Source of the DNA: a virus
IMG/VR virus record: IMGVR_UViG_3300050119_000104
Coordinates: 53,460 to 117,459 of that record
DNA: 64,000 nucleotides
Direction: 5' to 3' (one strand)
Position numbers and translations under genes: made by a program. Below, one piece after another: positions 1-64,000 of this stretch. Within the stretch, counting starts at the first letter, position 1. Each line of letters begins with the position of its first letter. The notes under the pieces were generated by a model. That model had not been told where the DNA came from, did not search any database, and saw nothing but the letters and a program-made list of their open reading frames with translations.

Positions 1-2113
1 AGGAGTCGGCACAACCGGACCTACAGGGCCGACTGGCGCAACAGGCGCAACAGGCGTCGGCGCGACAGGAGCAACTGGAGTCATCGGCTCAGTCTCATCG
101 ACACCTTACGGCATGGTGATGTCGAATAATCTTTCGCCAGCCGTCCTGAATGTCGCAGCGGGAGTCCGCATTGATAGTACGTTCACGACCTATATCACGC
201 TCGCCGCTTTCACCAAATCAGTTGCGGGATCATGGGCAGCTGGGTCCGGCGGTAATGGCATGGGCACCGGACTCACTGCAACAAACGCCACATGGTACCA
301 CGTCTTTGCGATCATCAATGGCGGTGTCGCTGACGTTTACTTCGATACATCAATCACCGCAGCAAACAAGCCCGCTGGCACCACTGCGTTTTGCCGTATC
401 GGTTCGATCTACTATCTGACGGGCCAGATAAGACCGTTCACGCAAGTCGGAGATCGATTTGAACTTGTGACACCTGTCACCTTTATCAGTGGCGCGGCCA
501 CGACCGCAACCCCCCAACTTCCTGTTTGTGGCGCACCAATCGGCTTGTCAGTTATAGCGACATTTGATGCATATTTGAACTACTCGTCGGCGGCATCTTA
601 CATGACTTTCTATTCCCCTCTTCAAACAGGTCAGGGAGCAGAAGGGACCCCGCTGGGGACGTATAGTCTAATAGCGTTTTCGGCGGCGGCTGCCGGAGCG
701 ATGGGACAATTTTCAGTCCTTACAAATACGTCAGGACAAATTGAATGGGTCGCAAATGGCGTAGGAGGATTGTTATACGCAGCACTTACTGGGTGGACTG
801 AGCCGACTATGAGCATCGCTGGCCCGACCGGCGCCACGGGGGCCACGGGTGCCATAGGCGCCACAGGCGGCACGGGTGGCACTGGCGGTACCGGAGCGAC
901 AGGAGTCGGCACGGCAGGCGCCACAGGCGTCATCGGCTCAGTCTCATCGACGCCTTACGGCATGGTGATGTCGAATGGTGCAACAGGCACAGCCCTCAAC
1001 GTCGCTGCCGGTGTTCGCATCGATAGCACTTTCACGACGTACATCACGCTCGCCGCTTTCACCAAATCAGTTGCGGGATCATGGGCAGCTGGGTCCGGCG
1101 GTAATGGCATGGGCACCGGACTCACTGCAACAAACGCCACATGGTACCACGTCTTTGCGATCATCAATGGCGGTGTCGCTGACGTTTACTTCGATACATC
1201 AATCACCGCAGCAAACAAGCCCGCTGGCACCACTGCGTTTTGCCGTATCGGTTCGATCTACTATCTGACGGGCCAGATAAGACCGTTCACGCAAGTCGGA
1301 GATCGATTTGAACTTGTGACACCTGTCACCTTTATCAGTGGCGCGGCCACGACCGCAACCCCCCAACTTCCTGTTTGTGGCGCACCAATCGGCTTGTCAG
1401 TTATAGCGACATTTGATGCATATTTGAACTACTCGTCGGCGGCATCTTACATGACTTTCTATTCCCCTCTTCAAACAGGTCAGGGAGCAGAAGGGACCCC
1501 GCTGGGGACGTATAGTCTAATAGCGTTTTCGGCGGCGGCTGCCGGAGCGATGGGACAATTTTCAGTCCTTACAAATACGTCAGGACAAATTGAATGGGTC
1601 GCAAATGGCGTAGGAGGATTGTTATACGCAGCACTTACTGGGTGGACTGAGCCGACTATGAGCATCGCTGGCCCGACCGGCGCCACGGGGGCCACGGGTG
1701 CCATAGGCGCCACAGGCGGCACGGGTGGCACTGGCGGTACCGGAGCGACCGGTTCGACTGGTACTGTAGGCGCGACTGGACCATCAACAGTGATCCCGCA
1801 AAATATCCAGAGCGGGGCATACGGGCTATTGATTGGCGATGCGGGCTACGAAATTTTCCATCCGACCGCTGACGCGACCGCGCGCATCTGGACTATTCCG
1901 GCTAACGGGTCCATAGCGTTTCCGATTGGGACCGTGATCACCTTCACTAACCAACACGGTGCGGGTGTCATCACAATCGCGATCACGACAGATACGATGT
2001 ACATGGCTGGGACGGGCTCGACTGGTAGTCGCACATTAGCGGCAAATGGCATTGCAACGGCGAAGAAAGTCACGGCGACAGAGTGGCTCATCTCCGGCGT
2101 AGGACTGACTTAA
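1..2113 (+). CDS. Collagen-like virion fibre/adhesin, 5' end outside window
   Basis: The reading frame is already open at base 2, so the true start lies left of the window; 703 codons are visible. Seen: two nearly identical globular modules of about 230 residues (each beginning near a GMVMSN motif) are separated by collagen-like Gly-x-Thr/Ala triplet stretches (GATGATG, GGTGGTGGTG) and end in a short beta-rich C-terminal domain. Collagen-like triplets joined to globular heads are typical of phage head or tail fibres. Because it sits upstream of the capsid gene, a head fibre is as likely as a tail fibre; this is inference. The duplicated modules share a 707-bp stretch that appears identical in DNA. 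The next gene follows after one base. Confidence 0.8.
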   Translation, partial: GVGTTGPTGPTGATGATGVGATGATGVIGSVSSTPYGMVMSNNLSPAVLNVAAGVRIDSTFTTYITLAAFTKSVAGSWAAGSGGNGMGTGLTATNATWYHVFAIINGGVADVYFDTSITAANKPAGTTAFCRIGSIYYLTGQIRPFTQVGDRFELVTPVTFISGAATTATPQLPVCGAPIGLSVIATFDAYLNYSSAASYMTFYSPLQTGQGAEGTPLGTYSLIAFSAAAAGAMGQFSVLTNTSGQIEWVANGVGGLLYAALTGWTEPTMSIAGPTGATGATGAIGATGGTGGTGGTGATGVGTAGATGVIGSVSSTPYGMVMSNGATGTALNVAAGVRIDSTFTTYITLAAFTKSVAGSWAAGSGGNGMGTGLTATNATWYHVFAIINGGVADVYFDTSITAANKPAGTTAFCRIGSIYYLTGQIRPFTQVGDRFELVTPVTFISGAATTATPQLPVCGAPIGLSVIATFDAYLNYSSAASYMTFYSPLQTGQGAEGTPLGTYSLIAFSAAAAGAMGQFSVLTNTSGQIEWVANGVGGLLYAALTGWTEPTMSIAGPTGATGATGAIGATGGTGGTGGTGATGSTGTVGATGPSTVIPQNIQSGAYGLLIGDAGYEIFHPTADATARIWTIPANGSIAFPIGTVITFTNQHGAGVITIAITTDTMYMAGTGSTGSRTLAANGIATAKKVTATEWLISGVGLT
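194..1749 (+). repeat. Tandem 849-bp module with 707-bp identical core
   Basis: Bases 194-900 and 1043-1749 appear identical at an offset of 849 bp (283 codons, in frame). Immediately upstream of each copy the encoded residues stay the same (NVAAGVRIDSTFTTYITL) while many synonymous bases differ. The module is therefore older than the identical stretch, which was probably homogenised by recombination. The Gly-triplet/GVIGSVSSTPYG motif visible at 60-112 suggests a further module upstream. Confidence 0.9.
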
Positions 2114-2114
2114 A

Positions 2115-3332
2115 ATGGTCGCGACTCTGCAACAGATATTTCTTGGAGAACAGCAAACTCCAACGGTGACCGGTATCAGTCCGGCCAGCGGCAGCGTGCT
2201 CGGCGGCACGGCCGTGACCATCACTGGGACCGGCTTCATGCAGGGCGTGACATCGGTCCTCATCGGCGGCACCGCCGCAACGAGCATCGTCGTTGTCAGC
2301 GACACCTCGATCACGTGCGTCACAGGGACTGGCGCTGCTGGCGCTGTTGATGTGCAAGTGACAACTGAGATCGGGAACACGACGAACACCCTTTACACCT
2401 ATTTCAACGTTGTTCCGACCGTCTCTGCGATCACCGCCAATAATGGCACGACCAACGGCGGCACCGGGGTCACGATCACAGGCACCAATTTCGTCATAGG
2501 CGGCACAACGGTTACAATTCGCGGCGTCGCATGTACCTCCGTTTCTGTTTCAAATTCTACCACGCTCACATGCACGACCCCCGCAGCAACGACTGGTGGT
2601 ACGGCGAGCGTCCTCGTGACGACCGCAGGCGGCACCAACGGGGCAAACATGCTGTGGACTTACAACATTGCGTCGCCGGGGACTTACTCGTACACGATAG
2701 GTAGTGGCAATTTCACTGTCCCGGCCTACAACACCCTCACGATCCAATTGTGGGGGGCGGGTGGTGCTGGTGGTTCAACAACAACATCGGGGGCGGCGAT
2801 AAACGGAAATGCTGGTGGATATAGCGAAGTCGCAGCTTTGGGTCTGGTCGCGTATGGCGGCGGCGGCGGCGGAGGAACAAACTCCACTACCTCTGGCACG
2901 GGCGGCGCGGGCGGCGCGCCATCAGGGGGCAATACCGCAAACGCCGCTGGAACTACCGGCGGTGCAGGCAGCTATAATGCGACCGGTGCAACACTCACGA
3001 CGGGCGCGGGTGGCGCGGCGGCAGGAGGCGGCGGTGGGGCAGCGGCCGGAGTCTCAGTTACCACGACCTCTACGACGCAACAATTTACCGGTAACGGGGG
3101 CAACGCTCCGGGTGGTGGCGCTTCCGCAGGTGGCTACTCAACCGAGGTTATATCCTCCCACTTTGAATATGCAGGAGCAGGTGGCGGTGGTGGCGCATTC
3201 GTCAAGAGCGTTTACACGGGCGGTACTTATGCGGGCGTTAGTTTAGCTTGGATAGTCGGTGCAGGCGGCACCAGCGGGGGCGCGGGCAGTCCCGCAGGCG
3301 CGGCCGGAGAAATTCAATTCATCATTGCCTAA
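2115..3332 (+). CDS. IPT/TIG-domain protein with glycine-rich C-terminus (virion fibre/adhesin)
   Basis: 405 residues. Seen: two tandem IPT/TIG immunoglobulin-like repeats at about residues 15-95 and 96-190 (motifs GTAVTITGTGF and GTGVTITGTNF). A third, Gly-rich half carries long G/A/S/T tracts and ends in the GxGGAGSPAGAAGEI-type tail common in phage glycine-rich fibre-tip or head-fibre proteins. It starts one base after the upstream stop, so it is probably co-translated with the collagen-like gene. Known: IPT/TIG repeats form extracellular beta-sandwiches used in adhesion. Role inferred: virion surface appendage that touches the host. The exact location on the particle is unknown. Confidence 0.75.
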   Translation: MVATLQQIFLGEQQTPTVTGISPASGSVLGGTAVTITGTGFMQGVTSVLIGGTAATSIVVVSDTSITCVTGTGAAGAVDVQVTTEIGNTTNTLYTYFNVVPTVSAITANNGTTNGGTGVTITGTNFVIGGTTVTIRGVACTSVSVSNSTTLTCTTPAATTGGTASVLVTTAGGTNGANMLWTYNIASPGTYSYTIGSGNFTVPAYNTLTIQLWGAGGAGGSTTTSGAAINGNAGGYSEVAALGLVAYGGGGGGGTNSTTSGTGGAGGAPSGGNTANAAGTTGGAGSYNATGATLTTGAGGAAAGGGGGAAAGVSVTTTSTTQQFTGNGGNAPGGGASAGGYSTEVISSHFEYAGAGGGGGAFVKSVYTGGTYAGVSLAWIVGAGGTSGGAGSPAGAAGEIQFIIA

Positions 3333-3379
3333 GCTCGCGTGATGTGCCACAAAGCAAAAGAAAAAAAAAAGAAATCCCC

Positions 3380-4501
3380 ATGCCTTTCCGCTTCCATGTT
3401 TTAGGGCTCGCACACACGATCTCGACGCCGGAGTATTCGACCTGCGCGTTCACGCAGAAAGTCGTGAAGCTGTGCAAGCTGCTCAAGGCGCAGGGTCACT
3501 ACGTCATCCACTACGGCCACGAGGATTCGAAGGTCGAATGCGATGAGCACGTGACCGTTGTCAAGCGCTACGACTACAACAAAGCCTACGGCACCCATGA
3601 TTGGCGAAAGCACGGATGGGTAGGCTATGATATTAACAAGGATTGGACCTACAAAGTTTTCAATACGCGAACGCCGCTTGAAGTCGAGACACGGAGACAG
3701 CCGAGTGATTTCCTGCTTTGCTCATTCGGCTTCGGTCATAAGCCGGTTGCCGATGCCTGTCCTGAGTTGATCGTTGTCGAGCCTGGCATCGGCTACTCGA
3801 CCGGTGGCTTCGCCAAATACCGCGTGTTTGAGAGCTACGCAATTATGCACGCATATCAGGGTCAGAAAGCAATCGAATTTTCGAGCAACGACTTCTGGTA
3901 CGATGCAGTGATCCCCAACTATTTTGACATAGCCGACTTCACATATTCATCCTCCAAGGATGACTATTTTCTGTTCCTTGGTCGCGTCAACGACGGCAAG
4001 GGCGTTCACATCGCCGAACAGATCGCGAAGATAACCGGCACTAAACTCATCGTCGCCGGGCCTGGTCAGCGTGAACACGCAGAGGGTGTCTCATACGTCG
4101 GCGTCGTGAACCCGCAAATTCGGGCGGAGTTACTCTCACGAGCAACAGCGATCCTCTGCCCCTCGACGTTCATCGAGCCGTTCTGCGGTGTTCAAATCGA
4201 AGCGATGCTCTCCGGCACGCCGGTCATTTCATCCGACCGTGGTGCTTTTTCGGAATACAACAAGCACGGCGAGACTGGCTTCCGATGCAAAACGTTCGAG
4301 CAGTTTACATGGGCCGCGCGCAACATCAATCGCATCGATCCGCTGGCATGCCGTGCATGGGGCGAGCGTTTCACTCTCGGGCGCATCGGTCTGATGTTCG
4401 ATGAATATTTCCAATCGGTGTTGGACATCTCGCAAGGGAAGGGCTGGTACCAGGAAAAGCCTGATCGGGACAATCTTGACATGACGACGTGGAGAGCGTA
4501 A
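3380..4501 (+). CDS. Glycosyltransferase, family 4-like (GT-B)
   Basis: 373 residues from ATG 3380. An upstream in-frame start at 3248 would overlap the previous gene for 85 bp and is not supported. Seen: N-terminal Rossmann half, then FLFLGRVNDGKGVHIAEQI, VVNPQIRAELLSRATAILCP, and the GT4-type EPFCGVQIEAMLSGTPVISS segment with the donor-binding E-x7-E. Known: GT4 retaining enzymes transfer nucleotide-activated sugars. Together with the sugar genes at 22.7-29.3 kb it suggests modification of virion proteins or host surface glycans. An A-rich tract (3357-3370) precedes the start; there is no clear Shine-Dalgarno. Confidence 0.85.
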   Translation: MPFRFHVLGLAHTISTPEYSTCAFTQKVVKLCKLLKAQGHYVIHYGHEDSKVECDEHVTVVKRYDYNKAYGTHDWRKHGWVGYDINKDWTYKVFNTRTPLEVETRRQPSDFLLCSFGFGHKPVADACPELIVVEPGIGYSTGGFAKYRVFESYAIMHAYQGQKAIEFSSNDFWYDAVIPNYFDIADFTYSSSKDDYFLFLGRVNDGKGVHIAEQIAKITGTKLIVAGPGQREHAEGVSYVGVVNPQIRAELLSRATAILCPSTFIEPFCGVQIEAMLSGTPVISSDRGAFSEYNKHGETGFRCKTFEQFTWAARNINRIDPLACRAWGERFTLGRIGLMFDEYFQSVLDISQGKGWYQEKPDRDNLDMTTWRA

Positions 4502-4532
4502 CCCAGCCCCCGAAATTCAAAAGGAGAACACC

Positions 4533-4802
4533 ATGTGGAAGATCGTCTTGATAATGGTGGCTATCGTCAGCCCGAATGGCCCTCCGAAGCACCTCGCAGA
4601 CGGGGTTGTCAGAAATGGTTTCGCTACTGAGGCCGTGTGCGAGAAAAATTTAGCAAAGAAAAGTTTCGCAAAAATGACACAAGATATGGTCGAGGGCATC
4701 TCTAAGAAACTCAACGGTACCAAGGTTATAATCACCGCTCGATGCGTTGATACGTCAAAGAAAGTCGAACCAAAAATTGAGCCGCAGGGCGAGTCCATTT
4801 AG
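4533..4802 (+). CDS. Small hypothetical protein with hydrophobic N-terminus
   Basis: 89 residues, with a strong ribosome binding site (AAAGGAG) 7 bases before ATG. Seen: a short hydrophobic N-terminus (MWKIVLIMVAIVSP) that could be a weak signal or anchor, then a basic, Lys-rich soluble part with two cysteines. No family recognised. It sits between a glycosyltransferase and the capsid gene. Confidence 0.6.
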   Translation: MWKIVLIMVAIVSPNGPPKHLADGVVRNGFATEAVCEKNLAKKSFAKMTQDMVEGISKKLNGTKVIITARCVDTSKKVEPKIEPQGESI

Positions 4803-4982
4803 TTCTTTTTTACCCGGTTGCTGACACGTACTTCTCGTGGTAAATATCTCCATCATCACGTGATCCTCTGCCTCGACGTGGCTCCATGGTGAGTGACTCG
4901 GCAGGGCTTTCACATTCTACCCGCGAACCTCCATGGGGAGGCGACGGTTTTTGTCGTCAACCCCTTTTGTGAGGTTATCCCA
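4803..4982 (+). promoter_or_regulatory. Leader upstream of the capsid gene
   Basis: 180 bp without a supported gene. It holds the motif TTTACCCGGTTGCTGAC (4809-4825), which recurs with one mismatch at 8865-8881, and a short palindrome CCTCCATGGGGAGG near 4929. A promoter or processing site for the highly expressed capsid gene is plausible, but no -35/-10 pair is convincing. Confidence 0.3.
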
Positions 4983-6131
4983 ATGACCAATGTTTCCACC
5001 ACGATTGCGGATGTGATCGTCCCCGAAGTTTTCACCCCGTACACGCAGCAGCTTACGATGGAAAAGACCGCAATTATCCAGAGCGGTATCGCTGCCCGTG
5101 ACGACTTCATCGACAATTTGCTTGCTGGCGGCGGCTTGACCTTCACGGTCCCGTCCTGGCAGGACATCGGCGATCCGGCCGAGAATGTGTCAAGCGACGA
5201 CGCCAACACGTTCTCGACTCCGAACGCCACGCAGACGAGCGCCGAAGTTGCGGTGCGACTCTCGCGCAACAGTTCTTGGAGCACGATGCGTCTCGCGACC
5301 GCCCTGGCCGGTGCCGACCCGATGCAAAGCATCGCGGCTCGCGTTTCCGACTATTGGGTCCGTCGATTGCAGCGGGCATTCGTTGCCGCTGCTGCAGGCG
5401 TCTTCGCCACCAATGAGTTGTCCGATCCGACCGATGGTCGCTCGCACAACATCGGCCTCAATGCCGCCTACGGCAATATGGCTGATCTGACTCAGGATAT
5501 CAGCACGGGCGGCTACGCTGCCGGTGTGTCCGACTTCTCCGCCTCCGCGTTCATCGACACCTGTTCGTTGCTCGGCGACGCCGCCGAGGACGTGACGGCA
5601 GTGTTCATGCACTCGGTGGTCTACGCCAAGGCGCAGAAGAACAACCTCATCGACTTCATTCCTGATGCGGAAGGTCACGTCAATATCCCGACCTTCCTCG
5701 GACGGCGCGTGGTCGTTGACGACGGCATGCCCAACCCGGCCGGTGACTCGACTGCCGGTGCCTCCACCTCAAGTGGCGTCTACCACACGTGGCTCGTTGG
5801 CCCCGCGTCGTTCCGCCTGGGTGTCGGCACGCCAATCGTCCCCACCGAAGTTTTCCGTTACCCGGCTCAGGGCAACGGCGCAGGCTCGGACGTTCTGTTC
5901 AATCGCGTCGAGTGGTGTCTCCATCCCGTTGGCCATGCCTACGTCGGCACCAACTCGAATGGCGGCCCGACCAACGCGAACCTCGCGGCGGCACCCTCGT
6001 TCGTCCGCGTGTTCCCGGAGCGCAAGCAGATCAAGCTCGCCCGCCTCATCACGGCGGAGTCAATCGCCAACCCTGGCGCATACCGCGCCGATCCGGCTGG
6101 CACTGAGAGCGGCGGTCTGTGGACTCGCTAA
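4983..6131 (+). CDS. Major capsid protein
   Basis: 382 residues from ATG 4983, preceded by GAGG. An upstream in-frame start at 4893 gives an unlikely 30-residue extension. Seen: VIVPEVFTPYTQQLTMEKTAIIQSG at the N-terminus resembles the phage gp13-like capsid family (PevF.PY...t.ek..l.qSG). It is followed by an alternating beta/alpha body rich in Asp/Ala/Gly and a conserved-looking GVYHTWLVGPASFRLG segment. Length is normal for a HK97-fold coat protein. A strong hairpin terminator follows directly, as expected for an abundant product. Family assignment is from recalled pattern. Confidence 0.8.
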   Translation: MTNVSTTIADVIVPEVFTPYTQQLTMEKTAIIQSGIAARDDFIDNLLAGGGLTFTVPSWQDIGDPAENVSSDDANTFSTPNATQTSAEVAVRLSRNSSWSTMRLATALAGADPMQSIAARVSDYWVRRLQRAFVAAAAGVFATNELSDPTDGRSHNIGLNAAYGNMADLTQDISTGGYAAGVSDFSASAFIDTCSLLGDAAEDVTAVFMHSVVYAKAQKNNLIDFIPDAEGHVNIPTFLGRRVVVDDGMPNPAGDSTAGASTSSGVYHTWLVGPASFRLGVGTPIVPTEVFRYPAQGNGAGSDVLFNRVEWCLHPVGHAYVGTNSNGGPTNANLAAAPSFVRVFPERKQIKLARLITAESIANPGAYRADPAGTESGGLWTR

Positions 6132-6150
6132 CCCGGTTTGAAAAGATAGT

Positions 6151-6188
6151 CGGATGCCAACTTAGACTTGGCATCCGAGCCTTTTCTT
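6151..6188 (+). terminator. Rho-independent terminator after capsid gene
   Basis: Perfect 10-bp stem CGGATGCCAA/TTGGCATCCG (6151-6160 and 6168-6177) with a 7-base loop, followed by a T-rich tract (CCTTTTCTT), 19 bases after the capsid stop. Confidence 0.85.
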
Positions 6189-6208
6189 AAACCAAAGGAA
6201 GCACCATC

Positions 6209-6457
6209 ATGGCCATCGATGAGCCCTTCAAACCCGATACCAAGGCGTCGCCCCGACTTTACCGTCGGCATCAGCGTTACGCCAACTATAGTCGCTTGCG
6301 CTACGGCGCGCAGGAGCGCGCATGGTTGACTCAGCAAGCCGAGCGCTTGGAGTCGGCGGGCGCGGATCAGACGATTTTCGATTATTTGTACACCAACACG
6401 GCGGGCGAGATTAAGTTAGCGACCAACGTGTCGCACCTGAACCCAGGTCGCGTTTAA
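6209..6457 (+). CDS. Small hypothetical virion-block protein
   Basis: 82 residues; start set by AAAGGAAG 9 bases upstream. Seen: hydrophilic, rich in Tyr/Arg/Gln (RLYRRHQRYANYSRLRYG). No family recognised. It is isolated between two terminators, so it forms its own small transcript or is read through at reduced level. Confidence 0.65.
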   Translation: MAIDEPFKPDTKASPRLYRRHQRYANYSRLRYGAQERAWLTQQAERLESAGADQTIFDYLYTNTAGEIKLATNVSHLNPGRV

Positions 6458-6506
6458 AGTTTCGGTGCGCGGTTTGAAGGGGGACTTCCGGCCGCCCACT
6501 GAGATC

Positions 6507-6538
6507 GGCCGGGGTCGCAAGACCCCGGCCACGATTTT
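6507..6538 (+). terminator. Terminator hairpin with GCAA tetraloop
   Basis: Perfect 10-bp GC-rich stem GGCCGGGGTC/GACCCCGGCC (6507-6516, 6521-6530) closed by a GNRA tetraloop GCAA, followed by ACGATTTTA. The U tract is short, so it could also stabilise an mRNA 3' end. Confidence 0.7.
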
Positions 6539-6594
6539 ACGAGCTTCGCCATTCATGAGAATGGTGCATGTCCCCAAGCTGAACGAGGATTATC

Positions 6595-7254
6595 ATGACT
6601 GACCAAGCCAAGTACCACGAGAAGATCAAGACTGCGCTCGCGCAACTGGACCACGACGATGCCGACTCATGGACCGAAGATGGTCTGCCTCGCACAGGCA
6701 TCGTCCAGAAACTCTTAAACGATCAGACAATCCGGCGACAAGATATCGGCGATGCGTGGCCCGGTTTCGTCCGCAAGGTCTCAGTGACCGCGCCTATTGA
6801 ACCAACTGCAACGGACCCAGGTCCGAAAGCGGATGGTGGCACAACGTTGGTCGATCCCATTGAACCAATCGCGCCAGTCGATACGCGGCCGACCGAAGCT
6901 GAGTATCGAGCGAAGCTCAATCAGGATGTGGTCGATGCCGAGATGGCATATATCGCCAACAAGAAAGAGCTTGCGGTCTGCCATGGCCGCGAGCAGCCGC
7001 TCCGGTTGGAGATCGAGCGCACGAAAAAGGTTCGTGCCGCCGCGTTCCCACCGATGACCGCCGCGCAGAATATCAAGGAATATCTTGCCGGTGAGCATCA
7101 AAAGCGAATTGAAACTTCACGACTCAATCAGGTCGATGCGGCGATGGGGAAAGGCAACACCCTGGGTTGGAAGCGTCCTGTCCGTCCCATGATCGGGGTT
7201 GATGGCAACGTGGTTATGCCCATCGCGCGGGATAAAATCCGCCGGACCGGGTAA
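6595..7254 (+). CDS. Phage head/connector-block hypothetical protein
   Basis: 219 residues, GAGG 9 bases before ATG. Seen: an N-terminal segment with DHDDADSWTEDGLPRTGIVQ then IRRQDIGDAWPGFVRK, a pattern that recurs in phage proteins encoded near capsid genes (LxxxDDxxWTxDGxPRxxxV...ITRxxIxxAxPGF). A Pro/Thr-rich linker and a charged helical C-terminal half follow. Function unknown; probably a structural or morphogenesis factor given its place between capsid and connector genes. Confidence 0.7.
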   Translation: MTDQAKYHEKIKTALAQLDHDDADSWTEDGLPRTGIVQKLLNDQTIRRQDIGDAWPGFVRKVSVTAPIEPTATDPGPKADGGTTLVDPIEPIAPVDTRPTEAEYRAKLNQDVVDAEMAYIANKKELAVCHGREQPLRLEIERTKKVRAAAFPPMTAAQNIKEYLAGEHQKRIETSRLNQVDAAMGKGNTLGWKRPVRPMIGVDGNVVMPIARDKIRRTG

Positions 7255-7282
7255 TCTCCGGCCGGAATAAAAGGTCGGAACG

Positions 7283-7579
7283 ATGAGCGCACTTCTCAAT
7301 CCTCCGTACCGGCCGACCGCTGAAATGCAGGCGGGGCTTTACTATGCCCGCCGTCGCAATCGGGCACGTCAAGCTCTCCAAAATTTGCCGTTATGGTCCG
7401 CCGATCTCTCGGTGGCTGATGGGGCGTATTATCAGTATGGCGGCAACGCCTATCAAGCGCTCGGGGCGGGGACAACCGGCTCGACTGCACCTATTGTTGA
7501 TCGCGGTCAGCAGTCAGATGGAGCGGTCAATTGGGTATATGTTGATCCGCAAGTGCTCATCGGGCGGGTGCTGCCATGA
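7283..7579 (+). CDS. Small virion protein with carbohydrate-binding-like motif
   Basis: 98 residues. Seen: basic N-terminal helix (YYARRRNRARQAL), then a small beta module with ADGAYYQYGGNAYQA and GSTAPIVDRG...DGAVNWVYV, the pattern of short sugar-binding/fibre repeats in phage proteins. It overlaps the next gene by 4 bp (ATGA), so translation is coupled. Exact role unknown. Confidence 0.65.
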   Translation: MSALLNPPYRPTAEMQAGLYYARRRNRARQALQNLPLWSADLSVADGAYYQYGGNAYQALGAGTTGSTAPIVDRGQQSDGAVNWVYVDPQVLIGRVLP

Positions 7580-8490
7580 GTATCATTTTCGCGCAGCAGG
7601 ACAGGACGGGCACCGTAGCTCAGATCACGGTCGCCGCCGCGCCCGCTAATCCAATTGCCGTCAATGACACCGGAACCATTGCAGGCGTGCAACCGTGGAA
7701 CGGCAACGAAGTGTCACTCGCGTTCACGGTCGGGCAAATCCTGAACACGGCGCAATTCGGTATCACGACCGCGCTTCCGAACGGCGCGGGTCCTGGCGAA
7801 GTGCTGCAAAGTGGATGGCCAGAAGCAGGCAGTGTAATCACGTGGATCACTGGCGCGAATGCCGAGACGACTTCCGCCGTGACGCAGATGGTTCCAGCCA
7901 ACGCCTACATCACGTCGAATTTCTTCAAGGAATATCACGCCTCACGCGGCAACGTGTACGGCACACCGACGACCGCGCAATTGCAGCAGGCAATAGTTCA
8001 AGGCACGGACTATCTCGATCAGTGGTATCGCTTCAAAGGCGTGAAGCTCCTGCAATTTCTTGGCGGCAACGATATCCTCGATCCGATGCTGCCATTTATT
8101 GATCCGTGGCTTAGCCCGTTCGGTTTCACTCAAACTGCATTCTATGTACCGAGCACTACGCAACAGGCAACGGAATGGCCTCGTCAGGGCGTGGTCGATT
8201 TCAATGGTGATAACGTATACGGAATTCCAAAAGCAATTTCATTCGGGTGCGCGGAGCTTGCGCTTCGCATGATCAATGGCATCATCCTCCAACCGGATTA
8301 CGATCCGACTGTCGTGTTAGCCGGAGCCATCATTGAGTCAGCTTCCCAGGAGGTCGGCCCAATCAAGGTGTCCGCGACTTATGATACCAAGCTCGGGATC
8401 GGATTTTTCGCGGACTTCCCGCACGTGAGTCGTTTATTGGCGAAGGCGGGACTCTTGATTGCTTCTGGCGGCCACCAGATTATTAGGTGA
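7576..8490 (+). CDS. Virion structural protein, hypothetical
   Basis: 304 residues, ATGA-coupled to the gene before. Seen: beta-rich N-terminal half (Ala/Val/Thr/Gly-rich), then an alpha/beta segment with QATEWPRQGVVDFNGDNVYGIP, a VLAGAIIESASQEVGPIKVS stretch resembling the head-tail connector family that pairs an Asn-Gly turn with a C-terminal helix, and a terminal LLAKAGLLIASGGHQIIR. Position after the capsid suggests a neck/connector component; unproven. Confidence 0.65.
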   Translation: MSIIFAQQDRTGTVAQITVAAAPANPIAVNDTGTIAGVQPWNGNEVSLAFTVGQILNTAQFGITTALPNGAGPGEVLQSGWPEAGSVITWITGANAETTSAVTQMVPANAYITSNFFKEYHASRGNVYGTPTTAQLQQAIVQGTDYLDQWYRFKGVKLLQFLGGNDILDPMLPFIDPWLSPFGFTQTAFYVPSTTQQATEWPRQGVVDFNGDNVYGIPKAISFGCAELALRMINGIILQPDYDPTVVLAGAIIESASQEVGPIKVSATYDTKLGIGFFADFPHVSRLLAKAGLLIASGGHQIIR

Positions 8491-8494
8491 TGGG

Positions 8495-8863
8495 ATGGCA
8501 GGAACCTTCAATTATCGAGCACTTGCGGCCGTCGCTGACAAGCTCATTCTGCAATTCGGCATGGCCGCATCGCTGCGCCCCGTCGGCGCAACGGATAGTT
8601 CGCAGGATCGTCCGTGCACAATTGTCATCACCGAGTATGATCCGCACGATGCTGCGACCCAACTCACGAACCCGACCGACCGCAAAATCCTCATTGCGCC
8701 GGGATTGGGCGCAGTTCCAGGCCAGCCGCCTGACAATGAAAAAGACCAGATAGTCGTTCTCATTGGCCCGGATGCAGGCCGGGTGCTCCCATTTACAAGT
8801 CCGGTCAAGCTTTACTCGCCCGCCGGGATTATAGTCCTTTATGAGTCAACGGTCCGTCGCTAA
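8495..8863 (+). CDS. Head-tail connector-type hypothetical protein
   Basis: 122 residues from ATG 8495, five bases after the upstream stop; an earlier in-frame start (8459) would overlap. Seen: N-terminal helix (YRALAAVADKLILQFG), then a beta-rich body with a KDQIVVLIGPDAGRVLPF strand pair. The size and helix-then-barrel layout match head-closure or stopper proteins of siphophages, but no sequence family is recognised. Confidence 0.6.
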   Translation: MAGTFNYRALAAVADKLILQFGMAASLRPVGATDSSQDRPCTIVITEYDPHDAATQLTNPTDRKILIAPGLGAVPGQPPDNEKDQIVVLIGPDAGRVLPFTSPVKLYSPAGIIVLYESTVRR

Positions 8864-8864
8864 A

Positions 8865-8908
8865 TTTACCCGGTTGCAGACGCCCCCGATCTATGGTTAA
8901 TGACAGCC
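8865..8908 (+). promoter_or_regulatory. Repeated intergenic motifs upstream of tail genes
   Basis: TTTACCCGGTTGCAGAC (8865-8881) matches 4809-4825 with one mismatch. ATGGTTAATGACAGCCTG (8893-8910) matches 20463-20480 with one mismatch. Both motifs occur only between structural genes. They could be promoters, RNA processing sites or remnants of mobile-element ends. Confidence 0.35.
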
Positions 8909-8924
8909 TGGAAGGCCCTGGAAT

Positions 8925-9443
8925 ATGACGCAGTTTGATCGACGGCAGGCGATTTTGGTGGAGCTTGGTTCAATGCTGGCGGCGCTCGTGCCGACCATCG
9001 TTTTGACCGGGACGCAAGGAACGCCAGCGGGGTTTGCTACCGGAGGCTACGTGCACAATCGCAACGAGCTTCCACAAGGTTTAGTCCCTGGCATCATTCT
9101 GTTAGATGCTGATGAGTTACCTGGGGGAACGCCGGTAATACCCGGCCGGGCGCAGACAAGGATCGCGCCGCAGATAATGAAGATGACGCCGGAAATTTAC
9201 GTCGTGTTGGACGTGCGAAAGCCGAACAACTTAAACGTGGGAGAGGATTTAGATTTAGCGCGGATCGCGATCCTTCAAGGAATTTGGACGGATCAGACCC
9301 TGCTGAATTTGGTTAGTTCGAATGGACGAATTGTTGTTGAAGCCTGCGTGACCGATCTCGCGCGCAACCGGACGATGCAAGGCCAATTGGGAATTTCAAT
9401 GTCGTTCTACTATCCACTGCTACCAAACGAGATCATCGGTTAA
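8925..9443 (+). CDS. Tail-completion/terminator-like protein
   Basis: 172 residues. Seen: N-terminal helix (DRRQAILVELGSMLAALV), a central MTPEIYVVLDVRK beta strand, a helix, and a C-terminal QLGISMSFYYPLLP strand. That order (helix, sheet, ...F.vpYr/fYyP end) is typical for siphophage tail terminator proteins encoded just before the tail tube gene, which is the case here. Assignment is by size, fold pattern and order, not by a recognised family. Confidence 0.55.
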   Translation: MTQFDRRQAILVELGSMLAALVPTIVLTGTQGTPAGFATGGYVHNRNELPQGLVPGIILLDADELPGGTPVIPGRAQTRIAPQIMKMTPEIYVVLDVRKPNNLNVGEDLDLARIAILQGIWTDQTLLNLVSSNGRIVVEACVTDLARNRTMQGQLGISMSFYYPLLPNEIIG

Positions 9444-9554
9444 ACGAGCGCGAAAATGCCGAAGCAAGTCGGTCGAGCAGATCATCCAATCGTATGCTTT
9501 ACTCATGCGATCCATAGTTTCACACCCGTGCTCGCTGCATAAAGGGAGGCTCCC

Positions 9555-10127
9555 ATGGCTGGATTTCTCGATATTGAGGGCAGTTTAACCTCCCCCAACA
9601 TAGGCAATTATTACATCGGCCGTGGCGTGGTCTCAATCAAAGTTCTCGGTGAGGAAGTATTCACTGATTGCGGCAACTGCCCGACGTTCGAATTCTTGGC
9701 GAAGGTAACGCAACTCGATCACTATTCGAGTCGTTCCGGTGTCCGCGTCAAGGATTTCGTCGCGACTACGCAAATCAGCGGCATGCTGACGATGGTCCTT
9801 GAGGAATTCACCGCGCGCAACATGGGTTTCGCTATGCTTGGGGTCACCCCGACCGTTGGCAGCGGTCCGTCGCCGTTGGAGGAAACCCTCGACATCTTCT
9901 CGACGCCCGTCCTGTACGCCGCCGTGCAATTCGTTGGCGACTCGCTCGTCGGCCCGGCATGGACGGTTGAATTCCCGCTCGTGCAACTGACCCCGAACAA
10001 GGCCATTTCGTTGATCGGCAATACCTGGGGCACGCTCGATCTACAGGGCGACGTTCTGTTCGACCAAGCCAGCGGCACTTTCGGCACTGCATTCGTCTCG
10101 CTGCCGAATAGCCCGGTCAAGGACTAA
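9555..10127 (+). CDS. Major tail tube protein
   Basis: 190 residues, strong ribosome binding site GGGAGG. Seen: NYYIGRGVVSIKVLGEE, then DCGNCPTFEFLAKVTQLDHYSSRSGVRVKD, matching the tail-tube pattern (GxGxxxF...lGNtpxfxlxpexexLdHyss..G.r.kd), and a C-terminal TPNKAISLIG...TLDLQGDVL strand set. Known: hexameric rings of this protein form the tail lumen around the tape measure. It is followed by hairpins, as expected for an abundant protein. Confidence 0.8.
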   Translation: MAGFLDIEGSLTSPNIGNYYIGRGVVSIKVLGEEVFTDCGNCPTFEFLAKVTQLDHYSSRSGVRVKDFVATTQISGMLTMVLEEFTARNMGFAMLGVTPTVGSGPSPLEETLDIFSTPVLYAAVQFVGDSLVGPAWTVEFPLVQLTPNKAISLIGNTWGTLDLQGDVLFDQASGTFGTAFVSLPNSPVKD

Positions 10128-10203
10128 ATACGCAAGCGCGTATATTTTGACTTTAAGCGCACTCGCGTATAAAAAGGTCGGCACCTGCGTGTAGGGTGCC
10201 GAC
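10128..10203 (+). terminator. Two hairpins after the tail tube gene
   Basis: A short hairpin ATACGC/GCGTAT (10128-10143) is followed by ATTTT, and a perfect 9-bp stem GTCGGCACC/GGTGCCGAC (10177-10185, 10195-10203) lies downstream. The first looks like a weak terminator; the second has no U tract and may be a transcript-stabilising structure. Confidence 0.55.
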
Positions 10204-10229
10204 ATCTGCACACCCCCCGGAGGCTCCCA

Positions 10230-10619
10230 ATGACAGATCAACCGCAACCGCGTCCCTTCCCCGTCAAAGACTCAGGCGTAAAGCCTTTCGATCCCGCTCG
10301 GGAACAAAATGTGGCTTTGGACGCCAGCGCAACAGGCGCCCCGTGGCCCTTCCCAGGAGCCCACACAGCCGATCCTGCGCCTGCCGCCCCACATACCCAG
10401 CCAACACCTGCGGCCGTCCCTGCGACGCCCGGTGCCCCGCCTGCGGTCAATTCCCCGGTGTCGGAGCCTGCGACTGCGCCGCTCCCGGCCGCCGTGCATG
10501 CCGCGCCCCCGAGCAAGACCTCGCAAGAGCGGCTACTCATCCAGCGGCAAACACAGAAACCCGCCGCGCTCGGGCCGAATTCGACAACGACCCCACCCTA
10601 CCCCGGCTACGGCCGATAA
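10230..10619 (+). CDS. Pro/Ala-rich hypothetical protein
   Basis: 129 residues with ribosome binding site GGAGG in a GGAGGCTCCCA context also seen before the tail tube gene. Seen: low-complexity Pro/Ala/Thr sequence throughout (residues 35-100), ending in a short basic tail and PPYPGYGR. Probably disordered. It lies between the tail tube and the tail-assembly chaperone, so a role in tail assembly is plausible; function unknown. Confidence 0.65.
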   Translation: MTDQPQPRPFPVKDSGVKPFDPAREQNVALDASATGAPWPFPGAHTADPAPAAPHTQPTPAAVPATPGAPPAVNSPVSEPATAPLPAAVHAAPPSKTSQERLLIQRQTQKPAALGPNSTTTPPYPGYGR

Positions 10620-10642
10620 CAGAGGAAAAGGAAGTCCCCCAA

Positions 10643-11116
10643 ATGGCGAAAGAACAAGGTTTGAGTTTGATTGATATCGGCGGCGCTCAGGAACAGGTCC
10701 CGGTTAGGGGTATGAATCTGAATATAACAGGCGTATCGGCTCGGGGCGCTATCTCGCTTATCCAGCGCTTCCCCGACATGCAGAAGTGGTTTTCCGGTGG
10801 CGGCTTAACCGCCGCAGAAATGATTGTAGCTGGACCCGATGTCATTGCAGCTATCATCGCCGCCGGAACGGGGCACCTAAACGATGAGGCACATGAGAAA
10901 GTCGCGGACGAGCTTCCTGTTGAAGTGCAACTTGATATTTTAGAGGCTATAGGTCGCGTGACCTTTAAGAGTGGTTTCGGCCCTTTCGTGAAACGGATCG
11001 TCGCCCTGTCCAACGCAGTCGCATCCGTAAATTATGGAAAGGGACCGGATACGAACTTGCGGCCAGCGTCGAAGCCCTCATCGCCGGAGGCCATGGAGCC
11101 AGTGCCTGGGACTTAA
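10643..11116 (+). CDS. Tail assembly chaperone, short form
   Basis: 157 residues from ATG 10643 (AGAGGAAAAGGA upstream). An open frame from 10196 exists but its first half is out of phase with the real Pro-rich gene. Seen: LIDIGGAQEQVPVRGMNLNITGVSARGAISLIQRFPDM, a helical core, and a nonsense-like Pro/Ser tail after the slippery site. Known: siphophage chaperones bind the tape measure and are made in two forms by a programmed frameshift. The gene order tube-chaperone-tape measure is exactly that of lambda-like tails. Confidence 0.8.
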   Translation: MAKEQGLSLIDIGGAQEQVPVRGMNLNITGVSARGAISLIQRFPDMQKWFSGGGLTAAEMIVAGPDVIAAIIAAGTGHLNDEAHEKVADELPVEVQLDILEAIGRVTFKSGFGPFVKRIVALSNAVASVNYGKGPDTNLRPASKPSSPEAMEPVPGT

Positions 11117-11262
11117 CTCCCCGCCAAATCTCGGCCTACTCGTTCTTGGCCGCTCGACGACGCGAACGGGAGTTGTACGAACAACTCGCGCTGATCTCGC
11201 TTGGGAATAGCCAAGACGGTAAGGCGATCAAAGCGCAGTTGGGGGAGTGGGAGGATACTTAG
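10643..11262 (+). CDS. Tail assembly chaperone, -1 frameshift product (G-T-like)
   Basis: A -1 slip at AAAGGGA (11038-11044) fuses the first 134 codons to a second frame that stays open to the TAG at 11260-11262, giving about 206 residues. Seen: the extension reads TGYELAASVEALIAGG, then WDLTPRQISAYSFLAARRRE, an amphipathic helical T-like domain, and ends at the base before the next start. Without the shift this 220-bp stretch would be non-coding. This follows the lambda gpG/gpGT arrangement. Confidence 0.8.
11038..11044 (+). other. Programmed -1 ribosomal slippery heptamer AAAGGGA
   Basis: In the zero frame it reads A AAG GGA, a perfect X-XXY-YYZ heptamer. P-site AAG re-pairs on AAA and A-site GGA on GGG. 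It lies at the exact point where the second frame starts to look protein-like, 75 bases before the zero-frame stop. Confidence 0.8.
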
Positions 11263-11805
11263 GTGGCGAATATCCGTATCATCGTCAGTAACCCGGGCCC
11301 TGAATTCGTCAAGAACATGGCCGGACTTGGCGACCGCATGGATGCGGCAATTAATACCGCTTCCAACATGGCCGCATCGATGATCCAGGACTCGTGTCGA
11401 GCCGATATTAAATCAGCCGGGGGGTTTGGTTCACGATGGACTGATGGCTTGAATGTTAAGGTCGATCCTTACGGCGCGAGTGGGCGGCAACTGACAATCA
11501 CGCACGATATCCCCTACGCCGATATTTTTGAGACCGGCGGAACGATCACGGGTCGGCCACTATTATGGATTGGCTTAAGCGGTACCGACGCGGAGGGTGT
11601 CCCTCCTAGTGAGTACAGCGGGGGCTTATTTTCGATCCGTCGTCCCAGCGGTGATCCTTTATTGTTCTCGATCAGCGACAAACTACCAAAATACTTCGGA
11701 ATTTCGAGCGTGACTATTCCGCAGAAATTCCATTTCGCCGAAGATGTCGCGACAGTGATGGGTAACTTCCAATCGATCTTTGATATTGCATGGAAAGCCG
11801 CGTGA
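11263..11805 (+). CDS. Minor tail protein (tape-measure-adjacent)
   Basis: 180 residues, GTG start directly abutting the frameshift product's stop. Seen: N-terminal helices (FVKNMAGLGDRMDAAINTAS), then ITHDIPYADIFETGGTITGRPLLWIGL, a pattern shared with phage proteins of the DUF6441/gp10-like type (Y...fE.GgtI.gr.l.wipl), and a C-terminal IPQKFHFAEDV segment. Position between chaperone and tape measure fits a tail component. Family call is tentative. Confidence 0.6.
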   Translation: MANIRIIVSNPGPEFVKNMAGLGDRMDAAINTASNMAASMIQDSCRADIKSAGGFGSRWTDGLNVKVDPYGASGRQLTITHDIPYADIFETGGTITGRPLLWIGLSGTDAEGVPPSEYSGGLFSIRRPSGDPLLFSISDKLPKYFGISSVTIPQKFHFAEDVATVMGNFQSIFDIAWKAA

Positions 11806-11806
11806 G

Positions 11807-14311
11807 ATGTCTGATATTATCCAAAGAATTTTAATTGAGGGCGGCGGTGAAGCAGGCGCGCAATTCGCTGAACTTGGCGAAACCGGCGTTGAGGCATTCC
11901 AAAAAATTGCGGAGGCGGCCGAAACTGCTGGTGCAGGTCTTACCATTTTCAGCGGCGGCACACTCGCGATCATTGCCGCGATTGCAGCCGTGGTGATCGC
12001 CATCGCTGAATTTGAAAAAGTGCAAGCGGAGGCCGTCGTGTCAACGGCTGCGCTCGGTGAAGCTTTTGGTACTACGGCCGCCGGGGTCCAAGGTTTGCGC
12101 GAAGCATTTGAGGAATTTGGGGTCACAGCCGAAGCCACAAGCCGTGCGATGGCACGCACTGTCCAGGAAATCGATCAAGCGTGGTCTGGTATCCAAGCAT
12201 CCATCCGTAACGCGGGCACCGCACATGAGGCAAGTGCCGAACGAATAGCAGCAGCAGATCAGCGCATTTCAAATGCGGCGAGTGAGTCGGCCGCGAAATC
12301 GGAGGATTGGGCACAGACTATGAAGAAAGACGCGCTCTCGGTCGCCGAGGCGTGGGAAAATCTGAAAAACTCCGCTAGTGATATGGCATCATCGGCGACG
12401 CACGATCTGCAATCGATAGCTGGTGCGTCACTTAGCGTTGAAGAAGCTGAGTTGAAGCTCAAAGAATTCCAAACCGGCCACAAGGATCAAGCGGCCGAGC
12501 ATGCTCTGCAAGGCAGGCGTCTTGAGCAAGGCGTGAAAGACGCGCGACAACATCAGTCGGATGCGAGCGACGCTGCGCTGAAACACATGGAAGATGACCC
12601 GCTGAAACAGGCGAAGGCAAGGCAGGCTTACGACGATGCGCAGAAAAAAATCAGCGACGATAATCGGAAGCAGGCGCAGGAGCAGGCCGATCAATCCCTT
12701 AAAGATAGAGAGCAAGCAACTTCGGCGAAGAAAGCACGCGAGGCTGACTATAATGCCTCCTTAAAAGATTTGGATAACATTCGCGCGGCAATCGAGGGCG
12801 GCGGCGTCGGTGGCGGAATTAATCTCAAGGACGTGAGTCTAGGCGATCTAAAACGCGCGACCATTTATGGCGCGGGAAAAGATCAGGCAGGTGGCGAGAA
12901 ACCTACTGGCGCAGATGTATGGAAAGAGGCTACCGAGAACGTTCGCAAATTCGGCATGAGCGCCAACGAAGCGGCAAAAATCATGGGTTTCGGCGGCCGC
13001 GCTGGAACCATGGATGCTGCTGGGGCAGCGAAAGCACTCAAACAAACAGATATCGGTGGCACGATAGCGGACGCGGATAAGGACAGTTCGAAACTTCAAC
13101 CTTCTAATGTTGCGAACGCGGAAAATATAGTTGGTGCGAGTGCACGAGTTAGCGGTAAATTCAGTGAGATTGCGGCAAAGGTTGCTACCGCCAATACCGG
13201 CCTCGGAGGTTTTACTCAGGCGCTCACCTCCGCAACAACCGCTCTTAAAAATAGCGGCGGTGGCAGCGGCGGTGATTTAACTGAGGCCCCCCTCGGTCAC
13301 GCTAAGGGCGGCATGATCAAGGCGCGCGTGTCCAATGGCGAATTCGTCATGGGGGCTGGAGCAGTAAAGCGTTTCGGTTCTGGTTTCATGCACGCCGTGA
13401 ACGGTGGGCTCGTTCCTCACTTCGCCGAAGGTGGGGATGTAGGCGATGATGGGAACGATCCCGTTAAAGAAGCTCAGAAGGCATCAGATGATCATTACGC
13501 GTCGATGCCACGTGGTTTGCATGGTGCGGCAGCGGAAAAATTTGATCAAGAACAACGGGTGCTCATAGCCAAAGTAAATAGCGCGAGGAAGAAAGCTGCC
13601 CAGGCAGAGATGAAGGCCGATATTCAGCGTGCTGAGGTATGGAACAACAACATGGGCCATCCCTCAATGAGTATCAATGATCCCACGCGGGACATGAACG
13701 ACCCTACTCGGATGGTTCCTTCAAATTATCAGGGTCCTGCTCCTGGTCCAGGCCCTTATTCCTCACCCTACAAAACGTCCGACGCCTCATCGGATACCAG
13801 CACCGCGCCTCAGCAAGTTGCGGACAGCGGTAGATTTGATGTAGCAGAAATGCCCATAATGGGTGTAAAAGGTGCGGACGATGCACGGATGAGTAGTGGA
13901 CCGGAGGGTCAGCCCCCGCCATCACTGCCGTGGGCGGAGTCGGCAGAAGGCGGTGAAATTCACGGCGCGGGCACTGGCACAAGCGATAGTATTCATGCGA
14001 TGCTATCACACGGCGAATTTGTCATGAAAGCGGCGTCGGTGCAAAACTACGGCACTGACTTCATGCACGCAATCAACAATATGGGCTATGCAATGGGCGG
14101 CCCCGTCGTGTCGCCAATTCACATGGCGGCCGGGGGCTCGGCAGGCGGCGGGGGCAGTGGCGGCAGAGGCGGCGGGACACCAATCCATTTGCATCTTGAC
14201 GGCCAGGAATTTGTGACGCACGCGGCGGATCACGTCGCGGCGAGCCTCAAGACACACGCGATCAGTCAACAGACAACTTCAACTGGACGCAAACCAAGCT
14301 GGATGCGCTAA
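11807..14311 (+). CDS. Tail tape measure protein
   Basis: 834 residues from ATG 11807, one base after the upstream stop. Seen: a hydrophobic segment at about residues 40-65 (GGTLAIIAAIAAVVIAIAEF), a long Gln/Lys/Ala-rich coiled coil at about 200-330, and two C-terminal copies of the tape-measure motif GEFVM (VSNGEFVMGAGAVKRFGSGFMHAVN and LSHGEFVMKAASVQNYGTDFMHAIN). Known: length of the helical region sets tail length; about 0.15 nm per residue would suggest a tail near 120 nm (inference). No lysozyme or peptidase motif noticed. Confidence 0.9.
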   Translation: MSDIIQRILIEGGGEAGAQFAELGETGVEAFQKIAEAAETAGAGLTIFSGGTLAIIAAIAAVVIAIAEFEKVQAEAVVSTAALGEAFGTTAAGVQGLREAFEEFGVTAEATSRAMARTVQEIDQAWSGIQASIRNAGTAHEASAERIAAADQRISNAASESAAKSEDWAQTMKKDALSVAEAWENLKNSASDMASSATHDLQSIAGASLSVEEAELKLKEFQTGHKDQAAEHALQGRRLEQGVKDARQHQSDASDAALKHMEDDPLKQAKARQAYDDAQKKISDDNRKQAQEQADQSLKDREQATSAKKAREADYNASLKDLDNIRAAIEGGGVGGGINLKDVSLGDLKRATIYGAGKDQAGGEKPTGADVWKEATENVRKFGMSANEAAKIMGFGGRAGTMDAAGAAKALKQTDIGGTIADADKDSSKLQPSNVANAENIVGASARVSGKFSEIAAKVATANTGLGGFTQALTSATTALKNSGGGSGGDLTEAPLGHAKGGMIKARVSNGEFVMGAGAVKRFGSGFMHAVNGGLVPHFAEGGDVGDDGNDPVKEAQKASDDHYASMPRGLHGAAAEKFDQEQRVLIAKVNSARKKAAQAEMKADIQRAEVWNNNMGHPSMSINDPTRDMNDPTRMVPSNYQGPAPGPGPYSSPYKTSDASSDTSTAPQQVADSGRFDVAEMPIMGVKGADDARMSSGPEGQPPPSLPWAESAEGGEIHGAGTGTSDSIHAMLSHGEFVMKAASVQNYGTDFMHAINNMGYAMGGPVVSPIHMAAGGSAGGGGSGGRGGGTPIHLHLDGQEFVTHAADHVAASLKTHAISQQTTSTGRKPSWMR

Positions 14312-14312
14312 C

Positions 14313-14795
14313 ATGAGCATGACCTTGGAAAACGAACTGCCCTGGTCGCCGACATCATCGCCGCCGTCCGATACGCTACTGACAATCTCGGGCTTCGGTT
14401 CGATGCTTTATCAGGCACGCGGTCTGACGCAGACGCTAGAAGTTATCAAGCAGGCCAATCAACAAAATCGCACCATCAACGGCGTCCTCTTGGATATCTC
14501 CAATCCGATCTTTCGCAAGTATTCGAGCAAGATCACATGCACCGACATAGATGCGCCGCCGCTTGATAATATCTGGCCAGGGATGACCGTCACAGTTGAT
14601 TGCGCCGCGACGCTCTGCTATCCCACGGGGCGCTCGGGTTCGCCCGCGCGCACGGAGGTAAGCGGATCGAGTTGGACTCAGGGGGCTTTCACATTCTACC
14701 GGCCGGTGCTGACAATGCTCGTCGGTAACCCAACCGAGCACTTTGAGGAGTGGAAATCCGATGTGGTATGGTCTTTGGATTTGGAGGAAGTATAA
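14313..14795 (+). CDS. Tail-tip region hypothetical protein
   Basis: 160 residues, starting one base after the tape measure. Seen: beta-rich with an N-terminal helix (MLYQARGLTQTLEVIKQA), NGVLLDISNPIFRKYSSKITC and a C-terminal TFYRPVLTMLVG strand. Its place after the tape measure suggests a distal-tail/tail-tip adaptor; no family recognised. Confidence 0.6.
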   Translation: MSMTLENELPWSPTSSPPSDTLLTISGFGSMLYQARGLTQTLEVIKQANQQNRTINGVLLDISNPIFRKYSSKITCTDIDAPPLDNIWPGMTVTVDCAATLCYPTGRSGSPARTEVSGSSWTQGAFTFYRPVLTMLVGNPTEHFEEWKSDVVWSLDLEEV

Positions 14796-14796
14796 A

Positions 14797-15024
14797 ATGC
14801 TCGCGCTTCTCATGGTGGCGTGGCACCTCGTCCTTTTCACCGGGATCGATGGCAATATAATTCCGCTCAATCCTATCGCGGTTATAGCAGTCCGAGTGTC
14901 TCCCCCAGGATATGCCAAGGGCACCATGATCGTAACCGGCGGCGGCAGTTTTATCGTCAAGGAGTCAGTCACGGACGTGGTGCGCAGTCTCGAATGCGAA
15001 TGTAACTTGAGGACACGGAAATGA
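14797..15024 (+). CDS. Small tail-block protein, FlbD-like pattern
   Basis: 75 residues from ATG 14797 (GGAGG at 14783). Seen: hydrophobic N-terminus (MLALLMVAWHLVLF), then a short beta module with GGGSFIVKESVTDVVRSLE, which resembles the small FlbD-type pattern seen in many phage proteins. Stop and next start overlap (ATGA). Function unknown. Confidence 0.6.
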   Translation: MLALLMVAWHLVLFTGIDGNIIPLNPIAVIAVRVSPPGYAKGTMIVTGGGSFIVKESVTDVVRSLECECNLRTRK

Positions 15025-15236
15025 AAGATGCCAAGGGCCACGGTAGTGAAAAAACGGGAGCGAACGGTTCGATCCCGCCGAAGTTCATGCGCCCGCGCGC
15101 CACGCCCGCGCATCAACAAGATATAGTCAAGACGCTGCGCACGGCGGTGATGCCTGACCTGAGCCGCGTCACGCAGATGCCGAAATGGCTTGCGTATTTT
15201 GGTAAGGCGCAACGTCGCGCTCGGAGACAATCATGA
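15021..15236 (+). CDS. Small protein with KDAKGHGS N-terminal tag (1 of 3)
   Basis: 71 residues, ATGA-coupled to neighbours on both sides. Seen: begins MKDAKGHGSE, a tag shared with the next two genes, then a basic helical segment (MPKWLAYFGKAQRRARRQS). Function unknown. The shared N-terminus with unrelated bodies suggests a common targeting or packaging role. Confidence 0.6.
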   Translation: MKDAKGHGSEKTGANGSIPPKFMRPRATPAHQQDIVKTLRTAVMPDLSRVTQMPKWLAYFGKAQRRARRQS

Positions 15237-15541
15237 AAGACGCGAAGGGCCACGGCTCCGAAGCACACGGCGCACATAGCGCAGGCGTCGATCAAGTCGG
15301 CCACCCGCCGTCGCCGCCGCAGTTCGGCAAAAGTCCGATAGCAAACGCACGCGAGGCCGCACGTTACATCAATGAGTCAGGGCACCCGGCAGAGATTTAT
15401 CGGAAAGCCAGGTCAACTGTAGCGGCGATCTATTCCAATACCGACAACAAAATCCATGTCAATGTTTCAAACTCGTTCTGGAAAGACCCGGTCGGCAGTA
15501 TGGTGAGGAACAACGCGAGCGGTCATCTTTCACGCGCGTGA
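15233..15541 (+). CDS. Small protein with KDAKGHGS N-terminal tag (2 of 3)
   Basis: 102 residues, ATGA overlap with the gene before. Seen: MKDAKGHGSEAHGAHSAG, then a soluble domain with ANAREAARYINESGHPAEIYRKARST. The body is unlike that of the flanking tagged proteins. A 73-bp gap follows that contains what looks like a decayed continuation (LLSPDATKEALRKFAGV in another frame). Function unknown. Confidence 0.6.
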   Translation: MKDAKGHGSEAHGAHSAGVDQVGHPPSPPQFGKSPIANAREAARYINESGHPAEIYRKARSTVAAIYSNTDNKIHVNVSNSFWKDPVGSMVRNNASGHLSRA

Positions 15542-15614
15542 TGTGGGGCGGCACAATTTATTGAGTCCCGATGCGACCAAAGAAGCGCTTCGGAAGTTCG
15601 CAGGAGTGTAGATC

Positions 15615-15896
15615 ATGGGAAAAGATGCTTTAGGACACGGTTCCGATCCACGCGGCGGCGCACGTAGCGACGCCATCTCGCGCGGACTCAAGATTGATTT
15701 CCGGCGCTACCCGGGCGGCGGCGCGCAGGATCGCGCGACGACTGTAGCCAAGGGCTATCGCCCGGGACCAGGAGGGCGTCGAGACATGCCGGGCGCCCTA
15801 GGCGGCGCGCCGTCCGATCTATGGCGATCAAAACGATTTGCGACTCCGGCGGCGCATCAAGAGGGCGTTACCGCGCTTAAGGGAAAGAAGTTGTGA
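15615..15896 (+). CDS. Small protein with KDALGHGS N-terminal tag (3 of 3)
   Basis: 93 residues. Seen: MGKDALGHGSDPRGGARSDA, then a Gly/Arg-rich basic body (RPGPGGRRDMPGALGG) and a Lys-rich tail. Probably nucleic-acid or surface binding because of charge, but no family recognised. Its stop overlaps the next ATG (TGATG). Confidence 0.6.
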   Translation: MGKDALGHGSDPRGGARSDAISRGLKIDFRRYPGGGAQDRATTVAKGYRPGPGGRRDMPGALGGAPSDLWRSKRFATPAAHQEGVTALKGKKL

Positions 15897-16084
15897 TGTA
15901 CAACGCGCCCGACAATTTCATGGGCGGCCCGGACCAAGCTACAGCACGTAGTCAGGTCTCTAAATACGCTGCGATGAACCCAAAAGAGTTTGTGAGCGAG
16001 GTTCACGCCGGGATGAAGGCTGGAAAGTCGTACTCACACGACGTGATGAGAATGTTCTCGCAATACGCACGAGTAAGAAAATGA
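15896..16084 (+). CDS. Small hypothetical protein
   Basis: 62 residues from ATG 15896 (TGATG overlap); a GTG three bases upstream is possible. Seen: helical, YNAPDNFMGGPDQATARSQVSKYAAMNPKEF. ATGA-coupled to the large tail gene that follows. Function unknown. Confidence 0.55.
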   Translation: MYNAPDNFMGGPDQATARSQVSKYAAMNPKEFVSEVHAGMKAGKSYSHDVMRMFSQYARVRK

Positions 16085-18771
16085 CCGCGCTATTACCCTT
16101 CTTTTTTGCGTGGGTTGACTCGGATCAAAAGACGTTTGATCCGACCACGATGAACGTTATGGATGAGGCCATTTTCTCGATCAACCTCAAGCACGAGGAA
16201 GGTCAGGTCCCCGATCTTGAAATCGTAATCTTCAACCCGCGCGTCGGGCTACTCGCTCCCGGCCGCAAGCAATGGGCATGGCTGTCCTACCAGCCACCGG
16301 ATGCCGCGACAGTAACCGCGATCAATGCGAAGTTTGGTACAAGCTACACGTATCCGTGCATCCTTCCGATATTTTTTGGTGAGCTAGTTGGCATCCCCTC
16401 CGATCTATTTGCCGAGAAGATCACACTGAAACTCATCTCACGGTCGCGGAATTTTATCGAGGACAAGCAAGCCGTCGCCGAGACACTCAAAGTCGCTCCG
16501 AACTACGATCCGATTTTCCTGGATGAGACGCACCGGGACGAGCCTGATGCGATCCTCGAAGGCTGGTCATCGCTTTATCATACCGACCGCACAACACTCG
16601 CGACTTCCGCGTCCGATATCTTGACCGGAGAAGATGGCACGATTGTTTTCGAACAGGGAGATGCGTTCTATGACTCGGTTAAGATGACCGTCGGCGAGTC
16701 ACCTCTCACCAATATCCGAATAGAAGCCAGCGTAAATTGGACCCAGCGTAGCAGCGGCTACGTCGATGGCCCGAATGTGAATATCATAAGCTATACCGGC
16801 GACTCTTTCATGGGTGATTGGCCAAAGCCGGGCGCAGGTGTCGGCGGCGGGTGGCATGTTGAAACCAGTTTCGTGAATGACGTTTACAAAATTACGCAAA
16901 CTCCAACAGTGAATATCAGCGCGTCGTGGACTACTACTTCGACGCAGATGGAAGATTGCAGTGTCAATTCCACGCACAATTCGGCGTCGTTTCCGGCGCT
17001 CTTATCGCCGTCCCCGCTCTCTACCACTTTAACTTGGCATGAAGTTGTTGGCGATTGTAATCCTTTCAGTACGCCCCCCGTTAACAGGGGCGCGAGTATG
17101 GAGCTTACCGGCCTTACGGTTCCCTTATGGGCGCTGAACTGTACATGGACCTTGCGCTACGATGCGAAGCGCAGCTATTCGGAAATGTTGGTGATGGATG
17201 TCGCCGCCAACACCCAAGCCATTCTTACGTCACCCACCGTCGAACAGAATACCGAACTTATGAAAGTCAGCGGTACCGATGTGGGCCAGCCCCTCATCAT
17301 TTACGATGCATGGTCAGATTTCGCGAGTGCTCCCGTCGGGGTGACACAGCTAATCTTCCCGAACGATGCTACAACCCCCGGCGGTTTGTCATATCAGATT
17401 TGCGTGCAAGCAGGCACTGCGGGCGCGACTGAACCAGTTTTCAGCGACATTCCTGGCACGATCACCGATGACGGCACGGTGCAATGGGCGAGCTTAGGTG
17501 AGTCACCATTGAACGCTATCCAACAAATGACGTTCGCGACGCATTACGCGTCGGGCACTATTTTGCTCTATCAGGAGCAAATTTTCGATCCAAATACCGG
17601 CGGCCTTATCGATGTGCCCGGCGCTACCTCCTACTGGCTTTGCGTTGGAGCATGCTCGACGACCGATCAGTACACTGAGATGACCTACATTCCGCCGGTC
17701 ACCACTAGCGACGAGCCCACGCCCGCGCCGGTCACCGTTTATTTAGAGTGGTTCTCGCCCAGCGGTGCTAATATGGGCGGCAGCAGTTTGATCGGCGGAG
17801 GCATTGGCGGCGGTCAATTCTCTTCCGGCGGAGCCGGTGTTGCAGCCCTCGGTGGCTTCACTGACCTTGGGATTGCTCCGTCATTTCTCGGTATTCCCAT
17901 CGGCGGCACGGCGGATAACGTGACCGCCAACAACTTCTTTCCGAGTGATCGAGGACAACAGAGTATCCAATATCTTATTTGTAAAGCCCGTGCGCGGCTG
18001 CGGCTACGTTCTCGCGCTGTCAAAGTCATGTGGGATTGCCCATTCTATGCCGTGGCGGGCATGTCCTGCCGCATGAATGCGACACTGTTTGACCCACGCC
18101 TGCCCGGCGGCACAGCAACTGGTAAAATCACTTCCTACACGATGAGTGCAAGTGAAGGTAAAATGATTGGGCATATTGAAGCAGGATGCGCAGTTGGCTA
18201 CGGCGGCGTCGTCGAAGCAATCGTGGGGACGCCGGAATATGTAGCAGACAACACTTACGTTGGCACCGGAGTCTACCAAGTCTACGATGGTGCAACGACG
18301 GCAGTATTCCCCACAGATAGCAACGATATCAGCTACACTCCGCCGGGCTATGTACCCTATGACGATGGCTTGAGTTTCCCGCTCAGTTATTTGCCAGCGA
18401 ACGTTTCCATAAGTGGTTCAGCGAGTGCGCAAGCGACAGCTATCAAGGCCGCGTTCCCACTCGCGGCGCAGTTAGCACAGACTTCGGTGATCCTGAACCA
18501 GACCTACACTTCGACGGAGACCGGCATGGACGGGTCCACTACGACAACTACAAACAGCGGCGGTACCGCATCGGCAGATTGGTGGCTCGAACAATTGGAA
18601 TTCTATGACACCGCCCACTCGATCCCGTATATTATGGAGTCCAATCCGGTCTCAGCCGAGATTTTGATCCAGCCGGTGACCAATGGTCCATTCAACGCCG
18701 CGTACACCGTCACTGTCAGTCCACTCGAAATTCCTCTCGGAATTGATCTTGAAGCCCCCTCTAGTCCATAA
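16081..18771 (+). CDS. Large tail tip/hub protein
   Basis: 896 residues. Seen: N-terminal FFFAWVDSDQKTFDPTTMNV...FSINLKHEEGQVPDLEIVI, resembling the hub-domain start of phage tail-tip proteins, then IFFGELVGIPSDLFAEKITLKLISRS. The middle is beta-rich with Gly-rich loops (about 570-620), followed by a conserved-looking RARLRLRSRAVKVMWDCPF segment. Size and position after the tape measure suit a tail hub or baseplate component. No enzymatic motif noticed. Confidence 0.65.
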   Translation: MTALLPFFFAWVDSDQKTFDPTTMNVMDEAIFSINLKHEEGQVPDLEIVIFNPRVGLLAPGRKQWAWLSYQPPDAATVTAINAKFGTSYTYPCILPIFFGELVGIPSDLFAEKITLKLISRSRNFIEDKQAVAETLKVAPNYDPIFLDETHRDEPDAILEGWSSLYHTDRTTLATSASDILTGEDGTIVFEQGDAFYDSVKMTVGESPLTNIRIEASVNWTQRSSGYVDGPNVNIISYTGDSFMGDWPKPGAGVGGGWHVETSFVNDVYKITQTPTVNISASWTTTSTQMEDCSVNSTHNSASFPALLSPSPLSTTLTWHEVVGDCNPFSTPPVNRGASMELTGLTVPLWALNCTWTLRYDAKRSYSEMLVMDVAANTQAILTSPTVEQNTELMKVSGTDVGQPLIIYDAWSDFASAPVGVTQLIFPNDATTPGGLSYQICVQAGTAGATEPVFSDIPGTITDDGTVQWASLGESPLNAIQQMTFATHYASGTILLYQEQIFDPNTGGLIDVPGATSYWLCVGACSTTDQYTEMTYIPPVTTSDEPTPAPVTVYLEWFSPSGANMGGSSLIGGGIGGGQFSSGGAGVAALGGFTDLGIAPSFLGIPIGGTADNVTANNFFPSDRGQQSIQYLICKARARLRLRSRAVKVMWDCPFYAVAGMSCRMNATLFDPRLPGGTATGKITSYTMSASEGKMIGHIEAGCAVGYGGVVEAIVGTPEYVADNTYVGTGVYQVYDGATTAVFPTDSNDISYTPPGYVPYDDGLSFPLSYLPANVSISGSASAQATAIKAAFPLAAQLAQTSVILNQTYTSTETGMDGSTTTTTNSGGTASADWWLEQLEFYDTAHSIPYIMESNPVSAEILIQPVTNGPFNAAYTVTVSPLEIPLGIDLEAPSSP

Positions 18772-18784
18772 GTAGAGTAGTCAG

Positions 18785-19021
18785 ATGAGCAGCAATCTTG
18801 AAACAATCGTGCGGCCCTTCGCCGATGTGGACGTGACACCGCAAGCGTTTATCCCTCCGGGCACGGTCGGCGTGCCGCCGGTTAAAGTCAGCGTTGGCCT
18901 CAAAGGCGGCACCAAAACTTTCTCCACCAACGCCAGTTCAGGCTTTTCTACCTACATGGGGTCCACACACACTGAGTCGTCACCAAATAGCCCCGCGCTG
19001 CAACAGGCGCTTGCGGGGTAA
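18785..19021 (+). CDS. Small hypothetical tail-block protein
   Basis: 78 residues; ATG 18785. Seen: Pro/Val/Ser-rich with no charged helices, compatible with a small beta structural piece (PPGTVGVPPVKVSVGLKGG). Function unknown; it sits between the tail hub and a large fibre-like protein. Confidence 0.55.
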   Translation: MSSNLETIVRPFADVDVTPQAFIPPGTVGVPPVKVSVGLKGGTKTFSTNASSGFSTYMGSTHTESSPNSPALQQALAG

Positions 19022-19027
19022 CGTCAA

Positions 19028-20461
19028 ATGGTTACCCTTACAGGTGGCATCACACGTCAGGTACATGTTGTTCGGATCACTGATCCAAAGGGCAACTATA
19101 TCGATGTTGAAGTCCTCAATATGGTCTCTATCGTATTCGCGAACGGGAAAGAAATTCTCTATAAGGTGACGGCAAAAGCTCCATATATTATTGACGATAC
19201 AGGAGATGGTAATAACGTCGGTAGCGCCTCTGGATGTTCACGCCGCTCTCATATGCAACGACTCACCAACCCCACCGATGGTTCGCAATTCTTTGATATC
19301 GAAATTTTAGACGCCATCACTTTCACAATGCCCAATGGGAAAGAAGAACTGTTCAAGATGCCAAATACCGACATCTCGGCAGCAGTAAAAGATGACACCG
19401 GCAATGGGCTCGAAGTGTCATTCGTCAAAGGAGTTTCAACGCGCAAGGATCATATAGTCGAGATTGATGAACTTATCGCTGGCGGCAGTACTAGTTCGGC
19501 GGATAAAGACTACCCCTCCGGGCCAACAACCGGTAACAAGTTGCTCATTGAGCAAACAGATAAGATCGGGTTCAAGAGCGTCAATGGCACTGAATTTGTT
19601 TTGGATGTCGATGCCTCCCTCTGGAACGTGAAGGATGTGACAAATTATACTGCCGACGGCGCGCCCCCGCCGAACACTGATAAGAATATCTATGTTCGTT
19701 GGACGAAAGGTGGCTTACCGTGGCTCGGAACTAAAACACCTGTCAAACAGGGGGCTTTTTGGCGGATCAAAAAAGTTGGCATTGCCCCAGGTCCGACTTC
19801 GGCAGGGCGCATGGATGTCACGTACATCCTCGACGTAGGTGTGGACACCGCAGAATTGTCGGTCGCCAACCCCGGCTTGAACTACTACGTGCAAGTCGAA
19901 GCTCTCCCTGCGAGTGGTGGTGACGGCGGTTCGCTCTATTCGAATTTAGTGACCATCCCATGCTATGAGATTTTTGGTGGCGGCGGTAGTGTTTTCCCCT
20001 ACAGTGCTCTTCGGGCAACCTATACCTTGACGTTGGATAATGTTCCGGTCGAGTACGCCCTGATCCTGAATGTGTGGGATAATATTGGTAGCGTCGTAGG
20101 TCCCGGATCAAATGGCCTCTCGCAAGATGGTGTTATCATCGAAAATAATCAGACGTGTTTCCATGGTCAATTTACCGCTACCGTCATTACAAGCCCAACT
20201 CTCACTGTTTCATCAACTCCGTCACCAAACATTGGCTCGCACACATATAGCCAAGACGGGGCGCATGGCGATCTCTATTGCAATCCATATCAACTGGCCC
20301 TTGGTCCCTACTGTCTGACCGGCTGTCCCTTCGGCATAAATTGGAATAGCAACCCTGCGGGGTCAGACCAGAATTTACTGCCGCTTCTCCCGTTCTGCGG
20401 CGGCGCAAATGCCATTGAGCATGAAGGCTCCCTCGGAACAGGGATACCCACACCACCTTGA
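19028..20461 (+). CDS. Fibre-like structural protein with internal repeats
   Basis: 477 residues. Seen: two related beta modules near the N-terminus (HVVRITDPKGNYIDVEVL...NGKEILYKV and HMQRLTNPTDGSQFFDIEIL...NGKEELFKM), probably a third degenerate copy at about 145-200, then an Ig/Fn-like region and a Ser/Thr/Gly-rich C-terminus. Likely a tail-appendage subunit; no named family. Confidence 0.6.
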   Translation: MVTLTGGITRQVHVVRITDPKGNYIDVEVLNMVSIVFANGKEILYKVTAKAPYIIDDTGDGNNVGSASGCSRRSHMQRLTNPTDGSQFFDIEILDAITFTMPNGKEELFKMPNTDISAAVKDDTGNGLEVSFVKGVSTRKDHIVEIDELIAGGSTSSADKDYPSGPTTGNKLLIEQTDKIGFKSVNGTEFVLDVDASLWNVKDVTNYTADGAPPPNTDKNIYVRWTKGGLPWLGTKTPVKQGAFWRIKKVGIAPGPTSAGRMDVTYILDVGVDTAELSVANPGLNYYVQVEALPASGGDGGSLYSNLVTIPCYEIFGGGGSVFPYSALRATYTLTLDNVPVEYALILNVWDNIGSVVGPGSNGLSQDGVIIENNQTCFHGQFTATVITSPTLTVSSTPSPNIGSHTYSQDGAHGDLYCNPYQLALGPYCLTGCPFGINWNSNPAGSDQNLLPLLPFCGGANAIEHEGSLGTGIPTPP

Positions 20462-20492
20462 CATGGTTAACGACAGCCTGTAGGAGACTTCA

Positions 20493-21347
20493 ATGTCCAT
20501 GACCTTCCGCACAAATGACTATACCCGTTGGGGCTCCGGCCAAGGTTCAAACCTTTCGGCGGCGGAAGTCGATGTCAATTTTTGGACGCTATATAGCGCC
20601 CTAACGGCGCTTCAAGATCACGCGCTGACGACGGAGAACCAGATCGACTATTTCTCCGTAGCTGGAAATCAGCTATTCGTGACCATGATGGATCATACGG
20701 TCTTTGGTCCCTACACGCTCCCAACCGCCTCCTGGAATTTCCGTGGCCCGTGGTCGAGCACCACCTCATATCATGCGATGGACGTGGTGACCGATAGCGG
20801 CTCGGTCTATCTAGTTCTTGCTACCTTTACGAGCGCTTCGACTTTCGATCCGGGGGCTACCATCGGGATAGGCCAGCAGTGCTACGGTCTGTTGCTCAGT
20901 TCGCCACAAGATGAATTGCCGACCGGCGGCGTTGACGGTCAAGTCCTCATGGTCGTCGATCCAGGTAGCCCGACCGGATATCCACAAACTGCATGGGTGA
21001 CTCAAACTCGGTTGCTCGCGTTATTCATCGAAGGCACGCCACTCACCGATGAATTGCTTCTCCGGTTTGAATGTGTCGAAGCAATGACGTGGCCTGCGGG
21101 GTTGACAGGATCGAGAGCGTCATCGGCAACACCGCCGACGACGGATCAAACCTACGCGCTATATAAGAACGGCACGGCAATCGGCAGCTTGACTTTCACT
21201 CCGTCTCCCGAAGCCGTGGACATCGACTTCCCGACAGCGATCACGTTCACGCCCGGTGACATTATCACGATGTTTGCTCCTGGAAGTCCTGGCCCTGATC
21301 CGCACATGACAGATACCAGCTTCACCTTCGTCGCGACTCTGCCATGA
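20493..21347 (+). CDS. Tail-appendage protein with carbohydrate-binding-like module
   Basis: 284 residues, TAGGAG before ATG. Seen: N-terminal helical region (AAEVDVNFWTLYSALTAL), typical of phage tail proteins attached to fibres. A WNFRGPWSSTTSYHAMDVVT...YLVL module with the W-x-Y-x-V layout of chitin/carbohydrate-binding repeats follows, and then a beta-sandwich C-terminus. Role inferred: receptor contact. ATGA overlap with the next gene. Confidence 0.65.
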   Translation: MSMTFRTNDYTRWGSGQGSNLSAAEVDVNFWTLYSALTALQDHALTTENQIDYFSVAGNQLFVTMMDHTVFGPYTLPTASWNFRGPWSSTTSYHAMDVVTDSGSVYLVLATFTSASTFDPGATIGIGQQCYGLLLSSPQDELPTGGVDGQVLMVVDPGSPTGYPQTAWVTQTRLLALFIEGTPLTDELLLRFECVEAMTWPAGLTGSRASSATPPTTDQTYALYKNGTAIGSLTFTPSPEAVDIDFPTAITFTPGDIITMFAPGSPGPDPHMTDTSFTFVATLP

Positions 21348-22300
21348 CCTCTCCGTCAGTCACACAATCACAAGTCAACATTTTCGGCGGTTCGAGTAGC
21401 AGCGAGTCGTACACGAGTCCTGCAATCACATCCGACTCGAATGGCCTCTTTTGCGTTATCGCTTCGGAGAAAACTACTGGCACGACTATGAGCGTGACCA
21501 GCTTGGCATCAAGCAGCGTCACGTGGTCGAAGATTGGCGAGTACACCGAAGAAATCAATGGTACCATTCCCTACACGTTGTCGATTTTCTACGCGCCACT
21601 TGCTGCGGGTGCTGGTACAACTTATTCCTCGACGACGGTCACGATTGATTTCAATAACACGCCTGATGACTACGGCGTGATATTTTTCGGCGTGACCGGC
21701 CTCTATTCCTATACCAGTCCGCTCGACTCGAATGTGTTACTCCCGATCATGGGCTATGTAGCTGGGACTGGCGACCTGAGCACAGACGTTTCGACCAGTC
21801 AAGCGGACGACCTCCTACTGGCTTTCTCTATGACCGCTGGGGGCGGCGGAACTTATCCACCCAGCTATACCGGCATTGGTTACGGAGGCGGCTGGCCTAA
21901 TAATAATTGGGTCGGCCTCGCGGCCTCATATCTATCCATCTCAACGCTGCAAAGTAGTGTGTCAGTGGATTGGGGTACTGTAACCGCTACGTTGGGTGTC
22001 ATCCTCGCGATCTCCGCCGATGCGCCCCCGAGCCCGGGAGAGACCGGGACCTGGGCCTCCACCGAAGCCCCTGACACGATGAGCATGGCAGGCGATCTGC
22101 CTATTTCGGGAACGTGGGCATCTACCGAAGCCGCCGACACAATGATTTTAGATGGATATCCCGGCGCAGGCGGTAGCATCACTGGAACGTGGGCGTCCAC
22201 TGAGGAAGTTGACACGTTAACCATGACCGGGTATGCCAGCGGCAGTGAGAGTTTTGTTCCTGGCAGCGCCGGACATCGACGTATTTTTATCATGACCTAA
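21344..22300 (+). CDS. Tail-appendage protein with GTWASTE repeats
   Basis: 318 residues, ATGA-coupled. Seen: Ser/Thr/Gly-rich beta body (1-225), a Pro linker, then three copies of a short motif GTWASTE-x-xDTM(x)M/L at about 229, 247 and 270, and a basic end. The pattern matches modular phage surface proteins that vary by repeat number. Function inferred only from context. Confidence 0.6.
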   Translation: MTSPSVTQSQVNIFGGSSSSESYTSPAITSDSNGLFCVIASEKTTGTTMSVTSLASSSVTWSKIGEYTEEINGTIPYTLSIFYAPLAAGAGTTYSSTTVTIDFNNTPDDYGVIFFGVTGLYSYTSPLDSNVLLPIMGYVAGTGDLSTDVSTSQADDLLLAFSMTAGGGGTYPPSYTGIGYGGGWPNNNWVGLAASYLSISTLQSSVSVDWGTVTATLGVILAISADAPPSPGETGTWASTEAPDTMSMAGDLPISGTWASTEAADTMILDGYPGAGGSITGTWASTEEVDTLTMTGYASGSESFVPGSAGHRRIFIMT

Positions 22301-22313
22301 CGGAGAAAATCCA

Positions 22314-22703
22314 ATGAGTGTAGTTTACAGCGCGGCCTTGAAAACCACCCGCATGGACGCGGTTCTAACCGCCCTCGATGCGGCCGGAAGTCCAGGAGGC
22401 TACATAGAAATCGGCACCTCTGGTGGTTTCTCGGGTTCAAACCTGCTCGCCACCATCCACTTCGCGGAAACAGCTGGCACCGTCTCTGGCAGTGTACTGA
22501 CGTTCTCATGCCCAATAGAGGACGCGAGCGCCGCCAACAGCGGCACAGCAACCCAGGCTCAGGTATTCGACGGCGCGGGCGGTACGGCGGTCATTACTGG
22601 CTTAACGGTCGGCACCTCGGGAACGGATATCGTCTTATCGAGCGTGACCATCGTCGCGGGTGAGCCGGTTACTTTGACCGCTGGAAGCATAACTCACGGT
22701 TAG
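22314..22703 (+). CDS. Small virion surface protein
   Basis: 129 residues, CGGAGA before ATG. Seen: ALKTTRMDAVLTALDAAGSPGGYIEIGTSG, a pattern frequent in small phage structural proteins, then a Thr/Ser/Val/Gly-rich beta body. Last gene of the tail block before the sugar module. Exact role unknown. Confidence 0.65.
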   Translation: MSVVYSAALKTTRMDAVLTALDAAGSPGGYIEIGTSGGFSGSNLLATIHFAETAGTVSGSVLTFSCPIEDASAANSGTATQAQVFDGAGGTAVITGLTVGTSGTDIVLSSVTIVAGEPVTLTAGSITHG

Positions 22704-22715
22704 TTGGTACTCAAA

Positions 22716-23756
22716 ATGGGCCGACCCTCACTCATCATCCATGGTATGCATGGCTTGGGGGATAACCTCCATCAGCGGGCGTTCGTGCGTCAGTTGTTGG
22801 AGACACATGATATATGGCTCGAAACTTCGTGGCCTTGCGTCTACCACGATTTAATTGCGCAAGGTGGCCTGCACGTCATTCCAAAACGAGTCGGGCTCCG
22901 CACGCAAACTAAAAATGCGCAGCGTGAGCGAGACAAGTTTTCGAAGGTCTTGGTTCCTCCCCGCACGCCAGAACTTAGACCCAGCTACAACGACTACAAC
23001 GTCGCACGCATGCCGAACCGTACGATCCTGGAAGCGATTTGTGGCTCACTCAATATAGGCATCGATTATTCACGCGCCGACTTCCGCTTGCCAATCCCGT
23101 ATGATTGGCTCTATCCGGCAGATGAATTGATCGAGTCGTGGCATGCGACCAAGCCAATTTTGATTTATCGTCCACTCGTCGTCCGCACCGAATGGCGCGG
23201 CAACGAAAAACGCAACGCTGATCCTATGGCCTACGCGGAAATCTTCGCCTCGATCCGTGACCGCTTCTTTGTCGTGTCGGTAGCCGATCTCGTACCCGGC
23301 CACGAATGGATTATCGGACCGCAGCTTAAAGCCGATGTGACCCTGCACAACGGCGAGCTTTCATTCGAGATCATGGCAGCGCTGTTCTCGCGCGCCAAGC
23401 TGGTCTACACATCCTCGGGCTTTGCCACGCTGCTCGCGCAGGCCGTCGGTACCCCCAACATTTCCGTCATCGGTCTATACGAGAATGGCGCGCATCACTC
23501 CGCAGGCGCATCGTATGCGCCCTACCTCCCTATCGAGCCGCTCAATCCATGTAGTTGCCAATACTCCGGCTGTGTACGGAAGTGTTCGAAACAGATTGAT
23601 ATCCCTTCCGCCATCTCCAAGGTGGCGGATTTCGTCCATGATCTTGGGGTTTCAACAGATGTTGAAACGCGCCCAATTACTGAAATGTTCGATTCTCCGG
23701 CGGTGCGGATGCCGCAGATGCCGCAGCGGCGCATACACTCCGGGCTAAGGGCATGA
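22716..23756 (+). CDS. Glycosyltransferase, family 9-like
   Basis: 346 residues from ATG 22716; a TTG 12 bases upstream is a less likely start. Seen: LIIHGMHGLGDNLHQRAFVR (donor-side Gly-rich loop of heptosyltransferase-like GT-B folds), PILIYRPLVVRTEW in the domain linker, and LFSRAKLVYTSSGFATLLAQAVGTPNISVIG, the GT9-type nucleotide-binding segment. Four cysteines cluster near the C-terminus (CSCQYSGCVRKC). Known relatives transfer heptose or similar sugars to LPS. It starts an operon of sugar genes. Confidence 0.75.
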   Translation: MGRPSLIIHGMHGLGDNLHQRAFVRQLLETHDIWLETSWPCVYHDLIAQGGLHVIPKRVGLRTQTKNAQRERDKFSKVLVPPRTPELRPSYNDYNVARMPNRTILEAICGSLNIGIDYSRADFRLPIPYDWLYPADELIESWHATKPILIYRPLVVRTEWRGNEKRNADPMAYAEIFASIRDRFFVVSVADLVPGHEWIIGPQLKADVTLHNGELSFEIMAALFSRAKLVYTSSGFATLLAQAVGTPNISVIGLYENGAHHSAGASYAPYLPIEPLNPCSCQYSGCVRKCSKQIDIPSAISKVADFVHDLGVSTDVETRPITEMFDSPAVRMPQMPQRRIHSGLRA

Positions 23757-24001
23757 ACATGGCGCGCGCAGGATATCGAGTCATCGAAGCCCGGTGGGAG
23801 GAATTTGGAGATCGAGATTTCTTTGAAGTTGAAGTTCTTTGTGGCACGCTCGATGATGCTCAAGAGATGGCGCAGCAGTACCTTCGCAGACATGTCGCTT
23901 CTACCGAAACCGATCTTATTTGGTTGCAAGGTGTATCGAACAAGCAGGGACAGGTTTTCTACGCGAACAACAAACACATAACATTCAGAATTAGGCAGTA
24001 A
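23753..24001 (+). CDS. Small hypothetical protein in sugar operon
   Basis: 82 residues, ATGA-coupled. Seen: alpha/beta, YRVIEARWEEFGDRDFFEVEVLCGTLDDAQEMA, acidic N-half and Gln-rich C-half. No family recognised. Its location between glycosyltransferase-type genes suggests an accessory role. Confidence 0.55.
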   Translation: MNMARAGYRVIEARWEEFGDRDFFEVEVLCGTLDDAQEMAQQYLRRHVASTETDLIWLQGVSNKQGQVFYANNKHITFRIRQ

Positions 24002-24002
24002 G

Positions 24003-24617
24003 ATGTTGATCACCCCTATCATGCCAGTTAGCGAAGGCGACGTTCGCGCCGAAGTGGCGCTCGTCGTCGGCGGCAGCAATGAAGTGATGGAAGAATTCGA
24101 AGCCGCACGCGCGCTATGCGGTCCGGCACCATACATGACGTTCGTGTGTAACGACATGATTGCAGTATTCCCGCGTCCGATTGATCACGCCGTCACACTC
24201 CATCCCGATAAGATGTTGATATGGGTGCAGAAAAGATTGCAAGCTGGTTTACCCTCAATCGGCCGTACTTGGGCCCACCGTGGCTATTCCGGTTTCACTG
24301 ATCATACGAAAGATTGGGGCGGTTCATCTGGATTGTTGTGTACGAAAATCGCCAGAGAACAGGGATTTACGCACATAATCCTTTGCGGCGTGCCGATGAC
24401 AGTCGAGAACGGTCACTTCAAACGTCAAATGCGCTGGACCGCCGCGCATGGTTTTCGACGTGGATGGAGCCGATACATTCCGGGTCTCAAGCCGTTCGTG
24501 CGCAGCATGAGCGGCTGGACTCAGCAAAATTTTGGAGCACCGGATCAGGCGTGGCTCGATAGTATCATCGACGATCCACGCCCGATAAGGGGGCAAGCCG
24601 TGGGGATAAAAGCATGA
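24003..24617 (+). CDS. Rossmann-like protein of the sugar operon
   Basis: 204 residues, starts one base after the preceding stop. Seen: VALVVGGSNEVMEEFEAARA (nucleotide-binding-like Gly turn), FVCNDMIAVFPRPIDHAVTLHPDKM, and IILCGVPMTVENGHF. The layout resembles the DUF115/MptE-like Rossmann group often found with glycan genes. Enzymatic role unknown. ATGA overlap with the next gene. Confidence 0.6.
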   Translation: MLITPIMPVSEGDVRAEVALVVGGSNEVMEEFEAARALCGPAPYMTFVCNDMIAVFPRPIDHAVTLHPDKMLIWVQKRLQAGLPSIGRTWAHRGYSGFTDHTKDWGGSSGLLCTKIAREQGFTHIILCGVPMTVENGHFKRQMRWTAAHGFRRGWSRYIPGLKPFVRSMSGWTQQNFGAPDQAWLDSIIDDPRPIRGQAVGIKA

Positions 24618-25564
24618 TTGATCCACTTAACGAGCGCTTTGTGCCAACAAAGACAGCTTACGAGAAACTCAATCTCCCGACCGTGACTCTCTTGGCGGTT
24701 GAAACGCGCATGCATGATCTCGCGCGCATCGCCCTCAATGATTGCGTCAGCAAAGTCAATTTCGGCAACGTGATGATCTACTCAAACGACTGCGCCCGAA
24801 TTCAAGTTCCCGGAGCATGCTATTTCCAAGTTCCTGATTGGCCGCAGAAAGGCCAGTGCGGTGCATTCTGCTACAACGAAGCTTCTCAGCTAGTCGAGAC
24901 GCCGCATATTCTCTTTATCGAATGGGACGGCGGCGTCCGTGACGTATCCATGTGGCGGAAGGAGTTCCTGAACTACGATTACGTCGGCGCACCCTGGCCG
25001 CCCCGGCTATGGGGGAGAGGTGGCCCGCATCCAGGTCTCACTGTGGGAAACGGTGGCTTCACATTGTGGTCGAAACGTTTGATGGATCATATCGCAGCGA
25101 ACCGCAACCGATTTATGATCTCCACCGATACTCATATATCAGTGAACCATCGCCGCGCACTTGAAGCGGAGGGCGGCTTCAAGTGGGCTCCCGAGAACGT
25201 CGCTTACGATTTTGCTTTTGAGTACGGACTCCCGGCTTCCCGTGAACATAATTTTGGATTTCACGGCGCGTTCAATTGGCCCTACATGCTCCCCCGCGCG
25301 GATATGTTGGAGCGCATTCATTTAATGATCGCGAGCGAGTATGTCGCCTCTACGGTCATGCTGGATAGATTGTTTCAGAACGATCCGAACTTGATGGATG
25401 AGATTAGCCCGGATGACCGAGACATCGTAATAAAGATTATGAAACGTCCGGTGCGACGCACCATCCGCGCCCCAGTCATGCGCAATCCAAATATCGCGCA
25501 GCCCCCGGTACGTCCGGCACATATACCAAATATCGTTCAGATGCGTAGGGGGACCAAGGCATGA
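24614..25564 (+). CDS. DUF5672-like glycosyltransferase
   Basis: 316 residues. Seen: VTLLAVETRMHDLARIALNDC (start of a GT-A-like fold), HILFIEWDGGVRD (acidic site in place of DxD), then DYVGAPWPPRLW and VGNGGFTLWSKRLMDHI, the hallmark YxGAPW...VGNGGFSLR block of DUF5672. A basic, Pro-rich tail follows (RRTIRAPVMRNP). Known: DUF5672 proteins are putative sugar transferases. ATGA-coupled to gmd. Confidence 0.8.
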   Translation: MIDPLNERFVPTKTAYEKLNLPTVTLLAVETRMHDLARIALNDCVSKVNFGNVMIYSNDCARIQVPGACYFQVPDWPQKGQCGAFCYNEASQLVETPHILFIEWDGGVRDVSMWRKEFLNYDYVGAPWPPRLWGRGGPHPGLTVGNGGFTLWSKRLMDHIAANRNRFMISTDTHISVNHRRALEAEGGFKWAPENVAYDFAFEYGLPASREHNFGFHGAFNWPYMLPRADMLERIHLMIASEYVASTVMLDRLFQNDPNLMDEISPDDRDIVIKIMKRPVRRTIRAPVMRNPNIAQPPVRPAHIPNIVQMRRGTKA

Positions 25565-27600
25565 CCAAAGTAGCACTCATCACCGGGATCACCGGACAGG
25601 ACGGCAGCTATCTCGCCGAACTTTTGTTGGCGAAGGGCTACATTGTTCACGGCATCAAGCGCCGGTCATCGTCATTCAATACTGGACGCGTGAACCACCT
25701 CTACGACAACCCGCGCCTTACCCTGCATTTCGGTGATGTCACGGACGCTACCAATATCATCAGGCTCCTGAGCGACATACAGCCGAACGAAATCTATCAC
25801 TTGGCCGCGCAGAGCCACGTGCATGTCAGTTTCGAAACGCCGGAGTACACCGCGAATTCAGATGCTCTCGGCACTTTGCGAATTCTTGAAGGCATCCGCA
25901 TTCTTAAAATGGAAGATCACGTTCGATTTTATCAAGCGTCAACGTCCGAACTTTACGGTAAGGTACAGGACATTCCGCAAACCGAGAAAACTCCGTTCTA
26001 TCCGCGCAGTCCTTACGCAGTGGCGAAGCTCTACGCGCATTGGATCGTTGTCAATTACCGCGAAGCTTACGGTATCCATGCGTCAAACGGCATCCTATTC
26101 AATCACGAATGTTGTGTTTTTGACACGCCGGTAGTGTATAAACGTAACGGACTTATTGATATTAAACCGATTGGTGAGTTGGTCACGCATCGGGCTGATC
26201 CCTCAAAAGGTAAAAAATACCAAACAGCCCCCGAGGGGCTTGAAATTTGGGATGGTGAAAATTGGTCCCAAGTCACTCTAGCTACCGCAACTTGGCGGCC
26301 GCGCGGAGAAGCTAATATCATAGAAGTCAACTGTCGGGGGGCCTATTATCAGACCACAGGCGATCATGTTTCGTTTCTCAACGGAGATATCGAAGCTAAG
26401 ACCAGCGACCTTAAGCCGGGCCAAGCACTCGCCCTCAAGACTCTTCCCCCTTTGGGAAACGCACAGACATCTGTCTCGTTGGAGGAAGCCGAGCTTCTTG
26501 GTATGCTCACCGCCGATGGATATCTGAATGATGAAAGAGGAAAAGGCACATTCACAAAGAACGATGATGCCCTGCGCGAGCGAGTCTCTACATTATGGCG
26601 TCAAGTCGCCGGAGGATATACAACTGGAAGCAGTTATGACTCCGCCAAAACCGTCAAGAAGATTAATCTGAATGGAAATCCCGCCGTCCTCACTTATTGG
26701 CGCGCGGAAATGTATACAGAGCGCAAATTCAAACGCGTGCCCACACGTATCCTCAACGCATCGGAACAAGTGAGAGAAACATTCTTGCGAGGCTACAACG
26801 CTTGCGACGGACTTAAAGGTGGCCACGACATAAACCAAGAACTCAAAGCATTCACCACCAATTCTGCGGTACTCGCACAGGGGCTATATCTGCTTTGTTC
26901 ACAGTTGGGCTATAGAATAACTTTACACCCCGGAACTCGGGGTGAATTTCTTTATTATCATTTAAACATCAATGTTAAGGATGCCGTTAAGGGACAACAC
27001 TTGATGCGGCCGTTGAATGAGATCAAGGTAGTTTCGCCGGTCGCTTATGAAGGGTGGGTGTTCGACCTCGCCACTAAATCAGGGACATTTTCAGCAGGTA
27101 TTGGCCTAGGGTGGGTGCATAATTCGCCTCGACGCGGCGAGACATTCGTGACGCGCAAGATAACACGAGCAGTCGCGGCCATCTATAAAGGGGAGCAGGA
27201 GTGTCTCTATCTCGGCAACCTGAGCGCTATGCGGGATTGGGGCCATGCGCAGGATTACGTCGAAGCGATGTGGCTCATGATGCAACAATCTCGGGCCGAT
27301 GATTATGTCATCGCGACCGGCGAGTCGCATTCAGTGCGGGAATTTGTCGAATTGGCTTTTGCTGCGGTCGGAATTACTATCTGGTGGGTAAATCCAGGTA
27401 GCGCGGAAGATCAGGGTATCTGTATGAAAACAAAAAAGACGCTAGTCCGCGTCGATACGCGCTATATCCGTCCGACAGAAGTCCAGATGCTGTTAGGAGA
27501 TCCCACCAAGGCGCACGACCGACTCGGTTGGAAACACAAAATCAGTTTCAAGGAACTGGTTCGAGAAATGGTAGCGAGCGATTTGGAGGCGGCGTCATGA
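25561..27600 (+). CDS. gmd: GDP-mannose 4,6-dehydratase interrupted by an intein
   Basis: 679-residue precursor; the spliced enzyme would have 341 residues, close to normal Gmd. It converts GDP-mannose to GDP-4-keto-6-deoxymannose using NADP. Seen: GITGQDGSYL dinucleotide loop (9-18), RRSSSFNTGRVNHLY, STSELYG, the SDR catalytic Y152-x3-K156, and the NHE|SPRRGETFVTRKI site, which is split exactly by the intein (residues 184-521). The C-extein has RDWGHAQDYVEAMW and RPTEVQMLLGDPTKA. With the GDP-fucose synthase 0.8 kb downstream it makes GDP-L-fucose. ATGA overlaps on both sides. Confidence 0.95.
   Translation: MTKVALITGITGQDGSYLAELLLAKGYIVHGIKRRSSSFNTGRVNHLYDNPRLTLHFGDVTDATNIIRLLSDIQPNEIYHLAAQSHVHVSFETPEYTANSDALGTLRILEGIRILKMEDHVRFYQASTSELYGKVQDIPQTEKTPFYPRSPYAVAKLYAHWIVVNYREAYGIHASNGILFNHECCVFDTPVVYKRNGLIDIKPIGELVTHRADPSKGKKYQTAPEGLEIWDGENWSQVTLATATWRPRGEANIIEVNCRGAYYQTTGDHVSFLNGDIEAKTSDLKPGQALALKTLPPLGNAQTSVSLEEAELLGMLTADGYLNDERGKGTFTKNDDALRERVSTLWRQVAGGYTTGSSYDSAKTVKKINLNGNPAVLTYWRAEMYTERKFKRVPTRILNASEQVRETFLRGYNACDGLKGGHDINQELKAFTTNSAVLAQGLYLLCSQLGYRITLHPGTRGEFLYYHLNINVKDAVKGQHLMRPLNEIKVVSPVAYEGWVFDLATKSGTFSAGIGLGWVHNSPRRGETFVTRKITRAVAAIYKGEQECLYLGNLSAMRDWGHAQDYVEAMWLMMQQSRADDYVIATGESHSVREFVELAFAAVGITIWWVNPGSAEDQGICMKTKKTLVRVDTRYIRPTEVQMLLGDPTKAHDRLGWKHKISFKELVREMVASDLEAAS
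26110..27123 (+). mobile_element. Intein with LAGLIDADG endonuclease in Gmd
   Basis: 338 residues, in frame. Seen: starts at Cys1 (CCVFDTPV, block A), block B TTGDHVSF (His86), two dodecapeptide motifs ELLGMLTADG (128-137) and TFLRGYNACDG (224-234), block F YEGWVFDLATKSGTFSAG, and the C-terminus GWVHN with penultimate His and terminal Asn, followed by Ser (+1). All class-1 splice residues are present, so it should be active. It is inserted between E and S of the conserved NHESPRRGE motif. Confidence 0.93.
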
Positions 27601-28400
27601 TGAACCCTGATACGAGAGTTGCAGTGTGCTGCTACGCGGGCGACCAGCATCAGGTCATTCACAGTCTTGGTCTTTTCCTGCACCACGAATGCCCCACAGT
27701 GGTCCTATCGCCGGAGGACTCGAAAGCTGAAATTCGCTACCCTGGCATCGAGAACCGTTACGGCGGCAAGCGCGCGTATATCGGACAGGACTCGCTCGAC
27801 CGTGAGCGAAGGCATCTGGAAATCCTTTTGGAATTCCCGGAAAATCATTTCCTGATAAACGACGCCGACTCATTCTGCCTCGATCCTAAAATCCCCGATT
27901 ATCTCTACGCTGAACCTGATCTCGTATGGTCCAATCAAGTGCAGGACGATATCCCGGAGCATCAATCAACCTTCCTGCCCGGTTGGCCGCACGTGGCATT
28001 TCAACCGCCGTATTTTCTCTCCCGCAAAACAATCAAGGCCATGCTGGCAGTCGCCGACCAGATCACTGCCGCTCCGGTGATGCCCTTCATCGATTTCTAC
28101 ATGGTACAATTGACGGTCACGGCCGGGCTACCATGGCGGCGGTTTCGTAATTGCGTCAGTTGCCCGATAGCCGGAGACCCGGCTAAGAAGCACTCCAACA
28201 CGGATATTGCGACATACCAAATGGGCAAGAAAATTGGCATGAACGCCGTCGTCCAAGAGGGTACGGTCATGATCCACTCGGTCAAAGACTCAAAGGTCTC
28301 GCATGCAATGGCAGCAGCGCGCCGTGTCTATGTTACAGAACATGCGGCGGAAGCTGGTACCTCGTGGCCCAGCCAGCCACCGATAGTTGGAAAAGGATGA
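27597..28400 (+). CDS. Putative glycosyltransferase (GT-A-like)
   Basis: 267 residues from ATG 27597 (ATGA overlap with gmd). Seen: RVAVCCYAGDQHQVIHSL at the start, a DREERHLEILL-type helix, then ENHFLINDADSFCLDP, a DxD-like metal/sugar-nucleotide site (NDADSF), and VMPFIDFYMVQL. No named family, but the layout fits a small GT-A transferase. It sits between gmd and the fucose synthase gene, so a fucose-related role is plausible. Confidence 0.65.
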   Translation: MMNPDTRVAVCCYAGDQHQVIHSLGLFLHHECPTVVLSPEDSKAEIRYPGIENRYGGKRAYIGQDSLDRERRHLEILLEFPENHFLINDADSFCLDPKIPDYLYAEPDLVWSNQVQDDIPEHQSTFLPGWPHVAFQPPYFLSRKTIKAMLAVADQITAAPVMPFIDFYMVQLTVTAGLPWRRFRNCVSCPIAGDPAKKHSNTDIATYQMGKKIGMNAVVQEGTVMIHSVKDSKVSHAMAAARRVYVTEHAAEAGTSWPSQPPIVGKG

Positions 28401-28406
28401 TCTAAA

Positions 28407-29330
28407 ATGGAAACCGGAGACACCATTCTCGTCACTGGCGCGTTCGGCCTCGTTGGGTCTGCCGTCGTCGAACATCTCGAAGCATCGGGCTTTCGGTATG
28501 TAGTCAGTCTTGCGCATTGCGATCTACGAGACCCGACCAGGACCCTCGCCGCATTCCGAGACGTTCAGCCAGCTTATATTTTCCATGCCGCCGCTCGCGT
28601 GTACGGCATTCTTGGCAACATGAATAATCAAGGGAAATCCTATCTGGAAAATACTTTGATCAATACCAATGTCATCGAAGCCGCGCGTTACGTCGGCGTC
28701 AAAAAGATCACTGTCATGGGCACGAATGCGGTCTATCCGTTCCCACCGGTCCTGCCATTCAAAGAGGACACCATTTTCGATGGTCGGCCACACTCATCCG
28801 AGAGCGGATATGCACACGCCAAGCGTGGTATGCTGGCAATGCTGGAAGCCTACCAGGAAAGCTACGGTATCGATTGGGCCTACATCGTTTCATGCAATCT
28901 CTACGGGCCGCGCGACAAATTCGATCCAGTTAACGGTCATGTTATCCCCGCACTCATTCGGAATTTTTACGAAGCGTCCTTGACGGGTAAGCCAGTTGTA
29001 GTGTGGGGCGATGGATCGGCGCACCGCAATTTCCTGTACGTCAAGGATTTGGCCCGCATCGTGTTGCTCATCATGAACGGGATACGAAATCAAGCAATTA
29101 ATGTCGGCGACGGAACTGTGCATAGTATTCGTGAGGTGGTTGATACGTTATCTGTAATCGCCGGATATACAGATATCCGATGGGATGCGACCAAGCCGAA
29201 TGGGCAAGCATACCGCGCCGCCGACCTGAGTCGCCTCGATGCGACCGGCTTCAAATGTCAGTATTCGCTCGAACAAGGTTTGCGCGAGACCTGGGACTGG
29301 TACTACCAGGAAGCCTTGACACACCCGTAA
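28407..29330 (+). CDS. fcl: GDP-L-fucose synthase
   Basis: 307 residues, AAGGATGA before ATG. It carries out epimerisation and NADPH reduction of the Gmd product to GDP-L-fucose. Seen: ILVTGAFGLVGSAVVEHL (NADP loop), CDLRDPTRTLAAFRDVQP, HAAARVYGILGNMNNQGKSYLENTLINTNVIEAA in the family-specific form (HxAAxVGGI..N), MGTNAVYP, and catalytic YAHAKRG (Y-x3-K). It then has SCNLYGPRDKFDPVNGHVIPALI. Slightly shorter than cellular WcaG (about 320). It closes the sugar operon before a terminator. Confidence 0.93.
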   Translation: METGDTILVTGAFGLVGSAVVEHLEASGFRYVVSLAHCDLRDPTRTLAAFRDVQPAYIFHAAARVYGILGNMNNQGKSYLENTLINTNVIEAARYVGVKKITVMGTNAVYPFPPVLPFKEDTIFDGRPHSSESGYAHAKRGMLAMLEAYQESYGIDWAYIVSCNLYGPRDKFDPVNGHVIPALIRNFYEASLTGKPVVVWGDGSAHRNFLYVKDLARIVLLIMNGIRNQAINVGDGTVHSIREVVDTLSVIAGYTDIRWDATKPNGQAYRAADLSRLDATGFKCQYSLEQGLRETWDWYYQEALTHP

Positions 29331-29366
29331 AAATCTGGCATTTAGGCTCGATCACGTGCAAGCTTT

Positions 29367-29410
29367 CCGCCCGGCGTGAATGACAATTTACGTCGGGCGG
29401 TTTTCCTTTC
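29367..29410 (+). terminator. Rho-independent terminator after the sugar operon
   Basis: Stem CCGCCCGGCGT/ACGTCGGGCGG (29367-29377, 29390-29400; one G-U pair), 12-base loop, then TTTTCCTTT. The tRNA-Ala gene begins immediately after. Confidence 0.9.
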
Positions 29411-29486
29411 GGGGCCATAGCTCAGTTGGTAGAGCGCCTGTTTTGCAAGCAGGATGTCGGTGGTTCAAATCCATCTGGCTCCACCA
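29411..29486 (+). tRNA. tRNA-Ala (UGC)
   Basis: 76 bases including an encoded CCA. Acceptor GGGGCCA pairs with TGGCTCC. The D arm is GCTCAGTTGGTAGAGC, the anticodon loop TTTGCAA gives UGC, and the T arm contains GGTTCAAATCC. Complete cloverleaf. Confidence 0.95.
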
Positions 29487-29512
29487 AATTTAACGAAGTG
29501 AGTAAACATCAA

Positions 29513-29755
29513 ATGAAAAACCCAAAGCTTGTCTATGTCGAGTTCTTGGATCATGGATCGTCAATTGGTTGGCGTTCCGATAACGAGGTTGATATTGAGA
29601 CTCCCGCCATAAACCTTTGTTTTGCAGTCGGCTGGATTGTTGCCGAAAACAAAAAAGTGCTGTGTCTTGGTTCATTTCGCTCCGACAATAAGGACTCGCA
29701 GGTTCGGCAGTACATTCTAAAAAGTTGCATTACTAAACGGCGTCAGTTGCGATGA
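29513..29755 (+). CDS. Small hypothetical protein
   Basis: 80 residues from ATG 29513; a longer frame would begin inside the tRNA and is rejected. Seen: KLVYVEFLDHGSSIGWRSDNEV...LCFAVGWIVAENKKVLCLG, the pattern of small phage proteins with a compact beta fold (W...G W.v....d.l.l). Function unknown. Confidence 0.65.
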   Translation: MKNPKLVYVEFLDHGSSIGWRSDNEVDIETPAINLCFAVGWIVAENKKVLCLGSFRSDNKDSQVRQYILKSCITKRRQLR

Positions 29756-29834
29756 CAAACCTAACCCCTAAATCAACCTTGCATCTGCCTCCCCCCTATG
29801 CTAAAGACCTGCCCTTACGGGAGGGCTATACCCC

Positions 29835-29982
29835 ATGACAATGCGCTATTTATTTTGGACGATCATCCTTCTCCAGTGGCTACAGCGGCATCAATCATGT
29901 CTACCTAGGCGGCAGTCTGATCCTCTACGTCCTCATCGGATTGCTCGGATGGAAAACCTACGGTAAGCCCATCGAGGGCTAA
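29835..29982 (+). pseudogene. Small membrane-protein gene, apparently frameshifted
   Basis: From ATG 29835 (GGGAGGG upstream) the frame reads MTMRYLFWTIILLQW and then degenerates. A +1 shift near 29873-29877 continues as GYSGINHVYLGGSLILYVLIGLLGWKTYG to TAA 29980-29982, directly before a terminator. Read together they make a 48-residue protein with one or two membrane segments. Either a real indel, a sequencing error or a recoding site. The rest of 29756-30068 has no gene I can support. Confidence 0.45.
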
Positions 29983-29985
29983 TCG

Positions 29986-30012
29986 AAAATCGAGCGTCCC
30001 CCGCTCGATTTT
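29986..30012 (+). terminator. Rho-independent terminator
   Basis: Perfect 11-bp stem AAAATCGAGCG/CGCTCGATTTT with a 5-base loop (TCCCC) at 29986-30012. The A and T flanks make it usable in both directions. Confidence 0.85.
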
Positions 30013-30068
30013 GTACACAAACTTCGGACAACGCATATGACTTCGGTGTACCAGCAACAATGCATCGT

Positions 30069-30142
30069 GGCCCTGTCGTTTAATGGCAGGACGCGGCGCT
30101 TTGACCGCCGAGACGTGAGGTCGAGACTCACCGGGGCTTCCA
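30069..30142 (+). tRNA. tRNA-Gln (UUG)
   Basis: 74 bases with encoded CCA. Acceptor GGCCCTG pairs with CGGGGCT (two G-U), anticodon stem CGGCG/CGCCG with loop CTTTGAC gives UUG, and the T stem is GTGAG/CTCAC. The T loop (GTCGAGA) lacks the canonical TTC start and the D arm is weak, so it may be divergent or poorly functional. Confidence 0.75.
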
Positions 30143-30184
30143 ACTACGGCTTTACGCCGCCCGCGCCAGCGCGGTAGGGCGCAT

Positions 30185-30257
30185 CAGGGCGTAGCTCAGT
30201 TGGTAGAGTACCGGACCCGGACTCCGGGGGTCGTCAGTTCAAGTCTGACCGCCCTGA
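30185..30257 (+). tRNA. tRNA-Pro-like (CGG)
   Basis: 73 bases. Acceptor CAGGGCG/CGCCCTG, D arm GCTCAGTTGGTAGAGT, anticodon stem CCGGA/TCCGG with loop CCCGGAC, T arm GTCAG-TTCAAGT-CTGAC. The anticodon would be CGG, but position 33 is C instead of the near-universal U, and CCA is not encoded (ACTA follows). Overall cloverleaf is good; decoding ability is uncertain. Confidence 0.75.
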
Positions 30258-30278
30258 CTAAACATCGAGGGGAATGTC

Positions 30279-30653
30279 GTGGCGGACCTTGAGTCAATCA
30301 AGACGGCCGATCAACCGGCGGTATCGGTCAGCGTTCCTGCTGGCTCGCTACCTAATGAGCCCGCCATAGCTATAGTAACGCCCGAGCCGCCGCCGATTAC
30401 CGCGCTCTCAAAAATCACCCCGGTAGCCTGCGCCAAATTTTTCGATATCTACGCGACACCATCCTGGCGCTTCGCCCATAAGATGTGGTCGGTGCGTATT
30501 GCGATATTTTGGGCAATCTTCGGCGGTCTTTGGGTTGCTGTTCCCGCATTTCAAAATTACCTTCCGCCATTTTATTTCGCGTGCGTTTGCGTCGGCATGT
30601 CACTCGCAATTTGCTTCGCACGACTCACCAATCAACCAGGATTACCCGGATGA
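30279..30653 (+). CDS. Holin-like membrane protein
   Basis: 124 residues from GTG 30279 with GAGGGGA upstream; a nearby ATG is out of frame. Seen: Pro/Ala-rich cytosolic N-terminus (1-45), then FFDIYATPSWRFAHKMWSVRIAIFWAIFGGLWVAVPAF and a second membrane segment FACVCVGMSLAICFARL, a layout shared with the DUF7940-type phage holin candidates (W+fahkmwSvr). Located 250 bp before the endolysin. ATGA overlap with the next gene. Confidence 0.65.
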   Translation: MADLESIKTADQPAVSVSVPAGSLPNEPAIAIVTPEPPPITALSKITPVACAKFFDIYATPSWRFAHKMWSVRIAIFWAIFGGLWVAVPAFQNYLPPFYFACVCVGMSLAICFARLTNQPGLPG

Positions 30654-30892
30654 TCAGAAAGAAGCGGCGGCCAACGCCGATACCGACGCCGACGCCAGTG
30701 TGGAAATCACCTGTCACGTGGCTCTCAGCAGTTACCGGCGGTAGCGGAGCATTCAGCGCAGTTGCGGCCGATCCAACCGTGACGACCTTACTTCACAATC
30801 CAGTTTCGTGGATTGGGTTCTCGACGATTGTTCTCGCAGGATCAGTTGCATATTTTCATTGGCGTGACCACTCGCCGCCGCATAGTTGGTAG
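30650..30892 (+). CDS. Small membrane protein of the lysis cluster
   Basis: 80 residues, ATGA-coupled. Seen: basic, Pro-rich N-terminus (MIRKKRRPTPIPTPTP), a Gly/Ala segment, one clear membrane helix (VSWIGFSTIVLAGSVAYFHW) and a short polar tail. Likely a holin partner or antiholin given its place between the holin-like gene and the endolysin; unproven. Confidence 0.55.
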   Translation: MIRKKRRPTPIPTPTPVWKSPVTWLSAVTGGSGAFSAVAADPTVTTLLHNPVSWIGFSTIVLAGSVAYFHWRDHSPPHSW

Positions 30893-30901
30893 GAAAAACT
30901 C

Positions 30902-31468
30902 ATGAGCATATTCAGCCTGCCTGCGCCGTCTGCACGCCAGAAAACCGGATGGGCCGCAGCGGCGATCCTCACTGTCACCATGTGTGCCAGCTTCGAAGGC
31001 TACGCCAAGCACCCATATGTGGATTACGTCGGACGCGGCCACCCAATAACGTGGTGCTTCGGTGAAACGAAAACCGATGGCCCTATCCCGAAAATGACTG
31101 CCACGTTTACCAGAGAACAATGCGACGAGCTTCTCAAAAAGAGCTTGGTCAAGTACAACATCGAAATCAACAAATATATTCACGTCGTAATGGGTGCGCA
31201 GACCGAAGCAGCCATGACAGACGCTGCTTATAATCTCGGGTCTGGCATATTCAAGCGTGGTTCAATGACGCGTTACCTGAATGCTGGCGGTGACTTCAAT
31301 GACGTTGTTGGGGCATCTCAATCAGTGGCGTACCGGCGGTATCATCCGCTCGCATGCCACGCGCTGCGCGCCTACAACCACGGCACTGTCCACGGGCGCT
31401 CTACAGTATTGCCTGGACTGACGCGCCGCCGCGCGGCCGAAGAAGCCCTCTGTAACCAGGACAATTGA
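30902..31468 (+). CDS. Endolysin, GH24 lysozyme with N-terminal signal-anchor
   Basis: 188 residues. It cleaves the beta-1,4 bond of peptidoglycan. Seen: hydrophobic segment at about 16-31 (GWAAAAILTVTMCASF) immediately before the catalytic FEGYAKHPYVDYVGRGHPITWCFGET, giving E32, D41 and T50 of the phage-lysozyme triad. YNLGSGIFKRGSM and a helical C-terminus follow. The weakly hydrophobic N-terminal segment next to the active site fits a SAR endolysin that is exported by Sec and activated on membrane release (inference). Confidence 0.88.
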   Translation: MSIFSLPAPSARQKTGWAAAAILTVTMCASFEGYAKHPYVDYVGRGHPITWCFGETKTDGPIPKMTATFTREQCDELLKKSLVKYNIEINKYIHVVMGAQTEAAMTDAAYNLGSGIFKRGSMTRYLNAGGDFNDVVGASQSVAYRRYHPLACHALRAYNHGTVHGRSTVLPGLTRRRAAEEALCNQDN

Positions 31469-31511
31469 CCGCTCTGAAAAGTCCGCACATATCTCGTGAA
31501 CCTGCACATTT

Positions 31512-32729
31512 CTATGCCGCCACTTTGAAGTGTGTTTCATTTTCTTCCTGCTTCACAGAGCGGCGTTTCACGCGGGGCTTTCGCACCGCGCCAGAGCGCT
31601 GTTCTCCACAGGCTGTAACCGCAAAGCTCGCGGCCATCTTCTCAAGATTTCGTGCGGCATTCAGGTCGCGATCATGCGACGCGCCGCAGTCTTCGCAGGT
31701 CCAGGAGCGGACATCTAGGGGCATCGAGTCGTGTATCACGCCGCATTCGGAACAAGTCTTGCTCGACGGATAGAACCGATCAGCGGTAACGATCGTCGCA
31801 CCGTACCATTTCGCCTTGTATTCAAGCATTCGTCGGAACTCACCAAATCCGGCATCGGATATTGAACGCGCCAGATGGCCATTCCGGACCATGCCTTTGA
31901 CATGCAGGTCCTCGATGCCGATCCAGTCGAACTCGTGAACGAGGCGATGTGTCAGCTTGTGGTGGGCGTCGCACCGGACATTGACAATGCGAACGTGTAC
32001 CTTCGCCAGACGCGCCTTGGCTTTCCGCCAATTGACGCTGTGCCGGACCTTCCGGGCGAGCGCCTTGTTGGCGCGCCGGAGCCTCACCAGCGCGTTCTTA
32101 TGGGCCTTGGGGCCGGCGACCATCTCACCAGTCGAGAGTGCCGCCAGCGTCGTCACGCCGAGATCAATGCCGACTACGCGAGGAATTACAGGTCGCTCGA
32201 TCGGCTGGATATCAGTGTCGACCAGGACTGACACGAACCAGCGCCCGGCCGACTTGCTGATCGTTGCGCGCTTGAGTACGCCATCGAAGCGTACAGCCTC
32301 TCGCATCTTGATCCAGCCGATCACCGGCAGCTTGATACGCTTGCCTTCGGCGCGGAATGTCCCGGCTTCATTAGCGGCGCAGAACGAGGGTGTGGCCTTC
32401 GCTCTGCTTTTGAATCTGGGATAGCGGCCGTTGTGAGTGTTCGATTTGAAGTTGCGGAAGGCGATGCCAAGATCAATAATAGCCTCCTGCACGACACACT
32501 TGCCAACTTCACAGGCCCAAGGGAATTTTTCGCGTTTGGTGGCGTTGAACTGCTTCCGCAAACTGATTTCGGAGGGGAACGGCGTGCCGAAGAAGTACCA
32601 GTTTTGAGCCTGCTCTTTCCACGCACCCAGCGCCCAATTGTACGCGAAGCGCGCAGTCCCAGCGGCACGGGCAAGATATAGCTCTTGCTCCGCATTAGGG
32701 TTCAGCGCGACGCGGTGGGCAACTAGCAC
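31512..32729 (-). CDS. tnpB: TnpB RNA-guided nuclease (canonical, IS1341-type)
   Basis: 405 residues, GTG start. Seen: N-terminal TnpB OB/helical domain, RuvC-I Asp in VVGIDLGVTT (D189), RuvC-II Glu in WIGIEDLHVKGM (E273), zinc ribbon CSECG...CEDCG, RuvC-III Asp in HDRDLNAARN (D355), all intact, so an active nuclease is expected. A basic tail (RKPRVKRRSVKQ) follows. No tnpA partner and no inverted repeats like those of the other tnpB copies were found at its ends. It points against the plus-strand lysis genes, between endolysin and small membrane genes, as an inserted element would. Confidence 0.93.
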   Translation of the reverse strand: MLVAHRVALNPNAEQELYLARAAGTARFAYNWALGAWKEQAQNWYFFGTPFPSEISLRKQFNATKREKFPWACEVGKCVVQEAIIDLGIAFRNFKSNTHNGRYPRFKSRAKATPSFCAANEAGTFRAEGKRIKLPVIGWIKMREAVRFDGVLKRATISKSAGRWFVSVLVDTDIQPIERPVIPRVVGIDLGVTTLAALSTGEMVAGPKAHKNALVRLRRANKALARKVRHSVNWRKAKARLAKVHVRIVNVRCDAHHKLTHRLVHEFDWIGIEDLHVKGMVRNGHLARSISDAGFGEFRRMLEYKAKWYGATIVTADRFYPSSKTCSECGVIHDSMPLDVRSWTCEDCGASHDRDLNAARNLEKMAASFAVTACGEQRSGAVRKPRVKRRSVKQEENETHFKVAA

Positions 32730-32962
32730 GCGATTTCCTTTTTTACGGTATCCAGAAGCTTCTTCGTCTTGTGCGACCCCGAAGCGTGGTGATGGCGACG
32801 CCGAGCATTTCAGCTGCTAACCCTACTTTTATAAGCTTCATAAGGAGAGATATAGGCGGATTTGTATATTATATATACCCCCAATTTAGCCGGTTGCGCT
32901 CGCGGGCGGGTTGTGGCAACACATAGCCGCCTATTCCCTCATCATACACAAAGGAGTCCCTG
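32730..32962 (+). other. Intergenic region upstream of lysis-block genes
   Basis: 233 bp probably including the left end of the tnpB element. A short palindrome-rich part (AGAAGCTTCT at 32752) is followed by an AT-rich run (TTGTATATTATATATACCC, 32861-32879) that could hold a promoter, and TTTAGCCGGTTGC (32885-32897), related to the motif at 4809 and 8865. No gene seen. Confidence 0.3.
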
Positions 32963-33394
32963 ATGTTTCACGTAGCTCTCGATGGTCTCTGGCTTGTCGG
33001 CGCGCTCGTCGCCGCCGCGCTAGTCGGCGTCTTTGTTTCCCAATACATCAAGGACAGTCTAAAGGGCGTCCCGTCCGCCCTGCGTACGGCTTTGTCGGCT
33101 ACCGAGTCAACCGCCCTCGCCGCGTTGAAAGAGGCAGAAGCAGCGGTCGTGAAAGAATTCGCCAAGAAAGTCTCTCCGGCGGCTACGGCTGCGGCTGCGA
33201 CCGTTCCCGTGATTGCGGTTTCATCGGTAGCCAAAGCTGTGACCCCGGCTCCGCTTGCAGTTCCAGTTCCGATTGCGTCGGCTGCGGCCGCTCCGGTCGT
33301 GGCGGCTCCGGTTGCAGTTCAAGCTCCCGGCGGCCCGGCCACATCGACTGTGGTTCAGGTTCCGACCGAAACGGCACCGGCCGTTAAAGTATAA
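32963..33394 (+). CDS. Membrane-anchored Ala/Val/Pro-rich protein
   Basis: 143 residues with AAAGGAG before ATG. Seen: N-terminal membrane helix (LWLVGALVAAALVGVFVSQYI), an amphipathic Ala/Lys/Glu helix (35-75), then a long Ala/Val/Pro low-complexity tail. Topology suggests an inner-membrane protein with a long flexible arm; spanin-like spacing across the periplasm is conceivable. Function unknown. Confidence 0.6.
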   Translation: MFHVALDGLWLVGALVAAALVGVFVSQYIKDSLKGVPSALRTALSATESTALAALKEAEAAVVKEFAKKVSPAATAAAATVPVIAVSSVAKAVTPAPLAVPVPIASAAAAPVVAAPVAVQAPGGPATSTVVQVPTETAPAVKV

Positions 33395-33428
33395 CGCTCT
33401 AACTCTGGGGTTACAGGGGGGATGTGTT

Positions 33429-33737
33429 GTGTTTTTGATCAACGAATTTTTTGCGGGAGCCCTTGCGCTGGTATGGCATTGGGGCGCTGGCGTCGCGATC
33501 ATTATCCTGTTGCTCGCCGCTGCCTACTTCTCCCCACTCTATAAGAAATGGTTTCTCGGCGCGGCAGCAGTAGTCGCGCTGTGCTTGGCGTCTTACGGCG
33601 TCGGCATTGCTGATCAGGCCGCGCGGGCGAAAGCCCAGCAGCTAGTCGTGATCGAGCACGTAGATAAAGTTGTTGCAGGCACGAAAACCAAACGTGCCAT
33701 TGCGCGCAAGGACAAGTGGGACAGGAAAGATTATTGA
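33429..33737 (+). CDS. Two-helix membrane protein, possible inner-membrane spanin or holin
   Basis: 102 residues from GTG 33429 with AGGGGGG 9 bases upstream. Seen: two membrane segments (ALVWHWGAGVAIIILLLAAAYF and WFLGAAAVVALCLASYGVGIA), then a charged helix rich in Lys/Arg/Asp. It is followed 60 bp later by a small lipoprotein gene, the order expected for a spanin pair; sequence similarity to Rz is not evident. Confidence 0.55.
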   Translation: MFLINEFFAGALALVWHWGAGVAIIILLLAAAYFSPLYKKWFLGAAAVVALCLASYGVGIADQAARAKAQQLVVIEHVDKVVAGTKTKRAIARKDKWDRKDY

Positions 33738-33796
33738 CGCGCGTAAAGTATCATTTATTGATCCTTTTCGCAGTCGAAAAATAGGATATTTGGGAT

Positions 33797-34033
33797 ATGC
33801 GAAAATTCGCCCTTATCGTGACTTTGTGCATGTGTGCTGTACTGCTCGCCGACTGCGACGCGAGCGATCTGACTCCGGCGCAGACGACGGCGGTCTGCCA
33901 TGCGCTCATGGGCCCGATCCGTTACAATACCTACAACATCAAGAGTGGCCGTTATTCAGGTCACATCCTAGCCCTCGATCTAAAAGCCCGCAATCAAGTA
34001 GGACAGGGACTCCGATGCGCGCAGTATCGCTAA
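33797..34033 (+). CDS. Small lipoprotein, possible outer-membrane spanin
   Basis: 78 residues. Seen: MRKFALIVTLCMCAVLLADC gives a signal peptide with lipobox LADC (cleavage before Cys20), followed by a short mature part with IRYNTYNIKSGRYSGHILALDLKARN. Small phage lipoproteins near lysis genes are often o-spanins, but this one is not Pro-rich as classical Rz1. The end overlaps the next gene by 19 bp. Confidence 0.6.
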   Translation: MRKFALIVTLCMCAVLLADCDASDLTPAQTTAVCHALMGPIRYNTYNIKSGRYSGHILALDLKARNQVGQGLRCAQYR

Positions 34034-34260
34034 TTGACAAATGTTGGAGCTTGGCCTTTGCACTTCCTCTGGTCCTTGCTCTTGCTCCGTCCGCGTTTGC
34101 GGCTCACCATTACGCTACGCCGTTGCATCGTTGGAGTTGCGCCGACGTACCGTATTGGATTAGGAGCTACTCGCCATCAACGGTGGCCTCGACCGCAGCA
34201 AATATGGGCATGGCCCGTTGGGAAATCATTCGACTTCTAAAATGTCTACCGAAGCAGTGA
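34015..34260 (+). CDS. Small secreted protein
   Basis: 81 residues from ATG 34015. Seen: Sec-type signal peptide (SLAFALPLVLALAPSAFA) with cleavage after AFA, then a mature part HHYATPLHRWSCADVPYWIRSYSPSTVASTAANMGM with two cysteines. The HxW/SC..V pattern occurs in small exported proteins of Rhizobiales and their phages (recalled, unverified). Function unknown. Confidence 0.6.
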   Translation: MRAVSLIDKCWSLAFALPLVLALAPSAFAAHHYATPLHRWSCADVPYWIRSYSPSTVASTAANMGMARWEIIRLLKCLPKQ

Positions 34261-34284
34261 CCGTTTGGAAACGGGGAGTATGAG

Positions 34285-34458
34285 ATGTCAACTTCAAAGC
34301 GAGTCGCCAATCAAGTATTCAAACAGAAGAAGTCTGAGCCCTCCTGCCTGATCGAAGCCGCCGTAGTCGGGTTCGAGCGCGTCATCAAAGATAGTCTTGC
34401 TCACATGACTCAGTACATCAACAAAATATCAGATAGGGTAGGCCATGAGCAAAAGTGA
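34285..34458 (+). CDS. Small hypothetical protein
   Basis: 57 residues from ATG 34285 with GGGGAG upstream. Seen: STSKRVANQVFKQKKSEPSC and a helical LIEAAVVGFERVIKDSLAHM. It ends 14 bp inside the next gene. No family recognised; accepted because of its ribosome binding site, position and codon pattern. Confidence 0.45.
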   Translation: MSTSKRVANQVFKQKKSEPSCLIEAAVVGFERVIKDSLAHMTQYINKISDRVGHEQK

Positions 34459-34888
34459 CGGCATCAAAGCCATCGCCGAACAGATGACGCTCCTTGATGA
34501 TGCGACAGTGAGGGCGACAGGAAAAGTTGATGCGTCGAGAATAGCTGCGTCGGATCAACTCGAAGCAACGGCGACAGCGGCAGCGATAAAGGTCGAAACG
34601 GCGGCGACAGCGGCGGCGATAAAGGTCGAAGCGGCGGCGTCAGCGGCGGCGGTAAGGATCGAAAAATCGGCGTCCGAAGCAGCAGCAAAGGTCGAAGCAG
34701 CGGCGACAATAGCGACAACAGCAGTGGCGGCGGCGGCGGCAGCGGCAATCGCGACGATAGCGGCAGCGGCAAAGACGGCTACCGCGACGGCGGATACAGC
34801 GGCAACAGCAGTAGCGGCAACGGCGTCAGACGCGGCAGCAGCAGTAGCAGCGACGGCGGCGGCAGCAGCGAAAGAAGTGGGCCATTAA
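34445..34888 (+). CDS. Ala-rich 11-residue-repeat (hendecad) protein
   Basis: 147 residues. Seen: from residue 38 on, repeats of 11 residues (AAAIKVETAAT, AAAIKVEAAAS, AAAVRIEKSAS, EAAAKVEAAAT) that merge into an almost pure Ala/Thr helix. DNA shows a matching 33-bp periodicity (GCGGCGACAGCGGCGGCGAT). Hendecads form right-handed coiled coils or membrane-surface helices. Together with neighbours it may be part of a membrane or virion lattice; function unknown. Confidence 0.6.
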   Translation: MSKSDGIKAIAEQMTLLDDATVRATGKVDASRIAASDQLEATATAAAIKVETAATAAAIKVEAAASAAAVRIEKSASEAAAKVEAAATIATTAVAAAAAAAIATIAAAAKTATATADTAATAVAATASDAAAAVAATAAAAAKEVGH

Positions 34889-34889
34889 A

Positions 34890-35307
34890 ATGCTGTCCAC
34901 CCCCTCAAATATCGAACGTATTCGCGCGATTTCAGCGACGCTCAAAGACCTAGACTTGGCTTACCGCATTTTCGACGAGCTACCAGACGGCATTCTACTT
35001 GTTGACCGGAGCGGCATCATTCGGTTGGTCAACAAACAGAGCGAAGCGTTGTTCGGCTACACGCGCTTTGAGTTGGATGGTAGTCCTCTCAGCCTGCTAA
35101 TCCCCGAAACTTTGAAAGGGTTGCACGCCGAACACTTTCACGCGTACCTCGCGAACCCCGTCAAGCGACCAATGATGCCTACGGAAAAGCATGGACTCAA
35201 GCTGGTCGGAGTCCCGCAAGGACGGCTCAGAAATATCACTCGACATCAGCCTCACCCCCATCCAATCCCCCGAAGTATCTTTCGTGCTCGCAGTGATCAG
35301 AAGTTAA
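34890..35307 (+). pseudogene. Single PAS-domain gene with +1 frameshift
   Basis: From ATG 34890 the frame gives a clear PAS core: FDELPDGILLVDRSGIIRLVN, EALFGYTRFELDGSPLSLLIPE. After LKLVG (35210) the original frame loses similarity. A +1 shift continues SRKDGSEISLDISLTPI...VSFVLAVIRS to TAA 35305-35307, the expected end of the PAS fold. The unshifted frame runs on to 35339 into the next gene. So the domain is complete but split over two frames: mutation, sequencing error or recoding. PAS domains sense small ligands or redox; a stand-alone PAS in a phage is uncommon. Confidence 0.75.
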
Positions 35308-35322
35308 GTGGGAGAAATAAAG

Positions 35323-35619
35323 ATGACCGGGGAACTTGACAACTGGTCGGAGTATCGTCGCCTCGTGCTCGCCGAACTTGATCGGCTGAATAAGGCTATC
35401 GAAGGTCTCGACAATAAAATCGACCAACGGGAGCGCGAGAACTCAGATAAAAACGCAAAGCGCGACCGCGAGAACGGGGATAAAGACGCGGTGCGAGATC
35501 GGGATTTGCTGACGCTCAAGCTCAAGGCGAGTATTTACGGCGCAATGTCGGGGGCTGTTTTCAGTGCCATCGTCGCGATCATTACGGCCCTATTCTATAA
35601 GTGGCCGATGAAATTGTAA
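35323..35619 (+). CDS. XhlA-like coiled-coil membrane protein
   Basis: 98 residues from ATG 35323 with GGGAGAA upstream. Seen: a charged heptad coiled coil (LAELDRLNKAIEGLDNKIDQRERENSDKNAKRDREN) and one C-terminal membrane helix (GAMSGAVFSAIVAIITALF) with a short tail KWPMKL. This is the layout of XhlA-type phage membrane proteins linked to lysis. Assignment by architecture. Confidence 0.65.
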   Translation: MTGELDNWSEYRRLVLAELDRLNKAIEGLDNKIDQRERENSDKNAKRDRENGDKDAVRDRDLLTLKLKASIYGAMSGAVFSAIVAIITALFYKWPMKL

Positions 35620-35662
35620 AATACAGGTTGCTCGATCCCGCGAACGCTGATAAGGTGATGCC

Positions 35663-36148
35663 ATGCTGTTAGATCACGAAATTGATCGACTCGCCGAACG
35701 GATCGCAGATCATCTGCGACCTATCTTCAAACAGGAGTTAAAACCCATGGTTGATGCAGTAGCAGACTTGACCGCAGCAGTGACGGCTACTCTCACTGAC
35801 GTATCTGGCCTCGTAGCTGCGCTCGAAGCGGACATCGCCTTGCTCGCGGCTACCCCCGCAAGCGATACGGTCGCGGTCGAGGCACAGGTCGCTCGATTGA
35901 CGGCAGGCAGCGCGGCAGCAGCCGCACTGCTCGCAACACTCGTTCCGGCTTCGCCCGTGGCGGCGCCGCTCTCCCCGGCTCCAGTTGGCGCAACCGGCGT
36001 CGGCGCATCTGGCGTTGCCGTATCTGGTGCAATCGGTGCATCCGGTGTAGGCGCGACTGGCGTAGGTACCGGCGTTGCCGGTGCTTCCGGTGGGACTGGC
36101 GCTTCCGGCGAAGCCGTCAGCACGGCGAATGCCGCGCTCAAGGCCTAA
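35663..36148 (+). CDS. Collagen-like small virion protein
   Basis: 161 residues. Seen: N-terminal helix (DRLAERIADHLRPIFKQ), a trimeric-coiled-coil-like Ala/Thr/Val region (VADLTAAVTATLTDVSGLVAALEADIALLAA), then Gly-Ala-x triplets (GATGVGASGVAVSGAIGASG) to the end. It resembles phage decoration or fibre stalk proteins. Last plus-strand gene; a terminator follows. Confidence 0.65.
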   Translation: MLLDHEIDRLAERIADHLRPIFKQELKPMVDAVADLTAAVTATLTDVSGLVAALEADIALLAATPASDTVAVEAQVARLTAGSAAAAALLATLVPASPVAAPLSPAPVGATGVGASGVAVSGAIGASGVGATGVGTGVAGASGGTGASGEAVSTANAALKA

Positions 36149-36177
36149 AGTTTCCCGGCAAGTACTACAGCAAACGG

Positions 36178-36209
36178 GCGTCGCGTTTATTCGCGGCGCT
36201 CTTTTTTTG
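36178..36209 (+). terminator. Rho-independent terminator ending the plus-strand block
   Basis: Stem GCGTCGCG/CGCGGCGC (36178-36185, 36192-36199), 6-base loop, followed by TCTTTTTTTG. It sits 30 bp after the last late gene, at the convergence of both transcription directions. Confidence 0.9.
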
Positions 36210-36265
36210 TATGCAAAATTTGCCCTTCAAGGGCTAAAACGATATACAAAACTACTCTCGGGAAT

Positions 36266-36313
36266 TGGCTGGAAGGGAACCGGCCGCCTGCTACTACCAC
36301 TGAGCTACCTTCC
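36266..36313 (-). pseudogene. Truncated tRNA-like remnant
   Basis: On the minus strand it reads GGAAGGTAGCTCAGTGGTAG, then a short GGCGGCCGGTTC part, CCTTCC and AGCCA. Acceptor GGAAGG/CCTTCC and an intact D-arm motif are present, but the anticodon arm and part of the T arm are missing (48 bases instead of about 75). A deletion relic of a tRNA gene, or an attachment-site-like fragment at the late/early junction. Confidence 0.6.
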
Positions 36314-36616
36314 AAAATTTCTCTTTAAGCGCTGACGATGACTCGTTTCCTGACCGAGCGGCGAATTGTTGTAGCGATGCGCGCACTCCAATCCAAGCAC
36401 ACTTTGATCGTAACGACGCTTCGACTCTTTCCCGAGTACGCTTTTATGACTGCGACTATCAATCGCCCTTCCGTTCGGAGATTGCTTAAAAAGCCGCACG
36501 CACTCCATACAACCGTGACTGCTAACATAACGCTCGGTCACGTGACCGCGCGGGCATGGTCGTCCGGTGAAGTACCGTAAGAGTCCGCGAGCTTTCGCGG
36601 TGGCGCGCGAGATCAT
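36305..36616 (-). CDS. Zinc-finger protein with SPxGxE repeats (endonuclease VII-like N-terminus)
   Basis: 103 residues from ATG 36616 (ATGA overlap). Seen: GRPCPRGHVTERYVSSHGCMECVRL, the CxxGH...CxxC treble-clef pattern of phage endonuclease-VII-like proteins. Three or four tandem units of about 16 residues follow (SPNGRAIDSRSHK, SVLGKESKRRYDQ, SVLGLECAHRYNN, SPLGQETSHRQR). The repeats match those of the gene at 37900. Role inferred: DNA-binding accessory. Confidence 0.6.
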   Translation of the reverse strand: MISRATAKARGLLRYFTGRPCPRGHVTERYVSSHGCMECVRLFKQSPNGRAIDSRSHKSVLGKESKRRYDQSVLGLECAHRYNNSPLGQETSHRQRLKRNFGR

Positions 36617-36879
36617 TGTCGCTCTCGCCAAAGATAGTAGGCGATTTGCGCGAGCCATACCGTATTGATGAGTACGATACCGACGCCACCAACAAATGAG
36701 AACCATTGATCGAGCGCCGGGTAATAGAATAAATTCCAATAGCCCCACGCTGAAAAGAACGCGACTGGTATCCATGAGACGCCGCGCACGATTTTCTCAT
36801 GATAGAGTTTGCGCACCGAGAGCGCGATAAAAAATCCGCCCGCGCTCTTGAGGCAACCATTGATGAGATCAGGCGTCAT
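36613..36879 (-). CDS. Conserved small phage membrane protein
   Basis: 88 residues. Seen: ALSVRKLYHEKIVRGVSWIPVAFFSAWGYWNLFYYPALDQWFSFVGGVGIVLINTVWL, with two or three membrane segments. The GVSW..v.FF..WGyWNL pattern is one I recall from many phage genomes and looks SWEET-like in topology. Function unknown. ATGA overlaps with both neighbours. Confidence 0.7.
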   Translation of the reverse strand: MTPDLINGCLKSAGGFFIALSVRKLYHEKIVRGVSWIPVAFFSAWGYWNLFYYPALDQWFSFVGGVGIVLINTVWLAQIAYYLWRERQ

Positions 36880-37982
36880 TCTTGCCAGCTAACCCACGGC
36901 TTCCCCTCTGCCGCAGCTTTCTTACCCTCAAGGAAAATCTCCCAACGAGCGGTCGTGCCCCATTCGGGATGATTGAACCAGAGCGCTTGCGATGGTCGGC
37001 TGTAACGTGCGCGCAATTGCAGCATGGCGTACTCATCAAAGCCTTTGAGCGCGTTGTTGACGGTCACTCCCGGCAACCAGAGCATTTGGTGCCAGTGAAA
37101 CAGCACAAGCTCATCGAAGTCCATGCCAATAGTATGCGTCTGTTGACCAAGCTTGATCGAGCCCCGCATGATCGGGCCGATGGCCCCGATGATACCGTCG
37201 CCGCCCTTCACGCCGAGCGAGTCGCCGTGCGTGACCATGTAGCGTGTGCCATAGCTGGGGAAGTGCGCGTCAGCGGTGGATGGAACATCAATCCTGATAT
37301 GCTTCTCTTTGCGGAAGTATCGTTTGAGATTACAATAAATACTCCAATCATAATTTGTAAAAACCCTACCCTTCATTCGCATCTTTTTAGTCGAGCGACC
37401 GTGGTTGCCGACGACACCGACGACGTAGGCGCGACCGAATTTCGTCGCCATATGCTCGATACCGGCGGCCAGGATATCAGTGAGATCATCGACCGCTTGA
37501 TGTGGCGTTCGGTCATTGGTCGCTAGCAATTCCTCATGAATATCACCGCCGATCATGTCGCCGCCGAGCAGGATGATGATACCTGGGTATATAGTCTTGG
37601 CATGCCCCATATGATTGAACGCGAGATCGGCCGTGGTGTCATAGAGCCGGAACGCACGCTTCTTAGCGATGGCCATGTTGAATTCGTTGACGCCGTTGGT
37701 CTCGTCAGCTTTGACAACTTCGCCGTAATGCCAATCTGACCACGCCGTGATCGGACAGCCTCGCGAGCCGATCTTGCCAGCTTTGCCTGTGATCCACGTA
37801 GGTGGCTCAGGATCGTGCGCGGCGAGTCCCCAAATCTCTTGCCGGATTTTCTCCGCCGTATCGTTCTCACGATGGAGTTGCTCGATAGTGCGCCGATAGT
37901 CAATCTGTTGGGCGTTCTTTTTTCGGATCACTTCCTGCGCATCCGCGAGTTGATCCATTATTGTTTTTGTTGCGCTGGCCAT
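36876..37982 (-). CDS. Calcineurin-like metallophosphoesterase
   Basis: 368 residues, CAGGAG before ATG. Seen: N-terminal coiled coil (1-50), then the MPE motif series AWSDWHYGE (DxHxG), IILLGGDMIGGDIHEE (GDxxxxxD), VGVVGNHGR (GNH), YMVTHGDS, and VLFHWHQ (HxH). Known: two-metal phosphoesterases; phage members may act on DNA ends or nucleotides. All metal-binding residues appear present. It overlaps the upstream repeat gene by 83 bp, an unusually long overlap. Confidence 0.85.
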   Translation of the reverse strand: MASATKTIMDQLADAQEVIRKKNAQQIDYRRTIEQLHRENDTAEKIRQEIWGLAAHDPEPPTWITGKAGKIGSRGCPITAWSDWHYGEVVKADETNGVNEFNMAIAKKRAFRLYDTTADLAFNHMGHAKTIYPGIIILLGGDMIGGDIHEELLATNDRTPHQAVDDLTDILAAGIEHMATKFGRAYVVGVVGNHGRSTKKMRMKGRVFTNYDWSIYCNLKRYFRKEKHIRIDVPSTADAHFPSYGTRYMVTHGDSLGVKGGDGIIGAIGPIMRGSIKLGQQTHTIGMDFDELVLFHWHQMLWLPGVTVNNALKGFDEYAMLQLRARYSRPSQALWFNHPEWGTTARWEIFLEGKKAAAEGKPWVSWQE

Positions 37983-38133
37983 GACGATAACTCCTGTCTG
38001 TTTCTAAGCCCTTTGGCGACTGACGGTATTTCCGTTTGACTTCAAGATACTTCGGACCTAATCGATAGTTACGATCACGTTCAAGACCCTTCGGCGACTT
38101 GTTGTAGCGGATGTGAGCCGCCTTACTCGTCAT
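37900..38133 (-). CDS. Basic protein with Y-x-x-SPxGxE repeats
   Basis: 77 residues from ATG 38133 (ATGA overlap). Seen: three tandem units around YNKSPKGLERDRNYRL, GPKYLEVKRKYR, QSPKGLETDRSYRHG, then a disordered polar tail. Same repeat type as the zinc-finger protein at 36305. Similar R/Y/E repeats occur in phage DNA-binding proteins. The 3' end overlaps the metallophosphoesterase start by 83 bp. Confidence 0.55.
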   Translation of the reverse strand: MTSKAAHIRYNKSPKGLERDRNYRLGPKYLEVKRKYRQSPKGLETDRSYRHGQRNKNNNGSTRGCAGSDPKKERPTD

Positions 38134-38771
38134 TTCTTTGCTCGATGTCGAAACGGCAACTTTAGGCCGTCCTGGTTCAGATCGCAAGAAATCTTGCCAA
38201 GCTCTTTGTAACTGATTTTGGTGGGGAGACCACGATGCGGTCCGGGGTAGGTGACGATTGGAAATTTCTTTAGAGTCAGTTTCATGATCTCGCCGTAGTC
38301 GAGCCCGAGAGGGCGACCGTCCTCATCCGGCGTATCCAAGGTGAAAAGCAGAAGCGCCCGCGTGTATTGACGGATATGCTTGTACTCGCGACGCGACAGC
38401 CAGTTCAAACGGTTACTCTCGGCCGGTGTTCGATGTTCTCTAACTTTCTCAGCGGCAATGACCGCCTTATGCTCAGCTTCTTTGGCGCGGTTGGCTGCAA
38501 TAAGTTTTGCTTCTTTGGCGCGCTCGCGGAGCTTCACTTTCTTAGCGCGGAGAGCAATAAGGAGTTTCGCTTTCTTGAGACGGGCAGCAACAAGAAGGGC
38601 TACTTTTTTAGCGCGCTCGTGGAGCTTCGCTTTTGCTTTCGCTTTCTTAGCGCGGAGAGCAGCAAGGAGCTTCGCTTTCTTGAGACGGGAAGCAACAAGA
38701 AACCTCAATCGTTTTGCACGCTTGGCCTCTCGACACTTAAGTCTTTTTACTTGGGAAGTGAGTGATGACAT
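38130..38771 (-). CDS. Lys/Arg/Ala-rich tandem-repeat protein
   Basis: 213 residues. Seen: residues 1-115 are highly basic helices built on a 35-residue (105-bp) tandem repeat (LVASRLKKAKLLAALRAKKA, LVAARLKKAKLLIALRAKKV). Then a folded C-terminal domain follows with SRREYKHIRQYTRALLLFTLDTPDEDGRPLGLDYGEIMKL. The basic part looks like histone H1/KAK tails, suggesting DNA or RNA binding. The C-terminal domain is not recognised. Repeat number may vary between relatives. Confidence 0.6.
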   Translation of the reverse strand: MSSLTSQVKRLKCREAKRAKRLRFLVASRLKKAKLLAALRAKKAKAKAKLHERAKKVALLVAARLKKAKLLIALRAKKVKLRERAKEAKLIAANRAKEAEHKAVIAAEKVREHRTPAESNRLNWLSRREYKHIRQYTRALLLFTLDTPDEDGRPLGLDYGEIMKLTLKKFPIVTYPGPHRGLPTKISYKELGKISCDLNQDGLKLPFRHRAKK

Positions 38772-38772
38772 G

Positions 38773-39213
38773 CTACCAACCTTTTGCCGTTCTCAGAAGC
38801 ACGTCGGCGAGTGATAGTGTCGGATCACAGACAGAGAGGATTTCAAGAACCGACTCCGGCGCGGTGATGTGTTCATATAAGTTCCCCGGAACAAGATATA
38901 GACGAGCGGCGCGTCCCTCCCCCACCTGTAGCAGAACCCAATTGATCCTGCAACCGGCTTGTGAGCGGTCCCGATGCCAGTCCCGTTGCGAGTCCCGGCA
39001 CTTAGGATGGATCGGGGTTGTCGGCCTCACCGGGCGATCTTCGGATTTTAATTCGAGCCAAATTTGGAGCCCATTAATACAACCTTCCACGTCCGGGTGG
39101 CCTGTGCCGACGGCGTTTTCGAGGCGCTGTAGATCGACGAGGTGCCCGGTAGCCTTGAGCGCAGGAATGGCAGTGTCCCGGATACGTTTCCACAGCGCAC
39201 TCTCCCGCGCCAT
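38773..39213 (-). CDS. VRR-NUC-like nuclease
   Basis: 146 residues from ATG 39213; an in-frame ATG at 39252 would overlap the upstream gene by 37 bp. Seen: ESALWKRIRDTAIPALKATGHLVDLQRLENAVGTGHPDVEGCINGLQIWLELKSE gives the PD-x(n)-ExK nuclease core (PDVEG...ELKSE). Then a Q-x2-W helix (DSQRDWHRDR) and INWVLLQVGEG follow. Known: VRR-NUC nucleases accompany SNF2 helicase and family A polymerase in phage replication modules, as here. Confidence 0.7.
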   Translation of the reverse strand: MARESALWKRIRDTAIPALKATGHLVDLQRLENAVGTGHPDVEGCINGLQIWLELKSEDRPVRPTTPIHPKCRDSQRDWHRDRSQAGCRINWVLLQVGEGRAARLYLVPGNLYEHITAPESVLEILSVCDPTLSLADVLLRTAKGW

Positions 39214-39215
39214 CT

Positions 39216-39812
39216 TTATTCGACCGGCGGCTGCTTCCGCTTGCGAGGCCATCCTGGTTCAAAGACAAACTTGTCGGAGACGGGCTTGTTTTCCCGCTTC
39301 GCCGCTTCGCCGACCGCAGTGTAGGGTGGGACGGCATTCGGCATGCGCGCGGTGATCTCTTTGATTTTCTCGTTCATGTCCTCCTGCCATCCGCTCGGTA
39401 GCGGCGGCGGTCGGTCATCCACGAAATTTTTCATGAACATCGCGTCGCGGAGTACCACGAGAGAAGCGAGAGCTTTACCGATGTGGCTGATACCTGAAGC
39501 TGGGTCGATATCCTCGCCCTCGAACCACGCGGTCAGATGGCGCATGGTCGCGTCATAATAGACGCTCGCGCGCACGCCAATGACTCGATAGTTATGCCGT
39601 CCATATTTGCGGGCACCTTCAAACATGCCAACTCCGATCTCGGCAATGACGGCGGATGATACCGTCGAGAACGGCACTTTGAGAATGCCGAGCACGTCTT
39701 TCGGATTGGAAGGTTTCGCAGTTGGATTGTTGGCAACGATTTCCGTATTGAGTACGTCATCGGGATTCGTGCTTATCCGGTTGACACCCACAACCTCTTT
39801 ATCTTGGGTCAT
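39216..39812 (-). CDS. dATP/dGTP diphosphohydrolase-like (DUF5664), N-terminus supplied by mobile element
   Basis: 198 residues as read from ATG 39812. Residues 1-15 (MTQDKEVVGVNRIST) come from the end of the tnpB element; the native start was displaced or lost. Seen: NPTAKPSNPKDVLGILKVPFSTVSSAVIAEIGVGMFEGARKYG and the NYRVIGVRASVYYDATMRHLTAWFEGEDIDPASG motif of DUF5664. A Pro-rich linker and a basic WPRKRKQP tail follow. Known: relatives hydrolyse dGTP/dATP to monophosphates and occur in 2-aminoadenine (Z) genome phages. The start overlaps the tnpB stop (ATGA), so expression may now depend on tnpB translation. Confidence 0.75.
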   Translation of the reverse strand: MTQDKEVVGVNRISTNPDDVLNTEIVANNPTAKPSNPKDVLGILKVPFSTVSSAVIAEIGVGMFEGARKYGRHNYRVIGVRASVYYDATMRHLTAWFEGEDIDPASGISHIGKALASLVVLRDAMFMKNFVDDRPPPLPSGWQEDMNEKIKEITARMPNAVPPYTAVGEAAKRENKPVSDKFVFEPGWPRKRKQPPVE

Positions 39813-40905
39813 GCGGCCCTCCGGCTTTCGTCTCCACGACGCTGAGCACTCAGCGCGAGAATGTTCCGTGCGGCATTTGTGTCACGGTCATGGACCGCTC
39901 CGCATCCGCCGCACATCCATTCCCTTATTCCAAGCTCTGCGATACCTTTAGGGCCACAACGCGCACCGCACGTTGAACAGAGTTGGGAAGTCCATCGCTC
40001 ATCGGCCTCAATGTACGTCGCCCCGTGCCTGCTGGCCTTGTAGCGGAGCGCCGACCGGAACGAGGACCAAGAGGCGTCGAGCACGGATTTAGCCATCCGT
40101 GTTCGGGCCATCTGCGCCGCGTTCACATTGCCGACGACGATCAGGCGATTGTCCGCAGCGATGCGGGCCGTCGCCTTATGGATGTGATCTTTCCGGGCAT
40201 TCGCGATCTTGGCATGAATAGCCTTGGTGCGCTTGCGGTTACCGGCGCGCTGCGCCGTGGCAAGTGCCCGTTCGTATTGGCGGTAGTGGCGGAGCGCGGG
40301 GACCGAAGTGCCATCGCTGCACGCCGCAAGGGTTTTCAGCCCCAAATCAATGCCGATTTCGCCGTTGCCTATAGGCAAATCGGCAACATCGACGTGGAAG
40401 CACACGTACCAGCGTCCGCGTGCATCCTCGACGAACGCTCCACCTTTTGCGGTTGGCGGTAATGGCCGTCGCGCTTGCCAGAAATGGTAGACCTTGCCGA
40501 GATAGGTGATCGTGTTGGCTGATACCTGACGGCTCTGACCCTGAAACGGTATCCAGCCCAAAGCGCGCGATCCGCGCCAGCGCAATGAGCGCTTTGCCTT
40601 GTCGCGACTCCGCGCATACTGCTCGCACACCGAGCCGACCGTCTGCGCATGAATGCCCAAGTCCTTCGACGTGCCTTTGGTCATCCGTTGTAGGTCGAAA
40701 TGCGACGGCCATTTGCGCTTCGGCGACCCATCGCGGTAGCGCGCCTCGATGTCATGCTGTACCTCGTTGCAGTAATTCCAGACGACGTTGCACGCTTTCG
40801 CATGCCGCCGAAGGGTCTTTTTGGCGGAGCGGTCCTTGATGCGATAGCGGTAAGTCAAGATCATCTGGGTTTAGTACCTGTGGGTGTCAACCGGATAAGC
40901 ATGAA
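39768..40905 (-). mobile_element. TnpB element with terminal inverted repeats, copy 1
   Basis: 1138 bp. Ends are inverted repeats of about 24 bp: CGTGCTTATCCGGTTGACAC at 39768 and its complement ending ...CCGGATAAGCATG at 40905. Only tnpB lies inside. Flanking octamers differ (TCGGGATT and AACTCAAT), so no target duplication survives here. The copy at 62885 appears identical. The ends match those of the 241-bp units at 42355 and 48559. Confidence 0.88.
39809..40864 (-). CDS. tnpB: TnpB nuclease with altered RuvC-II site, copy 1
   Basis: 351 residues. Seen: RuvC-I Asp in EIGIDLGLKTLAACSDG (D173), zinc ribbon CSTCG...CGGCG, RuvC-III Asp in HDRDTNAARNIL (D328). The usual RuvC-II Glu is replaced: RLIVVGNVNAAQM has Gly245 where E is expected. 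A Glu in YIEADERWTSQ (E289) may compensate, as in the subgroup of TnpB with a rearranged RuvC-II site. The start overlaps the stop of an upstream truncated frame (ATGA), and the stop overlaps the start of the downstream gene (ATGA). Confidence 0.92.
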   Translation of the reverse strand: MILTYRYRIKDRSAKKTLRRHAKACNVVWNYCNEVQHDIEARYRDGSPKRKWPSHFDLQRMTKGTSKDLGIHAQTVGSVCEQYARSRDKAKRSLRWRGSRALGWIPFQGQSRQVSANTITYLGKVYHFWQARRPLPPTAKGGAFVEDARGRWYVCFHVDVADLPIGNGEIGIDLGLKTLAACSDGTSVPALRHYRQYERALATAQRAGNRKRTKAIHAKIANARKDHIHKATARIAADNRLIVVGNVNAAQMARTRMAKSVLDASWSSFRSALRYKASRHGATYIEADERWTSQLCSTCGARCGPKGIAELGIREWMCGGCGAVHDRDTNAARNILALSAQRRGDESRRAA

Positions 40906-40965
40906 CTCAATGAGCTTTTTGATCGGCTTGCGCCGGTGAAGCTCGCTAAGATTAGTCTTTGTCAT
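40861..40965 (-). pseudogene. Gene fragment cut by the TnpB element
   Basis: From ATG 40965 the frame reads MTKTNLSELHRRKPIKKLIEF and then enters the element's inverted repeat (MLIRLTPTGTKPR), stopping with TGA overlapping the tnpB ATG. The native continuation is missing. It could be the original 5' end of the gene at 39216 (separated by the insertion) or a separate gene lost by an adjacent deletion. Confidence 0.5.
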
Positions 40966-41161
40966 ATCCAACAGCCTCCCTATAATGGACACACGTTTCG
41001 TCCGGGGCCCCATGTACCTCTGCGCACGGGCAATCGAGACCCCAGCTACAATGAGCGCCGCGAGCCCCAGCTAGAAGCACGCGCGCAGCCTCAGCTTCGC
41101 GAACGCAAAGCGGGCACGGTTCGGTGCCTTTGGAAAAATCGTGATGGTGGCGGCAGCGCAC
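40952..41161 (-). CDS. Small Cys/His-rich protein
   Basis: 69 residues, GTG start just after the upstream stop. Seen: MRCRHHHDFSKGTEPCPLC...HCSWGLDCPCAEVH...CVHY, seven Cys and several His in CxxC-like pairs, so probably zinc-binding. Overlaps the next start by 14 bp. Function unknown. Confidence 0.5.
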   Translation of the reverse strand: MRCRHHHDFSKGTEPCPLCVREAEAARVLLAGARGAHCSWGLDCPCAEVHGAPDETCVHYREAVGYDKD

Positions 41162-41162
41162 G

Positions 41163-41294
41163 TCAGGTCTGTGCAGGCGGGAGCATCATTTGCTGGTCGA
41201 TGCGGCGTATGGCCTGAGCCACGCCGGTGCCGCGCGCAAACGCAGCCTCTCCCTCGGCGTATTTCTCTTTGCTGAATTCCAGAGGCTCAGTCAT
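41163..41294 (-). CDS. Small hypothetical protein
   Basis: 43 residues from ATG 41294 with AAAGGGAG upstream; a longer GTG-started frame from 41378 is possible but lacks a ribosome site. Seen: MTEPLEFSKEKYAEGEAAFARG then AQAIRRIDQQMM, one amphipathic helix pair. Function unknown. Confidence 0.45.
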   Translation of the reverse strand: MTEPLEFSKEKYAEGEAAFARGTGVAQAIRRIDQQMMLPPAQT

Positions 41295-41432
41295 TGGGGG
41301 CTCCCTTTCAAATCCGGGCCGGGCTTCCACCAGCATCATGGATGTACCACTTGCATCCTTCCTTTTCAGGCTAACCACACCTTTACGTCGCAGATGCGCG
41401 AAGCCATCCCGTAGCGGAGCTAGCGCAACCTG

Positions 41433-42278
41433 TCAATAGTCAGGTGACAAACCTAAGTCGTCCGAATTCAGACCCTGGGGCGCACTCACGTCAGCGGGCG
41501 TCGGGCAGCGCGCTCTTGTGGCGCGGATCACTTTGGTCTGCTTCTCGCCGCGATATTCAGAATGTTCTTTAACCGACGCGCGCAGCGTGAACGTTTCGCC
41601 AACTTCGGTTTTGAAAGCGGGCGACATGCAGACGATGGAATTCCCGGCGGCGTCGCGCATGGTCGAAACGTAGACCGTTTGCGCGCGGTCGTAGTAGCCG
41701 AAGCCAGCGCGCTCGAACGTCGAAACACGCTCGACCGTGACCGCGACTTCGATGCGCTTGCCGATCTCACCAACGTGGCCGCTACCGGCGACCGCGACGG
41801 CCCGAGCCTCGCACTTGTCACACGCGGAAATCAGCGTAGCCATCTGCTTTTCGGACAGGTTGCCGGTCCGCGCGACGGTTTCCATAACGCTCGCGATAAA
41901 CGGGTTCTGCTCCGAAAACTTGGCAGCGCGCTCGAACAGCGGACCATTGTCCCGCGTGACGACGGCCCAGCGCTCCGCGCGCTCGGCGGCAATTTTAGCG
42001 ACCTTCACGGCGAGCTTCTCGGCCTTCGCAGCGGCCTTTTTATCAGCGGTCGCGTTCAGCTTTGCGAGTTGCTCGGCGGTGTAGAGCTTATGGCAGACGA
42101 TGGAACCACGGCCGGAACCGCCGCACTGGAAGCAGGTCCAGCCGGTGAACTTCCAGACCTCAGAACCGCCCTGGCCGCCGCAGCGGCCGCAGGGGCTCTC
42201 CTTGGTGATCGAGGGCGCACCCTTGGCGTTGATTTGGGGTGTGCCGGTGAACAGGGGACCAGTTCGGGGCGCGGTCAT
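41433..42278 (-). CDS. DnaJ-type zinc-finger phage protein
   Basis: 281 residues, GGCGGAG before ATG. Seen: CGRCGGQGG...CFQCGGSGRG, a pair of CxxCxGxG motifs as in DnaJ zinc centres (30-60). A Lys/Ala/Glu coiled segment (70-105), a helical middle (KFSEQNPFIASVMETVARTG) and a C-terminal OB-like part with KTEVGETFTLRASVKEHSEYRGEKQTKVIRA follow. Common architecture in phage early regions, probably ssDNA or nucleotide related. The 241-bp element lies 77 bp upstream of the start. Confidence 0.65.
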   Translation of the reverse strand: MTAPRTGPLFTGTPQINAKGAPSITKESPCGRCGGQGGSEVWKFTGWTCFQCGGSGRGSIVCHKLYTAEQLAKLNATADKKAAAKAEKLAVKVAKIAAERAERWAVVTRDNGPLFERAAKFSEQNPFIASVMETVARTGNLSEKQMATLISACDKCEARAVAVAGSGHVGEIGKRIEVAVTVERVSTFERAGFGYYDRAQTVYVSTMRDAAGNSIVCMSPAFKTEVGETFTLRASVKEHSEYRGEKQTKVIRATRARCPTPADVSAPQGLNSDDLGLSPDY

Positions 42279-42354
42279 GGGTTTTTCTCCGCCCTCTACA
42301 TGGCACGGCTCGGGGGAGCCAGCCAGCGGAACCTTGGAAGGAGGTTAAGAGACC

Positions 42355-42595
42355 CATGCTTATCCGGTTGACGCCCAATGCTTGACAGCTACCTGGAATT
42401 TTGCTTTTCTCCGTTCCGACAATCGCCTCCGATTGATTGGGGGTATCTAAAGACCATGTTTCCGTCGTCTGTTCGCGCCGAAAGGTAGAACGGCGATGAA
42501 TAAGGTCCATTTCGGTGGATCGCGCAGAGTGCTCTGCGTCCTGTAGAGGAGAGCCGGGTTCGTGTCGCCCATTGGGCGTCAACCGGATAAGCACG
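42355..42595 (+). mobile_element. 241-bp non-coding TIR element (MITE-like), copy 1
   Basis: Bounded by inverted repeats (CATGCTTATCCGGTTGACGC at the left, ...CCGGATAAGCACG at the right) and flanked by a perfect 8-bp direct repeat AAGAGACC (42347-42354, 42596-42603). Contains no protein gene. Near the right end it carries the palindrome CGCAGAGTGCTCTGCG, related to one at the tnpB 3' end. About 98% identical to the copy at 48559, which is in the opposite orientation. Confidence 0.92.
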
Positions 42596-42615
42596 AAGAG
42601 ACCGTAAAGGGCTCG

Positions 42616-42747
42616 CTAGGGCTCAGTTTTCCGCTCCGGTGGGGCATCCATAGCCCAGGAGTGGAAAAACGCGCCAGCGGGCTTCCTCGTGGCTTTGTAG
42701 AGGGTTCTATTCTCCGCATCGGATCGCCATTCCCCCATTGAAGGCAT
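42616..42747 (-). CDS. Small hypothetical protein
   Basis: 43 residues from ATG 42747, AAGGG 8 bases upstream; a second in-frame ATG lies 9 bases on. Seen: GEWRSDAENRTLYKATRKPAGAFFHSWAMDAPPERK. Overlapping longer frames in other phases look non-coding. The 241-bp element inserted 20 bp after its stop. Confidence 0.5.
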   Translation of the reverse strand: MPSMGEWRSDAENRTLYKATRKPAGAFFHSWAMDAPPERKTEP

Positions 42748-42825
42748 CTTATCGCCCTTAAAGGTGCCCGAGCGGGGCACACGAGGGGGGCATATTCTTT
42801 GCAGCGGAGGTTGCTGAAGCTGTTT

Positions 42826-42954
42826 TTATGGGAAGGGCGCTAGGGCCGTTACCCTTTGGCGGTATTGCCGCGCAGAATAAGCAGGCGCTGCCATTGCGAT
42901 TCGATCAGGGCGTCGAATTCGACGAGGTTCCCGCATGTCGAGCGCACTAGCCAT
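42826..42954 (-). CDS. Doubtful small ORF
   Basis: 42 residues from ATG 42954, three bases after the stop of the gene before. Seen: Arg/Ala-rich (ALDMREPRRIRRPDRIAMAA). A competing frame in the same DNA reads TCGNLVEFDALIESQWQRLLILRG without a good start. One of the two is probably real; I cannot decide which. Confidence 0.3.
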   Translation of the reverse strand: MASALDMREPRRIRRPDRIAMAAPAYSARQYRQRVTALAPFP

Positions 42955-42957
42955 GCT

Positions 42958-43161
42958 TCACGCTCCTGCACGTTCGGCCGCTTCCATCCGACGGCTGAAC
43001 GCTTGCGCCTCGAATGCGCGAGCATGCGCCGAGTCATCAATGGGGTGGAATAGCCGCGTGTAGAAGTGCCGACCGTCCGTGGTCGTTATGAACACCTCTG
43101 AGAAGGGGCGATCTTCGCCCCGCCGCTCGATCCGCACCTCCGCGACTTCGGGTGCGCTCAC
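42958..43161 (-). CDS. Small hypothetical protein
   Basis: 67 residues, GTG start overlapping the gmhA-like stop (GTGA). Seen: EVRIERRGEDRPFSEVFITTTDGRHFYTRLFHPIDDS, a small beta sheet, then an Ala/Arg helix. Co-translated with the isomerase. Function unknown. Confidence 0.55.
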   Translation of the reverse strand: MSAPEVAEVRIERRGEDRPFSEVFITTTDGRHFYTRLFHPIDDSAHARAFEAQAFSRRMEAAERAGA

Positions 43162-43736
43162 GGCTTCCAGCCTGCTTCGATATCGATAGCCGCGTGTAAA
43201 ATAGCTAAGTGAGAGAGTTGAACGAAACCGTATTCGTATGACGGCGTGTAGAAATTCAGATCGCCCATCTTGCGCATTGGATTGTCGCGCTCGAAACCGG
43301 AGAACGTGGCAATGTCCATGCCCTGCGCTCGCGCGTATTCAATCGCGCGAATGATGTTCAGGGATTTGCCCGAGCACGACATCGCGATCAGAATATCGGG
43401 CTCATCGATGCCGAGCAATTCGAGTTGCTTGCTAAACATCGCCTCGACACCGAAGTCGTTGGCGTGCGAGGTGAGCGCGCACGAGTCGTTCAACGCGATG
43501 GCGGGCAAACGCGCCAACGAGAAATCGACGGCGAGATGACTGGCGGAAGCAGCGGCGCCGCCGTTACCGACCAGGATAATTCTACCGCCAGTGTGCAGCT
43601 TTTTGCGGAGATTGAAGACGCCCTGATCGAGTGTCAGCGTCCATCCATCCAGCGCCGGGTATCTCCGGTCTGTGACTTCCGTCAGCGTCGTCGCGAGATA
43701 CGCGGCGCTGATCCAATTTTGTGTGAAGTCGATCAT
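43158..43736 (-). CDS. SIS-domain sugar isomerase, GmhA-like
   Basis: 192 residues. Known: GmhA converts sedoheptulose 7-phosphate to heptose 7-phosphate for LPS heptose. Seen: GRIILVGNGGAAASASHLAVDFS, ALNDSCALTSHANDFGVEAMFSKQLELLG, ILIAMSCSGKSLNIIRAIEYAR, HLAILHAAIDIE, all in GmhA order and length. A 10-codon leader (MKKKNKQHHG) overlaps its start (ATGA). Links to the heptosyltransferase-like gene at 22716, although it is in the early block. Confidence 0.85.
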   Translation of the reverse strand: MIDFTQNWISAAYLATTLTEVTDRRYPALDGWTLTLDQGVFNLRKKLHTGGRIILVGNGGAAASASHLAVDFSLARLPAIALNDSCALTSHANDFGVEAMFSKQLELLGIDEPDILIAMSCSGKSLNIIRAIEYARAQGMDIATFSGFERDNPMRKMGDLNFYTPSYEYGFVQLSHLAILHAAIDIEAGWKP

Positions 43737-43919
43737 CCGTGGTGCTGCTTATTTTTCTTCTTCATAGGAGCATCCCGAGCGCGTGCAAGTAGGTTATAGC
43801 TGGGTACAACGAGGCAAAGGCCGACATTATGAGGAATTTTTAATGGTGCCGCTTCCCTTGTAACAAAGATGGCAAGTTGACCCGCTGAATCCTGGTGGAT
43901 GTGATCTCTAAACTACGCA

Positions 43920-44201
43920 TCATTGGAGTCGTCTCTGCGATCTTTCGCGGTGAGTGGGGGCAACATCTCCCGGCTGACATGAGACAACGAGCCAGTCGCC
44001 CGCGTCGGCCGGTACGAGACCGGGTGTGAATTTTAGTCCCTTGATGTAGCAGACACAGGAGAAAGCATGCAAGGGTTTGATGGTCCGGTCACCATACATA
44101 TCAAACATATTGGTGACCGGCAAAAGACTGCCGTCGAAAGTTACCGTCCAGCGGATATCTTTCGGTACGAAGTTCGGATCGTCCGAGCTAACGCTGACCA
44201 A
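43920..44201 (-). CDS. Hypothetical protein, possible
   Basis: 93 residues if started at TTG 44201, one base after the upstream stop. Seen: FVPKDIRWTVTFDGSLLPVTNMFDMYGDRTIKPLHAFSCVC, a balanced composition that looks coding. No ATG start and no clear ribosome site, so expression would rely on coupling. Confidence 0.4.
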   Translation of the reverse strand: MVSVSSDDPNFVPKDIRWTVTFDGSLLPVTNMFDMYGDRTIKPLHAFSCVCYIKGLKFTPGLVPADAGDWLVVSCQPGDVAPTHRERSQRRLQ

Positions 44202-44202
44202 G

Positions 44203-44913
44203 CTATTGCCTCAACTTGCACGAGGCATTCGTAAAATCGCGCGTTCCACCACCGACGTTTTGTCTCTCGACATAGCGCCATGTATTTTTGTCGGGATCGC
44301 GCATCACATCGCCGGTCAACTTGACTCCAGGGACGTTCGCCCGCGTACCTGACCACTCCCACTGATTGTCATTGATCTTTTTGAGAGCAACATTGTTGTA
44401 CATCTCGAAACGGTCCCACGTGATACCGCCACCGTCCGTTTCAGTGATGGACATATCGCCGTCTCCATCAGTCGAGAACTTGACCGCGAGCATGTTCGCG
44501 CCGTCGCGGCATGATAGGTCGTAGGCCCATTTTTTACTGTTGCTCGGCATCGAACGCACAATCGGGTGACTCAGATCGAGTGTGTTGGGAAAAACTCCCC
44601 AAGTTGGAGCCGACCACAAATCCGGAGTGATGCCACCCCCACTAACACCGCCGCCAGAACCGATGAACGGTTGCACTGTGCTAACTTGCCCAAACGACTG
44701 CGGTATATCCGCCCATGGGCCCCCACCTGCGCCACCGCCGCTGGATATGTTGTTCTTCACATTGATTTGGGCATTCAAAACCGCAGTCGCTGTTGCGGTC
44801 GCCGTGTTCTTATTGATATTGATATTCTTGTTCGTGTTCATGTTCTTCGGAGCGGCGCTTGCCACTGAGATCGTGACCAGGACTCCGATTAAGGCCAAAA
44901 GAATTCGCGTCAT
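44203..44913 (-). CDS. Secreted protein with Asn/Lys repeat N-terminus
   Basis: 236 residues. Seen: Sec signal peptide (ILLALIGVLVTISVASAA), then an NMNTNKNININKNTATATATAV repeat, a Gly-rich linker, and a C-terminal domain with DGDGDMSITETDGGGITWDRFEMYN...WEWSGTRANVPGVKLTGDVM, a small beta fold of about 100 residues. Likely periplasmic or extracellular. It follows a similar N/T/K-repeat exported protein 80 bp upstream. Function unknown. Confidence 0.65.
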   Translation of the reverse strand: MTRILLALIGVLVTISVASAAPKNMNTNKNININKNTATATATAVLNAQINVKNNISSGGGAGGGPWADIPQSFGQVSTVQPFIGSGGGVSGGGITPDLWSAPTWGVFPNTLDLSHPIVRSMPSNSKKWAYDLSCRDGANMLAVKFSTDGDGDMSITETDGGGITWDRFEMYNNVALKKINDNQWEWSGTRANVPGVKLTGDVMRDPDKNTWRYVERQNVGGGTRDFTNASCKLRQ

Positions 44914-44945
44914 GTTCGTTTACTCTCTATCTGTTTTGGTTTGTC

Positions 44946-44982
44946 AAAAGGTCGCGCCGCATCCAGGAAAAGATGCGGCGCG
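44946..44982 (-). terminator. Terminator between the two secreted-protein genes
   Basis: Perfect 11-bp stem CGCGCCGCATC/GATGCGGCGCG (44953-44963, 44972-44982). Read on the minus strand it is followed by ACCTTTTGAC. It ends the 76-residue gene's transcript. Confidence 0.8.
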
Positions 44983-44992
44983 TCCTTGACGT

Positions 44993-45223
44993 TTACTGGA
45001 AGTTGCCGACGTGAATGACGGCACCAATGAACGCAGCCGAGGACGAGGTGTCCACGTTCGTGTTCTTGTTGGTGGTCTTGTTCACGTTGGTGTTGGAATT
45101 GGTATTCTTCGAAGTCGTGGAAGCAGAAGCGCTGCTGCCACCCTTCGAGCCGCTCGACGGATGAGCGGTAGCGAGAGTCACGGACGCGAGAAGCGCGGCC
45201 GCTACAATCATGGACTTCTTCAT
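44993..45223 (-). CDS. Small secreted Asn/Thr/Ser-repeat protein
   Basis: 76 residues from ATG 45223 (AAAGGACAAT upstream). Seen: signal peptide MKKSMIVAAALLASVTLATA, then Ser/Gly run and NTNSNTNVNKTTNKNTNVDT repeats, ending in a hydrophobic AAFIGAVIHVGNFQ. The N-x-N pattern is like that of the neighbouring exported protein and of secreted repeat proteins in Rhizobiales. It has its own terminator, so it may be strongly expressed. Function unknown. Confidence 0.65.
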   Translation of the reverse strand: MKKSMIVAAALLASVTLATAHPSSGSKGGSSASASTTSKNTNSNTNVNKTTNKNTNVDTSSSAAFIGAVIHVGNFQ

Positions 45224-45330
45224 CGATTGTCCTTTCATGGACATTGCGCAGGTACAAATGTTTGCACGTGCATGAACCTCACCTAGCAATTCGAAATTTG
45301 AAGTCAAGCGATCTCTATGGTTACCGAAAA

Positions 45331-45624
45331 TTATTTGACTCGGGCTTTGCCATCAACAATTTTCATCTCTGATCGATGACGGCCAAGCTGGCGAGCGGCG
45401 CGATCCTTCGCGCGTTCCTGTGGCCCCATGCGCGAGCGCTCGACGCCGAGTGGCGTTAACTTTTCGGTACCGGCGTAGAGCACGCCTGAATTTTGTAGGT
45501 GTTGGATAGCTTCTGCACGCGCATTTGGAACGTTCTTCTTTTCCATGATGCCTGTGAGCCGGTCAACCATGCCAGCAGCCCATCGTCCGTGTTCGTCGCG
45601 AAGCTCGTTTGGATTAAACGGCAT
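45331..45624 (-). CDS. Small protein with RDEHGRW motif
   Basis: 97 residues from ATG 45624 (overlaps the upstream gene by 11 bp). Seen: MPFNPNELRDEHGRWAAG, the short N-terminal motif that is frequent in phage virion-associated proteins, then helices with KKNVPNARAEAIQHLQNSG and a basic end. Function unknown. Confidence 0.55.
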   Translation of the reverse strand: MPFNPNELRDEHGRWAAGMVDRLTGIMEKKNVPNARAEAIQHLQNSGVLYAGTEKLTPLGVERSRMGPQERAKDRAARQLGRHRSEMKIVDGKARVK

Positions 45625-45901
45625 CGGGATCACGCTCGCTAAAACGGGAACGACCAGCGATATCGTACGGGGATAAAGCACACCCGTCATCGTGACCGGC
45701 TTTTGACCCCTCGCACGTGCAATAATCTGGACCGCGACTCAGGTGCGGAAAATACTCAGCAGCGCGCAGGTGCTCGTGTTCAAGTCGGACGCCTTCCTCA
45801 AGTCCCGGAGGCTTAGGCACTCCCGGATTTTCAAGCATCCCAACCCATGTCCGCCACAGCGCGGCGTACCAAATATAGACCCCCATCATTGGTCGCTCCA
45901 C
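45614..45901 (-). CDS. Hypothetical early protein
   Basis: 95 residues. Seen: N-terminal aromatic helix (MMGVYIWYAALWRTWVGMLE), GLEEGVRLEHEHLRAAEYFP, and a CxC...C segment (YCTCEGSKAGHDDGC). Overlaps both neighbours by 11-16 bp. Function unknown. Confidence 0.55.
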   Translation of the reverse strand: MERPMMGVYIWYAALWRTWVGMLENPGVPKPPGLEEGVRLEHEHLRAAEYFPHLSRGPDYCTCEGSKAGHDDGCALSPYDIAGRSRFSERDPDAV

Positions 45902-46068
45902 TTACCTACAGCATCCACCAACATATTTGGCGGATTGATATCGTAACGACGCGACATATTTGGGGGCCGGTTCGGTCCGAGAATGACTAGAATATCTTCG
46001 CCGCCTATCGTGACCTCGGCATCTTGATCCAAGCCGCGTAGCCGAAGAACTACATCACGGATTTTCAT
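45886..46068 (-). CDS. Small hypothetical protein
   Basis: 60 residues, ATGA overlap with the gene before. Seen: KIRDVVLRLRGLDQDAEVTIGGEDILVILG, a compact alpha/beta fragment. The LxxLpxDaeV pattern is common in small phage proteins of unknown function. Confidence 0.55.
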   Translation of the reverse strand: MKIRDVVLRLRGLDQDAEVTIGGEDILVILGPNRPPNMSRRYDINPPNMLVDAVGKWSDQ

Positions 46069-46208
46069 TTGGCTCTCCGGGCAGCTTTCTTCGCAGCGCG
46101 TTTCGCGTCTGTCGCAGCGTTACGTCGGGCGGCACGATAGCTCGCCAGGGGGCGCGGCGTGCCCTGCTTCGGCGTGTAGCCAGGTATCGTTTTAATTTTG
46201 AGCGCCAT
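46065..46208 (-). CDS. Small basic protein
   Basis: 47 residues from ATG 46208; the frame upstream overlaps another gene. Seen: MALKIKTIPGYTPKQGTPRPL then an Arg/Ala/Lys helix (RRNAATDAKRAAKKAARRAK). Probably nucleic-acid binding by charge. Overlaps neighbours at both ends. Confidence 0.5.
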   Translation of the reverse strand: MALKIKTIPGYTPKQGTPRPLASYRAARRNAATDAKRAAKKAARRAK

Positions 46209-46629
46209 GCAAAGCTTGGTAGTGGTAGTTCCTGGTTTTGTCAATCGGCTTGGTAAGAGCTTCCTCTTTCGGCATCCCCTTGCGAATGCGAGCATGTATC
46301 GTGCTGGGCGAGACCCCGGCCGCTCGGGCACGTTGGTTTACTGTGTCGGTACCGCGTACCGCGCAATTGGACAACGGCCGCGCGATTGCATCCGCTATCG
46401 ATAGTCCTTTCTTGCGCACACGATCAACCGTGCGCTGAACAGGAACCCCCGCAGCGCGAGCTTGCCCTGCAATTGAGTCGAGCCCGCGCCGACGGAATTT
46501 CAGATCGGGCGGGGTTGAAAGTGTCTCAGGCCATGACCAGCCAGCGCGGCGGCGCGCACGCACAGTCCGTGGGTTCAGGCCGTTAGCGCGAGCGAACCCA
46601 GCCATGCTCTTGGGGTCGAAATTAGGCAT
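46192..46629 (-). CDS. DNA-binding protein with three HTH-like repeats
   Basis: 145 residues from ATG 46629. Seen: three related units, each helix-Gly-turn-helix then A/P: FARANGLNPRTVRARRRAGWSWPE, QARAAGVPVQRTVDRVRKKGLSIADA, QRARAAGVSPSTIHARIRKGMPKEEA. The axxxGvxxxTvxxRxxxGxxxxxA pattern is that of phage/HNH-associated helix-turn-helix repeats. Likely a sequence-specific DNA binder, perhaps a regulator of the early block; target unknown. Confidence 0.65.
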   Translation of the reverse strand: MPNFDPKSMAGFARANGLNPRTVRARRRAGWSWPETLSTPPDLKFRRRGLDSIAGQARAAGVPVQRTVDRVRKKGLSIADAIARPLSNCAVRGTDTVNQRARAAGVSPSTIHARIRKGMPKEEALTKPIDKTRNYHYQALHGAQN

Positions 46630-46885
46630 CTTGCTCGCTCTTATTATTATGCAGCGGCGGCGGCGGGAGCGGATGCCAATGCGTCGGCTTCGCATGAGGT
46701 TGATACTGCCCGGTCTGTTCACCAAATGCCAGGTCGATGAAATAAGCCCAATCAAACTGACCCCCGCCGACACCAGCACCAAATGGCCCAAGCAGCGATT
46801 CGCCGCGCTTCCCGCGCTCATAATCTTCGCGCTCCCAATCCGTTGAAAACCTTGGCTCGATCTTCTGAGGAATGCGCTTGGCCAT
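46622..46885 (-). CDS. Hypothetical early protein
   Basis: 87 residues. Seen: MAKRIPQKIEPRFSTDWEREDYERGKRG, a GPFGAGVGGGQFDWAYFIDLAFG middle and a Pro/His-rich tail (HAKPTHWHPLPPPPLH). Overlaps the HTH gene by 8 bp. Function unknown. Confidence 0.5.
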   Translation of the reverse strand: MAKRIPQKIEPRFSTDWEREDYERGKRGESLLGPFGAGVGGGQFDWAYFIDLAFGEQTGQYQPHAKPTHWHPLPPPPLHNNKSEQDA

Positions 46886-46926
46886 TATTTTAGCTCCCGT
46901 GGGTTCCTTGCATTGGGCATGCTTTA

Positions 46927-48366
46927 TTACACGTCCGTTTGCAAAAGTAAATCGCGGAGGCCGTGTCCAGACACCGAGTCAGCTAATTTAGAGTTTGTAT
47001 CGCAAATTTCCCAATTGCGATCATCTATCGTTCCTGGCGTCGTGATCCGTACCACGGCAACCGAATGACCGCCTTTGACCGTGCCGCGTTCCTCTGCCTG
47101 CGAAACCATCCGGGCGTTGGGAATAGACGAGAAAAATATCACCGCGTCGGCCGCAGAGAAATCGAGTCCTTCGCCGCCCGCATTCGGCGTGCCGAGACAC
47201 TCCATGATCTTTGGCTCATGTAAGAAGCACATTCGATTTATTTCACGTTGCACCATCGGCACGTCGCCGTGGTATTCGACAAATTCGTGACCGCGCGCTT
47301 TCAGCTTCGCAGCGATGCGTCGGATATCCTCTTTATATCGGCACCAGATCAGACATTTCCCCGGCAGCGTGCCGTCTATCTGTTCGATCAGCGCGTCATA
47401 GATCGGCGCATCCTCATCAATAGTGCCGATCACGCCATCCTTCATGAGATAGCCGTTGATGATTTGTTGGAGCTTCTGCACGCGTGCGCCGCCCTCTGAG
47501 GCAGATATTTCCATGTCCCCGATCTCAACGAGGTGATGCGAAACCATTCTCAGATATGCATCACGCTGTAGGGGGCTCATCACGACTGGCCGTTCGGTGC
47601 GGATCAGGTCGGGCATATCATGGATATCCCCACGGAGTACGACGCTCGACCACTTCGCAAGCGCAGTGGTCAGTTCTGGCATATTGAGGTAGCGCTTTAG
47701 TTGCTGGTAGGTCTTGCCGGAGTTGCCGCGCTTCATTGGTACGAATTCAGCGAAGTGCTTCTGGAAATCCTTATAGGTTTCGAAACCGAGCGCCTGCGGG
47801 TGCAGGATTTCGAATTGAGCGAATGCCCGCAGGGGGCTGTTCAAGATCGGCGTGCCCGACTCAATCATCACGTACTTTGCATGAGGTGCAAGACTGCGGG
47901 CGAAATAGGTGCGCTTGCTTCCAGCGTAGCCAAAATGGTGGCCTTCAGAAACGACCAGCATGAATTTACTGTGACACGCTCTCATGAATTGCTTGACCGC
48001 CTTGCGACACGCGAGATGCTTCAACGCTTCCATATTTATAGCGAACCACTTGAAACCGTCACTCTGCAAAAAGTGCATGAAATTTGCAGCATTTTCCATG
48101 CGTTTTGGAGTGGACCAAGCGAACGTCGGATGGTCACCAAGCTCCGGCCAAGCATGGAGCGGAATTTCCCGCTGAACCCAATTAATATGTACGCCGTTCG
48201 GGGCGATGACGATGACGCCTTCGATTGTATTGCGACCGAACTGGTAGCAGGCTTTATCGATGACGGCCTTGGATTTGCCGGAGCGCATCGGCCAGATCAG
48301 ATAGCGCGAGCGCTTGTCCCGCCCTATCGCGAATTCACGAGCCTGATGCTGCCAGTCTTTAGCCAT
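46927..48366 (-). CDS. SNF2/DEAD-type helicase
   Basis: 479 residues. Seen: YLIWPMRSGKSKAVIDKA (Walker A), VIVIAPNGVHINWVQRE (Ia), LVVSEGHHFG in place of DEAH/DESH, YVMIESGTPILNSP (motif III, SGTP), CLIWCRYKEDIRRIAAKL (IV), GGEGLDFSAADAVIFFS (V), QAEERGTVKGG (VI). All helicase motifs are present, but the Walker B Asp is Ser (SEGH), which should weaken ATP hydrolysis unless the neighbouring Glu suffices. Part of the usual SNF2/PolA/VRR-NUC phage replication set. Confidence 0.85.
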   Translation of the reverse strand: MAKDWQHQAREFAIGRDKRSRYLIWPMRSGKSKAVIDKACYQFGRNTIEGVIVIAPNGVHINWVQREIPLHAWPELGDHPTFAWSTPKRMENAANFMHFLQSDGFKWFAINMEALKHLACRKAVKQFMRACHSKFMLVVSEGHHFGYAGSKRTYFARSLAPHAKYVMIESGTPILNSPLRAFAQFEILHPQALGFETYKDFQKHFAEFVPMKRGNSGKTYQQLKRYLNMPELTTALAKWSSVVLRGDIHDMPDLIRTERPVVMSPLQRDAYLRMVSHHLVEIGDMEISASEGGARVQKLQQIINGYLMKDGVIGTIDEDAPIYDALIEQIDGTLPGKCLIWCRYKEDIRRIAAKLKARGHEFVEYHGDVPMVQREINRMCFLHEPKIMECLGTPNAGGEGLDFSAADAVIFFSSIPNARMVSQAEERGTVKGGHSVAVVRITTPGTIDDRNWEICDTNSKLADSVSGHGLRDLLLQTDV

Positions 48367-48522
48367 TCATTGCTCGTCATCGAAGTCGAAAATTTCTTCC
48401 GAGATTGGTTCGCGCCACCCGCAAGCATCACATGAGTACGGACCGCATTGCTGTTCGCCGACGCCGATATCATCGGTTTCGCATTCAGCTTCGCTGCCAC
48501 ACCGAGGACATTTCATCTTCAT
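48367..48522 (-). CDS. Small zinc-ribbon protein
   Basis: 51 residues from ATG 48522, CAGGAGAAT upstream. Seen: MKMKCPRCGSEAECE...QQCGPYSCDACGWREP, two CxxC knuckles of a zinc ribbon, acidic tail. Its stop directly precedes the helicase ATG (TGAATG). The 241-bp element copy 2 lies 36 bp upstream. Confidence 0.65.
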   Translation of the reverse strand: MKMKCPRCGSEAECETDDIGVGEQQCGPYSCDACGWREPISEEIFDFDDEQ

Positions 48523-48558
48523 GGCTTATTCTCCTGGCCACTTCATTACTTTATGTTT

Positions 48559-48799
48559 CGTGCTTATCCGGTTGACGCCCAATGGGCGACACGAACCCGG
48601 CTCTCCTCTACAGGACGCAGAGCACTCTGCGCGATCCACCGAAATGGACCTTATTCATCGCCGTTCTACCTTTCGGCGCGAACAGACGACGGAAACATGG
48701 TCTTTAGATACCCCCAATCAATCGGAGGCGATTGTCGGAATGGAGAAAAGCAAAATTCCAGGTGGCTGTCAAGCATTGGGCATCAACCGGATAAGCATG
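48559..48799 (-). mobile_element. 241-bp non-coding TIR element (MITE-like), copy 2
   Basis: Same length as copy 1, opposite orientation, a few substitutions. Ends CGTGCTTATCCGGTTGACGC (48559) and ...CCGGATAAGCATG (48799). Perfect 8-bp target duplication TTATGTTT (48551-48558, 48800-48807). It contains the palindrome CGCAGAGCACTCTGCG near the 48559 end. It interrupts the last codons of the gene at 48769. Confidence 0.93.
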
Positions 48800-48978
48800 T
48801 TATGTTTGAGAAAATCACCAATTCGAGCGGCGACTGTGCAGTTGGCTTTATCAATGCCGTATGTGGTGCAATGTTCGCCACCGCCGCAATTTCCGACCTT
48901 TCGACCTATAATGATAATCTGATCATAGCCGTATTTCTCAGCTACTGCTTTTGCCGCACTGATTGGGATTGGTCTCAT
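48769..48978 (-). CDS. Conserved small phage protein, C-terminus replaced by element
   Basis: 69 residues from ATG 48978 with GGAGAGTGAG upstream (a GTG lies 12 bases earlier). Seen: ISAAKAVAEKYGYDQIIIIGRKVGNCGGGEHCTTYGIDKANCTVAARIGDFLKHN, a pattern I recall from many phages, then MLIRLMPNA from the element. Removing the element and one 8-bp repeat restores ...DFLKHKVMKWPGE and a stop, the expected family ending. The insertion is therefore recent and only swaps the last few residues. Confidence 0.75.
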   Translation of the reverse strand: MRPIPISAAKAVAEKYGYDQIIIIGRKVGNCGGGEHCTTYGIDKANCTVAARIGDFLKHNMLIRLMPNA

Positions 48979-48979
48979 C

Positions 48980-49258
48980 TCACTCTCCACGATAACGGGA
49001 ATTCCGTTCCTTCAAGCGCTCACGCTCGCGCTCTCTGTTCCGGTTTAGCTCGACTTCTTCGCGAGCTATGTCGGCGCAACCAGGGCAGAAATGCTCCCAC
49101 GGCTGACCCTGCGGCTTGAGCGTGATCCAGCCAAGCTCCTGCGCTCCTTTCCAAGTTACTACGAAGCTAGGTTCATGATTTTCCAGACGCTCGAATTGCG
49201 CTGGGCAAGCGTCGCATTCGAAAATGAGCGTGTTCTTATCGGGTCTATCAAAGCCCAT
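48980..49258 (-). CDS. Small zinc-finger protein
   Basis: 92 residues from ATG 49258 (shares one base with the upstream stop). Seen: FECDACPAQFE...TLKPQGQPWEHFCPGCADIAREEVE, two CxxC pairs about 40 apart, then an Arg/Glu helix (NRNRERERERLKERN). Common in phage early regions. Function unknown. Confidence 0.6.
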   Translation of the reverse strand: MGFDRPDKNTLIFECDACPAQFERLENHEPSFVVTWKGAQELGWITLKPQGQPWEHFCPGCADIAREEVELNRNRERERERLKERNSRYRGE

Positions 49259-50145
49259 TACTGCTTTCCTTCCGTGAGCGTGAACCGCCCATGCATCCAC
49301 TTAAGTGCAGGCATCGGAATTTTACCCGCGTCGGTATCGCGCACGAGCATTCCGTTCTCGCTGCGCAGTTTGACTCGCCCGACACCGCCGCGCATATCGA
49401 CTTCCACTAAATCCCCAGGGAGTAAGTGATGTTCAGAATAAGAGATAGTCGGCTCGCCTTCCTCCCACGGTCGCGCGTCCGTACTGAGTGTTTTGAACGG
49501 GGCATAATGTGATGGCATCGTCGGACTCCATTCTGACCGCAGATATTGGTGCTGATTGAAAATGTGATACGTGTACGCCGCATAGCGTAAGAGAAATTGT
49601 TGCTCAGCAAACGGAGCCGCCCACGGTATGATAGAGATACCGAGCGGATGGACCCCATATTTTGGACTGTGACGCCAATCGTTGTCACTGTCCGACATCA
49701 AGTGAGCCCGCTCGTCAACGATGATGCGGCCGTCGATCTCATCCTGGAATGTTGGCTTTGGTACCCTACTGATACCAAGCCATTCGCGGATCACGCTGTC
49801 AATGGCACACTCCCGTTTGCGGTAATCGGGCATATGTTGCTTGATCGGACGCGGGACATCGATGAGATATGCCTCCGGTGCATCATGCATGAGAATTTGC
49901 AGGGTATCGATTGCGCTGGCTTTTAGGATCGTCGCCGCATAAGTCGCGAGCAGAACGCTGTGCTGGGCAACCGAATAAACCGCCCCACCGGGACCGAACT
50001 TCGTGGCCCCTGCATACCGGCACTGACTCGCAAGATGGTGCGCGATATCAATGATCGAGACACTCTCGACTGTTGGGGCTAGCGGAAAAAATCTTCGGCC
50101 TGTGTAGGTTTCTTGGTAAGCGACCGCCTCATATTTGGTATCCAT
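49258..50145 (-). CDS. HD-domain phosphohydrolase
   Basis: 295 residues from ATG 50145. Seen: SIIDIAHHLASQCRYAG, GPGGAVYSVAQHSVLLA (first His), LQILMHDAPEAYLIDVPRPIK (HD with following Glu), and EIDGRIIVDERAHL (last Asp region), the YfbR/YfdR-like HD set. A C-terminal beta domain (LLPGDLVEVDMRGGVGRVKLRSENGML) of about 70 residues, probably SH3-like, is fused. Known: such enzymes dephosphorylate deoxynucleotides; some (DatZ) remove dATP in Z-genome phages. Confidence 0.8.
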   Translation of the reverse strand: MDTKYEAVAYQETYTGRRFFPLAPTVESVSIIDIAHHLASQCRYAGATKFGPGGAVYSVAQHSVLLATYAATILKASAIDTLQILMHDAPEAYLIDVPRPIKQHMPDYRKRECAIDSVIREWLGISRVPKPTFQDEIDGRIIVDERAHLMSDSDNDWRHSPKYGVHPLGISIIPWAAPFAEQQFLLRYAAYTYHIFNQHQYLRSEWSPTMPSHYAPFKTLSTDARPWEEGEPTISYSEHHLLPGDLVEVDMRGGVGRVKLRSENGMLVRDTDAGKIPMPALKWMHGRFTLTEGKQ

Positions 50146-50152
50146 CACGCTC

Positions 50153-50341
50153 TTATTCCTTCCCGATGATTTCGTAGTAAATCTGTTCGGCTTTGGCTCG
50201 ATCCATCTCTGGATGCGCGAGCATCATCTCGCCGACGATCCATGATTTACGCTGCGCGGCGCGCATGTGGGCCTGCTCGATGAGAGGCATTTTCTTGAAG
50301 CGCCTTACCGACTCCCGGCACAGTTCCTCGATGTTGCTCAT
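50153..50341 (-). CDS. Small helical protein
   Basis: 62 residues, GAGG before ATG; start overlaps the upstream stop (ATGA). Seen: two helices, CRESVRRFKKMPLIEQAHMRAAQRKSWIVGEMMLAHPEM and AEQIYYEIIGKE. Typical small phage early protein; function unknown. Confidence 0.55.
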   Translation of the reverse strand: MSNIEELCRESVRRFKKMPLIEQAHMRAAQRKSWIVGEMMLAHPEMDRAKAEQIYYEIIGKE

Positions 50342-50496
50342 GCTATCCTCGTTAATCTTTTTGCTGCCGCCATAACTTGCACTGGCACCTTGATCCCGGC
50401 TTTTGCAATGTCCGCTAGATAGGCGACGACGAGATCAGCATCCTTAAACTCAGGGTGCTGGACATACTTCGGGAGCTTTTTCAGAGCTTCTTTCAT
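50338..50496 (-). CDS. Small hypothetical protein
   Basis: 52 residues from ATG 50496 with TAAGGAAAT upstream. It overlaps the dcd stop by 4 bp (ATG-x) and the next ATG (ATGA). Seen: MKEALKKLPKYVQHPEFKDADLVVAYLADIAKAG, two helices. Function unknown. Confidence 0.5.
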   Translation of the reverse strand: MKEALKKLPKYVQHPEFKDADLVVAYLADIAKAGIKVPVQVMAAAKRLTRIA

Positions 50497-50951
50497 GCTA
50501 TTTCCTTAAGCGACTGCTGCGGGCCGCGTTTTTGATTTTGATATTTTCCATCATATGGTTTCTCGGCCGGTTCATCCAGGAAGTGAAACAGCACTTGCGC
50601 AATCGCGTCACCTTCGTTCAATGAAATCAACGTCGAGGAATGGTTCGTCAATTCCAATGTCAGATAACCCATCCATCCTGGTTCGATGACCGTATTTTGC
50701 ACCGCGAGACCCTTACGCGCAAGCGATGATTTATCATGCACGACGCCGATCACGGTGTTGGGCATATCAAACCGCTCGGCCGCCGATACTAGCGTAAAGG
50801 TGTGCGCGTGCAAGACGAGACGGTGATCGAGCGTGATATCGTAACCAGCAATGCTGAGTCCACATGAGCAACCCTGGCTATCGATATACTTCTCGCGCAT
50901 CGGTTTGAGCAAGTGAAGTCGGCGGATCGTTTGTCCTGATAGAACACTCAT
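50493..50951 (-). CDS. dcd: dCTP deaminase / dUTPase family
   Basis: 152 residues. Known: dCTP deaminase makes dUTP for dTMP synthesis. Seen: SCGLSIAGYDITLDHRLVL, FDMPNTVIGVVHDKSSLARKGLAVQNTVIEPGWMGYLTLELTNHS with the Ser-Ser-Arg and Glu of the dcd active site, and GDAIAQVLFHFLDEPAEKPYDGKYQNQKRGPQ at the C-terminus, which is dCTP-deaminase specific. Slightly shorter than E. coli Dcd (193). ATGA overlaps with neighbours. Confidence 0.9.
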   Translation of the reverse strand: MSVLSGQTIRRLHLLKPMREKYIDSQGCSCGLSIAGYDITLDHRLVLHAHTFTLVSAAERFDMPNTVIGVVHDKSSLARKGLAVQNTVIEPGWMGYLTLELTNHSSTLISLNEGDAIAQVLFHFLDEPAEKPYDGKYQNQKRGPQQSLKEIA

Positions 50952-51364
50952 AGATGTTTTCCCAATTCCACAAACAACTTTTCTTTTTCAGCAAAGACGC
51001 CAGTTGCGAACTGATACATCACATCCCATCTTTCGGGATCGTCGAGCAAAATATAGCCGGGCTTAGGGAGATGCCAACCAAGTTCGAGATGACCCGATCT
51101 CCCCGCAGGCAATAGCAGGACAGCGATATCTGCTTCGGACAGATGTTTGTAGTCGAGAGCGAACACGTGCTTGGCGTGATAGCCCTGCAAGGCTTCAAGA
51201 TAAGTGTGACCGCGCTGCTTCTCATAGTCGCGCCAGATATCATCCGCATTTTTCCCGGCCGCATGCCAATCATCAAACACGTCGAAACCTAGCTCGCGAA
51301 GTTCATGCGCGAAGTCACGGACGGTATCTGCTCGTAGAGAGCCGATCAGATAGAGTTTCTTCAT
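50948..51364 (-). CDS. Nucleoside 2-deoxyribosyltransferase-like protein
   Basis: 138 residues. Seen: KLYLIGSLRADTVRDFAHELRELGFDVFDDWHAAG (nucleotide-binding start with DDW), YKHLSEADIAVLLLPAGRSGHLELGWHL, in which the family catalytic Glu is E in HLELGW, and YILLDDPERWDVMY. Known: the family swaps or hydrolyses bases on deoxyribose. Adjacent to dcd, so it is part of a nucleotide-pool set. Confidence 0.8.
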   Translation of the reverse strand: MKKLYLIGSLRADTVRDFAHELRELGFDVFDDWHAAGKNADDIWRDYEKQRGHTYLEALQGYHAKHVFALDYKHLSEADIAVLLLPAGRSGHLELGWHLPKPGYILLDDPERWDVMYQFATGVFAEKEKLFVELGKHL

Positions 51365-51400
51365 TTACAATTGTTCCAAACGCTATAGAGCGGGTGCGTT

Positions 51401-51727
51401 CTACTTGATGTTTTCTAATTTGTCGTAGCACCGGAGTAAATCGGCGGCAACTTCATAGACCCCGTATGAGTCGAGTTGCATATACCCGAGCACTCCTGAG
51501 CTTTCTTTTTTGTAGAATATGAGTTGCATCTCGCCAGCTTCCTCGTCCAACATTATGCCATAACCAAGAGCACGAAAGGCAGGATCGGCCAGTGGATTAC
51601 CACGCTTGACCGGCTTCGACAAGACACGGATCGCGTCCGCAGCATCTTTGAATGCGGATTTATAGGATGGGTTATCGGCGAGATTTCCCAACTCTGCAAG
51701 ATGATCGGCGAGTGCGGATACCGTCAT
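51401..51727 (-). CDS. Hypothetical early protein
   Basis: 108 residues from ATG 51727 (TGATG overlap with the polymerase stop). Seen: ALADHLAELGNLADNPSYKSAFKDAADAIRVLSK helices, then a beta segment GEMQLIFYKKESSGVLGYMQLDSYGVYEVAADLL. Function unknown. Confidence 0.55.
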   Translation of the reverse strand: MTVSALADHLAELGNLADNPSYKSAFKDAADAIRVLSKPVKRGNPLADPAFRALGYGIMLDEEAGEMQLIFYKKESSGVLGYMQLDSYGVYEVAADLLRCYDKLENIK

Positions 51728-54700
51728 CACTTCCTCAACCGGCTGGATATCCAACCCTCTGCGGCCACCGGTATCCCCTGTGCCCATTTTGGAACCTCAC
51801 TCGTGAGTGCTTCGAATTCTTCAACCGAGCATGTGCCGATGGGGGCCTCGGCGATTACTTCGTCGTGGATGGATAATAGAAGCGCGAAACGACCGTCGGT
51901 GTCAACCCGCATCATTGCTTCGGCGAGCAGGTCACGCGATGACGCCTGATCGGCGTTCTCCGTAAGCGATCCGCCATGCGTTCCGCAGCGCTGCCATTGC
52001 TTCGTGACGATGTTGCGGCCCATGAACGACAGATGCGGCGATAGGAAATTTTCCGGCGCGTCATTCGTGAGTCGTTTGCGCTGCTTCTCCGCGAGCTTCT
52101 CCGCGTTGTAGCGCGCCCGATGGACCGGGACCCCTACATTCGATGGAAAGCGGATCACGCACGGTTTGCCATGCTCGTTCATGGCGTGGAAAGCCCACAT
52201 CACTTTCGTATGGACTTCCGGGTAGAGGTACGCGAGCAACCGGCCGCTCGGGAGACGGCAATGCAGGAAGTTGCGGTCATCACTCATGAAGTAAGAGATA
52301 GAGCCGACACCGAGCGCGTCCCCGCCCGCATAGAATTCTTCGCCTGGGTTCTGTACCGCCGCGATAGCAGCCTCGCCTACTGCCCTCCATAAGATCGGCA
52401 TCTCCGGGCACATCTCTTTGCGATAGACATTGACAACCATCTGGCAGAATTCATCTTCAAGCCAAACGCCTTCCTCCAACCAAACAGTGGTTTGGAATTT
52501 CTCCCAGCCCATGCTGTTGTGAACGAGCGTGGGACCGTCGCGAGTCAAAATCATGTAACGGTGACGTGGCCCGGCGTCGATCAAGTCATAGATTTTTTCT
52601 TTTCGACCGGCGCGTGTTGAGGCATTGCTCACTCCAGGTCGCGCAGCGAATGTTGCCCGGCTCATAGCCAAGATCATTGTTCTTTCGATCCATTTCAAGC
52701 TCTGGATTATCCTATCCCGGAAACCGGCCGACTGCCGCAGAGAGCCGATTGAGCCACATTTCTCGAAGGTCGGCGTCGGGCATTGCTGCTTTGTAATCGG
52801 CGTGTCGCTTATCCGCTGCCGCGCGCTTCGCGCAAGCATTGCAACGCGTTGTGCGACCTGCGCGCCAATTCGCCAAATCGACTTGATGCCTCGGCGCTTC
52901 GCAGTCACATCTAACCATGGTACATCTGATGCCGTTGCGGGGACCGACGACATGTCCTGTAACGGTAAGCTGTCCGCGCCTGCTTCCAATACGCGGCGGT
53001 TCAAGTCGGCGTCGGCGACCACTTTCTCCGCACGGTGGAACCTCTCGCCGCACCACACGGGATGATCCATCGTCGGGAATGTATCGCCCAAATTCGTCAC
53101 GTACTTTTCGCCGTTGCATATCAAACCTCTATGGCGGACCCACTCTTGTCCATCCCATAGCATATCCCAATCCTCCACGATGTCGATGCGGACCCATCCC
53201 CGCCGTGTGAGGATCAAAGTGTCGGCGGCGTGGCAATATCCTAGACCGAGTACTGCTTTCTTGCCGAGTTGACGTTCGTCTTTGTCAGCTTTCGTGATCT
53301 CCCGTTTGTAGATGGCGCATGCCATCGCAAGGTATGGGTCACCTTTGCTGCGAAACAATGCAAGCTGACTCTCGCAACCAGCCATCCAGGCGAGCTTGAC
53401 GGCTTCAATAGATTTAAAATCGGCCGCATATAATTCCATGTCCGGCGACGCTATGAGCGCACCACGACACGCTTTCGCGAGCGCTGGCAGCGGCTCGCCC
53501 CAAATGAAAGTGATAAGCTCGCGGTCACCCCAACCAGTGCTGATGTCGCCGTTGACGGCCATGATGTCGGCCCATACATCAGGCATATTCGCCATCCAAC
53601 CACGAACGAAATTATGCGGCTGCACACCTTTACCAGACCAGCGGCCAGTGTTCCCGGTAACTTGAATAGTGCCTTTGTAGCGGACAAGAAAATATCCAGT
53701 TTTAGTTCGGGCACAGTAGACAGTACCTTCGAATTTCTCATGTGCGAAAGTCCACTTTTTCTTGAGCCAAGTTCTCGCGCCCGAGCTATGGACATGAACA
53801 CGATAGTTTACATTCCACTTTTCGGGTTCGCGATTGCGTGCGGCTATACTCGCCCGCGTCCCGGCGAGCGCCGCGAGTGTTTGGGCCCACTCTGCATTGT
53901 TCTTGGAGCATGTCGAATAGGAAACTCCGGGCGTTATATTTCGCTTATCGATACATCCGTCCCAATGCTTTAGCTCGTCAATAAACACCGCCGGATCATG
54001 ATTGAGCAGCCAATCCCCAAACTCTTTGGAGCGTCGCAACCATTCAGGGGCCTCGACGATCTTGATGTTGGTCGAACCGTCACTATAGACACGTTCTTCG
54101 AACGCCAGCGAAGCGGCCTGCAATAGCGCCTTGCAGCGATCTATCTTGCGCGGCTCTCGAAAGTGCAGACTCAGTGGTTTATTAGTCTCTGGCGTTCGCC
54201 CGTCCGCCTGATACATGATGATAAGCCGCGTGCGTTCCGGTAGCTCGGTCGCTCCGCGATAGTTTCCGGCGAGTGGAATAGCCCAATTGCTTTCGCGGAC
54301 ATCCCCCGCTGCAACATCAATCAAGTTATCCCGGCAACTAATGAGCGGAATTTTGTGATCGACCGTGCAAAGCAATTCCGTGTTTGGTCCGACCATTCGA
54401 ACCATGTCACCATCATAGGGAAGTATCGCTCGCGTAGCAGAGGCGAACGTGATCTCTCCGACGCTATATTTCTGATGTGCCCATTGTGCAATCTCACCCC
54501 CCTGCCACTCGTCGATCCGTTGCCAGCCTTGTCGAGTCAAAACCTCAGCGTCGCCGCTGACGGGGCGATCCGCTCCATTATACAACATGATATCGTGCAA
54601 GCGGTCGTCCGGGCAGACGCTCGCGACCATCTGTTTGTATTTGGAGTTAGAGGTTCGGTTGACCTCCATCGCGATCTCCAGGGCACGATGGATTGACTTA

Positions 54701-55698
54701 CCTCGAACCCCCCGCGCCGCCCATTTTGCATCCATCGTCGGCTTTATAGCAGCTTTAGCTACCTCACCGGCCTTTGTTGGAACGCCATGTAACGCAAAGC
54801 TTAGTGTGTTGGCCGTCGTATCCGGTAGCAGCGGCATATCGTGACCAGCTTTCGCAAGCTCGTCAATTTGCATATTGACCCAAGCACGAAATGGTTTGCG
54901 CTTCGATCCGCCATCGACCGCATTCTCGGTTAGCTGCTGCATTTCCTCGTTCAATCGGATCGTTTCGACTTCGCAAAGTTTGATGGCTTGTAGGGCTCCA
55001 TTCTTATCGAGCAGAATACCGCGCTCATTCATGCGCCAGTCCATCTTCCAGTATTCAAGCTCGCGCTCGGTCATCTCCGGCAGAAAGTTCGAATAGCTGC
55101 GCTCCGCGCGTACGTCCTGCGCGCAGTATTTCCAGTTGGCTCGGTGTTCGACTTCTTCCTCGCACCATTCGGTCACACGTTCGATTGTAGTCGCTTCTGC
55201 TTTGGTACAACCGAGATTGAGCATCTCTTCATCGACTGTGCGGACGATGCGCGTGCGGGGCTTGCTAAGTTTGTTGATGAGTCGCCTGCCATCTTCCAAT
55301 TTCTTCTCCGGCAAATTGACCGCCTTGACCGCTTCACCGAGCGCGCGGGGGAGCGATAGGCACGAACCTTTCGCCGCAGAGCAGCGCATTTGCTCACGGT
55401 CAAGCTTGACATCGAACTCGGAGAATTCTCGGGTCAGCACGTAATTCCAGATCACGTATTCGAAGAATGCGTTATGGGCTTCGACGATCTCGCCGCTGCG
55501 TATCCGCTCAATCAACTCGTCGGGGCGCGGGCTCTTCTCGATCCAGGGATGGTCTCGGTGCCAGAGATGGATTTCTTCATCCTGGTCGAACGCCCAACAA
55601 AGACAGAGAGCTTGCGTGCCCCTATCGGTCGCGTAGCGTGTTGCGCCGAGCTTTATCAGATCGATGACTGATCGAGTCTCGAAATCTAAATAAATCAC
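51727..55698 (-). CDS. Family A DNA polymerase with two inteins
   Basis: 1323-residue precursor, GTG start (GTGA overlap). Exteins 1-378, 684-821 and 1062-1323 join to 778 residues. Seen: 3'-5' exonuclease motifs YLDFETRS (DxE), EAHNAFFEYVIW, YCAQDVRAE; polymerase motif A ELYAADFKSIEAVKLAW, motif B RQLGKKAVLGLGYSMGW, motif C LLLSIHDEV. Intein 1 splits YNGADR|TGRWSG and intein 2 splits motif B GLGY|SMGW. This is the phage replicative polymerase of the early operon. All catalytic residues are present only after splicing. Confidence 0.93.
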   Translation of the reverse strand: MIYLDFETRSVIDLIKLGATRYATDRGTQALCLCWAFDQDEEIHLWHRDHPWIEKSPRPDELIERIRSGEIVEAHNAFFEYVIWNYVLTREFSEFDVKLDREQMRCSAAKGSCLSLPRALGEAVKAVNLPEKKLEDGRRLINKLSKPRTRIVRTVDEEMLNLGCTKAEATTIERVTEWCEEEVEHRANWKYCAQDVRAERSYSNFLPEMTERELEYWKMDWRMNERGILLDKNGALQAIKLCEVETIRLNEEMQQLTENAVDGGSKRKPFRAWVNMQIDELAKAGHDMPLLPDTTANTLSFALHGVPTKAGEVAKAAIKPTMDAKWAARGVRGKSIHRALEIAMEVNRTSNSKYKQMVASVCPDDRLHDIMLYNGADRPVSGDAEVLTRQGWQRIDEWQGGEIAQWAHQKYSVGEITFASATRAILPYDGDMVRMVGPNTELLCTVDHKIPLISCRDNLIDVAAGDVRESNWAIPLAGNYRGATELPERTRLIIMYQADGRTPETNKPLSLHFREPRKIDRCKALLQAASLAFEERVYSDGSTNIKIVEAPEWLRRSKEFGDWLLNHDPAVFIDELKHWDGCIDKRNITPGVSYSTCSKNNAEWAQTLAALAGTRASIAARNREPEKWNVNYRVHVHSSGARTWLKKKWTFAHEKFEGTVYCARTKTGYFLVRYKGTIQVTGNTGRWSGKGVQPHNFVRGWMANMPDVWADIMAVNGDISTGWGDRELITFIWGEPLPALAKACRGALIASPDMELYAADFKSIEAVKLAWMAGCESQLALFRSKGDPYLAMACAIYKREITKADKDERQLGKKAVLGLGYCHAADTLILTRRGWVRIDIVEDWDMLWDGQEWVRHRGLICNGEKYVTNLGDTFPTMDHPVWCGERFHRAEKVVADADLNRRVLEAGADSLPLQDMSSVPATASDVPWLDVTAKRRGIKSIWRIGAQVAQRVAMLARSARQRISDTPITKQQCPTPTFEKCGSIGSLRQSAGFRDRIIQSLKWIERTMILAMSRATFAARPGVSNASTRAGRKEKIYDLIDAGPRHRYMILTRDGPTLVHNSMGWEKFQTTVWLEEGVWLEDEFCQMVVNVYRKEMCPEMPILWRAVGEAAIAAVQNPGEEFYAGGDALGVGSISYFMSDDRNFLHCRLPSGRLLAYLYPEVHTKVMWAFHAMNEHGKPCVIRFPSNVGVPVHRARYNAEKLAEKQRKRLTNDAPENFLSPHLSFMGRNIVTKQWQRCGTHGGSLTENADQASSRDLLAEAMMRVDTDGRFALLLSIHDEVIAEAPIGTCSVEEFEALTSEVPKWAQGIPVAAEGWISSRLRK
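52516..53235 (-). mobile_element. DNA polymerase intein 2, canonical ends, no in-frame endonuclease
   Basis: 240 residues. Seen: Cys1 in CHAADTLILTRRGW (block A), NLGDTFPTMDHPVW (block B, T..H), KIYDLIDAGPRHRYMILTRDGPTLVHN (blocks F and G, ending His-Asn), +1 Ser. So class-1 splicing should work. The middle (about 70-205) has no LAGLIDADG; in this frame it looks meaningless because the DNA there carries HNH-endonuclease remains in another frame. Confidence 0.88.
52586..53119 (-). pseudogene. Out-of-frame HNH homing-endonuclease remnant inside intein 2
   Basis: In the frame one base off the polymerase frame, about 52975-52586 reads GQLTVTGHVVGPRNG...MVRCDCEAPRHQVDLANWRAG, CNACAKRA, LREMWLNRLSAAVGR, then a TAG (52712-52714), then DNPELEMDRKNNDLGYEPGNIRCATWSEQCLNTRR to TGA 52586-52588. 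The last part is the typical HNH/AP2 phage endonuclease end (DRxxNDxGYxPGNxRxxT..eQ..N). The central catalytic part seems deleted. No start codon is convincing for the part after 52975. Confidence 0.75.
53650..54564 (-). mobile_element. DNA polymerase intein 1, Pro1, class-3-like, with LAGLIDADG motifs
   Basis: 305 residues. Seen: starts PVSGDAEVLTRQGW, i.e. block A with Pro in place of Cys1; block B TELLCTVDHKIP; dodecapeptide-like LIIMYQADG (about 114-122) and FIDELKHWDG; block F EGTVYCARTKTGYF with Cys where Asp is usual; C-terminus IQVTGN without the penultimate His; +1 Thr. Non-nucleophilic residue 1, block F Cys, block G Thr and +1 Thr are class-3 intein marks. The class-3 Trp in block B is not seen. 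Confidence 0.85.
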
Positions 55699-55898
55699 TT
55701 CTGACCGCCCTCGATCACCCGCAATGTCGGTTGCAAAAATTCACGGAGCGCGGTTGCCGCGTTCTCGCGTGCTTCTAAAACTTCCTGATATCGTTCGTGA
55801 GTCTTACCGTCCGCGCATGGCCGGGAGGCGGCTATAGCTAAGCTCTCGATGGCCTCGACCACTTGATCAACTTTTGTATTGATGGCCGGGACAGCCAT
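55695..55898 (-). CDS. Small helical early protein
   Basis: 67 residues, GGAGG before ATG; the end overlaps the polymerase start (GTGA). Seen: NTKVDQVVEAIESLAIAAS, HERYQEVLEARENAATALREFLQP, two helices, then RVIEGGQK. Probably co-translated with the polymerase. Function unknown. Confidence 0.6.
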   Translation of the reverse strand: MAVPAINTKVDQVVEAIESLAIAASRPCADGKTHERYQEVLEARENAATALREFLQPTLRVIEGGQK

Positions 55899-55916
55899 TC
55901 AGCCCTCCAAAAGTTG

Positions 55917-55945
55917 GCCCGGCGGTACTATCAATACCGCCGGGC
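55917..55945 (-). terminator. Strong hairpin between ssDNA-binding and polymerase operons
   Basis: Perfect 11-bp GC-rich stem GCCCGGCGGTA/TACCGCCGGGC (55917-55927, 55935-55945), 7-base loop. On the minus strand it is followed by CAACTTTTGG, a weak U tract. Partial terminator or attenuation point. Confidence 0.65.
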
Positions 55946-55974
55946 TTACCACGCTCACTTGCATAGGCGTGTGT

Positions 55975-56592
55975 TTAGACGCCGAAATCGTCGGCGGCTG
56001 TCTCTTCCTCGACGCCGAGACTGTCCTCGCCGTCGCCGTACTCGCCGGGATCGCCGCCAAAGTCGTCCTCAGCAGATGAGAACGAATCGAGCCGCTCGCC
56101 TTCGCCGAGCTTTTGCAGATTGTTCAGACCCATCGCCATGGTCTTTTTCCAGCCCTCCGGCACATACGGATTGACCGTCGCCCGAGCATAGCAACCGGAA
56201 TAGAATTCGTCCGGGCCATCTTCGGTGAGCGGCTCCTTACGGAGGTTGATAATGCCGGGGCGCTTTAGAACGCATGCCAGGGTCACATAGACGATCCCGG
56301 GGCCGCGTCCCCACTTACCCTCAGCATCGCCCTTGTGGAACGGAAGGACGTAGCCACCGTCTTTGGCGGCTTGCTGGTAGGACTTTTTCCAATTCTTTTG
56401 AGCGACCTTATCACAGGCACCCACGAGGGTTTTCCACAACTCCTTTTCGGTCGCGGAAAATTCGGAGGGCGTGAACAAGGCGGTGAGAGAATACCGGCCA
56501 GGACCCCCTTCCGTGAACGCCTTTTTGTGGAAAACTTGGGGGAAACTGACCCGGAATTTCGGGGTCGTGAGCTTTACGACAACTTCTGCCAT
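55975..56592 (-). CDS. ssDNA-binding protein (DUF2815-like)
   Basis: 205 residues from ATG 56592 with AAAGGATAA upstream. Seen: KLTTPKFRVSFPQVFHKKAFTEGGPGRYSLTALFTPSEFSA, WKKSYQQAAKDGGYVLPFHKGD, GPDEFYSGCYARATVNPYVPEGW...GLNNLQKLGEGERLDSF, matching DUF2815. The tail is strongly acidic (EDDFGGDPGEYGDGEDSLGVEEE), as in SSB partner-recruiting tails. Known: DUF2815 proteins act as phage single-strand-binding proteins. Preceding a hairpin, it is likely abundant. Confidence 0.85.
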   Translation of the reverse strand: MAEVVVKLTTPKFRVSFPQVFHKKAFTEGGPGRYSLTALFTPSEFSATEKELWKTLVGACDKVAQKNWKKSYQQAAKDGGYVLPFHKGDAEGKWGRGPGIVYVTLACVLKRPGIINLRKEPLTEDGPDEFYSGCYARATVNPYVPEGWKKTMAMGLNNLQKLGEGERLDSFSSAEDDFGGDPGEYGDGEDSLGVEEETAADDFGV

Positions 56593-56596
56593 TTTC

Positions 56597-56788
56597 TTAT
56601 CCTTTACTTTGTTTTGATGTTTCACTTGACTTGTTCGAACTAGCATCTGTCGGCGGGGGTGTCAACCGCCTCCCGCGCTGAATTTGATGAATAGTACCCA
56701 TGAGCGCCACAGTCTGTTCGCGCATCCACGCGAGTGCTTTCTCCCGCCGCTCCGCGCAGCCCTCACACGCCGGGGTAAGCTGGGCCAT
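56597..56788 (-). CDS. Small CxxC protein
   Basis: 63 residues from ATG 56788. Seen: MAQLTPACEGCAERREKALAWMREQTVALMG, a CxxC-Ala-Glu-Arg-Arg-Glu motif common in small phage zinc-binding proteins, then a Pro/Ser/Lys disordered tail. Overlaps its upstream gene by 26 bp. Function unknown. Confidence 0.5.
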   Translation of the reverse strand: MAQLTPACEGCAERREKALAWMREQTVALMGTIHQIQRGRRLTPPPTDASSNKSSETSKQSKG

Positions 56789-57050
56789 GCTCATCGCACC
56801 CGATGCCCACATCACTCGCAAGCAGGCCGCCGTCATCTTGAACGGCCTCCGTCTCCTTCAGCCAGAAAATCTTGCGCGCCTGACCGAGCAAATCATCGAT
56901 GTTGCAAATAAACCCATGCGTAGGTTCACTCCCATAGCCTGCCTGAGTATGTAATTGATCGCGAAATATGCCCCATTCTTTAGCAGTCATCGTGACCGTC
57001 ATTGTGAATTTGATATCGTCAGGTGTCTCAACTTTGAATCGAGTTTCCAT
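56763..57050 (-). CDS. Hypothetical early protein
   Basis: 95 residues. Seen: beta-rich N-terminus (RFKVETPDDIKFTMTVTMTAKEWGIFRDQL), then a helical part with ICNIDDLLGQARKIFWL. The t-M..WeilRdqL pattern recurs in small phage proteins. Function unknown. Starts one base after its upstream gene ends. Confidence 0.55.
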   Translation of the reverse strand: METRFKVETPDDIKFTMTVTMTAKEWGIFRDQLHTQAGYGSEPTHGFICNIDDLLGQARKIFWLKETEAVQDDGGLLASDVGIGCDEHGPAYPGV

Positions 57051-57051
57051 T

Positions 57052-57615
57052 TTACATACTCGGTGGGAGAGGGACTATGCAGTAGGTTCGATGGATTTCT
57101 CCACCTAATATAGAGAGGAAGGCCCAGGCCGTGTTGGTCGGATTACCTTCCTTTTCACGTGTGAGCTTGTTCCCTGAGAAGTGAAAACTCAAGGAGCCTG
57201 TGATTTCCATACGATATTTGTATTCACCGTTCGGTTTTTTAACCTGCCGTTGCGACCCATCTTTGACACGAGCGAGACCATTTTCCTCAGTGCCGGTATG
57301 CGGCGGATAAGCTTCTTCTAGGATTTCAATCGGGTAAGCGTCTCCCGCGTCGCAGCAACTAATGACTTGGCCATGCGCGCTTCCAGTATCTCTCATATCC
57401 TGTTCAACATCGGGCCGCTTCAATTTCTCAAACCAATCAGCAAGCTCAGGCGGCGGTTCAGTAACCGGACCGTAAAGCGCCGGATCGTGTGCATTGAACA
57501 CGCCGTTATTAGGCATGCCCGCACCACCCCCATATTGCGCAAACGCTGGGCGCATGAATGCCGCACTAAGCGGCAGCAGTGCAGCGAAACGGGCAAGCTC
57601 ACGACGACTGATCAT
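57052..57615 (-). CDS. Tat-type exported protein
   Basis: 187 residues, ATGA overlap with the gene before. Seen: MISRRELARFAALLPLSAAFMRPAFA, a twin-arginine signal (SRRELARF) with cleavage after AFA. The mature domain has ISCCDAGDAYPIEILEEAYPPHTGT and KLTREKEGNPTNTAWAFLSI, with a CC pair as in exported Rhizobiales/phage proteins. It would fold in the cytoplasm and be exported. Unusual in a replication operon. Function unknown. Confidence 0.7.
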   Translation of the reverse strand: MISRRELARFAALLPLSAAFMRPAFAQYGGGAGMPNNGVFNAHDPALYGPVTEPPPELADWFEKLKRPDVEQDMRDTGSAHGQVISCCDAGDAYPIEILEEAYPPHTGTEENGLARVKDGSQRQVKKPNGEYKYRMEITGSLSFHFSGNKLTREKEGNPTNTAWAFLSILGGEIHRTYCIVPLPPSM

Positions 57616-57980
57616 AAACTCGATGCTTTCCTTAGCCTTTTCTCGTCCTCGGCTTTTCGCGCTGAATTAATGAGATACACCTCATTTAGCAAATCCAGCA
57701 TGAATTCATCAGCGTGGGCACCACTCCGATCTGTTCCCGGACCAACCGGCCATCCTGGTCCACAGTGGCGATCCCACCACGACTCGCGGTGCCCCTCGTA
57801 CCAGCGCCGCAAATATATGGCGGCCTGATCAGCGGCAGCGGTCGGCTCGTCACCAAAAAACATCTCGACCCGGTAAAACTTGTTACGACGCATGCGGTTA
57901 CGTGACCAAATAGACGAGACTATCAGTACCGGCACGACGAAAAAGCATATGGTGAGGATGACTTGTGTGAAGTGGCTCAT
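57612..57980 (-). CDS. Membrane-anchored hypothetical protein
   Basis: 122 residues from ATG 57980. A start 36 bases upstream inside the element relic would add MSSIGRQPDKHA. Seen: one N-terminal membrane helix (VILTICFFVVPVLIVSSIW), then a soluble cytoplasmic part with AAIYLRRWYEGHRESWWDRHCGPGWP. The relic abuts the start codon and has replaced the normal ribosome-site region. Confidence 0.55.
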   Translation of the reverse strand: MSHFTQVILTICFFVVPVLIVSSIWSRNRMRRNKFYRVEMFFGDEPTAAADQAAIYLRRWYEGHRESWWDRHCGPGWPVGPGTDRSGAHADEFMLDLLNEVYLINSARKAEDEKRLRKASSL

Positions 57981-57982
57981 TG

Positions 57983-58067
57983 CGTGCTTATCCGGCTGAC
58001 GCCCAATGGACGACACGAACGGAAGAAAAGCAAAATTTCAGGTAGCTGTCAAGGTAGGTGTCAACCG
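57983..58067 (-). repeat. Decayed copy of the 241-bp element
   Basis: Left 38 bp (CGTGCTTATCCGGCTGACGC...) match the 48559 end. The sequence then jumps to the part near the opposite end (GAAAAGCAAAATTTCAGGTAG), an internal deletion of about 150 bp. The far inverted repeat is degenerate (GTGTCAACCG then unrelated sequence). No target duplication found. It supplies the last codons of the gene at 58038. Confidence 0.75.
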
Positions 58068-58319
58068 TTTCTCCAGCAGTCGCAGGGGCTCCACGACGTG
58101 CATAGAGACCGGCGGCTGCATGCCGACACAGCAAAGCTCGATGCACCGGCCATCAATGAGTCGTTGCACTTCCTCTTTGGTAGGGGCCCACGTACTGTAG
58201 TGGTACACGCGGTCGCCGATCTGTTCACGACGAACCGAGAGCGTTCCGCATTCACTATCGTCCCAGCCTTCCGGCTTGGTGAAGTCGGTCGTGTGTCCGC
58301 GTGTCTTAGTTGGCTTCAT
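58038..58319 (-). CDS. Hypothetical early protein, C-terminus from element
   Basis: 93 residues from ATG 58319 (ATGA overlap). Seen: KPTKTRGHTTDFTKPEGWDDSECGTLSVRREQIGDRVYHYSTWAPTKEEVQRLIDG, an acidic alpha/beta protein. The last residues (EKRLTPTLTAT) are read from the relic inverted repeat. The native C-terminus was probably a little different. Confidence 0.6.
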   Translation of the reverse strand: MKPTKTRGHTTDFTKPEGWDDSECGTLSVRREQIGDRVYHYSTWAPTKEEVQRLIDGRCIELCCVGMQPPVSMHVVEPLRLLEKRLTPTLTAT

Positions 58320-59626
58320 ATCCCAAGTTCCTCTTCTGTTGCCGCAAGCGGCCACTCGTCATCAAAATCATTGACGGCTTCACTGAGCAAATCCGCTTCC
58401 GGTCGTGGATCATTCGCGTCGGCGACGACTAGCTGACCCAGCGGAGACGCCGCAAGATCGGCGATAAGTTCTTTGATCTTCGTTTTTTGTTTGCCCTTGC
58501 CGAGCTTCTCGATCTGCGCAGGAGATTTCAGCGTAGGTTCTTCCCACAACAGTTCGGATGGAATTCGAGGCGTGACCCCATTGTAGAGCGCAGTCTCAAT
58601 TTGCTTGGGCTCCATAATCCATTTACGGTGCGGCTTGGTACGCACTAATTTCTTACCGGGCACTGCGGTACCAGCAATCAGATGCGCCTGAATAGCAGCG
58701 AGAATATTTTTGCACCATTGATCGAACAGCGGTATCCATTGTGCCTTGCGCGCAAGTTCATCGATATCCATCGGGACCGGAAATGACGCAGGCATATCGG
58801 CTGACGAAGCCGGAGGGTCGGCAAAATCGAAGAGTGCTTCTTCCTCCATTGAATTTTCGAACGCCTTGCAACGCAATTGCGCCGGGCAATATCCACACCA
58901 TTTGCCGACTCGGAATGATGCGTTCGGTGCTGACGTGGCATCGGCAGCTTCCTTCATTTGCAGTTCAAAGATTTTTAATTCGTCGCGCGTGTACTCGACG
59001 GTACGAATACAGCCTTCCTCATGCGGAGCGTTCGGTTGAACGAGAGTGATACGCACATTCTCGGCATCCTCATGCTCATGCAGGAGACCGACGGCGTAAC
59101 TTTTCATTTGCTCATTGTCCGTAACTTCAACAACGACGCGGCCATTCTTGTAATCGAGAAGATGCACCCAGCCGAATAGCTCCACGAGCGTCACGTCGGC
59201 CGTGCCGCCGAGTCGCGGATCAAGCCACGACATATCCAGATAGCGTTCAGTAAAAAGTTCCGGTTCGACCAGCACTTCCCCAGCGCGTGCTACCTCGTCG
59301 ATCATCATCTGAACACCAAAGATCAGATCGTCACCGACGACAAAAGCAAACCAGCCGGGCGTCTTATCGAGTGAGCCCGCTTCTTCAGGCGCAAAAATAA
59401 CCGGCGGGTCATTCCCCTCCTGGACCACATGAACGATGTAGCCACTGTACGCGCTCGCATCACTTTCGCCAAGCTTTAGCATGCGTTCGATAAGGGCATG
59501 CCCGGCGGTGCCAAGCATCGCTGGCATACCAGCGCCCGACGACTCATCGCCGATGAGCGCGACGGAGCCTGCGCAGTTCATCCATCTGTGTGCGGATGAC
59601 GGGGGGAGCCTAGAGTGCTGTGCCAT
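58316..59626 (-). CDS. Cas4/RecB-like nuclease (DUF2800)
   Basis: 436 residues from ATG 59626, TGAGG upstream. Seen: MAQHSRLPPSSAHRWMNCAGS (DUF2800 start), GTAGHALIERML, LGGTADVTLVELFGWVHLLDYKNGRVVVEV (D...E/D-x-K nuclease core), MKSYAVGLL (QxxxY-like), and CGYCPAQLRCKAFENS (Cys cluster of an iron-sulphur site). A C-terminal helical extension follows. Known: DUF2800 exonucleases pair with DUF2815 and PolA in phage replication/recombination modules. Confidence 0.85.
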   Translation of the reverse strand: MAQHSRLPPSSAHRWMNCAGSVALIGDESSGAGMPAMLGTAGHALIERMLKLGESDASAYSGYIVHVVQEGNDPPVIFAPEEAGSLDKTPGWFAFVVGDDLIFGVQMMIDEVARAGEVLVEPELFTERYLDMSWLDPRLGGTADVTLVELFGWVHLLDYKNGRVVVEVTDNEQMKSYAVGLLHEHEDAENVRITLVQPNAPHEEGCIRTVEYTRDELKIFELQMKEAADATSAPNASFRVGKWCGYCPAQLRCKAFENSMEEEALFDFADPPASSADMPASFPVPMDIDELARKAQWIPLFDQWCKNILAAIQAHLIAGTAVPGKKLVRTKPHRKWIMEPKQIETALYNGVTPRIPSELLWEEPTLKSPAQIEKLGKGKQKTKIKELIADLAASPLGQLVVADANDPRPEADLLSEAVNDFDDEWPLAATEEELGI

Positions 59627-59630
59627 TACC

Positions 59631-60287
59631 TCACCATTGCCATTTCTCCAACGCTCGCGCGGTGACTTCCACAATTTCCAGATCGGTCGCGGGCCGGGGC
59701 ATCGCATCGACCCATTCACGACCGGCGGGCCAGAACACGCGCGCATGCTCGCCGTCACCAACTCGCGTGCGGTCATTCAACGTGATCGTGCTACTCCCTG
59801 GGACACTCATATGGATTTCAGTCGGCTCTTGTTGATATGTGTCCCCGGTGTTGTAAATCTCTGTGGGCATGGACGACAAATTAACACGTCCGCGCTCGCC
59901 ATCCGGGCCGCCGCCTTCGCCGGTCTTGATAACCGCGTAGTCATACGGGTCGCCATAACTCGGAACCCCCTCGGAGAAAAACTTGGAATTCGGGGTATCG
60001 CTTTCGACGAAACGTATATTGCAAAACTGACCGTTGATGATCCGCGATTTGAAGCGCCATGGGTGGTCATGGATGAGGCTGACGTTCGATACCATGAGAG
60101 CGGAGTCCCAAATGTTCAAGCGGAATTGTTTCGGGTATTCAGGGCCCGAAAGATAGGTCCGCATCATACCAAAACCTTGCACGGTCCAATCGTAAAGGTA
60201 CGAATGGACCAGCATTCTTTTGACGTGGTAACGCAACACAGATGGCGGAAGATCAAACATCGCGGTATTGAACCTCCACTGAACCAT
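59631..60287 (-). CDS. Cupin-like phage protein
   Basis: 218 residues from ATG 60287. Seen: PPSVLRYHVKRMLVHSYLYDWTVQGFGMMRTYL, then NVSLIHDHPWRFKSRIINGQFCNIRF (HxH...G metal motif of a cupin), YQQEPTEIHMSVPGSSTITL and VFWPAGREWVD. Probably a metal-binding beta barrel; enzymatic role unknown. Overlaps the upstream gene by 35 bp. Confidence 0.65.
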   Translation of the reverse strand: MVQWRFNTAMFDLPPSVLRYHVKRMLVHSYLYDWTVQGFGMMRTYLSGPEYPKQFRLNIWDSALMVSNVSLIHDHPWRFKSRIINGQFCNIRFVESDTPNSKFFSEGVPSYGDPYDYAVIKTGEGGGPDGERGRVNLSSMPTEIYNTGDTYQQEPTEIHMSVPGSSTITLNDRTRVGDGEHARVFWPAGREWVDAMPRPATDLEIVEVTARALEKWQW

Positions 60288-60543
60288 CCTTGCCTCGGAC
60301 GATAACCATCTGCCGTCCGGGCTCCGGCGCGTCAATTTTGAAGCTGACTACCTCGTCCCCATCCTGAGCTATGCACGCGTTGGCTGAGCCATCCGGCAGC
60401 ATGAAAATTACGATATCACTTGAGTCATCGGGAGCGACGAGCATCACGCGATCTTTCGAGAGCGTCTTTGCTACGATCTTGCGCAATCGGGGTTCGCATT
60501 CTTCAACATCGCTCGGCTTCGGGAGTTTCCATGTTCCGCTCAT
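60253..60543 (-). CDS. Hypothetical early protein
   Basis: 96 residues, ATGA overlap. Seen: ECEPRLRKIVAKTLSKDRVMLVAPDDSSDIVIFMLPDGSANACIAQDGDEVVSF, beta-rich, acidic. No family recognised. Confidence 0.5.
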   Translation of the reverse strand: MSGTWKLPKPSDVEECEPRLRKIVAKTLSKDRVMLVAPDDSSDIVIFMLPDGSANACIAQDGDEVVSFKIDAPEPGRQMVIVRGKDGSVEVQYRDV

Positions 60544-60917
60544 AGTTTTGTCACCGTCGCCGGAGTCACCTGATTAGTCGCGTCGAGAACGCCTCTCGCC
60601 ACTTGCTGCGTTTTTTGTTGCGCCTCGCGAACCTTGATGATCAAGTTCTTTTGCGCTGCGAAGGCTGCTAGGAAAGCGATCTTTAGCGAACCACCCGGAG
60701 TTTTGTTGGTGTGAGACGAGAGCGGCTTCCATTCGGCCGCCGTGAAACCATCGGCAGTGGTGTGCTGAATAAGCTGCTCGACGTGATAGGTGCACTGATC
60801 ATCATAGACATCGATGACGCGTATGATCCTGGTGGGAACGCAATGCGCGAGAACGCGTGCCGGTGGCGTCACCCGGTTCAGCACTTCGATTAAGTCATTG
60901 AGATGCGGTTCACTCAT
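60540..60917 (-). CDS. Hypothetical early protein
   Basis: 125 residues. Seen: NDLIEVLNRVTPPARVLAHCVPTRIIRVIDVYDDQCTYHVEQLIQHTTADG beta-rich half, then a Gln/Lys helix (NLIIKVREAQQKTQQVARGVLDATNQ). Function unknown. Confidence 0.5.
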   Translation of the reverse strand: MSEPHLNDLIEVLNRVTPPARVLAHCVPTRIIRVIDVYDDQCTYHVEQLIQHTTADGFTAAEWKPLSSHTNKTPGGSLKIAFLAAFAAQKNLIIKVREAQQKTQQVARGVLDATNQVTPATVTKL

Positions 60918-61011
60918 TGGGGTCGATATGGCGACGCATGATTTTGTAGAAGTGCACTCGTTGTTGGTGCCTCACCCGAGCCCCGGCAAGGATAGCGATA
61001 GGTGTGTTCAT
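60910..61011 (-). CDS. Very small protein
   Basis: 33 residues from ATG 61011 (TGATG with the upstream stop), ending 8 bp inside the next gene. Seen: MNTPIAILAGARVRHQQRVH then YKIMRRHIDPNE, basic. Accepted because of tight coupling on both sides; it may only serve as a coupling ORF. Confidence 0.4.
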   Translation of the reverse strand: MNTPIAILAGARVRHQQRVHFYKIMRRHIDPNE

Positions 61012-61202
61012 CAGAAATCTCTATCCGGTTGTGGCATCCCCGCTGCAACTTCCATCGCGACGCGCCGCATCGCTGCGATTGCCGCCCCGCCACCATGGCT
61101 ATTATCGGAACCGTCGCGCACCCTGCCTGCGAGAACTAACTCAGCATGGCCGTAGCGTTCTAATTCTTCGGCGAAGATATCCTGCATGCGCTGAATGTTC
61201 AT
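61011..61202 (-). CDS. Small helical protein
   Basis: 63 residues from ATG 61202. Seen: MNIQRMQDIFAEELERYGHAELVLAGRVRDGSDNSHGGGAAIAAMRRVA. Function unknown. A competing frame (61141-61332) is rejected. Confidence 0.5.
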   Translation of the reverse strand: MNIQRMQDIFAEELERYGHAELVLAGRVRDGSDNSHGGGAAIAAMRRVAMEVAAGMPQPDRDF

Positions 61203-61210
61203 TTTGCAAA

Positions 61211-61372
61211 TCACCCGCCACGAATACAAATTGCGCGACGAATTCTTTGGACTGCTTTAATCCACGACGTGCCACTTTCCCATTCAGCACGAGATGCGAT
61301 ATGTACCTCAAGGCGTGGGATTTCCCGTCCAAGCCGTCCCGTAATCCGGCTGCGCCACTGCCTAAAAGTCAT
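61211..61372 (-). CDS. Small basic protein
   Basis: 53 residues from ATG 61372 (AAGGGC 7 bases upstream; another ATG lies 6 bases before). Seen: MTFRQWRSRITGRLGREIPRLEVHIASRAEWESG then WIKAVQRIRRAICIRGG, strongly basic helices. Function unknown; possibly nucleic-acid binding. Confidence 0.45.
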   Translation of the reverse strand: MTFRQWRSRITGRLGREIPRLEVHIASRAEWESGTSWIKAVQRIRRAICIRGG

Positions 61373-61387
61373 GATCATGCCCTTTGT

Positions 61388-61897
61388 TCATTTCTTTGCC
61401 TTAGCGTCTTTGTCCGGGGGTGTCAAACTCAAAGTATGGACGGGAGCCCGACATTGATTGTGTCTGCGGATAGCAGCGTACACGGCATCGCGCGCCGACC
61501 GCCCGCATTCTAGGGCGGTTATACCATGTTCTTTACCAGAACCGATGGCATGGTAGCTCTCACCGATCTCGAATAGACCGCCGGTCCAATGCGTCAGCTT
61601 ATTTTCATCGTTCGGCTCATCCACTTGAATGTGAAAGATGCGACCCTTCGGCAGCACAAGGATGGCGCAATAGTCCATCTGCAATTCTAGTAGTTGTTTT
61701 CGGCTTGGCAAACCACCCGGCGTCTTGACCCGCGCCAGCAATTCTCGGAATGCGCGCGAGTCATCGTCGCCAGCTTCACCTAGCAGTGCGCCGGAGGGTA
61801 AGCGCACGATCTTGGTAGCGCGCGTGACTAAATATTGATCCTCAGACCATGCTGAGTCACATGCTAGGATACCATCCTTGTAACAAATAATGGTCAA
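61388..61897 (-). CDS. HslV-like Ntn hydrolase (proteasome-beta fold)
   Basis: 169 residues, TTG start (AGGTGA upstream). Seen: (M)TIICYKDGILACDSAWSEDQYLVTRATKIVRLPSGALLGEAGDDDSR, which puts Thr right after the initiator with Asp (ACDS) and Lys (TKIV) in proteasome-beta positions. Then YCAILVLPKGRIFHIQ, YHAIGSGKEHGITALECGRSARDAVYAAIRR follow. Known: phage relatives exist; the substrate is unknown. The rare TTG start suggests low expression. Confidence 0.75.
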   Translation of the reverse strand: MTIICYKDGILACDSAWSEDQYLVTRATKIVRLPSGALLGEAGDDDSRAFRELLARVKTPGGLPSRKQLLELQMDYCAILVLPKGRIFHIQVDEPNDENKLTHWTGGLFEIGESYHAIGSGKEHGITALECGRSARDAVYAAIRRHNQCRAPVHTLSLTPPDKDAKAKK

Positions 61898-61942
61898 AGG
61901 TCACCTAACTGTGACGCCGCAAGCGTTGGGCGTCATTCCTTT

Positions 61943-62410
61943 CTATTCCTTGCGCGGTCGGGCCCCGTGAATTTCCATCACGTGAACAGCGACGGCGGCA
62001 ATCTTGCGCATGTGATTGATCACGTCATTGTTGTCCTTGTCGTAGTACCAGTGATGCTTGGCATCCGAGAGCAACTTTTCCAGAATGAGCAACTGACCCG
62101 GCAGACTCGTCGGCTGCCGATGCTGGTCCTGGAAGGCGCGCTCAGTATCGATAGCATCGTAGGCATCACAGCGTACCTTCGGAATGAGTCGGCCGTCAAC
62201 CTTGCCGCTGGCGAGCGCCAGAACGATGTAGCAATCATCCGCCACATCCTGGTATTTGCTCGTCGGGCAATCCATGAGAGTGCTCACGCCCCCTCCCGCT
62301 TTTCGGAGCACCTGTTTAGCGTCCTCTTTTCCCAATTTAGGATGGTAGACGATTGCACGCAAAAGGTACGCGATATCCTCGAACGAAAGAGGGTGAAGAG
62401 AACGGCTCAT
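61943..62410 (-). CDS. Conserved early protein of unknown function
   Basis: 155 residues from ATG 62410, AGGAGATAG upstream. A frame opening at 62485 inside an element remnant is rejected as the start. Seen: FEDIAYLLRAIVYHPKLGKEDAKQVLRKAGG, KYQDVADDCYIVLALASGK, then LLILEKLLSDAKHHWYYDKDNNDVINHMRKIAAVAVHVMEIHGA, a phage-typical helical end. Function unknown. Confidence 0.6.
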   Translation of the reverse strand: MSRSLHPLSFEDIAYLLRAIVYHPKLGKEDAKQVLRKAGGGVSTLMDCPTSKYQDVADDCYIVLALASGKVDGRLIPKVRCDAYDAIDTERAFQDQHRQPTSLPGQLLILEKLLSDAKHHWYYDKDNNDVINHMRKIAAVAVHVMEIHGARPRKE

Positions 62411-62433
62411 GTTGCTATCTCCTGTCCGAGAAC

Positions 62434-62508
62434 CGCGCAGAGTGCTCTGCGTCCTGTAAAGGAGAGCCGGGTTCGTGTCGCCCATTGGGCGTCAACCGGA
62501 TAAGCACG
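62434..62508 (+). repeat. Solo right end of the 241-bp element
   Basis: 75 bp matching the last part of the element: palindrome GCGCAGAGTGCTCTGCG, then ...CATTGGGCGTCAACCGGATAAGCACG. The left two thirds are missing and no target duplication is seen. It lies between two early genes, five bases from the stop of the HIRAN gene. Confidence 0.85.
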
Positions 62509-62513
62509 GAACG

Positions 62514-62840
62514 TCATGCGGCCTCCGGTTCTGGCTCGGATTTGCCATCTTCCCATTTGATGCGTAGCACACCGGGCAATGGCCTGGGCGATTTGTAGAC
62601 GCGATATTTGAATTCCGCACCTTGATCAACCTGTGGTGCTAACTCTTTCGCAAACCCCTTCGGAACATAGCCGAGCTTTTTCGCACCATAATAGATCGCG
62701 ACCGCATTCGCGTCGAACTTGTTGGTGGGCTCTCGTTTGAGAATCAAAGGAACATTCGACCGCAAGCGCTCGATCAGTGGCCACGCGCCGGGCAAGAAGC
62801 TCGTTCCGGCGATTGAGAAATCTCTTTGCTGAATAGTCAT
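62514..62840 (-). CDS. Stand-alone HIRAN-domain protein
   Basis: 108 residues. Seen: FSIAGTSFLPGAWPLIERLRSNVPLILKREPTNKFDANAVAIYYGAKKLGYVPKGFAKELAP, the HIRAN core (aG...f...........l.ReP.N..D.nAi.v....kiGyvp...a..la). An acidic tail follows. Known: HIRAN binds DNA 3' ends, usually fused to SNF2 helicases. Here the SNF2 helicase is separate at 46927, so they may cooperate. The start overlaps the stop of a 30-codon frame opened by the tnpB element (ATGA). Confidence 0.8.
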   Translation of the reverse strand: MTIQQRDFSIAGTSFLPGAWPLIERLRSNVPLILKREPTNKFDANAVAIYYGAKKLGYVPKGFAKELAPQVDQGAEFKYRVYKSPRPLPGVLRIKWEDGKSEPEPEAA

Positions 62841-62884
62841 CGGTGCTGGTTATCCTCCGCCACGGGTTTCGGAATTGAAAGTGT

Positions 62885-64000
62885 CGTGCTTATCCGGTTG
62901 ACACCCACAACCTCTTTATCTTGGGTCATGCGGCCCTCCGGCTTTCGTCTCCACGACGCTGAGCACTCAGCGCGAGAATGTTCCGTGCGGCATTTGTGTC
63001 ACGGTCATGGACCGCTCCGCATCCGCCGCACATCCATTCCCTTATTCCAAGCTCTGCGATACCTTTAGGGCCACAACGCGCACCGCACGTTGAACAGAGT
63101 TGGGAAGTCCATCGCTCATCGGCCTCAATGTACGTCGCCCCGTGCCTGCTGGCCTTGTAGCGGAGCGCCGACCGGAACGAGGACCAAGAGGCGTCGAGCA
63201 CGGATTTAGCCATCCGTGTTCGGGCCATCTGCGCCGCGTTCACATTGCCGACGACGATCAGGCGATTGTCCGCAGCGATGCGGGCCGTCGCCTTATGGAT
63301 GTGATCTTTCCGGGCATTCGCGATCTTGGCATGAATAGCCTTGGTGCGCTTGCGGTTACCGGCGCGCTGCGCCGTGGCAAGTGCCCGTTCGTATTGGCGG
63401 TAGTGGCGGAGCGCGGGGACCGAAGTGCCATCGCTGCACGCCGCAAGGGTTTTCAGCCCCAAATCAATGCCGATTTCGCCGTTGCCTATAGGCAAATCGG
63501 CAACATCGACGTGGAAGCACACGTACCAGCGTCCGCGTGCATCCTCGACGAACGCTCCACCTTTTGCGGTTGGCGGTAATGGCCGTCGCGCTTGCCAGAA
63601 ATGGTAGACCTTGCCGAGATAGGTGATCGTGTTGGCTGATACCTGACGGCTCTGACCCTGAAACGGTATCCAGCCCAAAGCGCGCGATCCGCGCCAGCGC
63701 AATGAGCGCTTTGCCTTGTCGCGACTCCGCGCATACTGCTCGCACACCGAGCCGACCGTCTGCGCATGAATGCCCAAGTCCTTCGACGTGCCTTTGGTCA
63801 TCCGTTGTAGGTCGAAATGCGACGGCCATTTGCGCTTCGGCGACCCATCGCGGTAGCGCGCCTCGATGTCATGCTGTACCTCGTTGCAGTAATTCCAGAC
63901 GACGTTGCACGCTTTCGCATGCCGCCGAAGGGTCTTTTTGGCGGAGCGGTCCTTGATGCGATAGCGGTAAGTCAAGATCATCTGGGTTTAGTACCTGTGG
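62885..64000 (-). mobile_element. TnpB element with terminal inverted repeats, copy 2 (cut by window end)
   Basis: Starts CGTGCTTATCCGGTTGACAC at 62885. All 1116 visible bases appear identical to 39768-40883, so about 22 bp remain outside. The flank before it is GAAAGTGT; a matching octamer just beyond the window would prove a target duplication. Downstream of tnpB an element-opened frame (62837-62929, 30 residues) couples to the HIRAN gene. Confidence 0.88.
62926..63981 (-). CDS. tnpB: TnpB nuclease with altered RuvC-II site, copy 2
   Basis: 351 residues, same protein as at 39809, including Gly in place of the RuvC-II Glu (VVGNVNA). Apparent 100% DNA identity between the copies, 23 kb apart, indicates very recent transposition or gene convers­ion. 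The stop overlaps an ATG (ATGA) as in copy 1. Confidence 0.92.
   Translation of the reverse strand: MILTYRYRIKDRSAKKTLRRHAKACNVVWNYCNEVQHDIEARYRDGSPKRKWPSHFDLQRMTKGTSKDLGIHAQTVGSVCEQYARSRDKAKRSLRWRGSRALGWIPFQGQSRQVSANTITYLGKVYHFWQARRPLPPTAKGGAFVEDARGRWYVCFHVDVADLPIGNGEIGIDLGLKTLAACSDGTSVPALRHYRQYERALATAQRAGNRKRTKAIHAKIANARKDHIHKATARIAADNRLIVVGNVNAAQMARTRMAKSVLDASWSSFRSALRYKASRHGATYIEADERWTSQLCSTCGARCGPKGIAELGIREWMCGGCGAVHDRDTNAARNILALSAQRRGDESRRAA

What the first reader, a model, noticed from the sequence alone, without database searches (positions are those of the whole stretch)
39768..40905. TnpB nuclease carried on an element with DDE-style inverted repeats
The tnpB units at 39768-40905 and 62885-64000 end in the same inverted repeats as the 241-bp units (LE begins CATG, RE begins CGTG in all complete copies). 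Established: TnpB normally travels with HUH or serine transposases, without such long inverted repeats or 8-bp duplications. Inference: a TnpB/guide-RNA cassette has been captured by a TIR transposon, and the pair forms an autonomous-like/non-autonomous family without its transposase.
Basis: partly seen in the sequence, partly recalled or inferred. Interest (0 to 1): 0.88.

Follow-up and report, generated by a model that had tools for sequence, protein, structure and literature searches.

The report
Phage TnpB riding on IS1595 ends
A phage genome carries an RNA-guided DNA-cutting enzyme (TnpB) inside a cut-and-paste type transposon frame of the IS1595 family, whose end also appears to form the tail of the enzyme's guide RNA, and a dozen small elements in the same genome carry that guide RNA alone; such a pairing was known, as far as I could find, only from eukaryotic relatives of TnpB (Fanzors).

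Summary
The tnpB element (39768-40903) is bounded by 25-bp inverted repeats, 24/25 identical to each other and sharing their outer part with the 241-bp units. The copy at 62885 cannot be checked at its right end, because the virus record stops at 64000.

The repeats belong to IS1595. An IS1595 transposase element with the same ends and an 8-bp duplication lies in the same record, outside the window. Among 27 phage relatives of this transposase, 20 have perfect 8-bp duplications; none carries tnpB inside the element.

The tnpB belongs to a phage clade derived from IS605-type TnpBs. A covarying omega-RNA structure at its 3' end terminates in CCGGATARGCACG, the outer end of the repeat. A model built from other phages finds the same RNA in 12 further places of this record, including the 241-bp units (E about 1e-18 to 1e-21).

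Best reading: IS1595 ends move the cassette; flank-derived guides let TnpB cut the emptied site. The end reads CACG, not IS1595's CATG, perhaps to avoid a self-target motif.

Against: most TnpB copies, this one included, lack the duplication; the motif is inferred post hoc; nothing is shown experimentally.

The parts
39768..40903 (-). tnpB element, copy 1 (IS1595-type ends; 1136 bp)
   Evidence: inverted repeats at both ends; no 8-bp duplication in this copy
39809..40864 (-). tnpB, 351 aa, RuvC triad D173-E289-D328 with the glutamate in the alternative position before the zinc finger
   Evidence: AlphaFold model pLDDT 85.6 matches TnpB structures
39768..39865 (-). omega-RNA 3' part: three helices, ending exactly at the element end (..CCGGATAAGCACG)
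   Evidence: covariance model R1 built without this record, 74.6 bits, E 1e-21
39768..39792 (-). right-end inverted repeat (RE); outer 13 bp = 3' strand of terminal omega-RNA stem plus tail
40879..40903 (-). left-end inverted repeat (LE), CATG end
39748..39767 (-). predicted guide of copy 1 (AATCCCGATGACGTACTCAA), the flank directly beyond RE
   Evidence: position after the omega-RNA tail, inference; unique in the record
62885..64000 (-). tnpB element, copy 2, cut by the end of the record
   Evidence: 100% identical to copy 1 over 1116 bp
62926..63981 (-). tnpB of copy 2, 351 aa
62885..62982 (-). omega-RNA of copy 2
42355..42595 (+). 241-bp omega-RNA-only element; omega-RNA 42513-42595; 8-bp duplication AAGAGACC (42347-42354, 42596-42603)
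48559..48799 (-). 241-bp omega-RNA-only element; omega-RNA 48559-48641; 8-bp duplication TTATGTTT (48551-48558, 48800-48807)
62426..62508 (+). omega-RNA of a truncated 241-bp-type unit (only the CACG end kept)
57983..58063 (-). decayed remnant of a 241-bp-type unit (only the CGTG end clear; interior largely lost)
   Evidence: not found by R1

Best explanation
This is a non-autonomous transposon of phages: an IS605-derived TnpB with the alternative RuvC glutamate, framed by IS1595-family inverted repeats and moved in trans by an IS1595 transposase (one is in the same phage). On capture, the outer 13 bp of one repeat (CCGGATARGC plus the terminal bases) replaced the old 3' end of the omega-RNA, so the same bases serve as transposase end and as terminal stem plus tail of the guide RNA. 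The omega-RNA reads out of the element into the flank, which becomes the guide. When the transposase removes a copy, the emptied site (motif + 8-bp target + flank) matches the guide and TnpB cuts it, so that repair from another copy puts the element back. The CATG to CACG change at the guide end removes the motif next to the inserted copy and so prevents self-cutting. The 241-bp units are omega-RNA-only elements that borrow both transposase and TnpB and bring their own guides. Shown by sequence: frame, transposase pairing, RNA structure, RNA in the small units, CACG/CATG contrast. Inferred: mobilisation in trans, target motif, cutting, self-avoidance.
For: Same ends plus 8-bp duplication on an IS1595 transposase element in the record and perfect duplications in 20 of 27 phage IS1595 loci (of 22 where both ends could be paired). 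At least nine further phage tnpB loci with both repeats, one with a perfect 8-bp duplication. Tree: all TnpBs with the GGATARGCACG tail form one clade (97/91) with the framed ones scattered inside it; IS605-type relatives end ..GTTAA. Bacterial IS1595 elements have the core TATCCsgTTGAC without tnpB, so the core is the transposon's. RNA structure: 99.5% of cells paired versus 76.7% in shuffles, 38 double changes versus 13.5, slid controls 28-44%. Model R1, built without this record, finds 3 tnpB copies and 12 omega-only places in it, each ending on the CACG end, and none at E below 0.01 in the IS1595-type control elements. Omega ends are all CACG here; control ends are CATG in 79 of 90. [A/C]T at -11/-10 before LE in 19 of 20 omega elements versus 27 of 90 control flanks; related IS605-type TnpBs follow TCAT or TTAT.
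Against: Copy 1 and 9 of 10 framed tnpB elements lack the 8-bp duplication that 41 of 50 control elements keep. An IS1595 transposase was found in only one of the framed-tnpB records, this one (most records are fragments). The motif was chosen after looking, IS1595 itself prefers T at -10 (54%), with the most cautious control the T alone is not significant (p 0.07), and its register is one base off that of the sister TnpBs. The C in CACG could be needed by the RNA itself. No expression or cleavage data.
Confidence: 0.68

Rival explanations
1. Former passenger, now spread mainly by recombination: a single old capture into an IS1595 frame left the repeat sequence inside the omega-RNA, but present tnpB copies are passed on by homologous recombination or TnpB-driven homing between phages, not by transposition; the repeats survive because the RNA needs one of them.
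For: 9 of 10 framed tnpB copies lack the target duplication; no IS1595 transposase in the other framed-tnpB records; many clade members kept the RNA tail but lost LE.
Against: LE, which has no known RNA role, is kept nearly perfect in several lineages and matches RE; copies 1 and 2 here are 100% identical at different sites; L238 has a perfect duplication; 241-bp units with duplications are plentiful.
Confidence: 0.2
2. The 241-bp units are plain MITEs that happen to keep the tnpB 3' end; no guide RNA is made or used from them.
For: They could be internal-deletion derivatives of a tnpB element; no consensus promoter found by the simple scan.
Against: The RNA helices are intact in all copies and end on the CACG end, while MITEs of the same IS1595 type in other phages have no such RNA; a TTGACA box is invariant in all ten copies aligned, including divergent ones.
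Confidence: 0.12
3. The HUH transposase of the separate IS605 element in the same phage mobilises the framed tnpB.
For: A full IS605-type tnpA/tnpB pair lies in the record (L033 10181-11740), and most framed tnpB copies lack duplications, as IS605 insertions do.
Against: The framed elements have long inverted repeats instead of the IS605 end hairpin and ..GTTAA end; the conserved bases before LE are separated from it by about 8 variable positions.
Confidence: 0.03

Closest known systems
Fanzor1 and Fanzor2* (TnpB relatives in eukaryotic inverted-repeat DNA transposons; PMC3627910, PMC10711439)
   Same: RNA-guided nuclease of the TnpB family carried, often without transposase, in a DDE transposon frame with target duplications; inverted repeat forms part of the guide-RNA scaffold; RuvC glutamate in the alternative position; also found in viruses (Spodoptera frugiperda ascovirus, two non-autonomous copies).
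   Different: Here a bacterial virus, IS1595 family, TnpB with DLG not DPG motif and derived from IS605-type TnpBs, not the IS607/pro-Fanzor line; the data favour a guide starting at the duplication, not after it; omega-RNA-only satellites in high number.
IS200/IS605 elements with TnpA and TnpB (ISDra2; PMC8612924)
   Same: The nearest TnpB relatives; RNA from the tnpB 3' end and RE, guide from the flank, cut-and-restore model.
   Different: No TnpA in the element, long inverted repeats, 8-bp duplication geometry, different RNA tail.
IS1595 family insertion sequences and their MITEs
   Same: Ends, 8-bp duplication, DDE transposase (PF12762, PF12760) on partner elements.
   Different: No TnpB or guide RNA in the IS1595 elements seen here; guide end reads CACG instead of CATG.
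TldR, nuclease-dead TnpB-like regulators of phages (PMC13418256)
   Same: Phage-borne TnpB-family protein.
   Different: RuvC residues D173, E289, D328 are invariant in 27 aligned relatives, so a nuclease is expected.

Membership tests
TnpB RNA-guided nuclease | RuvC D-E-D triad and C4 zinc finger | tested here: met
   D173, E289 (alternative position, six residues before CxxC as in PMC10711439), D328, C296/C299/C318/C321 invariant in 27 sequences; canonical glutamate position is G245
TnpB RNA-guided nuclease | structured RNA overlapping the tnpB 3' end and running to RE | tested here: met
   three covarying helices, found in this locus by a model built without it
TnpB RNA-guided nuclease | RNA-guided, motif-dependent DNA cleavage | not testable with these tools
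   needs biochemistry
IS1595-mobilised element | ends shared with an IS1595 transposase element | tested here: met
   record 8172-10421 and phage IS1595 loci
IS1595-mobilised element | 8-bp target duplication | tested here: not met
   absent at copy 1; present in the 241-bp units and in L238; present in 1 of 10 framed tnpB elements
IS1595-mobilised element | transposase encoded in the element itself (autonomous) | tested here: not met
   only tnpB between the repeats; no tnpB inside the IS1595 elements
IS200/IS605 element | HUH TnpA and hairpin ends, no long inverted repeats | tested here: not met
   no tnpA in the 1136-bp element; 25-bp inverted repeats
IS607 element | serine recombinase beside tnpB in the element | tested here: not met
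   the element holds only tnpB; the rest of the record was not searched for serine recombinases
Fanzor1/2* | DPG motif in RuvC-I, eukaryotic or eukaryotic-virus host | tested here: not met
   DLG at 173-175; tailed-phage genes in the window
Fanzor1/2* | inverted repeat is part of the guide-RNA scaffold | tested here: met
   terminal helix pairs GCCGG with CCGG of RE; comparison with PMC10711439
TldR | RuvC catalytic residues lost | tested here: not met
   triad present

The most novel reading that the evidence does not exclude
A prokaryotic TnpB lineage rebuilt its guide RNA around the terminal repeat of a DDE transposon: the IS1595 end is at once transposase site, omega-RNA terminal stem and tail, and (through CATG to CACG) a disabled self-target motif; a swarm of omega-RNA-only elements with private guides then uses one TnpB and one transposase in trans inside a single phage genome.
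Probability: 0.55. Interest if true: 0.85.

Novelty: new variant of a known kind. Interest (0 to 1): 0.74.

Why it matters
Known bacterial TnpBs travel with HUH or serine transposases; capture by DDE transposons was reported for eukaryotic Fanzors and was discussed as tied to IS607-type TnpBs (PMC10711439). A phage lineage that did the same from an IS605-type ancestor would show that the step is not special to eukaryotes, and it gives a natural set of before-and-after sequences for how a guide RNA boundary is rewritten when the transposase changes. It makes direct tests possible in a laboratory bacterium: which bases the transposase needs, which the RNA needs, and whether CACG versus CATG decides self-cutting. 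Omega-RNA-only elements in such number in one phage would also be a simple natural multi-guide system. I found no earlier report in the open-access library searched; subscription papers were not searchable.

Tried and rejected
(1) TldR-like dead nuclease, suggested by the missing canonical glutamate (VVGNVN): rejected, the alternative glutamate is invariant. (2) The tail resembling the repeat by chance, or the repeat having come from the tail: judged unlikely, bacterial IS1595 elements without tnpB share the repeat core, and relatives with other tails lie outside the clade. (3) Autonomous element with both transposase and tnpB: none among 27 phage IS1595 loci. (4) Empty site of copy 1 from relatives of the interrupted gene: 14 loci found, but their N-terminal parts are too variable to show the pre-insertion sequence. 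(5) Other targets of the 15 predicted guides in this record: no convincing one, each matches its own flank. (6) Rfam: no match for the RNA. (7) Isolated phages: no near relative of TnpB (best 44%), of the 241-bp unit, or of the transposase. (8) Motif as a pure effect of IS1595 target choice: weakened but not excluded. (9) Exact 18-bp repeat pattern in 399 genomes of one bacterial phylum: none. (10) Scan for more 241-bp units in viral contigs: only the two already known contigs, so no out-of-sample test of the motif.

Full report
What is there. The window is positions 53460-117459 of a 117,459-bp virus record with phage genes (tail fibre, tape measure, helicase, exonucleases). At 39768-40903 lies a 1136-bp element that holds one gene, tnpB (39809-40864, minus strand), between 25-bp inverted repeats that differ in one base. 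A third, diverged tnpB element lies at record 15708-16846, its left end hit by a 235-bp unit.

The ends are IS1595 ends. The same outer repeat, CATGCTTATCCGGTT, bounds a 2250-bp element at record 8172-10421 with the perfect 8-bp duplication ATCGGGAT; its 347-aa protein has the IS1595 DDE domain and zinc ribbon (Pfam E 1e-34 and 1e-11). A scan of viral contigs with the 14-base core gave a large family of elements of 200 to 2700 bp with 8-bp duplications, 41 of 50 unbiased pairs having at least 7 of 8 bases. Of 27 phage loci encoding close relatives of the transposase, 20 show perfect duplications; none has tnpB inside the element. Bacterial IS1595 elements have related ends with the core TATCCsgTTGAC. 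So the transposase is not missing from this phage; it lies outside the window.

The tnpB and its relatives. The protein belongs to a group of phage TnpBs whose RuvC glutamate sits in the alternative place (IEADE followed by six residues and the first zinc-finger cysteine), as described for Fanzors and some TnpBs (PMC10711439); D173, E289 and D328 are invariant in 27 sequences. The predicted fold matches solved TnpB structures. At least nine more phage loci at about 57-96% identity have the repeats on both sides. In the tree all phage TnpBs whose downstream sequence ends GGATARGCACG (or a close variant) form one supported clade (97/91), in which framed and unframed members are mixed; neighbouring groups end in ..GTTAA, and at least one of these carries a divergent HUH tnpA: the complete IS605-type element in this very record (L033 10181-11740). 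I read this as one capture into an IS1595 frame at the base of the clade, followed by several losses of the left repeat; repeated gains of the left repeat are not excluded.

The guide RNA. Aligning the 3' ends of 16 phage loci (this record left out) shows three helices: a hairpin with an AGYGYY loop, a three-pair hairpin, and a terminal helix in which GCCGG pairs with CCGG of the outer repeat. 99.5% of cells are paired against 76.7% in shuffles; 38 cells carry changes on both sides against 13.5; sliding the partners drops pairing to 28-44%. The support for the terminal helix is weaker than for the other two: two of its four pairs never vary. The RNA therefore ends ..CCGGATARGCACG at the element end, and the flank follows as guide, by analogy with ISDra2 (PMC8612924). 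A covariance model of this set, searched over the record, finds the three tnpB copies and twelve further places with E from about 1e-17 to 1e-21: the 235-256-bp units and their fragments, every one ending on the CACG (in one case TACG-type or decayed copies aside) end. The same model finds nothing at E below 0.01 in the IS1595-type elements of other phages taken as control, but does find omega-only units in two contigs of near relatives. Ten such units share an invariant TTGACA box inside the left end, though a simple promoter scan found no full match.

Target motif and self-avoidance. In the orientation of the RNA, the left flank of 20 omega-bearing insertions has T at -10 in 20 of 20 and A or C at -11 in 19 of 20, just outside the 8-bp target. 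IS1595 itself favours T at -10 (54%) and A/G at -11, so the contrast is 19 of 20 against 27 of 90 for [A/C]T (p 6e-8; against the better of the two control flanks p 4e-4). T alone against the better flank is not significant (p 0.07). The motif was picked after inspection, and units in one record are not independent. It fits relatives in bacteria, whose elements follow TCAT or TTAT, although the register differs by one base. The normal IS1595 end CATG would present the same motif next to the guide match; omega ends read CACG in this record and in the framed copies elsewhere, against CATG in 79 of 90 control ends. That the change prevents self-cutting is inference; a need of the RNA for this C is an alternative.

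How it most likely works. Transposase from the IS1595 element acts on all elements with its ends. After excision the empty site is motif + 8-bp target + flank; TnpB with the guide from that flank cuts it, and repair from another genome copy restores the element. The small units supply their own guides. The steps from excision on are inferred from the IS605 model and were not tested.

What does not fit. Copy 1 has no duplication, nor have nine of ten framed tnpB elements, whereas five of nine complete omega-only units and most control elements do. Recombination between copies, or repair after TnpB cutting, may have exchanged flanks; I could not reconstruct the empty site. A transposase was seen in only one of the framed-tnpB records.

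Comparison. The nearest known case is Fanzor1 and Fanzor2* in eukaryotic inverted-repeat transposons, where inverted repeats and duplications are part of the RNA scaffold (PMC10711439; PMC3627910). This works like that, but is not a member: the motif is DLG, the host is bacterial, the ancestor IS605-type. It fails the definition of an IS605 element (no HUH transposase, no IS605 ends) and, for this copy, one mark of an IS1595 insertion (duplication). I rate it a new variant of a known kind.

Noticed in passing
L031 7386-7742 (record coordinates, outside the window): TIGR-like array: two alternating short repeats (GGTACTCTC and GGCTCGCTC) with 9-10-nt variable spacers, period 36, about 9 copies, matching the description of TIGR arrays in PMC12045711.
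   Followed up: partly
L031 7801-8193(-) and 10386-10988(-): The IS1595 transposase element (8172-10421) sits between these two ORFs and seems to split one gene beside the array; the N-terminal part resembles an IS110-C-terminal/Nop-type protein (PDB 9mty, E 4e-4) and TasH (E 6e-3), so it may have broken a tas gene.
   Followed up: partly
L033 10181-11740 (record about 46.2-47.7 kb): A complete IS605-type element with HUH tnpA (136 aa) and divergent tnpB (367 aa), RNA end GACGTTAA; identical over 7 kb in contig 3300037140_000055.
   Followed up: partly
L031 15472-15706 and 15708-16846: A 235-bp omega-RNA unit is inserted, with duplication GAAGGCTT, into the left end of the third tnpB element.
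   Followed up: yes
window 39216-40960: tnpB copy 1 lies at the 5' part of a DUF5664-like gene; its predicted guide is coding sequence of that gene. The name DUF5664 is from memory, not tested.
   Followed up: partly
L040-L157 (IMG/VR contigs): Phage contigs hold a large, diverse family of short IS1595-type elements (200-900 bp) with CATG ends and 8-bp duplications but no omega-RNA; target preference about RTNGWWYRWWCNAY.
   Followed up: partly
L031 9445-10361 (inside the 2250-bp IS1595 element): Two passenger ORFs (124 and 181 aa) without Pfam match travel with the transposase.
   Followed up: no
L031 11303-11812: An ORF with a run of about 40 histidines from a CAC-type repeat, probably not a gene.
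   Followed up: no
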